This document shows positions 1 through 34,125 of a stretch of 34,125 bases of DNA, in pieces. Every line of letters begins with the position of its first letter. Position 1 is the stretch's first letter. The translations under genes were made by a program, and so were the position numbers. This stretch comes from a virus. The notes beneath the pieces were generated by a model. The model saw only the letters and a program-made list of their open reading frames with translations. It was not told the DNA's origin and did no database searches. The stretch spans positions 1 through 34,125 of IMG/VR virus record IMGVR_UViG_3300049825_000295. One strand, written 5' to 3'.

Positions 1-255
1 AGGGTATTCCGCGCCGCATTTGTTGCAGCGGCTTATGCCTGCGTCGGACTTCTGTTGATTTTCATCCCACCACTTCGCGCACTTGGGGCAAAGCACCTCG
101 CCAACATCGCAGCCGCACGTTTCGCAGAATGGCTTGGGCCGCTGTTGCGCTGCGAAGGCGTCGAAGGCGAGGGCTAGGGATTTCACTGGCCCGGTTGCCC
201 ACTTCCAATTCTCACGCAGCCATTCGTAAGCGGCGGCTTTACTTGGTTCGGTCAT
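1..255 (-). CDS. Zinc-ribbon small protein, cut at the left window edge
   Basis: An 85-codon open frame starts at ATG 255 and runs off the window, so the C-terminus is missing. The N-terminal half is helical and rich in Trp, Lys and Ala (EWLRENWKWATGP). After about residue 45 come three Cys-x2-Cys knuckles (CETC, CPKC, CNKC), the pattern of a zinc ribbon. No family was recognised. The start overlaps the last codons of the upstream gene by 17 bases, and an AAGG sits about 10 bases ahead as a modest ribosome site. It is the most promoter-distal gene seen in a leftward run of small accessory genes. A DNA- or RNA-binding role is possible but unproven. Confidence 0.6.
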   Translation of the reverse strand, partial: MTEPSKAAAYEWLRENWKWATGPVKSLALAFDAFAAQQRPKPFCETCGCDVGEVLCPKCAKWWDENQQKSDAGISRCNKCGAEYP

Positions 256-697
256 AAGTCATAGCCTTTTCAGCAAGTTCGATAAGGTTGAGCGGTTCGG
301 CGTAGGCGTTAGCGGCGTTAGCGGCGGCTTTAGCGGAGGCTGCGTTAGCGGCGGTGAAGCCGCAGGCGCAGGGGTCACCGTGGCTAGCGGCGTAGCAAAA
401 CTGCCGATGCCCCCCATACCTCCAGACCGCCGCCCGCGCTTGGTCGCGCTCTGTCTCGGCAATCGCCAAGAGTGCACACCGGGCGGCATACAACCCCGCG
501 TATTCATCGCGAGCGGCTTTGACGTTGGCTAGTTCCGCCTCGCGGGCGGAGAGCTGGGCGCGGAGGGTGTGGATTGCGCTGGCAGCGGCTTCCATGCGCG
601 CCGCATTGGCGTGGATCTTTACCGGATCACCGTCCTGCGTGTAGACCGTGTTTTCGCGGAACGCCTGTGCGTCCAAGCGCATCAAGCAGTTCGTCAT
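239..697 (-). CDS. Hypothetical coiled-coil-like phage protein, 152 aa
   Basis: The frame is open upstream to 748, but ATG 697 is chosen because AGGAG lies seven bases before it. The central third (about residues 33-90) is a charged, Ala/Glu/Arg-rich helix with coiled-coil character. A Cys-rich patch (HGDPCACGF) follows, then an Ala-rich segment encoded by repeated GCG/GCC codons (AANAASAKAAANAANAYAEP). Such helical proteins with a C-x-C patch are common among small phage early proteins, and no function can be assigned. It overlaps the gene before it by about 70 bases and the gene after it by 17. Confidence 0.7.
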   Translation of the reverse strand: MTNCLMRLDAQAFRENTVYTQDGDPVKIHANAARMEAAASAIHTLRAQLSAREAELANVKAARDEYAGLYAARCALLAIAETERDQARAAVWRYGGHRQFCYAASHGDPCACGFTAANAASAKAAANAANAYAEPLNLIELAEKAMTYDRTK

Positions 698-800
698 GGG
701 TATCTCCTGGTGGTGGCGGAAAGTCTGGCAGAATGATTGGGCAGCCAACGACGGACGAAAACTTGACTGCCTTCCAAGGCCCAGACGTTCTCTCGCTCAT
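627..800 (-). CDS. Small 57-aa phage protein with SGPWKAV start
   Basis: ATG 800 overlaps the upstream stop as ATGA, which suggests translational coupling, and a GGAG lies about seven bases before it. The N-terminus SERTSGPWKAV resembles the many small phage proteins that begin S-x-x-T-P-G-P-W. These usually continue as a short beta-rich domain, but this frame degenerates into a Pro-rich tail and overlaps the next gene by 71 bases. The C-terminal half may therefore be non-native, from truncation or frameshift. Function unknown. Confidence 0.45.
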   Translation of the reverse strand: MSERTSGPWKAVKFSSVVGCPIILPDFPPPPGDTHDELLDALGRTGVPRKHGLHAGR

Positions 801-1027
801 GGTTTCCACTCCGTTAGCCGATAGCGCGGGGCCGGTTTTTTCATCTGGCTTTCAGGCACTCGTTCAACCAATCCGGCAGCCAAAAGCTTGACCATCGTGG
901 ACATCATGAATGGCCCAACTTCGCCTTGGGCAAGGTAGAACAGCCCGCCATTGATCGACTTGGCGCGAACGCATTCGCCACCATGTTCACGCAGCCATTC
1001 GACAGCGCCTTTCATCGCGGGCGTCAT
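797..1027 (-). CDS. Small winged-helix-like protein, 76 aa
   Basis: ATG 1027 follows a GGGGAT ribosome site and overlaps the preceding stop as ATGA, so it was preferred over the longer frame start at 1096. The sequence reads as helices with a turn (VEWLREHGGECV), a second helical unit (MSTMVKLLAAGLVERV) and a closing RYRLTE strand. This is the usual outline of a compact winged-helix DNA-binding domain. The fold call is by eye and a specific regulator family is not recognised. It sits mid-way in the leftward accessory operon. Confidence 0.6.
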   Translation of the reverse strand: MTPAMKGAVEWLREHGGECVRAKSINGGLFYLAQGEVGPFMMSTMVKLLAAGLVERVPESQMKKPAPRYRLTEWKP

Positions 1028-1143
1028 ATCCCCGCCCCCACGATCAGCAGCACCGCCACCGGCATCATCGCGACACACACCACCAGCCCGGCCCATTCGG
1101 AGCGCGGCATGGCGGCGATGATCGGTTTCCAGAGGTCAAGCAT
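1024..1143 (-). CDS. 39-aa single-span membrane peptide
   Basis: A strong GGAGG stands seven bases before ATG 1143, which selects this short frame over the longer one to 1308. After an amphipathic N-terminus (MLDLWKPIIAAM) there is one hydrophobic span (WAGLVVCVAMMPVAVLLIV), giving a one-pass membrane peptide. It overlaps its neighbours by 8 and 4 bases. Tiny membrane peptides in phage operons can be holin-like or superinfection-related, but nothing here decides between these. Confidence 0.6.
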   Translation of the reverse strand: MLDLWKPIIAAMPRSEWAGLVVCVAMMPVAVLLIVGAGI

Positions 1144-1372
1144 GGGGAGCCTCCAAAGCTGCGGCCAAGGTCGCCAAAGCGCCATCGGGCTGGCCAAGTT
1201 GCAGTTGCAGCAGCGCCACCCCGGCGCGGCCTTGCAAGTCGCCAAGTCTGGTCGCGAGGTCGCGCATACGTTCATCGGCTGTCGGAAGGCGCGGCGGGAG
1301 CTTGTCATAAAACTGGCCGCGAAGCTCGGTCATTTCCGCCGCACCCATCTCGGCTTGGGTTGATTCGGTCAT
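1136..1372 (-). CDS. Hypothetical helical protein, 78 aa
   Basis: ATG 1372 has a clean AGGAG seven bases upstream and overlaps the stop of the previous gene as ATGA. The protein is mostly helical, with a charged first half (EMTELRGQFYDKLPPR, then DERMRDLATRLGDLQGR) and a Leu/Gln/Ala-rich second half. This suggests a short coiled coil or helical hairpin. No family was recognised. It belongs to the same coupled leftward run. Confidence 0.65.
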   Translation of the reverse strand: MTESTQAEMGAAEMTELRGQFYDKLPPRLPTADERMRDLATRLGDLQGRAGVALLQLQLGQPDGALATLAAALEAPHA

Positions 1373-1692
1373 GATGCATCTCCTGCCGGGATATAGCTCT
1401 CAGGCGCGCGGCCACGTTCATCAAGCCAATCGTCGAAGTCGGTGAACTCGCGGCGCTGTTCCTCGCTTTCATCCCGTGGAAAATACTGCCACTCGCAGAA
1501 TTTCTCAAAGGCGTATTCCCGCCCGATCATATAGGCCAGCTCCCCGGTCTCGCCGGGGATTTCGCAGTCTCGAATGCGTTGCAGTTCGTCCGCATATTCG
1601 GACTGGGCGTAAAGCCATCGCCCGGGATCGGCGCTGGCGATAAAACGCTCTGCCGTGGCGATCAGATGCGAGGGGGTTGATGCGGTTGTCAT
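1369..1692 (-). CDS. Hypothetical acidic protein, 107 aa
   Basis: ATG 1692 is preceded by GGTGA, and the stop overlaps the next start as ATGA. The protein is acidic and rich in aromatic residues (KFCEWQYFPRDE, DFDDWLDERGR) with no Cys-pair or transmembrane segment. It looks like a compact soluble helical protein. No family was recognised. Its reading frame and spacing fit its neighbours well, so it is likely a real gene. Confidence 0.65.
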   Translation of the reverse strand: MTTASTPSHLIATAERFIASADPGRWLYAQSEYADELQRIRDCEIPGETGELAYMIGREYAFEKFCEWQYFPRDESEEQRREFTDFDDWLDERGRAPESYIPAGDAS

Positions 1693-1693
1693 G

Positions 1694-1882
1694 TCAGTTC
1701 ACCCAATCAGAGATTGCGCAAGGCCGTGCATCCATTGGTATGCCAGAGCAGTCGCCCGACAGGTCAGTGCTGTCGCCCCGCATTTCGGCATTATAACCAT
1801 CCACAATATTGCCGTCCTGTTTGTGACAAAGTGGTGATTTAGTGACGTGGGTTAGGGGTTTGATTGTCATGGTTATGCCCAT
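1694..1882 (-). CDS. Hypothetical small protein, 62 aa
   Basis: The frame fills the gap between two better-supported genes. It starts at ATG 1882 (inside the tail of the repeat protein gene) or at ATG 1870. Neither has a convincing ribosome site. The product has a His/Cys pair near the N-terminus and a few more Cys/Asp residues, but no recognised domain. The base composition here is lower in GC than the neighbours, so it may be a recent or spurious frame. Confidence 0.35.
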   Translation of the reverse strand: MGITMTIKPLTHVTKSPLCHKQDGNIVDGYNAEMRGDSTDLSGDCSGIPMDARPCAISDWVN

Positions 1883-2235
1883 ATAACGGGCTTGTATAGC
1901 GGCAGGTTGTCATACCTGACGTAGGTGGCCATCGGTGTATCGGGCAGCACGGTGACCAGCGGCAGGTTGTCATACCTGACGTCGGTGGTCATCGGTGTAT
2001 CGGGCAGCACGGTGACCAGCGGCAGGTTGTAATACCTGACGTAGGTGGCCATCGGTGTATCGGGCAGCACGGTGACCAGCGGCAGGTTGTAATACCTGAC
2101 GTCGGTGGCCATCGGTGTATCGGGCAGCACGGTGACCAGCGGCAGGTTGTCATACCTGACGTCGGTGGCCTTGGCGAAGTCTCCATTGGCCAGGGCGCGG
2201 TCAAACTTGGCTTGGTTTGTGATGTTTAGGCGCAT
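1873..2235 (-). CDS. Tandem 20-aa repeat protein, 120 aa
   Basis: ATG 2235 has GGAG eight bases upstream; the longer open frame to 2406 lacks one. After a 22-residue head (MRLNITNQAKFDRALANGDF) the protein is four full copies and one partial copy of a 20-residue unit of the form A-T-[DY]-V-R-Y-[DY]-N-L-P-L-V-T-V-L-P-D-T-P-M. Copies differ only at Asp/Tyr and Ala/Thr positions. The N-L-P-x-V-T-x-L-P pattern recalls short bacterial leucine-rich repeats (20-residue units ending in L-P), so a small solenoid is plausible. That is inference; function is unknown. The last copy breaks off into LYKPVIWA, which may mark a truncated array. Confidence 0.65.
   Translation of the reverse strand: MRLNITNQAKFDRALANGDFAKATDVRYDNLPLVTVLPDTPMATDVRYYNLPLVTVLPDTPMATYVRYYNLPLVTVLPDTPMTTDVRYDNLPLVTVLPDTPMATYVRYDNLPLYKPVIWA
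1898..2170 (-). repeat. 60-bp tandem repeat array (about 4.5 copies)
   Basis: The sequence repeats with an exact 60-base period across five successive units, with only a few single-base changes between copies (GAC/TAC and GCC/ACC codons). The period is a multiple of three and keeps the reading frame of the minus-strand gene. The near identity implies recent duplication by slippage or unequal recombination. There are no spacers, so it is not a CRISPR array. Confidence 0.95.
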
Positions 2236-2248
2236 TGTTATTCTCCGT

Positions 2249-2455
2249 TTAGGCAGCGGCATCGGCAGAATATGCCTGCCTGATGATAATTTCAGCGAAC
2301 GTATAGCCGGTTGAAAGCGCGCGGCGGATCGCATCATGCGCTTCATTTTCATCCGGATAGTTAGCGAACAATGCCCACCGTGTGCTGGTGTTAACGCGGC
2401 TGTCACGGGTCACATAAACTGAAATCAAGCGATTGCTATGCGATTGAACCTTCAT
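2249..2455 (-). CDS. Hypothetical small protein, 68 aa
   Basis: ATG 2455 is selected by GGAG eight bases upstream (the same ACGGAGAAT context precedes the next gene). The longer frame from 2503 would put this ribosome site inside the coding region. The product begins with beta-like segments (LISVYVTRDSR, RWALFANYPDE) and ends with a helix (AHDAIRRALSTGYTFAEI). It is the first gene of the leftward accessory run, next to the divergent promoter region. No family was recognised. Confidence 0.65.
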   Translation of the reverse strand: MKVQSHSNRLISVYVTRDSRVNTSTRWALFANYPDENEAHDAIRRALSTGYTFAEIIIRQAYSADAAA

Positions 2456-2480
2456 CTCATATTCTCCGTTGCGATGCCCC

Positions 2481-2508
2481 CTTGTAAGCGCGGCAATCGG
2501 CATGTCAA
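2481..2508 (-). promoter_or_regulatory. Candidate leftward promoter, TTGACA-16-TACAAG
   Basis: On the minus strand a perfect TTGACA (2508-2503) is followed after 16 bases by TACAAG (2486-2481, four of six matches to TATAAT). It lies just ahead of the first leftward accessory gene. The gap 2456-2567 separates divergent genes and also holds a plus-strand CTTGAC at 2531 without a good -10. The HTH protein encoded at 2568 could act here. Confidence 0.4.
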
Positions 2509-2567
2509 TATCTTTTTATCATATTTTACGCTTGACGTTGTATTTTAGATAGCATAGGTGTTGCGGC

Positions 2568-2768
2568 ATGGACAAAGAAACCGCACTCACCGCGCTCTTG
2601 CAGCGTTGCTTTGACGCCCGCTTGGCCGTCTATGAACTATGCGACATGGCAAGCGTTTCACGCGCCACGGTATCTCGATGGAAGGCCGATCCTTCGATGA
2701 TTAGCCCCAAGACGCTCGCCAAGCTAGAAGACGCGCTTGGCGCATATGAACGGGAGCGTGCAGTATGA
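2568..2768 (+). CDS. Small HTH (XRE/Cro-type) DNA-binding protein, 66 aa
   Basis: This is probably a transcription regulator. About residues 20-42 form a helix-turn-helix (VYELCDMASVSRATVSRWKA), followed by a segment typical of lambda-repressor-like folds (ISPKTLAKLEDAL). The length matches single-domain Cro-like proteins. ATG 2568 has an AGGTG upstream. It begins the rightward operon and faces the leftward accessory genes across a 112-base gap, so it may regulate that divergent region. Whether it is a repressor or activator is not visible. Confidence 0.75.
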   Translation: MDKETALTALLQRCFDARLAVYELCDMASVSRATVSRWKADPSMISPKTLAKLEDALGAYERERAV

Positions 2769-2902
2769 ACGTCATCCCCGTGATTTTGCTCGCCACCGCA
2801 TTCATCGGCTGTCTGGGCTTGCTGGTGTTCGCCAATGCGCCGTTTGGCATGGAGGACGAGCGCGGCTTTCACTACACCGACGAAGATGGGAACGAGTTAT
2901 GA
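2765..2902 (+). CDS. 45-aa membrane peptide
   Basis: A short frame starts at ATG 2765, overlapping the HTH stop as ATGA, and ends overlapping the helicase start as ATGA. The N-terminal half is one hydrophobic span (MNVIPVILLATAFIGCLGLL) and the C-terminal half is acidic and polar (MEDERGFHYTDEDGNEL). A single-pass membrane peptide with an acidic tail is therefore predicted. The two 4-base overlaps are the main evidence that it is real. Function unknown. Confidence 0.6.
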   Translation: MNVIPVILLATAFIGCLGLLVFANAPFGMEDERGFHYTDEDGNEL

Positions 2903-4380
2903 GTTCCGCACGGCCAACCCGTTCGGCGTCGCAAGCCGGGGAGAACGCGCAAGGCGTCACCGGCACCATATCCCCGGTCTGCGCCGGGGTAGAGCGCGGG
3001 GGCCTGCCCCTGTTAGCTCCCGCGTTCGATTATTCTGAGTTTGTTCGCCGCAAATCGCAAATGGGCGGGCAGTTTGGCTTCAAGGCGAAGTTTAGGCACC
3101 CTAAAGCATATGACTTCCAAAGCCATTTGACCGACTGGGCTGTGCAGCAAGGCCGGGCCGCAATCTTTGCTGACTGCGGCCTAGGCAAAACCCTTATGCA
3201 AATGACGTGGGCACAGAACGTCATTGAGCATACCAATAAGCCGGTGCTGATTATTGCCCCTTTGATGGTAGCGGTCCAGACCGCAGAGGAGGCCACCAAG
3301 TTCGACTTTGATGCTGCGCGCTCGATTGACGGCACGTTCAATCCGGGCGCAAGGATAGTCACCGCCAATTATGAGCGGCTACACCATTTCAATCACACCG
3401 ACTTTGCTGGCGTTGTTTGCGATGAAAGCTCGATCATGAAAAATTTTGACGGCGCGCGCAAATCGCAAATCACCGAATTTATGAAGCAGGTCAAATACCG
3501 CCTGCTATGCTCCGCAACCCCTTCGCCGAATGATTATATCGAGCTAGGCACCTCATCCGAGGCGCTTGGTCAACTTGGATATATGGACATGCTTGGCATG
3601 TTTTTCAAAAACGACGAGGATAGCCTTCACCCCATGTCGATGGGATCTCAGTGGCGATTCAAGACACATGCCCAGCGGGATTTCTGGCGATGGGTTTGCT
3701 CATGGGCGCGGGCTGTGCGCAAGCCGTCCGACCTTGGTTTTGACGACCGTGATTTTGTATTGCCGGAATTGCGAGAGCGCGAACATATTGTGGCAAGCGG
3801 CATTCGTTCCGGTGATCTATTCGCCATGCCCGCCGTCAACCTGCAACAGGAGCGCGAAGAGCGCCGGATGACTATTCGCCAGCGATGCGAAAAGGCGGCA
3901 GAGATAGTAGATGGCTCACCTAATTCAGTTTCGTGGTGCCACCTTAATGCCGAGGCGGATATGCTGGTAGACTTGATACCTGGCGCGGCGCAAATCAGCG
4001 GTGCAGATAAGGATGAACGCAAAGAGGAATTGTTTAATGCTTTTCGTCACGGCGAACTGGCGCACCTTGTCACCAAACCAAAAATCGCGGCCTACGGCCT
4101 CAATTGGCAGCACTGCAACAAAATGACCTATTTTGCCGATCACAGCTTTGAACAGTATTATCAGGCCGTCCGGCGTCTGTGGCGTTTTGGCCAAACCAAG
4201 CCGGTCGAGGTGGATACGATCACCACGCAATCGCTGATCGGTGTCACCAAAAACATGAAGCGCAAAATTGCCCAGAGCGAGGCCATGTTTACCCTTATGG
4301 TCGAGCAAATGAATGACGCTTTGTCGATCAATCGTTTCAAGGATCACGACTCAAATCAGGAGCTTCCATCGTGGCTGTAA
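2899..4380 (+). CDS. SNF2-type superfamily 2 DNA helicase/translocase
   Basis: An ATP-dependent DNA helicase or translocase of 493 residues. Visible motifs are Walker A CGLGKT (93-98), motif II DESS (175-178), motif III SATP (205-208) and motif VI QAVRRLWRFGQ (422-432). The Q-x-x-x-R-x-x-R-x-G-Q form is typical of SNF2-like proteins. ATG 2899 overlaps the upstream stop as ATGA and is preferred over the longer frame from 2737. The first 45 residues look disordered and match no domain. The stop overlaps the methyltransferase start, a helicase-methyltransferase pairing often seen in phages and islands. It could serve replication, recombination or defence. Confidence 0.88.
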   Translation: MSSARPTRSASQAGENAQGVTGTISPVCAGVERGGLPLLAPAFDYSEFVRRKSQMGGQFGFKAKFRHPKAYDFQSHLTDWAVQQGRAAIFADCGLGKTLMQMTWAQNVIEHTNKPVLIIAPLMVAVQTAEEATKFDFDAARSIDGTFNPGARIVTANYERLHHFNHTDFAGVVCDESSIMKNFDGARKSQITEFMKQVKYRLLCSATPSPNDYIELGTSSEALGQLGYMDMLGMFFKNDEDSLHPMSMGSQWRFKTHAQRDFWRWVCSWARAVRKPSDLGFDDRDFVLPELREREHIVASGIRSGDLFAMPAVNLQQEREERRMTIRQRCEKAAEIVDGSPNSVSWCHLNAEADMLVDLIPGAAQISGADKDERKEELFNAFRHGELAHLVTKPKIAAYGLNWQHCNKMTYFADHSFEQYYQAVRRLWRFGQTKPVEVDTITTQSLIGVTKNMKRKIAQSEAMFTLMVEQMNDALSINRFKDHDSNQELPSWL

Positions 4381-5363
4381 TCGACCAAATTATCACCGAT
4401 GAATACGCACTATACAACGGAGATTGCTGCGAAGTCATTTCTGGCCTTCCGGAAAATAGCGTAGATATGTCTGTCTATTCGCCGCCGTTCTGCGGGCTAT
4501 ACAACTATTCCAGCGATGATCGGGATATGTCGAATAGCGTCACCTATGAGGCGTTTTACGATCACTACGAATTTCTCGTCCGGGAGATTTCCCGCGTTAC
4601 CAAACCCGGTCGAATGACGGTAGTCCATTGTATGGACATCCCAAATCCCGGACAAAAAAGCGGCTATCATGATTTGCCGGGACGCATTATCGCCTTGCAT
4701 GAAAAGCACGGCTTTTATTTTTTCGGGCGTGTGGTGATTTGGAAAGAACCACTTCGGGTTGCTATCAGGACGCGGCTTAAGCACCTTACGCATAAGCAGC
4801 TTGTCCAGGACAGCACACAAAGCACAATCGCGGCTGGCGACTTTATTCTGGTATTCAAGCGCAATGGTGAAAATCAAGTTCCGGTCAATCACGAGACTGG
4901 CTTTAGCGTCTATTCCGGCGCTACTTCCGTCCCGGGAAATCTGGCAAAGCACAAGGGCGAAATCAATCAAAAGGTCAACCGCTTGTCGCAATGGATTTGG
5001 CGACGCTACGCCTCTTGCGTTTGGGATGATATCCGGATCGACCGGGTATTGCCTTATAAGGCAGCGCGTGAGCCTGAAGATGAAAAACACGTCCACCCGC
5101 TACAACTAGACGTGATTGACCGCTGCATTCAGTTATGGACCAATCCCGGCGAAACGGTGATGACGCCTTTTATGGGCGTGGGATCCGAAGTCTACGGCGC
5201 GGTATTCAACGGGCGGCGCGGATTGGGGGTGGAACTGAAATCGTCCTATTTTAGCCAAGCCGCGAAGAATGTATCGCGGGCGAAATCCGACGCGGCAGGC
5301 GCGGATACCGGCGATCTATTTTCCCCTGTCGAAGACAACGAAATTCTTGAGGAAGCAGCATGA
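4371..5363 (+). CDS. DNA methyltransferase (beta-class, SPPF motif)
   Basis: An S-adenosylmethionine-dependent DNA methyltransferase of 330 residues. Catalytic motif IV is YSPPF (36-40) near the N-terminus, and the cofactor-binding motif I is PFMGVGSE (266-273) near the C-terminus. This order defines the beta class of amino-methyltransferases. SPP[YF] is common in N4-cytosine enzymes but also occurs in N6-adenine ones, so the modified base is not settled. The start is GTG 4371, with AGGAG eight bases before it, overlapping the helicase stop. No restriction endonuclease is adjacent, so it is an orphan, probably shielding phage DNA from host restriction. Confidence 0.9.
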   Translation: MAVIDQIITDEYALYNGDCCEVISGLPENSVDMSVYSPPFCGLYNYSSDDRDMSNSVTYEAFYDHYEFLVREISRVTKPGRMTVVHCMDIPNPGQKSGYHDLPGRIIALHEKHGFYFFGRVVIWKEPLRVAIRTRLKHLTHKQLVQDSTQSTIAAGDFILVFKRNGENQVPVNHETGFSVYSGATSVPGNLAKHKGEINQKVNRLSQWIWRRYASCVWDDIRIDRVLPYKAAREPEDEKHVHPLQLDVIDRCIQLWTNPGETVMTPFMGVGSEVYGAVFNGRRGLGVELKSSYFSQAAKNVSRAKSDAAGADTGDLFSPVEDNEILEEAA

Positions 5364-6466
5364 AAAACATAGTTCAAATCCGCGCGGGCGCTGTTGCCGG
5401 GGCGCTTAAGTCGGCATCGGCGATTGTCCAATCGAGCGCGATTGTGCCGATCCTCGCCAACGTCAAGCTTGAAGCGGACGGCACGGCGATGGTGATCACG
5501 ACCAATGATATGGAAGTCGAATACCGGCAAACCGTTCCGGTCGAAAGCGGCTCGATAGCTATCACGATCAGCGCGCGGCGGTTTTCCGATATTGCGTCGG
5601 CCCTGCCAAGTGACGCCCTGATGGCGATTGTGGAAGTTGATGGCCGGGTAGAAATCAAGTCAGGCCGCAGCCGGTGGATCTTAAACGCCTTGCCAGTTTC
5701 GGAATACCCCGCAATGCCGATTGTCGAAAAGCTCTGCAAGCCGGTCAAAATGTCCGGCGCGGCTTTGGCCTTGGCGATCAAGCGGACGGTATGGGCCGCG
5801 AGCACCGAGATATCATCGCAACACCTCGCAGGCATATTCCTGAATGCCGAAAGTGGCAAGCTGCGGCTTGTCGCGAGCGGACGCAATATGGCCATGGTCC
5901 TGGATACAGCGGAAGCGTTTCCAAAAGGCGCGCCGGACGTGATTATGCCCGCAACCATGGCCCGGACAATCGAGCGGGCCGCTGGTGCGTATGACGGCGA
6001 AGTGTCGATTGCATGGGATGATCGCAAGCTGCAATTCATCGCTGGCGACGTGACCGTGACCGGCAAATTGCTGGACGGAACCTACCACGATTATCGCCGG
6101 GCTTTGACCATTGCGTGTGAGCCGGTCACGGTAGAAAACGCATCGGTAGTCGAAGCGATCAAGCGCGTTCGTTTGGCGAGCGATGACAAAACCGTGCTTT
6201 TCAAGTTGACCAGGGCGGCGGATAGTTTGCTGGTTTCGGTAAAATGCGCGGGCGTCGGAGAGGCCTGCGAGGACTTGCTTGCAAACTGCCCGGAAGGCGC
6301 GCTGTTCGAGACAGGTATCAATGCCAATTATATGGCCGGAATGTGCGAAGCTATCGGCGGCGAGACAATCGAAATGTTTCAGGAAAGCGAGGCCAGCCCG
6401 ATTATCTTTCGCCGGGTTGTGCCGGATGGGTCTATCGGCGTGATCGGCGCGGCGCGGGCCGCTTAG
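5360..6466 (+). CDS. dnaN: DNA polymerase III beta subunit-like sliding clamp
   Basis: A ring-shaped DNA clamp that would tether a polymerase to the template. The 368-residue length equals that of bacterial DnaN. The N-terminal segment (SSAIVPILANVKLEADGTAM, then TTNDMEVEYRQTV) is the typical first-domain signature, and the GIFLNAESGKLRLVASGRNM stretch is the second-domain counterpart. The C-terminus (SIGVIGAARAA) lacks the usual M-P-M-[RK]-[LM] ending. ATG 5360 overlaps the methyltransferase stop as ATGA. No phage DNA polymerase lies in the window, so it probably works with the host replicase or one encoded elsewhere. A phage-borne full-length clamp is uncommon. Confidence 0.85.
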   Translation: MKNIVQIRAGAVAGALKSASAIVQSSAIVPILANVKLEADGTAMVITTNDMEVEYRQTVPVESGSIAITISARRFSDIASALPSDALMAIVEVDGRVEIKSGRSRWILNALPVSEYPAMPIVEKLCKPVKMSGAALALAIKRTVWAASTEISSQHLAGIFLNAESGKLRLVASGRNMAMVLDTAEAFPKGAPDVIMPATMARTIERAAGAYDGEVSIAWDDRKLQFIAGDVTVTGKLLDGTYHDYRRALTIACEPVTVENASVVEAIKRVRLASDDKTVLFKLTRAADSLLVSVKCAGVGEACEDLLANCPEGALFETGINANYMAGMCEAIGGETIEMFQESEASPIIFRRVVPDGSIGVIGAARAA

Positions 6467-6489
6467 CGGTATTATTTCAGGAGGCGGAT

Positions 6490-6792
6490 ATGTATAAAAT
6501 CCAATGTGAGCATTGCAAAAAAACAGTCGAGTTTGAAATCTTGGAGATTGCCGAGCTTGACGAATATATCGACCGAACCCAGGCCGACGCGCGAGAGGGT
6601 GGCTTTGTTGATGGCCTTGCTGCGCAAGAGGAACTTGGCGACGCGCGGATTATCCAGGAATTGTCATCGGCGATTGCGTGTGGTGATTTGGCAGAGGCGC
6701 GGTATTTGATCGACCAGCTTTGTGCGGAAGCGCCGGGAGACTGGCACAACGCAAATCAGCTTGGGCAGTTCGGCAAGGCTTTCGCGACATAA
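6490..6792 (+). CDS. Hypothetical 100-aa protein with N-terminal Cys pair
   Basis: ATG 6490 has a strong AGGAGG seven bases upstream and lies 23 bases after the clamp gene. The N-terminus carries C-x2-C in a zinc-knuckle-like context (IQCEHCKKTVEFE), but no second Cys pair follows. The rest is acidic and helical (about residues 20-80). Its position directly after the clamp suggests it belongs to the replication operon, possibly as an accessory or clamp-interacting protein. That role is inference. Confidence 0.7.
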   Translation: MYKIQCEHCKKTVEFEILEIAELDEYIDRTQADAREGGFVDGLAAQEELGDARIIQELSSAIACGDLAEARYLIDQLCAEAPGDWHNANQLGQFGKAFAT

Positions 6793-7091
6793 TGCAGGGC
6801 CACCGAACATCCGCAGATATGGCGCACCAGCTCGTCGGCTATATCGACTGCGATCAGCGCGTCAAAGCCATTATCGCGGCAGAGTTTCGCCAACCAATCA
6901 GCATCGGCGCAATCGCCGCTATCCGCAAGGATCGCGCCCGCAGCGCCGCCGTTGCCAAGCGTATGACGGGTTGGCGCGAGGAAGGTCCGGACCCGTATTT
7001 TAGCCAGGAATACGCGCGCCGGATCGAATTGATGGAAGCGGCTAACGATAGGTTCGTGAGGGCTTTGCATAAGGCGAGGCTATATGGCTAG
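6792..7091 (+). CDS. Small HTH-like protein, 99 aa
   Basis: The start ATG 6792 shares one base with the preceding stop (TAATG), implying coupled translation. Residues about 27-48 (FRQPISIGAIAAIRKDRARS) have the spacing of a helix-turn-helix. Flanking helices are basic and Arg-rich. This suggests a small DNA-binding protein at the end of the rightward replication operon. The call rests on pattern alone. Its stop overlaps the stop of the convergent minus-strand gene. Confidence 0.6.
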   Translation: MQGHRTSADMAHQLVGYIDCDQRVKAIIAAEFRQPISIGAIAAIRKDRARSAAVAKRMTGWREEGPDPYFSQEYARRIELMEAANDRFVRALHKARLYG

Positions 7092-7324
7092 CGGTCCCGC
7101 AGCGGCCATATCCGCCGCACTTCATCCTCTACCCTTGGCCGGATTGTATCCGGCAGAGTAGCGAGCGCGGCGCGGCGTTTTTCCGGCGTGGCCAGGCTAA
7201 TCACCTGTTTTGCAGCATCATGGATATAGAACGCGGCCCAGCTGCGGATTGATTCCGGGGCATCATCCCAAGATTGTCTGCCGCTTAGCAATCGCGCTAG
7301 ATGCTCGCTTGGGCGGTCAACCAT
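7088..7324 (-). CDS. Hypothetical helical protein, 78 aa
   Basis: ATG 7324 has GGGG about six bases upstream and lies within the end of the VRR-NUC gene. The product is basic and helical with several Trp and Arg residues (SWDDAPESIRSWAAFYIHDA, EDEVRRIWPLRDR). It has no Cys pairs or membrane span. It is the last gene of the long leftward DNA-processing operon. The similarity of size and composition to its neighbours supports coding, but no function is recognised. Confidence 0.6.
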   Translation of the reverse strand: MVDRPSEHLARLLSGRQSWDDAPESIRSWAAFYIHDAAKQVISLATPEKRRAALATLPDTIRPRVEDEVRRIWPLRDR

Positions 7325-7757
7325 TCTTGCCCCGCCATATATCCGTTACCCGCAGCCATGCCTCGAAAGCTTCCCAAGCCGATACCGCGCCAAGCGCCAC
7401 GCAAGCGAACGCGCCCGCATCCGACGCGGCCTTGAGATAGGCTTGCTGGCCTGCCTCCCATTTGCTGAGCATATGGTTCTGGCGCTTCATTTCGCAGACG
7501 AACGACGGGCATCCCGGTATCACGATATCCGAAGCCCCGGGGGACATGCCTTCCGCCCGATGCTTGCGGATAGCGTGGAACTGCCCGCCGGATAGCAGGC
7601 CCTCGTTGCGGGGGTGAAGTGCCAGCAAGCCATGGCTGTCCGGATATTCCCCGCGCAGCCGATTGAAGAATGAGGCTTGCTCGACATCCTCTTTCGGGCA
7701 CTTGCCGCGAAACGTGGTGTCGCCATAGATCGGCACGGGGCAGGTTGTCAGGATCAT
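7317..7757 (-). CDS. VRR-NUC family PD-(D/E)XK nuclease
   Basis: A small DNA nuclease of 146 residues, probably structure-specific (flap or Holliday-junction resolving). The catalytic pattern is visible: Glu in EDVEQASF (about 26), then G-A-S-D (D77), then the E-x-K of CEMK (E89, K91), followed by Q-Q-A-Y (about 104). A full-length VRR-NUC domain has this spacing. ATG 7757 overlaps the helicase stop as ATGA. Next to the helicase and recombination genes it would fit processing of branched replication or recombination intermediates before packaging. Confidence 0.85.
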   Translation of the reverse strand: MILTTCPVPIYGDTTFRGKCPKEDVEQASFFNRLRGEYPDSHGLLALHPRNEGLLSGGQFHAIRKHRAEGMSPGASDIVIPGCPSFVCEMKRQNHMLSKWEAGQQAYLKAASDAGAFACVALGAVSAWEAFEAWLRVTDIWRGKNG

Positions 7758-9679
7758 GCGGCTATAGCCTCTGGCTGCGATGCGGGCAACAAAGCCTTGC
7801 GGACAAGTTCCTCATCCGCCGGGCGATTATATGCGAGCACCCGGAAAAAGCCGCTCGCGTCATCTTTTTGGTATGTGATCGTTTCGGGCGGCGTATCGAG
7901 ATACCGCGCGAACGCCTGCCAATCAGCCATGCCCCGGCTATGTGCCGCGTCCGGCAGGTGCCAGGTCGAAAACTGGCGAAATGGCGTAATCCAATCCGCC
8001 CTGACAGTTTTGTTGCCCCGCGCGCTCAAACCTTCCTTGATCTCGACTGACACAACCTTATCGGTCTGACGGCGCGTGGGATCTCGTTTCATGGCCCGAA
8101 ATTCCATGGCGAGTTTTTCGTTCGGGTCGATGATTTCGCCTTTGCAGGCGCAGCAATAGCGCGCGGCAATGTCATTCGCTTCGCCGCAGTGGGGGCACTC
8201 CTTTGACGTCCATCGATAGTTGCACCGCTCATAGGTGCCTTGTGGCCCGGTCTGCAATTGCCCGAAACACCGCCGCCCGTAATGGGCCGCGATAGGCCCG
8301 TGATCGCTCATTAATTGCTTGCCAAATACGTCCAGACAATAGCCATGGACGTCGCGCTGATAATCGGCGTATTCCAAGTTCAAGGAAAACTCATTGACGT
8401 GTCGGCAATCCGGGCAAGCCGCCTCGATCCCCGCGCCGTCACCCGGACCCTTGCCCGCCTTTATATCGGGATTGTAGATATCGCCGTCCGGGAAGTGGCG
8501 ATCTACGTTGCTGGCGTAATCGAGCAACAGGCTATCGGCCTTGCCGTCCATCATCCGCCATGCCCGGCCCAATATCTGCTGCAAGAGCGCCGCGCTTTCG
8601 GTATAGCGGAGCAGGGCGATTGTTTCGGTATGGGCCACGTCAAAGCCGGTTGTCAGCACACCGACGTTGACCAGGTGGCGGACCTCTTGCTTGCGATATG
8701 CTGCAATGACTGCCTTGCGCGGCATTTCCTTGCCGTTCCAAAGGCTCACATCGCCAGTCACCAGCGCGCTCGTTTCCGGGGGCAGGCTGGCCAACACCTC
8801 TTGCGCGTGGCGGATCGTGGCGGCGAAATACATCACGCCCCCGCGCCGATCACGCGCCTTGTCTATCACGTCGGCAACAATCGCGGCGGTCTTGCGGCCA
8901 TGCCCCTCAAACGCGCGTTCTACCGTGGCGTGGTTCAACTGGCCGTTGGGTAGCATCTCGATACCGCTGGTATCGTATGCGGTGGCGGCATCGCCCCCGC
9001 CGCGTTGCCCGGCGTCCCCCGCGTCCGCGTTGCCAATCTGCCCGATCACCATCGGTGCGATAAAGCCGCCGTCCAACATTTCGCGGGCCGATACGCGATA
9101 AACGCAGGCGGTGAAATACGGGTCACGGCAATTGCTATCGCCATTGACCTTGGCCGCGCCGTCCGGGCCGGGTGCCCATTGCCGAAAGATATAGCCCTTA
9201 CCCAGAACAAACGGCGTGCCGGACAGGCCAAGCACCCGCAGCATCGGATTGGCCTCGCGCATCGCTTCGATGATCGCGCGGATTGTCGGCGTCATCCCGT
9301 GGGCTTCGTCGCATAGCACCGCGCAAAAGCCGTTCGCGCCAGGCTGGCAAAACCGGCTGATTGCATTCTTCACCGTGCCGGGCGTGCCGAATACCACGAC
9401 GTTGCGAGTGGACTTCACCCCGGCGCTGGCGCTGAATATGCTGGCGCGTTCCCCGGTCAATATGAATTTCTCGAAGTTTTGCTTCACCAGCTCCGCCGAT
9501 GGCGCAAGACAAAGCACCCGCTTGCCGCCGCTGATTTTATGCAGCTCATTCGCAATATAGGCGATCATGTAGCTCTTGCCCGCAGCCGGGGCCGCGTCGA
9601 TCAAGCACGGATCGACGCTCCCGCGCATCCAGGTTAGCGCGGCGTTGCAGGCGTTTTGCTGGTAGGGTCTTAGAAGCAT
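7754..9679 (-). CDS. DEAH-box superfamily 2 helicase with C-terminal zinc ribbons
   Basis: An ATP-dependent helicase of 641 residues. It opens with the LRPYQ entry motif, then Walker A APAAGKS (30-36), DEAH (124-127), GLSGTP motif III (151-156) and motif VI QQILGRAWR (367-375). The C-terminal third has Cys pairs at 422/425, 495/498 and 509/512, consistent with one or two zinc ribbons. The arrangement resembles phage helicases of the UvsW/type III-res kind, which remodel replication forks and recombination intermediates. The N-terminal motif supports start ATG 9679, although its ribosome site is weak. It overlaps both neighbours. Confidence 0.88.
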   Translation of the reverse strand: MLLRPYQQNACNAALTWMRGSVDPCLIDAAPAAGKSYMIAYIANELHKISGGKRVLCLAPSAELVKQNFEKFILTGERASIFSASAGVKSTRNVVVFGTPGTVKNAISRFCQPGANGFCAVLCDEAHGMTPTIRAIIEAMREANPMLRVLGLSGTPFVLGKGYIFRQWAPGPDGAAKVNGDSNCRDPYFTACVYRVSAREMLDGGFIAPMVIGQIGNADAGDAGQRGGGDAATAYDTSGIEMLPNGQLNHATVERAFEGHGRKTAAIVADVIDKARDRRGGVMYFAATIRHAQEVLASLPPETSALVTGDVSLWNGKEMPRKAVIAAYRKQEVRHLVNVGVLTTGFDVAHTETIALLRYTESAALLQQILGRAWRMMDGKADSLLLDYASNVDRHFPDGDIYNPDIKAGKGPGDGAGIEAACPDCRHVNEFSLNLEYADYQRDVHGYCLDVFGKQLMSDHGPIAAHYGRRCFGQLQTGPQGTYERCNYRWTSKECPHCGEANDIAARYCCACKGEIIDPNEKLAMEFRAMKRDPTRRQTDKVVSVEIKEGLSARGNKTVRADWITPFRQFSTWHLPDAAHSRGMADWQAFARYLDTPPETITYQKDDASGFFRVLAYNRPADEELVRKALLPASQPEAIAA

Positions 9680-10176
9680 AGCGACGATGATACCTCAGAA
9701 ACAAGCTCGGCCTCCGCTCTTGTCATCATGCCTATATGGCACATGTCGCGAGCAATGCCGGTCTCTCCAGCAAGCCAATCATAGGCGGCTGTTCTGGTCA
9801 TTTCCCCAGACCGCCATAGACGATCAAAGTCATCATGCGCCGCCATTCTGGCCTTGCGGGTTTCCGCCCCAGCAGGGTTGCCTAAAGGCACAACACTGCC
9901 CGGATGGCACCCGCAATAGGCTCCGCATGGGCAAAGCCAAAAGCGCTTGGTAAAAAGGTCTGGCCTATGAGGGTAAACTTCCCTGCCGGTCACAAGGTTA
10001 CTTCCGCTGCCACATTCAATGCAGACAGGATCAATTTCAGCAAGCGTAGGACGCCTATTGGGCACCGGCATTTTACCGGCCCTGTCCGGGACATTTTCAG
10101 GATGGCTAGCGGCAATATGAGCGTTTATCGCCTGATTTGACCGGAACTTTGATCGCTCGCAATGAGGGCATTTCAC
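9670..10176 (-). CDS. Zinc-finger-containing protein (DUF3268-like), 168 aa
   Basis: The N-terminus is a C2H2-like finger (CPHC followed by INAHIAASH). The core then has C-x2-C (CIEC) and a Cys cluster in CPCGAYCGCHPG, followed by G-N-P-x-G and AHDDFDRLWR. This order matches the zinc-finger-containing phage family DUF3268. GTG 10176 is preferred because it overlaps the previous stop as GTGA with GGGGAG eight bases upstream. The longer frame from 10206 lacks a ribosome site. It is probably nucleic-acid binding; the exact role is unknown. Confidence 0.75.
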   Translation of the reverse strand: MKCPHCERSKFRSNQAINAHIAASHPENVPDRAGKMPVPNRRPTLAEIDPVCIECGSGSNLVTGREVYPHRPDLFTKRFWLCPCGAYCGCHPGSVVPLGNPAGAETRKARMAAHDDFDRLWRSGEMTRTAAYDWLAGETGIARDMCHIGMMTRAEAELVSEVSSSLCF

Positions 10177-10373
10177 TCCACACACTCCCCGCAAAAATGT
10201 TCCCAATCATCCTGGATTGTGCCGGTGACCGGCTTGGCCTTGGCGACAACTCCGCCATGGGAGCGAAACTTGGCGAGCGCGCCACCAAAGCTCTCGCAAT
10301 GGGTTTCATCGCGTTCGCCGCATTCATCGCAAACAAACTTGATCGGGCCGTTGAAGTATTCGCGTTCGATCAT
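10173..10373 (-). CDS. Small zinc-knuckle protein, 66 aa
   Basis: ATG 10373 overlaps the upstream stop as ATGA and its own stop overlaps the next start as GTGA. The product has C-x2-C near the N-terminus (CDECGERDETHCESF) and another pair near the end (HFCGECVE), so a single zinc-binding module spanning the protein is likely. It may bind nucleic acid along with the neighbouring zinc-finger protein. Specific function unknown. Confidence 0.65.
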   Translation of the reverse strand: MIEREYFNGPIKFVCDECGERDETHCESFGGALAKFRSHGGVVAKAKPVTGTIQDDWEHFCGECVE

Positions 10374-10570
10374 GGTTTTTCCAAACTCGCTAGAATTGCG
10401 CGCGCTCTTTCAACCCAAACAGGATGCCTGTTTTTGTATCGTCTTTGGCGGTGGTTAAAATACTCTACGGCTAGCTTTAGGGTGGCGATCATTTCGGGCA
10501 CGATAGATTGCGCGTCCATATGTTTCTGGACATTATCCCATCCCGTATCATCGCCGATTATATCAGCCAT
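10370..10570 (-). CDS. Hypothetical helical protein, 66 aa
   Basis: It starts at ATG 10570, sharing a base with the exonuclease stop (TGATG); a GTG at 10573 is an alternative. The product is helical and basic in its second half (AVEYFNHRQRRYKNRHPVWVERARAIL is split across two helices). No family was recognised. It sits directly behind the YqaJ exonuclease and is probably co-translated with it. Confidence 0.6.
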   Translation of the reverse strand: MADIIGDDTGWDNVQKHMDAQSIVPEMIATLKLAVEYFNHRQRRYKNRHPVWVERARAILASLEKP

Positions 10571-11445
10571 CACCTAACCCCCCAAAACTCAGACGACTTC
10601 CCGCGCCATTTTTCCAGGTCCGCATTCGGCATCAATTCCTTGATGGCCTTGGCATAGGACACGGCCCCAGCGCGAGTAGTCAGGGTCAGCTTGCGCCCGG
10701 CGATCAAGGCATTCTTGCCGCCTGCGAGCGTCACTATATCGGCCAGCAAATCGCGCTTGCGCTCGGTGGCGCGTTCGGCTTGCTCGGTCAATTCATCCCA
10801 TTCCCGCATCATCCGCGCCGCGTCCGGCGTGTCGATTTCAACACGCTTGGGAGCAAGATGTTCATCCGGGCTATTGGCCAGTTCGTCGAGAAACTCGGCA
10901 TGGAACTGGCGCAAGCGGGGCAGGTTTTCATCAATCCAATCCTGGTCAAAATTGACCTTGTGGAGCGCTGTGCCACCGGGTGCCCATTGATAGAAATGGC
11001 AATGCTTTGTCCGGGTGGCGAACATCTGCACCTGCATCTGGGCAACGTAGTGCATCTGCTCGTCAGGTGTCTTGAACACCGGATCGCTATCGCTGCGCTT
11101 ACCAAACGGGCATTTGACTTCAACCAGCCCGCCGTCGCTGACAAAGCCGTCCGGGCTTGCGCCAAGCCAATCATCATGAACCACAAACGGCGCGGGCTTG
11201 ACGGTCAGGCCTGTCTCCATCTGAAATTCGATCAGCGCCCCACCCTCGTTTGCCACTCCATATTCGGTAGCAATATTGCCGATGAATTCGCTTTCCGCCC
11301 CCAATGCGGCGCGCACCATATTGCGCATTACATCAGCCCGCGTCATGAATGGCGACAAACCAAGGATAGCCCCGACTGCGGACCCAGTAACGCGGCTTTT
11401 CCGCTTTTCAAACCATGCGGGGGTGCGCTGCTGTGGCTCGGTCAT
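10570..11445 (-). CDS. YqaJ-type viral recombinase/exonuclease
   Basis: A lambda-exonuclease-like PD-(D/E)XK nuclease of 291 residues that would resect double-strand ends for recombination. The N-terminus (TPAWFEKRKSRVTGSAVGAI) is the standard YqaJ opening. Catalytic residues follow as Glu 68 or 73, D99 in GASPDG and E109-x-K111 in VEVKCP. ATG 11445 has AGGA eight bases upstream. The open frame upstream to 11781 encodes nothing family-like and is rejected. With the Sak4-like ATPase and SSB encoded just upstream it makes a phage recombination module. The C-terminal 100 residues are coiled-coil-like. Confidence 0.9.
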   Translation of the reverse strand: MTEPQQRTPAWFEKRKSRVTGSAVGAILGLSPFMTRADVMRNMVRAALGAESEFIGNIATEYGVANEGGALIEFQMETGLTVKPAPFVVHDDWLGASPDGFVSDGGLVEVKCPFGKRSDSDPVFKTPDEQMHYVAQMQVQMFATRTKHCHFYQWAPGGTALHKVNFDQDWIDENLPRLRQFHAEFLDELANSPDEHLAPKRVEIDTPDAARMMREWDELTEQAERATERKRDLLADIVTLAGGKNALIAGRKLTLTTRAGAVSYAKAIKELMPNADLEKWRGKSSEFWGVR

Positions 11446-11624
11446 ATCTCGTTTTCCTGTAAAACAGTCTCGTGACCGATATTGCCGTGCGCGAATGATT
11501 GTAGGCGATTGGCCAGATGTTGCGCTTGATCCTCGGTCATGAAAAACCGCGTTGACCGCTTGCCAGTGGAAATGGCGAGACAGATATAATCGCCGCCCAT
11601 CCTTGCTAATTTGACTTCGCGCAT
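11442..11624 (-). CDS. Hypothetical 60-aa protein
   Basis: The stop overlaps the exonuclease start as ATGA. The start is ATG 11624 with GGAG nine bases upstream, or GTG 11627 six bases from the same site. The product starts with beta-like segments (MREVKLARMGGDYICLAIS) and continues into a helix with TEDQAQHLANRL, the pattern of many small phage proteins that precede recombination genes. Function unknown. Confidence 0.6.
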   Translation of the reverse strand: MREVKLARMGGDYICLAISTGKRSTRFFMTEDQAQHLANRLQSFAHGNIGHETVLQENEI

Positions 11625-11713
11625 CACAAATCACTCCAAAATAAAATGGCAGACGTTCTCGCACCCGGCCTGCCAGCGGGCTACCACGGGGCGTTATCCC
11701 CGCGAGCTTAACA

Positions 11714-12151
11714 TCATTGTTTTGACTTTCTACTTTTTGTGGTTGGACTGTTTTCCCCAGTCCTTCCTTTACAATATTCAATAAAGCCAGGAGCGTTTAG
11801 ATTTTCCTTTTGTGTCCCCCACTTTAGATTTTCCGGCCTATTGTTCAGCGCGTTTTCGTCCAAATGCAAAACCACACCTTTACCATCCGGGGCCGCTCCA
11901 TGAAATGCCTCGCAGACAAGCCGATGAATCTTCATATTTCCAAAATTCCGAGTAAACATGCTATAATATGCGTGCCTTGCAGACTTTGACGCCCTCGTAA
12001 CAACACCAAAAACCGGTCTTGTTTTATATTCTCTCCAACCGCCATGCGGCATTTGTGCCATGCGATTAGGTAGCTGCACGCGCCCGAGGCTGCTGGCCAT
12101 TATCCCTTCCTTTGATGGGACAGGCATCCAAATCTCTTCTCCCATATTCAT
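11714..12151 (-). CDS. HNH homing endonuclease (NUMOD4-HNH type), 145 aa
   Basis: A free-standing mobile endonuclease. The N-terminus (EEIWMPVPSKEG, then SSLGRVQL) is a NUMOD4-like DNA-recognition segment. The C-terminal half has the HNH_3 signature: MKIHRLVCEAFHG, then VVLHLDENALNNRPENLKW. The local sequence is more AT-rich than its neighbours, suggesting lateral arrival. It sits between the recombination gene 11442-11624 and the SSB-like gene, splitting an otherwise tight operon. ATG 12151 lies six bases after a GGAG that is part of a 13-bp inverted repeat, so its translation may be controlled (see the hairpin and promoter entries). Confidence 0.88.
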   Translation of the reverse strand: MNMGEEIWMPVPSKEGIMASSLGRVQLPNRMAQMPHGGWREYKTRPVFGVVTRASKSARHAYYSMFTRNFGNMKIHRLVCEAFHGAAPDGKGVVLHLDENALNNRPENLKWGTQKENLNAPGFIEYCKGRTGENSPTTKSRKSKQ

Positions 12152-12154
12152 ATC

Positions 12155-12197
12155 ATACTCCGTTAGAAACGATATAGTATCAAATCTAACGGAGTAT
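12155..12197 (-). promoter_or_regulatory. 13-bp hairpin sequestering the HNH ribosome site
   Basis: Perfect 13-base inverted arms (12155-12167 and 12185-12197, ATACTCCGTTAGA and its complement) flank a 17-base loop. In the leftward mRNA the 3' arm contains the GGAG (12161-12158) that serves ATG 12151, so the folded stem would hide the ribosome site. A candidate promoter lies across the 5' arm, so transcripts from it would lack that arm. Confidence 0.8.
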
Positions 12198-12210
12198 TAT
12201 CCGGTGTCAA
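12183..12210 (-). promoter_or_regulatory. Candidate promoter inside the hairpin, TTGACA-16-TAGATT
   Basis: On the minus strand TTGACA (12210-12205) is followed after 16 bases by TAGATT (12188-12183, four of six matches). Transcription would start near 12176, within the hairpin loop, giving an mRNA with a free GGAG for the HNH gene. The 5' hairpin arm lies between and overlaps the -35/-10 elements. Confidence 0.5.
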
Positions 12211-12239
12211 GCAGCTTTCGCCGTTCTTGGCCTGACACC
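12203..12239 (-). other. 7-bp inverted repeat after the SSB-like gene
   Basis: GGTGTCA (12203-12209) pairs with TGACACC (12233-12239) around a 23-base loop, starting two bases past the SSB-like stop. There is no T-tract, so it is a weak terminator at best. It may instead be a boundary mark of the HNH insertion. Its left arm includes the -35 of the HNH promoter. Confidence 0.35.
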
Positions 12240-12240
12240 C

Positions 12241-12825
12241 TTAATCAAAAGGGACATCATCCCCCAAATCATCCGCAACCGCAGTTTTGGTGGCGGGCTT
12301 TTTCGCGGGGGCCGCGCCTTCAGGGATCGATACGCCCTTTGACTTCGGGAACACCGCCGCAATCCAGTTGCCGCTATTCATCTGGCCATTGGTTTCCATT
12401 TCCCAGACCATGCATTTGATTACCATGGGCTTGTCTTGCAGGGCCAAAGCCAGATCATCATTGCTTGGCTGGCGCGCGTTGCGAGCGAGCTTGCCGCCGC
12501 AGTTTGCGTCAATCGCAGCCAGCATCCGCTTGGCCTTGTCGCGTTTCTTCGCGGCTTTGTCGGCATCTTTGGCGTTCGGATCATCATCCGTTACCCAAAG
12601 CTTGTGGAATACCTTGCGGTTGCGATATTGATCGGGATCGTCGATTGACCACTTGAGCGAGATAAATTCCGCGCCGCCTTCGCGCGCAGTATCCCACTTC
12701 GCTTCCTCAATAAATGCCAGCACGTTCGATCCATCGGGGATCGGATCAAAATTGCCGGTTTCCTGCTCGTATTCTTTTTCATTAGTGACGGCGGTTTCGC
12801 CATCGGTCAAATTCCAGAATGACAT
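12241..12825 (-). CDS. SSB-like single-stranded DNA-binding protein (DUF669-like)
   Basis: A 194-residue protein with a beta-rich core (DGSNVLAFIEEAKW, EFISLKWSIDDP) and a long charged middle. The C-terminal tip is very acidic and ends in DDLGDDVPFD. Bacterial SSB ends in a D-D-D-I-P-F tail that recruits partner proteins, so this tail strongly suggests an SSB role. Core and size fit the DUF669 family often found in place of SSB in phages. ATG 12825 has AGGAG seven bases upstream, overlapping the end of the ATPase gene. It is encoded with the Sak4-like ATPase and the YqaJ exonuclease. Confidence 0.75.
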   Translation of the reverse strand: MSFWNLTDGETAVTNEKEYEQETGNFDPIPDGSNVLAFIEEAKWDTAREGGAEFISLKWSIDDPDQYRNRKVFHKLWVTDDDPNAKDADKAAKKRDKAKRMLAAIDANCGGKLARNARQPSNDDLALALQDKPMVIKCMVWEMETNGQMNSGNWIAAVFPKSKGVSIPEGAAPAKKPATKTAVADDLGDDVPFD

Positions 12826-12828
12826 AAT

Positions 12829-13695
12829 CTACTCTCCTGTTTCTGCCAATTCCTTGGCATCGTGGTTTTCATCGGTGGCATCGGCATCGGCTTCAAGCTC
12901 GGTATCCGGTTTGGCTTTGGTTTTGGATTTCGCCTTGACCCCGCCGTTCAATCCAAACGCTTTGGCAAGCGGGTTTTCGCCGGGGATGAAATCGAGCGGC
13001 TCAGTGATGCCGTAGCGGTTTTTAGACACGCTCGCCGCTGTCGCGTGGCAGACCAATTCGCGGTCGCCATTGCTGATTACCTTTTTGCGGTCACCTTCGT
13101 CGCCACGCAGGACGGATACCAGCTTGACGAATCCGACTAGATCAACGTCATCGACATAGGGCGGCAGGGACTTCCCGTTCAGCCGCAGTGAATAGCGCGC
13201 GTAGTCATCGGTATCGGGCAGACGCATGGTTTCCAAGTCGGCATGGCTGATAAAGATGATCGCCATATCCTTTCGCTCATTGAGTAGTCCAGCAGCCCTG
13301 CGCACGCGGCGATGCTTTGCCGCCAAGGCCGCATAGCCCGCGCCATAGCCGCCAAGCGCCGTGGAAAGCGTTTTGGCGCGCCCGTCTTGTGCCAGTATCG
13401 CTTCGGTGAATAGCGGCTCCAACGCGCTCACGCTGTCGATCACCAGCGTCTTGTAATCGTGTTTCTCGTTCAGCAGCGCGATCAACTGCGTCCACAATTC
13501 ATCTTCGCTCTTGACCAGCGGAAAGGCGTCCGGGCGAGAGCCGACAGGAATGCTATGCATCCCATCCTCAGCCCGGATAAAAATCGGATCAGGAAAGGTG
13601 GCGGCAAGGCTGGTTTTGCCGGTGCCCGCATCCCCGCAAATCGTGATGATCGGCGGACGCGAGGCCGGTTTTGATATGGTGGATAGGGTGCTCAT
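12829..13695 (-). CDS. Sak4-like RecA-fold ATPase (AAA_24)
   Basis: A P-loop ATPase of 288 residues. Walker A is GDAGTGKT (21-28) and Walker B is LVID (84-87). The following SVSALEPLFTEAI and IFISHADLETM (sensor-like) segments fit the AAA_24 / Sak4 family of phage single-strand annealing or RecA-like proteins. The C-terminal 40 residues are Lys/Ala/Asp-rich and disordered. It has AGGAG ten bases before ATG 13695. It is directly followed by the SSB-like gene, the usual Sak4-SSB pair, and would act with the YqaJ nuclease in recombination. Confidence 0.85.
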   Translation of the reverse strand: MSTLSTISKPASRPPIITICGDAGTGKTSLAATFPDPIFIRAEDGMHSIPVGSRPDAFPLVKSEDELWTQLIALLNEKHDYKTLVIDSVSALEPLFTEAILAQDGRAKTLSTALGGYGAGYAALAAKHRRVRRAAGLLNERKDMAIIFISHADLETMRLPDTDDYARYSLRLNGKSLPPYVDDVDLVGFVKLVSVLRGDEGDRKKVISNGDRELVCHATAASVSKNRYGITEPLDFIPGENPLAKAFGLNGGVKAKSKTKAKPDTELEADADATDENHDAKELAETGE

Positions 13696-13868
13696 GGCTT
13701 AAGTTCTCCTATTTTTTTGTCAATATAATTCATTACAGATGCCCATTTCTCATCTTCCTCAATAAAGTATTCCTTGCCGCATTCGCATTGCAAAACACTA
13801 TAGGCCAGATTAGATAACGATATCGCGTCGCGAGGATCGCCGCAGTTTTCACAATACCGATAGGCCAT
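13692..13868 (-). CDS. 58-aa zinc-ribbon protein
   Basis: ATG 13868 follows a GGGGG ribosome site by about six bases, and its stop overlaps the ATPase start as ATGA. The longer frame from 13913 would overlap the repeat gene and has no ribosome site. Two Cys pairs (YCENCGD and QCECGKEY) 22 residues apart form a typical small zinc ribbon. The C-terminus is helical (KWASVMNYIDKKIGEL). A nucleic-acid-binding accessory is likely. Confidence 0.7.
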   Translation of the reverse strand: MAYRYCENCGDPRDAISLSNLAYSVLQCECGKEYFIEEDEKWASVMNYIDKKIGELKP

Positions 13869-13869
13869 A

Positions 13870-14637
13870 TCAAGCCCCCTTCCCAGAGGGCGGCACATGC
13901 TCGCCAAACGCAATCACGCCCTCGCGCAGTTCGGCCCGGATTTGCATTTCTTCGGGAGTGGGGATGCGCCAAGAACATAGCCCGGCGAAAATGCGAAATT
14001 TGGCTGCAATCCATTTTGCGGAAATTACTAAGCCAGCTTCGATGGACCATCCAACTTCGATGGACCCGCCAGCTTCGATGGACGCGCCAGCTTCGATGGA
14101 CCCGCCAGCTTCGATGGACCATCCAGCTTCGATGGACCCGCCAGCTTCGATGGACGTGCCAGCTTCGATGGACCCGCCAGCTTCGATGGACGTGCCAGCT
14201 TTGATGAACTCGCCAGCTTCGATGGACGTGCCAACTTTGATGGACGTGCCAGCTTCGATGGACCCGCCAACTTCGATGGACGTGCCAGCTTCGATGGACC
14301 ATCCAGCTTCGATGGACGTGCCAGCTTCGATGGACGTGCCAGCTTCGATGGACGTGCCAGCTTCGATGGACCATCCAGCTTCGATGGACCATTCAGCTTC
14401 GATGGACCATCCAGCTTTGATGGACCCGCCAGCTTCGATGGACGTGCCAGCTTCGATGGACGTGCCGTTTAGCGATACAATTGATTGCGACGCACAAAGC
14501 CCTGCCGAGAATTTTACGCATCCGAGATCGGCGGCAATTTCGATATCACCCTGCCACTCGGTTACATCGGCGGTCCCTATATAGAGGCCGGTATCGTCCA
14601 AATCCGCGCGGGTGATTATCAGTTTGGTATTGGTCAT
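13870..14637 (-). CDS. Hexapeptide-repeat beta-solenoid protein, 255 aa
   Basis: A 50-residue head (MTNTKLIITRADLDDTG, then DVTEWQGDIEIAADLGCV) leads into 24 tandem copies of [TGWAE]-S-I-[EK]-[AV]-G. A 53-residue tail (KFRIFAGLCSW, then PEEMQIRAELREGV) closes the protein. Isoleucine every six residues is the pattern of a beta-solenoid, related to left-handed hexapeptide or bactofilin-like polymer-forming folds, with 24 hexads giving about eight turns. ATG 14637 has AAGGA eight bases upstream; 14658 is an alternative. It heads the leftward recombination operon, opposite the Cro-like gene. Function unknown; a scaffold, adhesive or DNA-mimic role is conjecture. Confidence 0.8.
   Translation of the reverse strand: MTNTKLIITRADLDDTGLYIGTADVTEWQGDIEIAADLGCVKFSAGLCASQSIVSLNGTSIEAGTSIEAGGSIKAGWSIEAEWSIEAGWSIEAGTSIEAGTSIEAGTSIEAGWSIEAGTSIEVGGSIEAGTSIKVGTSIEAGEFIKAGTSIEAGGSIEAGTSIEAGGSIEAGWSIEAGGSIEAGASIEAGGSIEVGWSIEAGLVISAKWIAAKFRIFAGLCSWRIPTPEEMQIRAELREGVIAFGEHVPPSGKGA
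14032..14463 (-). repeat. 18-bp tandem repeat, 24 units
   Basis: Twenty-four 18-base units run without gaps. On the plus strand each reads GCCAGCTTCGATGGA plus a variable triplet (CCA, CCC, CGT, CGC or CTC). The variation is almost all in one codon of the minus-strand gene, whose codons TGG, GGG, ACG, GCG and GAG all end in G. The Gly codon before Trp is GGA in all but one mutated copy, and GGC before the others. Because of the repeat all frames stay open. Confidence 0.97.
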
Positions 14638-14700
14638 ACCTTGGTCCTTTCGGCTCATTGGCCATGCCGGGCAGCGACCGGCGATCAACGCTGCTAGGCT

Positions 14701-14733
14701 CTTGACGTAAAGCCCGCTTTAGAGCAAGTCAAG
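14701..14733. promoter_or_regulatory. Candidate operator dyad between divergent genes
   Basis: A nested palindrome lies between the leftward repeat-protein gene and the rightward Cro-like gene: CTTGAC (14701) and GTCAAG (14728) outside, TAAAGC-CC-GCTTTA (14708-14721) inside. CTTGAC on each strand is also a possible -35 element, although neither has a good -10. The placement fits an operator for the Cro-like protein encoded 28 bases further on. Confidence 0.4.
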
Positions 14734-14760
14734 CAGACTTTATCCAGAATAGGTAGCAAA

Positions 14761-14931
14761 ATGACAAAACAAGAAGCGGTTGAATGGGCTGGCGGCGCAC
14801 AGGCTCTAGCGGACGCCTTGGGCATCACTGTTCAAGCCGTGTCTAATTGGGGCGACGATATCCCAGAGTTGCGAGTATACCAAATACGCATTGTAATGGC
14901 TGAGCGCGAAGCCGAAAAGTCAGCCAAATGA
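14761..14931 (+). CDS. Cro-like repressor, 56 aa
   Basis: A single-domain HTH protein, likely a transcription repressor. Residues about 13-30 (AQALADALGITVQAVSNW) are a clear helix-turn-helix, followed by DDIPELRVYQIRIVMA. The whole layout closely resembles P22-type Cro, where I-P-E also follows the recognition helix. ATG 14761 has AGGTAG upstream and the stop overlaps the primase start as ATGA. It sits beside a dyad-symmetric region between divergent operons, the classic site for such a regulator. No CI-like partner was found in the window. Confidence 0.85.
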   Translation: MTKQEAVEWAGGAQALADALGITVQAVSNWGDDIPELRVYQIRIVMAEREAEKSAK

Positions 14932-17348
14932 GCCGCGACTGGCAGGCCATTAAGGCAAGCAATCCTATTGCCGATGTTGTCGGCAAGGTGGTCACTCTCA
15001 AGGTGCGCGGACGCGAGCTTATCGGGTTGTGCCCGTTTCATCAGGAGCGTAGTCCGTCGTTCTGCGTCAACCCGGAAAAAGAATTTTATCATTGCTTTGG
15101 CTGCGGCGCTCATGGCGATGTGGTGGATTTTGTCTCGCACAATCAGGGCATATCGACCGCTGACGCGCTGGCCTTACTTGATGGCGGCAATGCCAGATTA
15201 GAGCCAGCCGACCGCAAGGCCCGCGACACCATGATGGCCGCGCGCGCCGAAACACAAGCGTCCGAAACCGCCCGCGCCATCGCCAAAGCCGACGCGCGTT
15301 GGGATGCCGCTGGCGACACGCCGGATGATCACGCCTATCTGGCGCGCAAACAAGTCCCGGCCATCGGCATCAAGGTCGAAGGCAATAATCTGCTGCTGCC
15401 AATTTACGGGCCGGACGGGGAATTACAGAGCGTCCAGACCATTTCCTCGGACGGCAGCAAGATGTTTGCCAAGGGCGCGCCGACGAAGGCGGGCCGGATG
15501 ATGATCGGCGTTCATATGGGGCGCACCATCATCGCAGAGGGCTATGCAACCGCCGCGTCAATTCACGAGGCGATACCCGATCAGCTCTGCGTCGCCTATA
15601 GCAAAGGCAATATGCACGTTGTCGCGCGGCAATTGGCGGCACAAGGCGTCATGATTGTCCTGGCATCCGATAGCAACGCAGCCGATGAAATGCGCGCCTT
15701 GGCCAAGGAACTGGATTGCCCCGTAGCCATTCCGTCAACCGGCGGGGACTTTAACGACCAAGCCGTAGCACAAGGCTCCGAATCCGTCGCGCGCACTTTC
15801 GCGGATGCCATCCGGCTTTATGCCGCCACCAAGCAAGAGGCCGCAGCCGACGCGGTAGCTGAAACACTGCCGGTTAACCTTTGGGCCAGGCATGATCCAC
15901 CGTTGCTGCCACAAGGCGTGCTGCCAGAAATTATCGAGCGTTTCGCCCGCGTCCGTGGCGAGCAAATGGGCGTCGATCCCGGCGGATTGGCCATGTCAGC
16001 CTTGACCAGCTGCGCCGCTGTTATTCGGGACAGCATCAAGATCAAGGTCAAGCGCCACGAAAACTGGACCGAAAGCGCGCGTATATGGACCATGTTGATT
16101 GGCGACCCGTCCTATAAAAAGTCCCCGATCATGCGCGCGACAACCGGCAAGATCAAATCCATTGATGCCGAAATGCTTTATCAGGCCAACAAGAAAATGG
16201 CCGACTGGCAAGACGGCGGCGGGGCCAAGAGCGGCGAGCCGATGCCGCCCGCGCCAAGGCTGCGTGTCGAGGATATTACCATGGAGAGCGCGCAAGAGGT
16301 TTGCCGCCATAGCCCGGATGGCATCATGGTATTGCAGGATGAATTGTCCGGCTGGTTTGGCGGCATCGAGAAATACAGCGGCGGCAAAGGTTCCGCCAAG
16401 GATCGCTCGTTCTGGCTGACTGCCTTTGGCGGCGGGCAATACGCGGTCAATCGCGTCGGGCGCGGATCATTCCTGGTCGAGAACCTGTCAGTTACAATCC
16501 TTGGCGGCGTCCAGCCGGACCCTATCCGCAAGATAGTTGGCGACGCGACCGACGACGGCCTTATCCAGCGCTTCCTGCCGGTGATTTTGCGCCCTGCCGA
16601 GCTTGGCAAGGATGAAGAGATTTGCGATGTGGCCTATCGTTATGACGCGCTGGTCGAGCGGCTCCATGACCTGCAAGCGCCGGATAGCGTGCTAGGCCGT
16701 CTGCCGCTGCAATTCGATGATGCCGCGCTCAAGATACGCCAGACCTTGGAGGCACGTCACCACAAACTGGTATCGGCGACGGAAGGCTTCAATAAGAAGC
16801 TGGCTGCCCATATCGGCAAGTTCGATGGGTTGTTCCCAAGGCTTTGCATTATCTGGCACTGTATCGAGCACGCCATGAGCGCCGCCGTGATCGACGGGGA
16901 TGGCGCGCCGATACCGATCACCGTGACGGAAGGCACTGCCGCCCGCGTGGCCACATTCATGGAGCGGTATATCCTGCCCCACAGTCTGGCGTTCTACGCG
17001 GGTATTATCGGGCTGGCGGACGATCACGATGACTTGACCGACGTGGCGGGTTACATCCTCGCCAAACGGAAAGAAAAGGTCACTATCCGTGATATCCGCA
17101 TGGGTATCCGGTCAATGCGCAAGCTTGACCGCGAGGCGGGCGTCAAGCTGTTCCAGCGCCTTGAGGCGCTGTCTTGGGTGGACCCGATCAACTTGCGTGC
17201 CGACGCCCCGGCGTGGACGGTAAATCCGGCGGTGCATACCTTGTTCGCGGTCAAGGCAGCCGACGAAATCAAGCGCCGTGAGGATCTGCGGGCGATCATT
17301 GGCGCGGCGGTGGCGGAAGCTACTGCGCCTCAGGGCGGTGCTTCCTAG
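14928..17348 (+). CDS. CHC2-Toprim primase fused to DUF3987 helicase-like domain
   Basis: A large replication protein of 806 residues. The CHC2 zinc finger uses C35, H38, C56 and C59. The Toprim domain shows IIAEGYATA (201-209), VLASDSN (244-250) and GDFNDQA (273-279). The C-terminal half is DUF3987-like, with a P-loop variant GDPSYKKS (392-399) and DELSGWFGG (471-479). It would make primers and probably unwind DNA. The P-loop departs from the canonical GxxxxGK[ST], as in other members of that family. ATG 14928 overlaps the Cro-like stop as ATGA, so the repressor and primase are co-translated. Confidence 0.9.
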   Translation: MSRDWQAIKASNPIADVVGKVVTLKVRGRELIGLCPFHQERSPSFCVNPEKEFYHCFGCGAHGDVVDFVSHNQGISTADALALLDGGNARLEPADRKARDTMMAARAETQASETARAIAKADARWDAAGDTPDDHAYLARKQVPAIGIKVEGNNLLLPIYGPDGELQSVQTISSDGSKMFAKGAPTKAGRMMIGVHMGRTIIAEGYATAASIHEAIPDQLCVAYSKGNMHVVARQLAAQGVMIVLASDSNAADEMRALAKELDCPVAIPSTGGDFNDQAVAQGSESVARTFADAIRLYAATKQEAAADAVAETLPVNLWARHDPPLLPQGVLPEIIERFARVRGEQMGVDPGGLAMSALTSCAAVIRDSIKIKVKRHENWTESARIWTMLIGDPSYKKSPIMRATTGKIKSIDAEMLYQANKKMADWQDGGGAKSGEPMPPAPRLRVEDITMESAQEVCRHSPDGIMVLQDELSGWFGGIEKYSGGKGSAKDRSFWLTAFGGGQYAVNRVGRGSFLVENLSVTILGGVQPDPIRKIVGDATDDGLIQRFLPVILRPAELGKDEEICDVAYRYDALVERLHDLQAPDSVLGRLPLQFDDAALKIRQTLEARHHKLVSATEGFNKKLAAHIGKFDGLFPRLCIIWHCIEHAMSAAVIDGDGAPIPITVTEGTAARVATFMERYILPHSLAFYAGIIGLADDHDDLTDVAGYILAKRKEKVTIRDIRMGIRSMRKLDREAGVKLFQRLEALSWVDPINLRADAPAWTVNPAVHTLFAVKAADEIKRREDLRAIIGAAVAEATAPQGGAS

Positions 17349-17523
17349 CGCGGCTTTCCAGAAGCCAATCAATAGCCAGCGTTACCGGGCCGGGGATTGG
17401 GCGCTTGCCGTTTTCCCATGTGCTGATTGTCTGCCAGCCGTGCTGGCCCATGCGCAGGGCATGAGCCAGCTCACTTTGGGTCAGGTCTAGCGCCTTGCGT
17501 GCAGCGCGGAGTTCGGCGGGGGG
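17320..17523 (-). pseudogene. Start-less HTH (XRE) gene remnant behind the HNH gene
   Basis: Directly after the HNH stop (TAA 17524-17526), and in the same frame, 67 codons encode an intact XRE-type HTH (ELRAARKALDLTQSELAHAL, later TISTWENGKRPIPG). It ends at TAG 17320, overlapping the primase 3' end by 29 bases. No ATG, GTG or TTG precedes the domain. Native relatives usually begin just ahead of such a P-A-E-L-R segment, so the 5' end seems lost, probably when the HNH gene arrived. Stop-codon readthrough or reinitiation giving an HNH-HTH fusion is the alternative. Confidence 0.65.
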
Positions 17524-17898
17524 TTATCGCTTATCCCCTTTTTTAGCGGGAGGGCGGCGTGATGATGGATGGCGTCCACGGACAGTTCTGTCTTTTGCGT
17601 TGTCAGTTGCCGATCCCATGCGCAAATGCTCTGGTTTGACACACGTTTTATTATCACATGAATGAAGGACGTAATCTCTTCTGAAACCAGGACCAACCCT
17701 TTTGGTTAACATAGTTTTTTCATGCTCTGGATGATAAATGGCAAACATGACGCGATGAGCGGCATAGCAAACGCCGCCTAGCGAAAATGCTCCATACCCA
17801 TTATGGCCTCGTTTTGCCGCAACCCATTCCCAACAAGTGTCAGTTATAACAATCTTGTTAAAAAAGCGGATTTTGTCTTTTTGGGTTATTTTGGACAT
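17524..17898 (-). CDS. HNH homing endonuclease, 124 aa
   Basis: A mobile endonuclease with a CWEWVAAKRGHNGYGAF opening, AAHRVMFAIYHPE helix, and HNH core VLHSCDNKTCVKPEHLRMG. Two Cys pairs probably hold a structural zinc, as in HNH_3 proteins. The C-terminus is Arg/Lys-rich. It is AT-rich relative to neighbours and on the opposite strand to the primase, typical of a homing insertion. ATG 17898 lies only six bases after a -10 element, with no ribosome site, so its mRNA may be leaderless. An HTH remnant continues in frame after its stop. Confidence 0.88.
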   Translation of the reverse strand: MSKITQKDKIRFFNKIVITDTCWEWVAAKRGHNGYGAFSLGGVCYAAHRVMFAIYHPEHEKTMLTKRVGPGFRRDYVLHSCDNKTCVKPEHLRMGSATDNAKDRTVRGRHPSSRRPPAKKGDKR

Positions 17899-17904
17899 TA
17901 TCCA

Positions 17905-17933
17905 ATTTAAACCAATTCACGCCGCGATGTCAA
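17905..17933 (-). promoter_or_regulatory. Promoter TTGACA-17-TTAAAT for the HNH gene
   Basis: On the minus strand TTGACA (17933-17928) and TTAAAT (17910-17905, four of six matches) are spaced by an ideal 17 bases. The HNH ATG (17898) begins seven bases after the -10, about where transcription should start, predicting a leaderless message. Confidence 0.6.
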
Positions 17934-17992
17934 GATAGCGTCAAGCGGTAAATGCGGTTTTTTATCATTTTTTATTCGGACGCGAAAAGCGG

Positions 17993-18169
17993 CAACGGTT
18001 GTCAACGGTATGGGGCTGGCTGGTGTGGCGACCGTTGACGACTGCGCCTTGCGCGCTAGTTTCAGTTTTTTGACTATATATATATATTTACAACGGTATG
18101 GACCTATGATAGGTATCACACTTATATACGAAGAAGGGGGGGGCAACGGCTCTTTTGTCAACGGTTGTC
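17993..18169. repeat. Six CAACGG motifs in the 294-bp intergenic region
   Basis: CAACGG occurs at 17993, 18003, 18091, 18144 and 18159, and inverted (CCGTTG) at 18032. Three copies share the longer GTCAACGGT. About 0.1 copies would be expected by chance in 180 bases. The region 17899-18192 holds no gene, has an AT-rich tract at 18075-18090, and separates divergent genes. It could be an operator array or a replication origin with iterons. A weak TTGACT (18070) and TATGAT (18105) occur but do not pair as a promoter. Confidence 0.7.
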
Positions 18170-18192
18170 GAAAATCAAGGAAAGGTGAAATT

Positions 18193-18621
18193 ATGGAAAA
18201 TCGGGATGATACTCTTAAAGAGATCGCGGCGGCGATTGATCGGCTAGCCAAGGTCTATGACCATACCCGGAAGTGGTCAAAATGGGCGCAGCACATATCT
18301 GACATATCCAGGGCCGTTGAACATATGCACGACGTTCATGGCGACGGGTTGTTTGACCATTTGTCGGAGCGGGCTATCAAACAGTTTTACCCGGATCGGG
18401 CACCGAAGTCGGATGGCTATCGCTATCCTTGGGGCCTGTTGAAAAAGGCGGGGGACAGTTTTTTGTGGCCCCATACCACGCATCGAAAGTCACAAGTGGC
18501 CAGAGCATCAATCACGACCAGCGCTAATCAGAAATTCGGCAAGGGGATGGTGCGAACGCAATTCGTGCCGAGCGGGATATTGGTGACGCTCAAACATGAT
18601 TTGGGGTGCGGGCCTGGTTGA
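18193..18621 (+). CDS. Hypothetical protein, 142 aa
   Basis: ATG 18193 has AAGGTG about six bases upstream; the longer frame from 18010 would read through the CAACGG region and is rejected. The first 35 residues form an acidic/basic helix (TLKEIAAAIDRLAKVYDHTR). The middle is helical with many His residues (HISDISRAVEHMHDVHGD). The last 50 residues differ in style (basic, low in acidic residues), which hints at a frameshift near residue 90 or a separate tail. No family was recognised. It is the first gene of the rightward late region. Confidence 0.55.
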   Translation: MENRDDTLKEIAAAIDRLAKVYDHTRKWSKWAQHISDISRAVEHMHDVHGDGLFDHLSERAIKQFYPDRAPKSDGYRYPWGLLKKAGDSFLWPHTTHRKSQVARASITTSANQKFGKGMVRTQFVPSGILVTLKHDLGCGPG

Positions 18622-18691
18622 ACGAGCCAAGGCTTGACTTGCCGCTACCGCCGTTGCTAGAAGTTCGCTACGGGTGATTGGCGAGGTGGCT

Positions 18692-19291
18692 ATGTTGGAT
18701 ACATTGAGCGCGGGGGTGGATTGCGTTGGGGGCAATGATGTTGCCTTCGCCGATTACGCGCCAGACCCGTCTAGCATATCCCCGGACGCGGTGGCGCTTG
18801 CATTGCCGTCCGATATGCCATATCCGCATTGGATAGGCTTGGGAAGGTCGCTAGCGGCCCGCAAGCGCAACACCGATTGGTTGATTGGTGACTGGATTGC
18901 GTTCGGGCGGGAGCACTATCCCGAGCAAGTGCAGACCGCGCTATTCGAGCTTGCGGACGATCCACGGCGGGTGAAACGGATCGAGGCTACCGTTGCCGCT
19001 TTCCCGCCCCATATGCGCGCGGACAAGCTATCATTCGATCATCATGCTCACGTCGCCCGAATGCCGCAACAGGAAGCTCTGTTTCTGCTTAAGCGGGCTG
19101 GTGATGAAAAGTTGACCGCGCGGCAACTGCGGATTGAGGTGTTGCTGGCCAGTCCGTCGTTTGATGATCCCGATCCCGATCAGGATTATCTGGTGGACCT
19201 TGCCCGGCGATGGAACAATGCCCCGGTCCATGTTCGCCAGGCCTTTGCCGAAATGATCCGCGATAGCGACCTAGGCGTGATCGATGCATAG
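18692..19291 (+). CDS. Conserved-type DNA-binding-like protein, about 199 aa
   Basis: The protein has the outline of a widespread but uncharacterised bacterial and phage domain: LPSDMPYPHWIGLGRSL, then WLIGDWIAFGREHYPEQ, then LSFDHHAHVARMPQQEAL and a final helix for LR. Proteins of this pattern are often placed near regulators of the LmbU kind, so DNA binding is plausible. The start is ATG 18692 (GAGGTG just upstream) or GTG 18674. It lies before the terminase genes and overlaps the next small gene by eight bases. It might help choose the packaging site, but that is inference. Confidence 0.6.
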   Translation: MLDTLSAGVDCVGGNDVAFADYAPDPSSISPDAVALALPSDMPYPHWIGLGRSLAARKRNTDWLIGDWIAFGREHYPEQVQTALFELADDPRRVKRIEATVAAFPPHMRADKLSFDHHAHVARMPQQEALFLLKRAGDEKLTARQLRIEVLLASPSFDDPDPDQDYLVDLARRWNNAPVHVRQAFAEMIRDSDLGVIDA

Positions 19292-19445
19292 CCGCCCCGC
19301 CCCGCCTGAATTTGCCGAGCAATTTTCTATTGGTGGCTGGCGACTGGTTGAACGGCTTTATGGTGCGCGCACGGATGTTATTCGCAAGTGGATTGCCGCT
19401 ACCGGGGCGCAATGCCGGTATCCGAAAGGGGGCAGGGGTGGCTAA
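19284..19445 (+). CDS. 53-aa HTH-like peptide ahead of the terminase
   Basis: ATG 19284 lies within the end of the preceding gene (eight-base overlap), and the stop lies eight bases into the small terminase gene, so three genes are chained. The product FAEQFSIGGWRLVERLYG then DVIRKWIAATGAQ has the spacing of a helix-turn-helix of the Trp-anchored type (W-R-x-V-E-R-x-[FY]-G). It probably binds DNA. It may be a detached recognition domain for packaging, but no homologue is recalled. Confidence 0.6.
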   Translation: MHSRPAPPEFAEQFSIGGWRLVERLYGARTDVIRKWIAATGAQCRYPKGGRGG

Positions 19446-19959
19446 GATTGGTCGCCCTGTCAAAAAGCTCGATAGCGCCAATGATCGTATGGTTATGGAC
19501 CGCGTGATCGCCGGGCTTAGTGCAGGCACGCCGTTGACTGTCATTTGCTCGCCAAGCGATATGCCTTGCGTCAACACTATTCGAAGTTGGGGGGATAAAG
19601 ACCCCCCGTTTGCTGCGTCCATCGCGCGCGCGCGGGAAGCTGGTTTTGACCAGATTGCACTTGATGCTTTGGCTATTGCGGACTGCACCGAGAATGACAC
19701 GGACTACACCAAGGATGGTGACGAAAAGCCTAATTCGGAGTGGATTGCGAGGTCACGGCTGCGGGTTGACACGCGGCTCAAACTGCTGGCGAAATGGGAT
19801 CCGAAACGATACGGGGAGATGCTCAAGGCAGAGGTATCAGGCCCTAACGGCGGCGCAATTCAGATAGATCAGGTCAAACGTGATGCAGATGCTTTCACCA
19901 GCGCAATTGCTAGCCTCGCTGCCAGAGCGGCAGAGATTGGCGGAGATAGCGAAGCTTAG
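19438..19959 (+). CDS. Terminase small subunit
   Basis: The DNA-recognition subunit of the packaging motor, 173 residues, starting at GTG 19438 with AAGGGGG upstream. The longer frame from 19312 is the shadow of the preceding small gene. The N-terminal half is a helix-turn-helix (SAGTPLTVICSPSDMPCVNT, then IRSWGDKDPPFAASIARARE). The C-terminal half has the conserved ARSRLRVDTRLKLLAKWDPKRYG, seen in Sf6/P22-like small terminases. It overlaps the large subunit gene by about 77 bases, the usual arrangement. Confidence 0.85.
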   Translation: MAKIGRPVKKLDSANDRMVMDRVIAGLSAGTPLTVICSPSDMPCVNTIRSWGDKDPPFAASIARAREAGFDQIALDALAIADCTENDTDYTKDGDEKPNSEWIARSRLRVDTRLKLLAKWDPKRYGEMLKAEVSGPNGGAIQIDQVKRDADAFTSAIASLAARAAEIGGDSEA

Positions 19960-21184
19960 CCCCGATGTTTTGGCCGCTCTGAAATGGGATTGGTCATTCT
20001 GGGCCAGGCCAAACCAACTTCCTCCCGCCGGGCAATGGCGCACTTGGGTTGCGGTTGCCGGGCGCGGCTTTGGCAAGACCGAGGCTGGCGCGCAATGGAT
20101 ACGCCAGCGCGTCAAAGATGGCGCTCGCAGCATCGCTTTGGTGGCGGAGACGCAAAAGGATTTGGAAGAGGTGATGGTCAAGCGGCTGCTGGCGATCAGT
20201 CCGCCGCATGAAATGCCTGCCGTCCGGTATAAGCCGGTGCGGCTTGTCTGGCCAAACGGGGCGGAGGCGCTTGGCTATAACGGGACTGAGCCTGACCAGT
20301 TGCGCGGGCCTGAGTTTGATACCGCCTGGGTAGATGAGTTGGCGAAGTATCGCTATGCGCGCGACCTTTGGGACATGCTCCAATTCACGATGCGTGTGGG
20401 CGATGACCCGCGCGTGTTCGTCACCACAACCCCGCGCCCTATTCCCGTTCTGAAAGAGATATTGGCCGCGTCCGATACCGTCATCACGCGCGGCACAACC
20501 ATGGATAACGCCGGAAACCTCGCACCGTCGTTCATGAAGGCGGTTGTGGCCCGGTATGCGGGCACCAGGCTGGGCAGACAGGAATTGAATGCCGAAATGC
20601 TTGATGATGTGCCCGGCGCGTTGTGGACGCGGGATATGATCGATGACTATCGCGTGAATGCCGAGATTGACATGAAAAGGGTGGTGATTGCGGTTGATCC
20701 ATCCGGCAATTCCGGCGGCGATGAAAACAGCGATGATATTGGCATCGTTGCAGCCGGGCTTGGGGTTGACGGGCGCGCCTATGTGCTTGGCGACTATTCA
20801 TGCGACCTGTCTCCAGAGGGATGGGCGCGGCGCGTGGCCGAAGTATATTCATTCCACCAGGCAGACAGGATCGTGGCGGAGCGCAATTTTGGTGGCGCGA
20901 TGGTCGAAGCGGTTATCCGCACAGCCAATCCGAAACTGCCGGTCAAGATGGTGACTGCGAGCCGGGGCAAGGTGGCTCGTGCCGAGCCTATCGCCGCGCT
21001 ATATGAGCAAGGCCGGGTTAGCCATGTCGGCTCGTTTCCGGCGCTTGAAGACCAGCTTTGCGCAATGACGCCTTCAGGCTATGTAGGCGAAGGCAGTCCG
21101 GACAGGGCTGATGCTTTGGTCTGGGCCTTGACCGAGTTGATGCTTGAAGGTCAAACGTATAACTTGGCGGCTATGGCGGCTTGA
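19883..21184 (+). CDS. Terminase large subunit
   Basis: The ATPase-nuclease that pumps and cuts phage DNA, 433 residues. Walker A is AGRGFGKT (59-66), Walker B AWVDE (148-152), and an ATP-coupling TTTPRP follows. The RNase H-like nuclease acids are D272 (VIAVDPSG), E333 (IVAERNFGG) and D410 (RADALVWAL). Sequence style is close to the large terminases of gene transfer agents and related headful packagers of alphaproteobacteria. ATG 19883 has AGGTC eight bases upstream; GTG 19880 and ATG 19889 are alternatives. It overlaps the small subunit gene. Confidence 0.95.
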   Translation: MQMLSPAQLLASLPERQRLAEIAKLSPDVLAALKWDWSFWARPNQLPPAGQWRTWVAVAGRGFGKTEAGAQWIRQRVKDGARSIALVAETQKDLEEVMVKRLLAISPPHEMPAVRYKPVRLVWPNGAEALGYNGTEPDQLRGPEFDTAWVDELAKYRYARDLWDMLQFTMRVGDDPRVFVTTTPRPIPVLKEILAASDTVITRGTTMDNAGNLAPSFMKAVVARYAGTRLGRQELNAEMLDDVPGALWTRDMIDDYRVNAEIDMKRVVIAVDPSGNSGGDENSDDIGIVAAGLGVDGRAYVLGDYSCDLSPEGWARRVAEVYSFHQADRIVAERNFGGAMVEAVIRTANPKLPVKMVTASRGKVARAEPIAALYEQGRVSHVGSFPALEDQLCAMTPSGYVGEGSPDRADALVWALTELMLEGQTYNLAAMAA

Positions 21185-21228
21185 TGCACGGCGGTAACTT
21201 TCCAACCCCTCTGAAATAGGCAAGCGAT

Positions 21229-23067
21229 ATGGGCACTGTTCTCCGCATGTTTGACGGGCTGCGCAACGCGGTCACCGGCATTGGCTCGGCCCGCGATCCT
21301 CGCACGTCAACGGGCTACGGCCCTACCTCCGCCATGACGCAATATGAGCTGGCCAATGCCTATCGCGGCTCGGGCATCATGCGCAAGATTGTCAATATCC
21401 CCGCGCTCGATATGGTGCGCGAATGGCGCGAATGGCAGGCCGATGCCGATCAGATTGAATTGATCGAAGCTGAAGAAACACGGCTTGGATTGCTCCAGAA
21501 AATCCACCGTGCCGAAGTGCTGCGGGCTTGCGGCGGTGGCGCGCTGATTATGGGCCTGCCTGGAGATCCTTCGCAGCCAGCGCCAGTTGGCGGCAGGAAG
21601 GGGCTGGCCTTCGTTAACGTGGTATCGCGCTGGCACCTGACATTCACCGAATTGAATGATGATGCGAGTTCGCCGGGCTATGGCGAGCCGGTGGTATGGC
21701 GGATGAATACCACGCGCGGGGAGGTTGTGATTGACCCTTCGCGCGTTATCCCGTTCCGGGGCGCGATGGTCCCGCCGATCACGAACGGCGTCAGCCAGAC
21801 TGAGGAATTCTGGGGCGAAAGCGTAATCGAGCAGACGCTTGATGCCGTCAAGGATAGCGACACGGCGCGCGCCAGCTTCGCCGCGTTGCTTCACAAGGCG
21901 CGCTTGCTTCGCATCGGTATCCCGAACCTGTCGGATATTGTATCGACCGGCGAAGGTGAAAAGGCGGTTATGAGCCGCCTGAGTATTCTGGCTATGGCCG
22001 AAAGCATTCACAACGCGAGTGTCTATGACGCTGGCAACGGCGGGTCCAACCCCGGCGAAACGATTACCGACGCGCAATACAATTTTACCGGGGCCAAGGA
22101 TATCCTGAACGCCTATGCTGAGTTTGTTTGTGCGGTTGCTGATATTCCGGCAACCCGGCTGCTTGGCCGCGCCCCGGACGGGATGAATAGCAGCGGCGAA
22201 AGCCAGCAGCGGGACTGGGCGAAGAAAATCAAGGCCAAGCAGGAACTGGAATTGCGCCCATGCCTTGCTCGGCTTGACGTATATCTGTTGCCATCGGCGC
22301 TCGGATCGACCCCGCCGGGCGTATGGTGGGATTTCAACGAGATTGACGATGCCGACGAAACGGCGGAAGCGACCCGCTTCAAGATTACGGTGGAAGCGCT
22401 CGCAGCCGTCCAGAATACTGCTGCCATCCCGGATATTGCTTTTGCCAAGGCGATGCAAAACACCTTGGTCGAAGGTGGGTGGATGCCGGGCCTTGATACC
22501 GCGCTCGAAGAGATACCGGAGGCCGAGCGGTTTGGCATCACGCCTGACTTGCCGGTTGATCCTGCGGTTGATCCGTTCGCCGCCGCCATAGGTGATGCTG
22601 CCCCGCGCACGCTATATGTCCAACGCAAACTACTCAATGGCGCGGAGTTTCTGGCATGGGCGAAGTCGCAGGGGTTTAATACAACGCTACCCGCGAACGA
22701 TTTGCATGTGACTGTCGCATTCTCGCGCCAGCCCGTCGATTGGATGGCAATCGAACCGTCGTGGGATGGGGACAAGGGTGATTTGATCGTGCCGCCGGGC
22801 GGAGCGCGATTGGTTGAATCCCTTGGTGACAAGGGCGCTGTAGTCCTGTTATTTAGTTCGTCATCACTCGCTTATCGGCACGAAGCCATTCGCCGTGCCG
22901 GGGCATCGTGGGATTATCCCGAATATCAACCCCATGTCAGCATCACTTATTCGGGCGAAGGCATCGACTTGTCCAAAGTTGATCCGTTCCAAGGCGCGCT
23001 GCATTTCGGGCCGGAAATATTCGAGGAATTGAATGACGATTGGGCGTCCAGCATCGCGGAAGTATAG
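21229..23067 (+). CDS. Portal protein (DUF1073) with C-terminal 2H-phosphoesterase domain
   Basis: The 612-residue product has a DUF1073-type portal body (about 1-430), with ANAYRGSGIMRKIVNIPALD near the N-terminus and ATRLLGRAPDGMNSSGE in the core. It would form the dodecameric DNA channel. After a Pro-rich linker (about 440-465) comes a second domain starting RTLYVQRKLLNGAEFLAW. It carries two H-x-[TS] motifs, LHVTVAF (H493, T495) and PHVSITY (H569, S571), 76 residues apart. That pairing is the active-site signature of 2H phosphoesterases, including the anti-CBASS enzyme Acb1, which cleaves cyclic nucleotides. Start ATG 21229 opens a typical portal N-terminus. Confidence 0.88.
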   Translation: MGTVLRMFDGLRNAVTGIGSARDPRTSTGYGPTSAMTQYELANAYRGSGIMRKIVNIPALDMVREWREWQADADQIELIEAEETRLGLLQKIHRAEVLRACGGGALIMGLPGDPSQPAPVGGRKGLAFVNVVSRWHLTFTELNDDASSPGYGEPVVWRMNTTRGEVVIDPSRVIPFRGAMVPPITNGVSQTEEFWGESVIEQTLDAVKDSDTARASFAALLHKARLLRIGIPNLSDIVSTGEGEKAVMSRLSILAMAESIHNASVYDAGNGGSNPGETITDAQYNFTGAKDILNAYAEFVCAVADIPATRLLGRAPDGMNSSGESQQRDWAKKIKAKQELELRPCLARLDVYLLPSALGSTPPGVWWDFNEIDDADETAEATRFKITVEALAAVQNTAAIPDIAFAKAMQNTLVEGGWMPGLDTALEEIPEAERFGITPDLPVDPAVDPFAAAIGDAAPRTLYVQRKLLNGAEFLAWAKSQGFNTTLPANDLHVTVAFSRQPVDWMAIEPSWDGDKGDLIVPPGGARLVESLGDKGAVVLLFSSSSLAYRHEAIRRAGASWDYPEYQPHVSITYSGEGIDLSKVDPFQGALHFGPEIFEELNDDWASSIAEV

Positions 23068-23069
23068 CC

Positions 23070-23879
23070 ATGCGCTATGATCTCGCCATGCTGGCCAAGC
23101 GCGCGCGCAAGTCCCGCCGCAAGTCGATCACGTTTCGCCCGATTATTGCCCCGGCAACGCTCGCCAGCAATCTATACGCGAGCGCCTATGCCCCGATCAT
23201 CGCAGCATGGGGTGATGCAACACCTGCGATCATGGCGGCATACGAGCGGGCCTTGGCCGCATTGACCACAGATAGCCCCGAAGACTTGGGATCTTCGATT
23301 GGCCAGGCCGAGCGCCAATCGGAAGGCGTGCTGGTGCGCATTCGTTTGGGTTTGGGGGCGTGGGCCGCTGCGGTGGAGCGATGGCATCGCGGCAAGTGGC
23401 GCGCGGCAACCTTGACCGCCACCGGCGTGGATATTGGCACGTTGATCGGCGCGGGGGATATGCGCGGGACAATCGGCGCGGCCATCGAGCGCAACGTCGG
23501 CCTGGTCAAGTCGGTATCGGATCAATTGCGCCAGCGGATTAGCCAATCTGTCTTTGACGGCCTGCGCAAACGCACGCCCGCGCGTGAGGTGGCCAAGCAG
23601 ATTGCGGAAGCCGGGGCTATGTCGAAGCGCCGCGCGCTCAATATCGCCAGCGATCAATTGACCAAGGTATCCAGTGAATTGGCATCGGAGCGGCGGCGCG
23701 AGGCGGGGATTGACACTTGGGAATGGGTATCGAGCCACAAGGTCAACTATCGCCCGGAACATCAAGCGCGTGATGGCAAGCGATATTCCGATGAAGAGCC
23801 GCCCGCCGATTTGCCGGGGGAACTGATCAATTGTGGTTGCGTTGAACGGGCTGTTCTGAGTTTGGATAGCGAATTTTAA
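23070..23879 (+). CDS. MuF-like minor head protein
   Basis: A 269-residue minor capsid protein of the Mu F / SPP1 gp7 family, placed next to the portal as usual. The C-terminal third has the family hallmark: IASDQLTKVSSELASERRRE, then IDTWEWVSSHKVNYRPEHQA and DGKRYS, ending in NCGC. Those proteins sit inside the head near the portal and are thought to help assembly or DNA ejection. ATG 23070 lies two bases after the portal stop. The first 110 residues are basic and helical. Confidence 0.85.
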   Translation: MRYDLAMLAKRARKSRRKSITFRPIIAPATLASNLYASAYAPIIAAWGDATPAIMAAYERALAALTTDSPEDLGSSIGQAERQSEGVLVRIRLGLGAWAAAVERWHRGKWRAATLTATGVDIGTLIGAGDMRGTIGAAIERNVGLVKSVSDQLRQRISQSVFDGLRKRTPAREVAKQIAEAGAMSKRRALNIASDQLTKVSSELASERRREAGIDTWEWVSSHKVNYRPEHQARDGKRYSDEEPPADLPGELINCGCVERAVLSLDSEF

Positions 23880-23925
23880 CAAGCGGCGGTAACGCTTCCC
23901 CGCCACTCGCAATATCTCCCCGCCA

Positions 23926-25026
23926 ATGCAAATCGCCGACGCCCTCATTCTGGACGCCCCCCGCCGCACAAGCGATGGCTATCTTGCTGTTCGCGCCAAA
24001 GCTGCTCGCACGGGTGTCTACGATTATCTCGCCAGCGAAGTAGGCGCGCCGGATACGTTCAAGGCAACTGATACCGTCAAGATTTACCGCAGCGAGGCTG
24101 AGGTATTTGCCGCAGACAGCGTGCGGAGCTTCATCAACCGTCCAATCACGAACGATCATCCCCGCGATAACGTGACCGCCGCCAACTGGCGCGATCATGC
24201 GCGCGGCAATGTTGCTGGCGCACTCCGTGACGGCGAATATCTCGCCTTTGACCTGGTGCTTATGGACGCGGCGGCAATCACCGATGTCGAGAGCGGCAAG
24301 CGCGAACTGTCGAATGGTTATAGCTGCCAGCTTGACTGGACGGCAGGCACCGCGCCGGACGGCACGGCTTTTGACGCAAGCCAGACCGCTATTCGCGGCA
24401 ATCATGTTGCGCTGGTCGATAAAGGCCGCGCTGGTCCCGAATGCGCGATCAAAGACAAGTTTGCGATTTGCGATGCCAATCCCGACGCCCTGAAATTCAC
24501 AACCAAGGAGGACCGCGTGTCCAAGACTATCACTGTAGACGGGCTGCCCGTCAATCTGGGGGACGCCGCTGCTGTTGAGGCGCTCCTGGTCAAAAAGGAT
24601 GCGGCGATTGCCGATGCTGGCAAGGCCCTGACCGATACCAAGGCCGAACTGGCCACGGAACAAGGCAAGGTTACCGCGCTGCAAAGCCAGCTCGATGAGG
24701 CCAAAGCCGCATCATCGCCCGAATCAATCGACAATCGCGTCGCGGATCGCAGTGCCTTGGTGGCGCTGGCCAAGTCTGCCCATGCCGCTGTTGTGACTGA
24801 TGGCAAGAGCGATGATGAAATTCGCGCCGCCGTGGTTATCGCCAAGCTTGGCGACAAAGCCCCGACGGACGTGGCCCAGATCGCGGGCGCGTTCATCGTG
24901 CTGACGGCGGATGCAAAGCCCGCCGTGACTAATATCGCACCGGCCCGCGTGCTTGGTGACGCCGAAAAAGAAGCTTCCGCCCTCGCAATCGCGAATGATC
25001 ACAACGCTTGGCGCAAGCAGGCTTAA
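23926..25026 (+). CDS. Prohead protease-scaffold fusion (DUF2213)
   Basis: A 366-residue head-maturation protein. The N-terminal 180 residues are DUF2213-like, with NDHPRDNV (H78), GKRELSNGYSC (S129 or S133) and IRGNHVALVDKGRAG (H160). A Ser-His-His set of this kind is the active site of herpes-assemblin-like prohead proteases, though the exact residues are inferred. The C-terminal half is a coiled coil (about 216-262) and a scaffold-like Ala-rich tail. A second start at GTG 24517 may yield the scaffold alone. The start ATG 23926 has only a weak ribosome site. Confidence 0.8.
   Translation: MQIADALILDAPRRTSDGYLAVRAKAARTGVYDYLASEVGAPDTFKATDTVKIYRSEAEVFAADSVRSFINRPITNDHPRDNVTAANWRDHARGNVAGALRDGEYLAFDLVLMDAAAITDVESGKRELSNGYSCQLDWTAGTAPDGTAFDASQTAIRGNHVALVDKGRAGPECAIKDKFAICDANPDALKFTTKEDRVSKTITVDGLPVNLGDAAAVEALLVKKDAAIADAGKALTDTKAELATEQGKVTALQSQLDEAKAASSPESIDNRVADRSALVALAKSAHAAVVTDGKSDDEIRAAVVIAKLGDKAPTDVAQIAGAFIVLTADAKPAVTNIAPARVLGDAEKEASALAIANDHNAWRKQA
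24517..25026 (+). CDS. Nested in-frame scaffold protein (internal start)
   Basis: A perfect AGGAGG (24507-24512) is followed four bases later by GTG 24517, in frame with the protease gene at codon 198, exactly at the protease/coiled-coil junction. Translation here would give a 169-residue scaffold without the protease. This is the same logic as lambda C/Nu3 and herpes UL26/UL26.5. The product opens with SKTITVDGLPVNLG, then a coiled coil. The alternative is that the AGGAGG is chance. Confidence 0.6.
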   Translation: MSKTITVDGLPVNLGDAAAVEALLVKKDAAIADAGKALTDTKAELATEQGKVTALQSQLDEAKAASSPESIDNRVADRSALVALAKSAHAAVVTDGKSDDEIRAAVVIAKLGDKAPTDVAQIAGAFIVLTADAKPAVTNIAPARVLGDAEKEASALAIANDHNAWRKQA

Positions 25027-25041
25027 TAAGGATTATTGGAT

Positions 25042-25494
25042 ATGCCTTACCAGACCACTTACACGCAGTTCCAGGCGGCTGGCATTCCCGGCACGCAGGC
25101 AGATATGTCTGAATGGGATGCTTCGACCAAAACCGCCACCGCGACTATCGCGTTCGGGGCTGTAGTTCAGCGCAATGGCGATGACGGATGCACCCCGTTC
25201 ACGACGGGCGAGTATATCGGCATGGCCAAAACCATGCACAAGGTCAGCGGCTCGGTAGCGGATAGCTACGAGCAGTATGACAATGTGGCCGTCGTCAATG
25301 AAGGCGTCTGGTTTGGCACTGCCAATACCGCGATCACTGTTGGCGCTGCTGTGAATTGGGATAGCGCCACACTGCGCTGGACTACCGCAGCGGTTGCAGG
25401 CGCAATCTATGCCGTTCCCGGTGCGGAAGCCGAAAGCGCCGCGTCCGGTGCTGGCGTGGTTTTCAAAGTGCGGCTGCGCCGCGTTCCTTCTTAA
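25042..25494 (+). CDS. Capsid decoration/cement-like protein
   Basis: A 150-residue beta-rich protein between the protease and major capsid genes, the usual place of a cement protein. It has ATATIAFGAVVQRNGDDG, then GEYIGMAKTMHKVSG and AVNWDSATLRWTTA, resembling DUF2190-like structural cement proteins with a beta-barrel/tulip fold. ATG 25042 has AAGGA about ten bases upstream. It would stabilise the expanded head after protease action. Confidence 0.7.
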   Translation: MPYQTTYTQFQAAGIPGTQADMSEWDASTKTATATIAFGAVVQRNGDDGCTPFTTGEYIGMAKTMHKVSGSVADSYEQYDNVAVVNEGVWFGTANTAITVGAAVNWDSATLRWTTAAVAGAIYAVPGAEAESAASGAGVVFKVRLRRVPS

Positions 25495-25506
25495 GGGGTT
25501 TGATTG

Positions 25507-26469
25507 ATGAATATTCTCAATGACGCGCAGCAGACTGCCTACAACTTTGTTGTCGGACAGGCGTATACGATCAACGCGACTGTCTATGAAACCAAGTTCC
25601 CTGATCTCGATTTCGGGCGCTTGGTCTATGTTGACAGCTCGGCTCCCGAATGGACGCCCGGTATTATCACGTTCATGTCGAGCCAGGTTGGCGCGGCGCG
25701 CTGGTATTCATCCGGCGCCAAGGATGTGGCGAAGGCTGGTGTCACGATGGACAAAGGCCAGGTCAATATCCACATGGCGGCGGTCGGATACGGCTATGAC
25801 CTGGAAGAGATTGGCCAGGCGCAATTGCTCGGCATGAGCCTTGAAACTGGCAAGTCCATGGCCGCTCGACGCGCCTATACCGAGTTCATGTGGAATGTCA
25901 CCCTGACGGGCGATACTACCAAGGCGCTCAAGGGTCTTGCCAATCAATCAGTGGTTACTGCCGGGCTTGCGCCTGCGGATGGCACGGGATCGGTTACGAC
26001 TTGGTTCGATACCAATGGCAACGCTACCAAAACGCCGACACAGATCGTGCGCGACTTCAACAATGTGCTGACCGGCATTTTCACCGGAACGCTTACGGTT
26101 GAAATCGTCGATACTGTTTTGCTGCCTTATTCAACGCTCGGATATTTGGCCGCGACGCCGATGTCTTCCACGAACGACACTACTATTCTGGAATTCATTC
26201 AGAAAAACAACATCCTGACCTCGACGCGCGGCATCCCGATCACGATCCGTGGCGAGCTTGGCCTGGATACATTGGGCGCTGGTAGCACCAAGCGAATGGT
26301 GGCCTATTCCAATCGCCAAGATGTTGTGAAGCTTCACCTGCCGATGCCTCACCGCTTCCTGCCGGTCTACGTTGACGGACCGACTAGCTTTGAGGTTCCG
26401 GGCATCTTCCGCACTGGCGGTGTCGAGGTTCTGCGCACCGGCGCGTTTCGTTATCTGGATGGGATTTAA
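25507..26469 (+). CDS. Major capsid protein (DUF2184, HK97 fold)
   Basis: The 320-residue head shell subunit. The N-terminal arm (NDAQQTAYNFVVGQAYTINA) is followed by PDLDFGRLVYVDSSAPEWTPG, then AVGYGYDLEEIGQAQLLG, and a C-terminal PMPHRFLPVYVDGPTSFEVP. These match the DUF2184 major capsid family. ATG 25507 has AAGGGG nine bases upstream. No delta domain is present; the scaffold is supplied by the neighbouring gene. A strong terminator follows one small gene later. Confidence 0.9.
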   Translation: MNILNDAQQTAYNFVVGQAYTINATVYETKFPDLDFGRLVYVDSSAPEWTPGIITFMSSQVGAARWYSSGAKDVAKAGVTMDKGQVNIHMAAVGYGYDLEEIGQAQLLGMSLETGKSMAARRAYTEFMWNVTLTGDTTKALKGLANQSVVTAGLAPADGTGSVTTWFDTNGNATKTPTQIVRDFNNVLTGIFTGTLTVEIVDTVLLPYSTLGYLAATPMSSTNDTTILEFIQKNNILTSTRGIPITIRGELGLDTLGAGSTKRMVAYSNRQDVVKLHLPMPHRFLPVYVDGPTSFEVPGIFRTGGVEVLRTGAFRYLDGI

Positions 26470-26471
26470 CC

Positions 26472-26666
26472 ATGGCGACGCAATCATTCAAGAATATCAC
26501 GGACGGGCCGAAGGTTCTCAATTCCACCCCCATCGTGATTTTGCAGGCGGGTCAGGAAACCGACGGCCCGGTGGAAATCACTGACGCGGAGTCGGATTCG
26601 GCTATCCTGTCTGAGTGGTTCGAGATTGTGAAGACTTCCAAACCCGGCAAGTCATCGGCGGAATAA
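26472..26666 (+). CDS. Small virion-associated protein, 64 aa
   Basis: It starts two bases after the capsid stop at ATG 26472. The product has two beta-like halves (VLNSTPIVILQAGQETD, then PVEITDAESDSAILSEWFEI) and no recognised motif. Its place directly behind the capsid gene suggests a small head or neck component. It is the last gene before the terminator. Confidence 0.6.
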   Translation: MATQSFKNITDGPKVLNSTPIVILQAGQETDGPVEITDAESDSAILSEWFEIVKTSKPGKSSAE

Positions 26667-26687
26667 ATTGCCAATCGTCGCGCTAAG

Positions 26688-26726
26688 GGGCCGCTCTGCT
26701 GATCGGGCGGAGCGGTCCAATTTTTT
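26688..26726 (+). terminator. Rho-independent terminator after the capsid gene
   Basis: CCGCTCTGC (26691-26699) pairs with GCGGAGCGG (26707-26715) around a 7-base loop: nine pairs with one T-G. Outer GG/CC pairs extend the stem, and AATTTTTT follows. It lies 22 bases after a stop codon and would reduce transcription into the downstream virion genes relative to the capsid gene. Confidence 0.8.
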
Positions 26727-26738
26727 AGAGGTGCCCTA

Positions 26739-26930
26739 ATGGGGATGGTTCATACTACCAAAGGTTTGATTGATCGCGCTGACTTGATCGCCACCGATGT
26801 AGTGAGTGAGGAAGACAACGCGCGGGTGATAGCTACCGAATGGCACTTTGACGGCGAACTTGTCCGGCGGGACGTGGCGGTATCTATTTTGCAGGGCCAA
26901 GCGCTCTTTGGTGAACAGGCGGAGATTTAA
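26739..26930 (+). CDS. Hypothetical 63-aa protein
   Basis: ATG 26739 follows GAGGTG by five bases, just past the terminator. The product is acidic (VVSEEDNARVIATEWHFDGE) with alternating hydrophobic residues, suggesting a small beta-sandwich or an accessory virion protein. No family was recognised. Being the first gene after the terminator, it may be expressed from read-through. Confidence 0.55.
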   Translation: MGMVHTTKGLIDRADLIATDVVSEEDNARVIATEWHFDGELVRRDVAVSILQGQALFGEQAEI

Positions 26931-26933
26931 GAC

Positions 26934-27407
26934 ATGGCCAATACTCAGGCAATTTGCGACACGTTCCGGGTTGACCTCTTGAACGGCACGCATGCATTCG
27001 GAGCGCAAGGCGCAAACGGCGTCCGCACGGTCACGACCAAGGACGTATTCAAGGCGGCGCTCTATTTTGCCAGCGCCACGGTCAATCGCTCCACCACGGT
27101 CTATTCAACTACCGGCGAAGCAACCGGGACGGGATACACGGCGGGCGGAGTGACGGTCACCAATGCTACGGCCCCGGCGAATACTGGCGGCACTGGCATT
27201 GTCGCGTTCTGGACGCCTTCCGGCTCGTTTTCATGGACGACTGCCACGATTGTCGCGTTTGACGCGGTGCTGCTTTATAATGACAGCAACACCGCTAAGG
27301 CGGCTGTGGCGGTGTTTACGTTCGGATCGCAGACCGTGACGGCGGGCAACTTCACTTTGACCATGCCGACGAATGACCTCAGTACGGGCCTCATTCGATT
27401 GTCCTAA
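26934..27407 (+). CDS. Beta-rich virion protein, 157 aa
   Basis: ATG 26934 follows GGAG in the end of the preceding gene. The sequence is Thr/Ala/Gly-rich with many beta strands (TTVYSTTGEATGTGYTAGG, then SFSWTTATIVAFDAVLLYN), like phage fibre or head-decoration proteins. The closing segment ends AGNFTLTMPTNDLSTGLIRL. Its stop overlaps that of the antisense HNH gene. Probably a structural protein; the exact role is not seen. Confidence 0.65.
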   Translation: MANTQAICDTFRVDLLNGTHAFGAQGANGVRTVTTKDVFKAALYFASATVNRSTTVYSTTGEATGTGYTAGGVTVTNATAPANTGGTGIVAFWTPSGSFSWTTATIVAFDAVLLYNDSNTAKAAVAVFTFGSQTVTAGNFTLTMPTNDLSTGLIRLS

Positions 27408-27964
27408 TTGCGGCCATGATTGGAATGAAATCCGTGAGTAACCTCAGCCGCCTTCCTAGCAGCAACCGCAGCATCGAAGCTGCGGAAGTAGCCCAAGTGA
27501 GTGCGCCGACCGTCTGCGTAGATATTGCTGACCCAGCGCTGTCTGGCGGGATGCCAGTTAACGCCCATCACGCCGGTCGTGTTGGTAGTCCGCATCTTCT
27601 GGTTTCGGCTATTGTCGGAGGCGGAAACGCTACGCAGGTTGATGATGCGGTTGTCAGCCCGTTCGCCGTTAATATGGTCAATCTGATCGGCAGGCTCGAT
27701 GCCGTGGTGAATGGCCCAAGCCAGGCGGTGCGCAGAATACAGTCGGCGACCAATTTTGACCATCAAATATCCGGTTTTGGCAAGATAGCCGGTCACCTTC
27801 CCGCTGAACCTAGAGTTCCAACTCTGGCAATGCAGGACGGCCAATCCGCCGCTGTCGGTGAACATGTCCGGCGTTCGTTCCAGCCACCTCAAAACGCCCG
27901 TGTCCGGGTCGTAATCAATCAGTTGACGCAGGAGATCGATATGGGGCAGGTTTTTCGGAGCCAT
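27404..27964 (-). CDS. HNH-AP2 homing endonuclease, 186 aa
   Basis: A mobile endonuclease inserted antisense in the virion operon. The HNH core reads YSAHRLAWAIHHGIEPADQI, then DHINGERADNRIINLR. The C-terminal domain is AP2-like (TGVMGVNWHPARQRWVSNI, then HLGYFRSFDAAVAARKAAE), a known partner in phage homing nucleases. ATG 27964 has AGGA nine bases upstream; 27982 is an alternative. It is between two virion genes and its stop overlaps the upstream gene's stop, so the insertion disrupts neither. Confidence 0.92.
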   Translation of the reverse strand: MAPKNLPHIDLLRQLIDYDPDTGVLRWLERTPDMFTDSGGLAVLHCQSWNSRFSGKVTGYLAKTGYLMVKIGRRLYSAHRLAWAIHHGIEPADQIDHINGERADNRIINLRSVSASDNSRNQKMRTTNTTGVMGVNWHPARQRWVSNIYADGRRTHLGYFRSFDAAVAARKAAEVTHGFHSNHGRN

Positions 27965-27990
27965 GGTGCGGTTTCCTCGCATGGTGGTCA

Positions 27991-28024
27991 GGGCCGGGCG
28001 CTGTTGAAGCAGCGTTTCCGGCCC
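27991..28024. other. Strong hairpin between the HNH-AP2 gene and the next virion gene
   Basis: GGGCCGG (27991-27997) pairs with CCGGCCC (28018-28024), with an inner CGCTG/CAGCG stem (27999-28003 with 28010-28014) and a 6-base loop TTGAAG. There is no T-tract. It may be a terminator, an RNA processing site or a 5' element for the minus-strand HNH gene. Confidence 0.5.
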
Positions 28025-28083
28025 GCATTGTTATCATGTATTGCCGACAAACGCAATACCACCGGCCTGTTCTGGCTGAACTA

Positions 28084-28896
28084 ATGGCAATCACCAATCT
28101 TGACGGCGCAATCGCCGGGATGCAGCCAGCGCGGATTATCGCCAAGGCCGCAACCGCAACGCTCGTGGCGGGCCGCCCGGCGTCGCTATGGTCGCTGGCA
28201 GGTTCGCCGGGCGCGGGGGCGTTTGACACAACCCTGAACGGGGTCGCGCTATCAAGCACGTCGGCGCAGGTTGCTGGGCAAATCCCGCTGTTTGATCCTG
28301 GTAGCGGCAATCAATATCTGGCGCGGTTGTCTGCGGGCGCTACGCAGTCGGGTGTGCTGATGCTGCTTGACCGGATGTGGCACAACGGCGGGTATACGAT
28401 CACGTCAACGGCTGCGCAGAATAGCACCACCCCGGCATGGCCTTCGCGGAGTGCGGACGGCACATCTAACGGCGATGCTGTGTTGCTGGCGTTGGAGATT
28501 TCTGCGGCGGCGGGCGCGGGCACCCCGACGATCACAATCAGCTACACCAATCAGGCTGGCACGTCGGGCAGGACCGCAACAAACATTCTCGCCACAGTGG
28601 CATCGCCTGCTATCGGGTCAACGTATTTCATTGGCCTTCAAGCGGGTGATACCGGGGTGCGCTCGGTCCAGTCGCTTACCTTGTCCGCTACTTGGACCAG
28701 CGGCACAATGAACCTTGTAGCCTATCGCTTGATGGCCGCGCTTGAGATCCCGCTTGCGGGTGTTCCGAATGCGATTGACGCCCTTACTTCGGGCCTGCCG
28801 CGCATGTATAATGGCACCGTCCCATGGCTGGTTTTTGTGCCGAACACGACTACCGCAACGCTTGTAACCGGGTCATTCGCGGCAACACAGGGATAG
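28084..28896 (+). CDS. Virion structural protein, 270 aa
   Basis: Start ATG 28084 is preferred over the longer frame from 28036, which runs from the hairpin region. The sequence is Ala/Thr/Gly/Ser-rich and beta-dominated (ATATLVAGRPASLWSLAG, then GTPTITISYTNQAGTSGRTA). It has a Trp-containing core (LLDRMWHNGGYTITST). Proteins of this kind are head or tail structural components. A specific name is not supported. Confidence 0.65.
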   Translation: MAITNLDGAIAGMQPARIIAKAATATLVAGRPASLWSLAGSPGAGAFDTTLNGVALSSTSAQVAGQIPLFDPGSGNQYLARLSAGATQSGVLMLLDRMWHNGGYTITSTAAQNSTTPAWPSRSADGTSNGDAVLLALEISAAAGAGTPTITISYTNQAGTSGRTATNILATVASPAIGSTYFIGLQAGDTGVRSVQSLTLSATWTSGTMNLVAYRLMAALEIPLAGVPNAIDALTSGLPRMYNGTVPWLVFVPNTTTATLVTGSFAATQG

Positions 28897-28899
28897 ACC

Positions 28900-30339
28900 A
28901 TGGCTATCACCGGGGATGGCAATTTTCCGCTTCCCTCGGCATGGCTGGGCAGCGGCAGGGGCAGGGGCGGTGCTGGAGCACTGTTGCGCAAGACATTCGT
29001 TATCGAAGATGGCGAAAATGCGCAGCAGCTAGTCTGGAATGACTGGTTTTTCGATTCCCCTAATATAACTATTGCGCTGACCGGGCAGGCAATAGCCGCG
29101 TCTCGCGGGACGATTGCGCCTTCAATATCGCTTGCGGCTTCCGGGCAAGGATTGATCGCGGCTGCGGGGGCGGTTGCCGCTCAATCCGGGACTGCGATTA
29201 CCGGGCAACTTATTTCTGCCACGGCGAACAATGTATTCACCGCCAACCTGTCACCCGCGCTTGCCGGACTGGCGTTATCAGCCAATCAAGGCGCCATCAC
29301 CGTCGGATCTTCCGATGTTACGGCGGCGCTAACCGGGCAGGGTATCTCCGCATCTGGCGGGACACTGCTGCCAGCATTGTCTGCCAATGCGAGCGGGCAG
29401 CCCGTTGCGGTATCGCAGGGCACGGTATTGGCGGCAACATCCCGCGCGATCACCGGGCTGGCTATTTCGGCTTCCCAAGGGACAATCGCGCCTGCATTTT
29501 CGATTGCCGCAACCGGCCAATCCTTGAATGCGTCGCGCGGGCTGGTATCTCCTGGTGCCAGCATCCTCGCTATCGGGCAATCCTTGGCGGCGTCGCTCGG
29601 CTCGATCATTGCGGATATCAGCAAGGCCGCAACTGGCCATGCTATTTCCGCTGCGCAAGGCTCTGCCGTTGCGATCATAAGCCCGGCTCTTTCAGGGCAT
29701 GCGCTTGCCATCGCGCGCGGGACGCTATCCAGCGCGACAATCGCGTCATTGGCAGGACAGGGCCTTGCCGTATCCGGTGGCGTCATCATCGCCGCGCCAA
29801 GTCGGGTAATCACTGGGCAGTCCATTGCGGTCGGTCAAGGCGGTGTAGCTGTGGCGGCTGGCGATGTGACCGTGGCCTTGACTGGGCAAGCGATTAGCGT
29901 TGCGCGTGGTATCATCGCATCTTTGGTTGCCCCGTCCATAGCAGGCCAGTCCTTGAATGCGTCGCGCGGATCGATCATTGCCAACATCAGCAAGGCCGTA
30001 ACCGGCCAAGCCGTCACGGCTGCGCAAGGCGCGTGTATCGCGGGCCTTTTCGCGGGCGCTTCCGGCATTGCGATTGCGGCTGCCCAAGGCGGGGTTGCGC
30101 CAGGCGTTGGCGCTGGTTTGATCGGCATTTCCATTCAATCGCAGCAAGGCTCCGCCTTGCCGGAAATGGTTACCGGCCTTTCGGGCCTGTATCTCGGATC
30201 GTCCCTAGGCGTATTGATCGCGAGAATACGTATGCCAGCATCGCCTGCCCGCACGATCAATGACAACGGCAATTGGCCGCGCAACCGCGCAACGGCGGTA
30301 TTATCGCGCAATGTCGCGTCCAAAAGACATAGCCGATAG
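28900..30339 (+). CDS. Virion repeat protein with 19 twenty-residue repeats
   Basis: After about 55 residues (ITGDGNFPLPSAWLG, then an R/K-rich patch) the 479-residue protein is 19 degenerate repeats of about 20 residues, near x-A-x-[TS]-G-Q-x-[IL]-x-A-S-x-G-x-[IL]-x-x-x-x-S. The Gly/Ala/Ser pattern with spaced hydrophobics predicts a beta-solenoid or fibre shaft. Such L-T-G-Q-containing repeat proteins occur among phage virion components. The tail is basic (RNRATAVLSRNVASKRHSR). ATG 28900 starts three bases after the preceding stop. Confidence 0.7.
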   Translation: MAITGDGNFPLPSAWLGSGRGRGGAGALLRKTFVIEDGENAQQLVWNDWFFDSPNITIALTGQAIAASRGTIAPSISLAASGQGLIAAAGAVAAQSGTAITGQLISATANNVFTANLSPALAGLALSANQGAITVGSSDVTAALTGQGISASGGTLLPALSANASGQPVAVSQGTVLAATSRAITGLAISASQGTIAPAFSIAATGQSLNASRGLVSPGASILAIGQSLAASLGSIIADISKAATGHAISAAQGSAVAIISPALSGHALAIARGTLSSATIASLAGQGLAVSGGVIIAAPSRVITGQSIAVGQGGVAVAAGDVTVALTGQAISVARGIIASLVAPSIAGQSLNASRGSIIANISKAVTGQAVTAAQGACIAGLFAGASGIAIAAAQGGVAPGVGAGLIGISIQSQQGSALPEMVTGLSGLYLGSSLGVLIARIRMPASPARTINDNGNWPRNRATAVLSRNVASKRHSR

Positions 30340-30351
30340 GAGAATGGCTGA

Positions 30352-31617
30352 GTGCCGTCTGAAATCCATCTTGATTTTACATATGGCGAGACGCTTGACA
30401 GTCGCGTCACCGCCAGCGGTGGGACGAACGGCACGCGGGTCAATTCCAGCGGTGTAATCGTCGCTGCCGTCACCCCTCGCTTCGATTACGGCCCGTTGAC
30501 GCTGGCGGCGAAAGGCTTGCTGATTGAGGAAGCGCGGGAGAACAAATTCCTGAAATCCGAGGATTTGGCGACAACTTGGGGTTGCGACAGCGGCACGGTC
30601 CAGCCGAATGTAGCGACCGGCATTGGCGGGGCCATGACGGCTGACAAGTTGAAGGAGGGCAACACCAATACATACTGGCGGGTTTACCAGACTGTCACCC
30701 TGACCGCCGCCGTTTGGTCCATGTCATTCTACGCCAAGCCGGATGGACGCAACTGGCTCTTTGTCTATGCGGACCTAGGACTTCAATCCGCCTATGTGAA
30801 TGTTGCTACGCGCGCAGTCGGGACGTTAACCGGAACGCCCACTGTCACTTTCGAGGACGGTCCTTCAGGCTTCACCCGCGTCATAATGACGTTCACGAAT
30901 ACCACTGTCGCCGCGCAAAATGTCCAGGTCTGGCTTGCCAGCGCGAACGGTGTCAACTCCTACGCGGGCGACAACGTATCCGGCTGCTACCTCACCGGGT
31001 TTCAGATGGAGTTGGGGTCAAAAGCCTCCAGCTACATTCCCACAACAACCACAGCCGTCACCCGCACGGCTGATGCCCCGACGATGACGGGAAGCAATTT
31101 CAGCGACTGGTTCAATCCGTCAGCCGGAACATTCTTTGCTGAAGTGGATGTCAAAAGCACCGCCTATTACGCCTTCGCGCTGGCGGCAACAGACGGCAGC
31201 AACAATGAAGCTCATTCACTGCTCATTGTGACCGCGCCCGGCAACGGGCCAGGGTTTCAAATCCAGGATGGCGGTGTCAGTCAAGCCAATATCAACACAG
31301 GCACCCCTGTTTCGCTTAATGCCGTTCACCGCATTGCCGGTGCCTTTGCGCTGAATGACTTCGCGCTCGCCGCCGATGGTGTGCTGATCGGCACCGATAC
31401 ATCAGGAACGCTACCCACCCCGACGGCGCTCTATCTCGGCCACAGGCAAGACGGCCTTTATCTGAACGGTCATATCCGCTCGATCAAATTCTACCCACGA
31501 CGCCTTCCTTCATTTGATATGGTAGGGATTTCATCACTTGATTGGGGAACCCCGCCCGCGCGCACCGTCGTCACGGCCCATGCGCTGGCATCTGGCCGCG
31601 TTGCGTTGGTTTCATAA
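30352..31617 (+). CDS. Receptor-binding-like virion protein (CBM/LamG-like)
   Basis: GTG 30352 follows AGGAG by nine bases. Residues about 60-240 look like a carbohydrate-binding jelly roll (KSEDLATTWGCDSGTVQPNV, then WSMSFYAKPDGRNW and YLTGFQMELGSKASSYIPTT). The C-terminal third resembles a concanavalin/LamG domain (NAVHRIAGAFALNDFALAAD, then LYLGHRQDGLYLNGHIRSI). Two lectin-like modules suggest contact with host surface sugars. It is between repeat-rich virion genes and neck genes, an unusual place for a fibre. Confidence 0.7.
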   Translation: MPSEIHLDFTYGETLDSRVTASGGTNGTRVNSSGVIVAAVTPRFDYGPLTLAAKGLLIEEARENKFLKSEDLATTWGCDSGTVQPNVATGIGGAMTADKLKEGNTNTYWRVYQTVTLTAAVWSMSFYAKPDGRNWLFVYADLGLQSAYVNVATRAVGTLTGTPTVTFEDGPSGFTRVIMTFTNTTVAAQNVQVWLASANGVNSYAGDNVSGCYLTGFQMELGSKASSYIPTTTTAVTRTADAPTMTGSNFSDWFNPSAGTFFAEVDVKSTAYYAFALAATDGSNNEAHSLLIVTAPGNGPGFQIQDGGVSQANINTGTPVSLNAVHRIAGAFALNDFALAADGVLIGTDTSGTLPTPTALYLGHRQDGLYLNGHIRSIKFYPRRLPSFDMVGISSLDWGTPPARTVVTAHALASGRVALVS

Positions 31618-31628
31618 GGGAAGTTTGA

Positions 31629-31994
31629 ATGGCTATTCCGACAACCGCCGTGTCTATAGGGCAAATCATGGACCCGAAAGAAGAGCTGGACTTCGCTATC
31701 GACGTGGCGGGCCTGCTGGAAGTTGGCGAGAACGTCGCATCATACACACTTTCTGTTTTCGCGGAGGCGGTCGCCTTGGGCTTGGCCATTATGTCAGGTT
31801 CCGGGCGAAACGCTTTTTATAGCCTAGTGACAAAAAAGGTCTCATTCTGGCTGGCAATCGATGTAGGTAACCAGTCGAATGTTGCTTATGACGGGGCAGG
31901 GGCCTCACTTGGGCTTCTGCTAACAATCATCACCGACGCTACACCCGCGCGCACGCGGCAGCGGACGGTGGTAGTGAGGGCGGCGCAGCAATGA
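31629..31994 (+). CDS. Fibre-adaptor-like Ig-type protein, 121 aa
   Basis: ATG 31629 has AAGGGAAG upstream. The sequence opens with DPKEELDFAIDVAGLLEVGE, then beta strands (SYTLSVFAEAVALGLAIMS, SFWLAIDVGNQSNVAYDGAG). This resembles the D-P-x-E-x-L-D-[FY] domain found in proteins called phage fibre-tail adaptors. The N-terminal domain of the gene at 32242 has the same pattern, so the two appear paralogous. The stop overlaps the next start as ATGA. Confidence 0.6.
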   Translation: MAIPTTAVSIGQIMDPKEELDFAIDVAGLLEVGENVASYTLSVFAEAVALGLAIMSGSGRNAFYSLVTKKVSFWLAIDVGNQSNVAYDGAGASLGLLLTIITDATPARTRQRTVVVRAAQQ

Positions 31995-32245
31995 TCAATA
32001 ATGGCCGAATTGTTCCAATCCGCTGCGGCGGATTTGATGGCACGGGCGGGTTGGCGACGATTGGCGACGTGACGGAAGTTGCGTTCCTTGCTAACTTTGT
32101 GCGGGTGTCAAAATCGCAAGCGATCACGGTCGATGGTCAATCGCGGCAGGTTATTGAATGGCGCAACGGCCTCAATAACGGCATGGTCGTAGCTACCTTG
32201 GCGGCGGTAAATCCGAGCGACAGCGGCGGTAGTCTCGCGCCATGA
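31991..32245 (+). CDS. Hypothetical 84-aa virion-operon protein
   Basis: Chained by ATGA overlaps to both neighbours (starts 31991, ends 32245). Its beta-like pattern (GRIVPIRCGGFDGTGGLATI, then SKSQAITVDGQSRQVIEW) suggests a small structural protein between the adaptor-like genes. No family was recognised. Confidence 0.6.
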   Translation: MINNGRIVPIRCGGFDGTGGLATIGDVTEVAFLANFVRVSKSQAITVDGQSRQVIEWRNGLNNGMVVATLAAVNPSDSGGSLAP

Positions 32246-32886
32246 TCGTATGGCCCGCCAAAGACCCTGCCGAGCAACTGGATTATTCTTGGACGCCCCC
32301 GCTTGATGACGGGGACGCAATCGCGACGTTCACAGCGACCATAACGTCTGGCAGTGCCATCAAGGATAGTGACAGCGCGACAGATTCGATTGCGACGGTT
32401 TGGATTAGCGGCGGGACTGCTGACGAAAAAACCTATTTCAACCTTGTCGCGATGACCGATGGTGGGCGCACATTCCGCGAAGTGGCGATGCTGCCCGTTA
32501 TTGATCGCGCGTCGGAATTGATTGGCGAGTTCCGGATTCGTTGTCCGATGTTTGCCGCCATTGATGATGGCGTGGTCAGCTACTGGCTGGCGGAAGCGGC
32601 AAGTGTTGTCGGATCAAGTTGGCCTGCGGACGCGGTGTTGCCTGCCAAGGCGCTGTATGCGGCGCATATGATGCAGGCCAGCGGCTTGCTCGCGTCGGCC
32701 ATTCCAGCGGGCGTTACCTCGTTCAAGTCCGGGACGTTTTCCGCTACCGTATCGGATAGCCTTGCATCACTTACCGGGCTTGATGCAACGCCCCATGGCC
32801 GCGAGTTCGCAGTGATGCGCCGCCGCTATTTTGCCGGGCCGCGCTTGGCATGGACCCCGCCTGCGGATATCTACAATGTCCTTTGA
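32242..32886 (+). CDS. Adaptor-like Ig domain fused to DUF4054 head-tail connector
   Basis: The first 90 residues (DPAEQLDYSWTPPLDDGD, then TVWISGGTADEKTYFNL and TFREVAMLPVI) are the same D-P-x-E-x-L-D domain as in the gene at 31629. The rest (GEFRIRCPMFAAIDDGVVSYWL, written in parts: FRIRCPMF, then ALYAAHMMQASGLL) matches DUF4054, a helical connector that stacks on the portal. Many relatives have DUF4054 alone, so this is a fusion. ATG 32242 overlaps the previous stop as ATGA; 214 residues in all. Confidence 0.75.
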   Translation: MIVWPAKDPAEQLDYSWTPPLDDGDAIATFTATITSGSAIKDSDSATDSIATVWISGGTADEKTYFNLVAMTDGGRTFREVAMLPVIDRASELIGEFRIRCPMFAAIDDGVVSYWLAEAASVVGSSWPADAVLPAKALYAAHMMQASGLLASAIPAGVTSFKSGTFSATVSDSLASLTGLDATPHGREFAVMRRRYFAGPRLAWTPPADIYNVL

Positions 32887-33244
32887 TGCGATGTTTGCCA
32901 GCATAGCGACAGGCTTCGCCGGGGCGTTCGGTGCGCCGTATTATGATGCTGTTGCATCATGGCCGGGGACGCCGGTTATTGACGCGGGCGGTTCGATTAC
33001 AACGCCTGCATCGCCGGTCACGGCGGGTTGCCAGTGCCAGGTCGATATCGCCACGGATGCTATGCGTAGCGTGGCGGATTTTCTGGCGACCGACGTTCGG
33101 TTGCTATTGCTTGGGTTGACCGCGATTGATCCTACCGCAACGATCACGATTGCCGCCGGGCCACATTTCGGAACGTGGAAGCTTATGAGTGTGGCGCGTG
33201 ATCCTGCCGGTATCGGCTATGAATGCCGGGGGAGGCGAGTATAA
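32876..33244 (+). CDS. Neck / head-completion protein, 122 aa
   Basis: ATG 32876 overlaps the DUF4054 gene by 11 bases, and the stop shares a base with the next start. A helical N-terminus (SFDAMFASIATGFAGAFG) leads to a beta barrel (CQCQVDIATDAMRSVADFL, then TITIAAGPHFGTWKLMSV). Gene order (connector, this, gp10-like, terminator) makes it a head-completion or stopper protein. The name is from position and outline. Confidence 0.65.
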   Translation: MSFDAMFASIATGFAGAFGAPYYDAVASWPGTPVIDAGGSITTPASPVTAGCQCQVDIATDAMRSVADFLATDVRLLLLGLTAIDPTATITIAAGPHFGTWKLMSVARDPAGIGYECRGRRV

Positions 33245-33651
33245 TGGCGATGACCGGGCGTGACCGCTATATGCGCAAGCTCGCCAAGCTGTCCGGTGCG
33301 GACTTGACCAAGGCGGCGGGGCGGGTGCTGTTTACCGGGGCGGCTATGATCCAGGCCGAAGCGCAGAATAGCATTGTGCGGGGAAGTATATCGAAGGGCG
33401 GGCACGTTGTATCGCTTCCCGGACAACCCCCGAATAACGATACCGATCACCTTAAGGACAATATCGAAACATCGCAGCCAAGCCCACTGACAGCGGAAGT
33501 TCGCAGCGAAGCTGAGTATGCCGCTGCGCTGGAATGGGGCACAAGCAAGATGGCTGCGCGCCCCTATATGCGCCCCGCGCGCGACAAGATGGCCCCGAAA
33601 ATTCACAAGCTATTTGCTACCGAAATTGATAAACTTGTCGCTAGAGCATAG
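33244..33651 (+). CDS. HK97-gp10-like neck/tail-completion protein
   Basis: ATG 33244 is preceded by GGAGG. The 135-residue product has the HK97-gp10 family pattern: a helical N-terminus with AAMIQAEAQNSIVRGSIS, a middle Pro-rich loop (SLPGQPPNNDTDHLKDNIE), and the C-terminal ALEWGTSKMAARPYMRPA box. Such proteins join the head to the tail or help tail length control. It lies between two other neck genes. Confidence 0.85.
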   Translation: MAMTGRDRYMRKLAKLSGADLTKAAGRVLFTGAAMIQAEAQNSIVRGSISKGGHVVSLPGQPPNNDTDHLKDNIETSQPSPLTAEVRSEAEYAAALEWGTSKMAARPYMRPARDKMAPKIHKLFATEIDKLVARA

Positions 33652-33660
33652 GAGATAATC

Positions 33661-33849
33661 ATGTCCAAAATCACCGGCCCATGGAACTACGTTACCCCTC
33701 AGGTCACGATTGACTATCCTGCTGGCGAGCATGAAGTTTCAACCGAAATAGCTGCCGCGTTCGCAGCGTCCAACCCTGAAAAGGAAACGACCAATGGCGA
33801 CCAAGGGCCTGCAACGCCTCGTCCGGCGCGCGGTGCTGGCACAGCTTAA
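33661..33849 (+). CDS. Small virion-operon protein, 62 aa
   Basis: ATG 33661 has AGGAG upstream. The product begins SKITGPWNYVTPQVTIDYPA, then a helix (STEIAAAFAASNPEKE) and a Pro/Gly-rich tail, overlapping the next gene by 56 bases. The tail may be real or a consequence of an overlapping frame. No family was recognised. Confidence 0.6.
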   Translation: MSKITGPWNYVTPQVTIDYPAGEHEVSTEIAAAFAASNPEKETTNGDQGPATPRPARGAGTA

Positions 33850-34125
33850 GGCCAATACCGGACTGACAACGATTGTCCCCGCCGCCCGGATATTTGGGCA
33901 ATACACGGGGGCCGATCCTGTCTGGCCATTTATCAAGACCGGGCCTGCCCAAACCTTGCGCTACAAAGCAACAGGTGTTGACGGCGGCGTCATATCGTTT
34001 GACGTGCATGCCTTCGCGCGGGCGCGCTTGAACGGCGGACTAGTTGCCGAGACGGGCGAGGACCATGCGGGCCGGATTGGCGAAGCTATCGAGACCGCGC
34101 TAGCCGATACCAACTTGACACTTTC
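33794..34125 (+). CDS. DUF3168-like tail terminator, cut at the right edge
   Basis: ATG 33794 has AAGGA eight bases upstream and is in a different frame from the gene it overlaps. The 110 visible residues read KGLQRLVRRAVLAQLKANTG, then IFGQYTGADPVWPFIKTGPA and GGVISFDVHAFARARLNG. This is the outline of DUF3168 (tail terminator / tail completion) proteins, which cap the tail tube. It is in the right place after the gp10-like gene. The C-terminus is lost at the window end. Confidence 0.75.
   Translation, partial: MATKGLQRLVRRAVLAQLKANTGLTTIVPAARIFGQYTGADPVWPFIKTGPAQTLRYKATGVDGGVISFDVHAFARARLNGGLVAETGEDHAGRIGEAIETALADTNLTL

Follow-up and report, generated by a model that had tools for sequence, protein, structure and literature searches.

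The Shine-Dalgarno sequence of a putative HNH homing endonuclease gene is held in the stem of a hairpin in the window (the whole stretch of viral DNA analysed, an IMG/VR virus record of 34,125 nucleotides), and masking of the ribosome site by this hairpin is well supported. The centre of the hairpin is a dyad that recurs upstream of related HNH genes in many viruses. The explanation that we regard as probable is that a mobile HNH gene carrying its own leader was inserted behind ssb, that a hairpin in this leader masks the Shine-Dalgarno sequence, and that the core of the hairpin has a probable second role. Computation shows the hairpin, its compensatory conservation, and that it occurs where the HNH gene is present and is missing where the site is empty; an effect on translation, a possible promoter, a possible operator role of the core and the endonuclease activity are inferred. 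The genes concerned are as follows.

12241..12825, - strand: ssb gene (phrog_9002); its 3' end codes for the acidic tip DDLGDDVPFD
11714..12151, - strand: HNH homing endonuclease gene, 145 aa (Pfam HNH_3, 3e-13; phrog_1492 HNH endonuclease, 5e-28)
11637..11680, - strand: probable terminator of the ssb-HNH transcript, a conserved CCGCTGGCAGRCCGG...GTCTGCC hairpin or pseudoknot with a T run

A Sak4-like gene lies upstream of ssb, and the HNH gene is followed by a small ORF and then by a YqaJ/RecE-like exonuclease gene. I-HmuI (1u3e) is the sole PDB relative of the HNH protein by profile search (7e-5) and the top fold match of its predicted structure (Foldseek 1e-4; mean pLDDT 82). Residues H76, H84, H96, N104 and N108 of the HNH catalytic domain are invariant among 14 relatives. 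The protein is a putative homing endonuclease of the I-HmuI type and presumably has endonuclease activity. The 16 closest HNH relatives from bacterial genomes (L282-L297) are mostly from alphaproteobacteria, a weak indication of the host, and a search of named phages found none with DNA close to the window. An element like that at 11637-11680 directly follows ssb in many relatives with an empty site. Phage contigs very commonly contain the form CCGCTGGCAGRCCGG-N-AGTCTGCC with T's behind it (at least 120 stretches; for example L121-L165 and L392-L471), usually just past a gene end and at times in two copies per contig; it can fold as an intrinsic terminator hairpin or as an H-type pseudoknot. 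Two tandem repeats were also seen in the window: an 18-bp repeat in 24 copies at 14032-14466, where both strands have long open frames and the leftward ORF encodes the repeat SIEAGx, and a 60-bp repeat in 4.6 copies, 96% alike, at 1898-2170.

The leader between ssb and the HNH gene contains the following elements.

12202..12240, - strand: hairpin 1, a conserved covarying stem directly after the ssb stop codon, with a 7-nt bulge and the motif GYCNNGANNGG
12155..12197, - strand: ribosome-site hairpin, a 13-bp inverted repeat with arms at 12185-12197 and 12155-12167
12190..12197, - strand: outer-stem 5' arm, variable, ATACTCCG, which pairs with the Shine-Dalgarno sequence and shows compensatory change across 19 sequences
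12163..12189, - strand: core dyad of 27 bp, TTAG-N3-TGATA-N3-TATCR-N3-CTAA, found at 64 distinct viral loci and recovered by an IMG/VR scan
12158..12161, - strand: Shine-Dalgarno GGAG in the 3' arm, assigned from sequence and conserved in position at most masked loci

On the - strand, 5'-ATACTCCGTTAGA (12197-12185) pairs perfectly over 13 bp with TCTAACGGAGTAT (12167-12155) across a 17-nt loop, and the HNH start codon, ATG, follows at 12151-12149. The loop contains a second short stem, TGATA/TATCG, and the full predicted fold consists of the 13-bp stem, a 2x2 internal loop and a 5-bp stem (MFE -21.5 kcal/mol). This repeat, with the GGAG in its stem, was reported in an earlier note on this DNA and is confirmed here at the same positions. 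It is the sole perfect inverted repeat of at least 10 bp (loops up to 40) in the 34-kb window, and none above 11 bp arose in ten Markov shuffles. The earlier note also held that the GGAG is buried in read-through RNA, and this is borne out both by predicted folding, in which its unpaired probability is 0.000, and by compensatory change in relatives. Rfam 15 gave no match at the curated score anywhere in the window, including both leader hairpins and the terminator-like element, and a known RNA family was rejected on this ground.

In the explanation that we favour, a free-standing mobile HNH gene would have entered between ssb and the ssb terminator together with its own 5' leader. On RNA reading through from the ssb operon, the leader would fold into two tandem hairpins, the second of which would hold the HNH Shine-Dalgarno sequence in its stem, and translation of the HNH gene would presumably be low. 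For the gene to be expressed, the hairpin would have to open, or RNA without the 5' arm would have to arise by processing or from a weak internal promoter. The 27-bp core would accompany the HNH gene as it moves, and a further role that depends on its sequence is probable, possibly that of an operator. The first of the two hairpins, which the earlier note lacks, lies between ssb and the masking hairpin. It shows compensatory change at 10 of its 14 pairs, with G-Y-C-N-N-G-A-N-N-G-G invariant, and a covariance-model search located it in HNH-bearing loci only.

The core dyad is a property of the gene family. Among 78 viral loci with HNH relatives, most of the closer ones have the dyad just 5' of the start codon, with the pattern TTAG-N3-TGAYA-N3-TATCA-N3-CTAA and a length fixed at 27. 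When further loci were added, the count reached 64 distinct dyad elements upstream of HNH relatives, separated from the rest by a clear gap in score. When all of IMG/VR was scanned without bias for the exact dyad, 41 stretches matched (L097 being the same contig as L003 on the opposite strand), and 40 of these adjoin an HNH relative; L102 is the sole stretch that has no such neighbour. The dyad is absent from phrog_9002 ssb relatives that lack the HNH gene, where a terminator-like hairpin or other sequence follows the stop codon, and from canonical SSB genes that lack it. Relatives of both kinds have the site in its empty form.

The 64 loci fall into two arrangements. At 37 of them the dyad overlaps the upstream stop, and the upstream gene takes its last codon and its stop from the TTAG of the dyad (CCNTTTTAG). 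In many of the 37 an ATG directly follows the dyad and no Shine-Dalgarno sequence is present, an order that suggests translation of the HNH gene by translational coupling. At the remaining 27 loci the dyad stands apart from the upstream stop, and 21 of these extend it by an outer stem of 4-11 bp, which in most of the 21 holds the Shine-Dalgarno sequence, whereas none of the 37 overlapping loci has an outer stem. The sequence of this stem varies between lineages (ACTCCG/CGGAGT, CCCCG/CGGGG, CACCTCCA/TGGAGGTG). In an unselected test over all 64 loci, with stems counted from four pairs up, 21 real loci had one, against a mean of 3.2 and a maximum of 9 after the right-hand flanks had been shuffled among loci. 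Double-sided changes numbered 35, where shuffles gave 9.7 and slid controls no more than 10; these were counted on 19 sequences chosen for their pairing, and the flank-shuffle test is the fairer of the two. On read-through RNA, the predicted unpaired probability of the Shine-Dalgarno sequence is at most 0.1 in 18 of the 21 masked loci. Loci with and without a masking stem alternate on the HNH tree (12 changes). One gene family appears to hold two answers to read-through from a host operon. At three loci, L275 (to the right of its dyad), L142 and L098, the start codon lies farther from the dyad and a second, different hairpin covers the ribosome site (ATCATAGGCA-ggaggtact-TGCCTATGAT; ATGGCGGGTAT...ATACCCGCCAT), so that the start site seems to be masked in another way.

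How masking might be relieved is less clear. The earlier note placed a promoter over the 5' arm, and the sequence TTGACA-16-TAGATT is indeed present (12210-12205 and 12188-12183).

12205..12210, - strand: candidate -35 TTGACA, which is also the 3' arm of hairpin 1
12183..12188, - strand: candidate -10 TAGATT, within the 5' arm and loop

A switch of the I-TevI type would follow if this promoter worked: RNA started at about 12176, in the loop, would lack the 5' arm and be translated, and read-through RNA would be silent. We consider this possible but do not favour it. The candidate matches the consensus at 10 of 12 positions, with only 4 of 6 in the -10, and promoter-like matches in the 2.5-kb region are in no excess (3, against 2.0 +/- 1.6 in shuffles). 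Across the masked loci the best -35 match at a spacing of 15-18 averages 3.9 of 6, compared with 2.6 in shuffles, and a match of 5 of 6 is reached in 6 of 21 against an expected 1.7%; TTG stands at a spacing of 16-17 from TAGNNT in 14 of 21 masked loci as opposed to 5 of 43 others. Because the loci are not independent of one another and a conserved stem overlaps the -35, the enrichment is no more than suggestive. The TTG lies within a conserved RNA stem and may be kept for pairing, and the TAG of the -10 belongs to the core and forms the stop codon of the upstream gene in 37 loci. Full TTGACA is rare, occurring in four loci. Common descent accounts for CTTGACACC in four loci, and in L257, L262 and L204 a -35 was looked for and none is present. 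An internal promoter has partial support. An extended -10 inside the dyad (TGNTATCAT) was rejected, as its last position may be A, T or G and is not kept.

The predicted folding of shortened RNA bears on the same question. The earlier note stated that the gene's own transcripts would be open, which is not supported in that form. Window RNA starting anywhere from 12176 to 12188 is predicted to refold into a weaker hairpin (-5.9 kcal/mol) with the GGAG about 88% paired; the GGAG is 12% unpaired from a start at 12176 and at least 47% unpaired from 12172, so that opening begins only from about 12172 or downstream. Relief of masking by a start in the loop would therefore be only partial in the window. 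At other masked loci the accessibility of the Shine-Dalgarno sequence in loop-start RNA rises from about 0 to 0.03-0.9, a rise that speaks for the switch.

The core may instead be a DNA operator to which the HNH protein or another dimer binds and so represses its own transcription, as I-TevI does, the RNA hairpin being a later addition in some lineages. This seems rather unlikely as a full account, although several features of the core accord with it. Pairs 3/25, 9/19 and 10/18 are invariant among 42 distinct cores, as if the sequence itself were kept. Within the inner core, A.C mismatches are as common as G.U (15 and 16, respectively), a ratio equally compatible with a DNA dyad and with an RNA stem. 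The dyad occurs once per locus, neither the window nor any other locus retrieved having a further copy, and it persists with or without a masking stem in classes that alternate on the tree. Since 43 of the 64 loci have the core without a masking stem, it is not kept for masking only. Against an operator, pair 5/23 shows G.U over A.C by 17 to 3, which points to RNA, and to our knowledge no dimer has been described among HNH enzymes of the I-HmuI type. In our reading the core would serve for recognition in some form, perhaps as an operator. Two more specific candidates were rejected: an operator of a phage-wide regulator, against which the single copy in the window and in each locus speaks, and an FNR/FixK box, for which the TTGA-N7-TCAA spacing is one base too long.

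At all 64 loci the C-terminus of the upstream protein is an SSB-like acidic tip, DDxxPF followed by no more than a short extension, which indicates that the homing target is probably tip-coding DNA. The upstream proteins form 13 groups without detectable mutual similarity, although some small groups may be distant relatives of each other; those assigned include canonical SSB (PF00436), phrog_9002, phrog_7364, Gp2.5-like phrog_112, Erf and Pam3 gp34-like proteins. Among HNH relatives that lack the dyad, 30 of 50 are also behind acidic-tip genes, and in Escherichia phage SU10 the HNH gene follows gp37, which ends EDDNDSPF. Tip sites can be seen at L013 4433-4435, L011 4969-4971 and window 12241-12252. 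Some upstream groups have no assigned function and are candidates for new ssDNA-binding or SSB-tip-using proteins.

This pattern suggests that the HNH gene invades tip-coding DNA. The wider proposal, that the family recognises DNA coding for the SSB tip (DDxxPF-stop) and homes between unrelated genes with a fixed leader of two modes, has in our judgement an even chance of being correct. A direct join would place the stop codon within the dyad, and the HNH gene would likely be translated by coupling; at a separate join the unit would bring its own tip end CCCTTTTGATTGA, a second hairpin and the stem that masks the Shine-Dalgarno sequence. The end CCCTTTTGATTGA or -TAA is common to several dissimilar upstream groups at separate-type loci, which suggests that the unit might supply a tip end of its own.

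The main alternative to tip homing is that phages swap ssb genes in a fixed genome slot, perhaps with recombination at the tip itself, and that the nuclease does not target tip-coding DNA. Phage ssb slots are known to be swapped, and among the upstream genes with an assignment almost every one codes for an ssDNA-binding or annealing protein. Swapping nevertheless appears unlikely as the sole cause. In the pair L384/L321, with canonical SSB genes, the insert begins directly behind the stop codon, with TTCCTTTTTAGGAT in common and divergence thereafter. The HNH tree requires 26 changes of upstream group (minimum 12), some across well-supported forks, and the clade of L215/L243 with L223/L232 (support 96/96) spans unrelated upstream genes. 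The shared 5' border behind dissimilar genes also argues against swapping. Two further loci deserve mention. In L128 the ssb product ends in PFD, and behind the stop codon come a different hairpin and a gene that is no relative of the present HNH family; a second kind of mobile gene may have used this site. L134 / L002 (contig IMGVR_UViG_3300020045_006948) has two divergent ssb genes in opposite orientation, only one of them with an HNH unit.

Finally, it is extremely improbable that the inverted repeat arose by chance or is a terminator of no regulatory significance: nothing favours this beyond the AT-rich loop, the repeat is the longest in the window and conserved family-wide, and the lack of a T run behind the stem speaks against a terminator.

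The masking logic is already known. In T4, I-TevI, I-TevII, I-TevIII and segB, and in Aeromonas phage Aeh1 the free-standing HNH gene mobE, have hairpins that mask the ribosome-binding site and an internal late promoter, and I-TevI binds an operator over its late promoter (PMC2988022, PMC3014915). The present gene is not the first of this kind. As in the I-TevI leader of the T4 td intron, the ribosome site is masked on RNA initiated upstream, a promoter-like site within the 5' part could give shorter RNA without the arm, and a possible operator coincides with it. Unlike I-TevI, a GIY-YIG enzyme encoded in a group I intron and served by a T4 late promoter, the present gene is a free-standing HNH gene behind ssb with a sigma-70-like candidate known from sequence alone. 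The hairpin of mobE likewise reduces translation of a free-standing HNH homing gene; mobE, however, lies in nrdA of one phage, whereas the leader described here is conserved in dozens of phages, has a second hairpin besides its fixed core, and stands at an insertion site in tip-coding DNA. The lysozyme gene e of T4 is similar in that a long early RNA masks the ribosome site and a short late RNA does not (PMC3014915), but it is not mobile. I-HmuI (PDB 1u3e), the closest solved HNH homing endonuclease to the window protein by profile and fold, is intron-encoded, shares 24% identity and has a different target. T4 segG is also a free-standing homing gene beside a gene for an ssDNA-binding protein, gene 32 (PMC2988022), but it encodes a GIY-YIG enzyme and lies upstream of gene 32, away from the tip-coding end. 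A literature search of partial coverage found no paper on a conserved modular leader or a tip-coding site, and these are what differ here from the known systems. A single hairpin thereby becomes the testable, conserved leader of a widespread mobile gene. If this gene does target tip-coding DNA, it is a selfish element that takes advantage of a protein motif maintained by selection in unrelated ssDNA-binding proteins, which would explain how homing genes reach non-homologous sites without loss of specificity.
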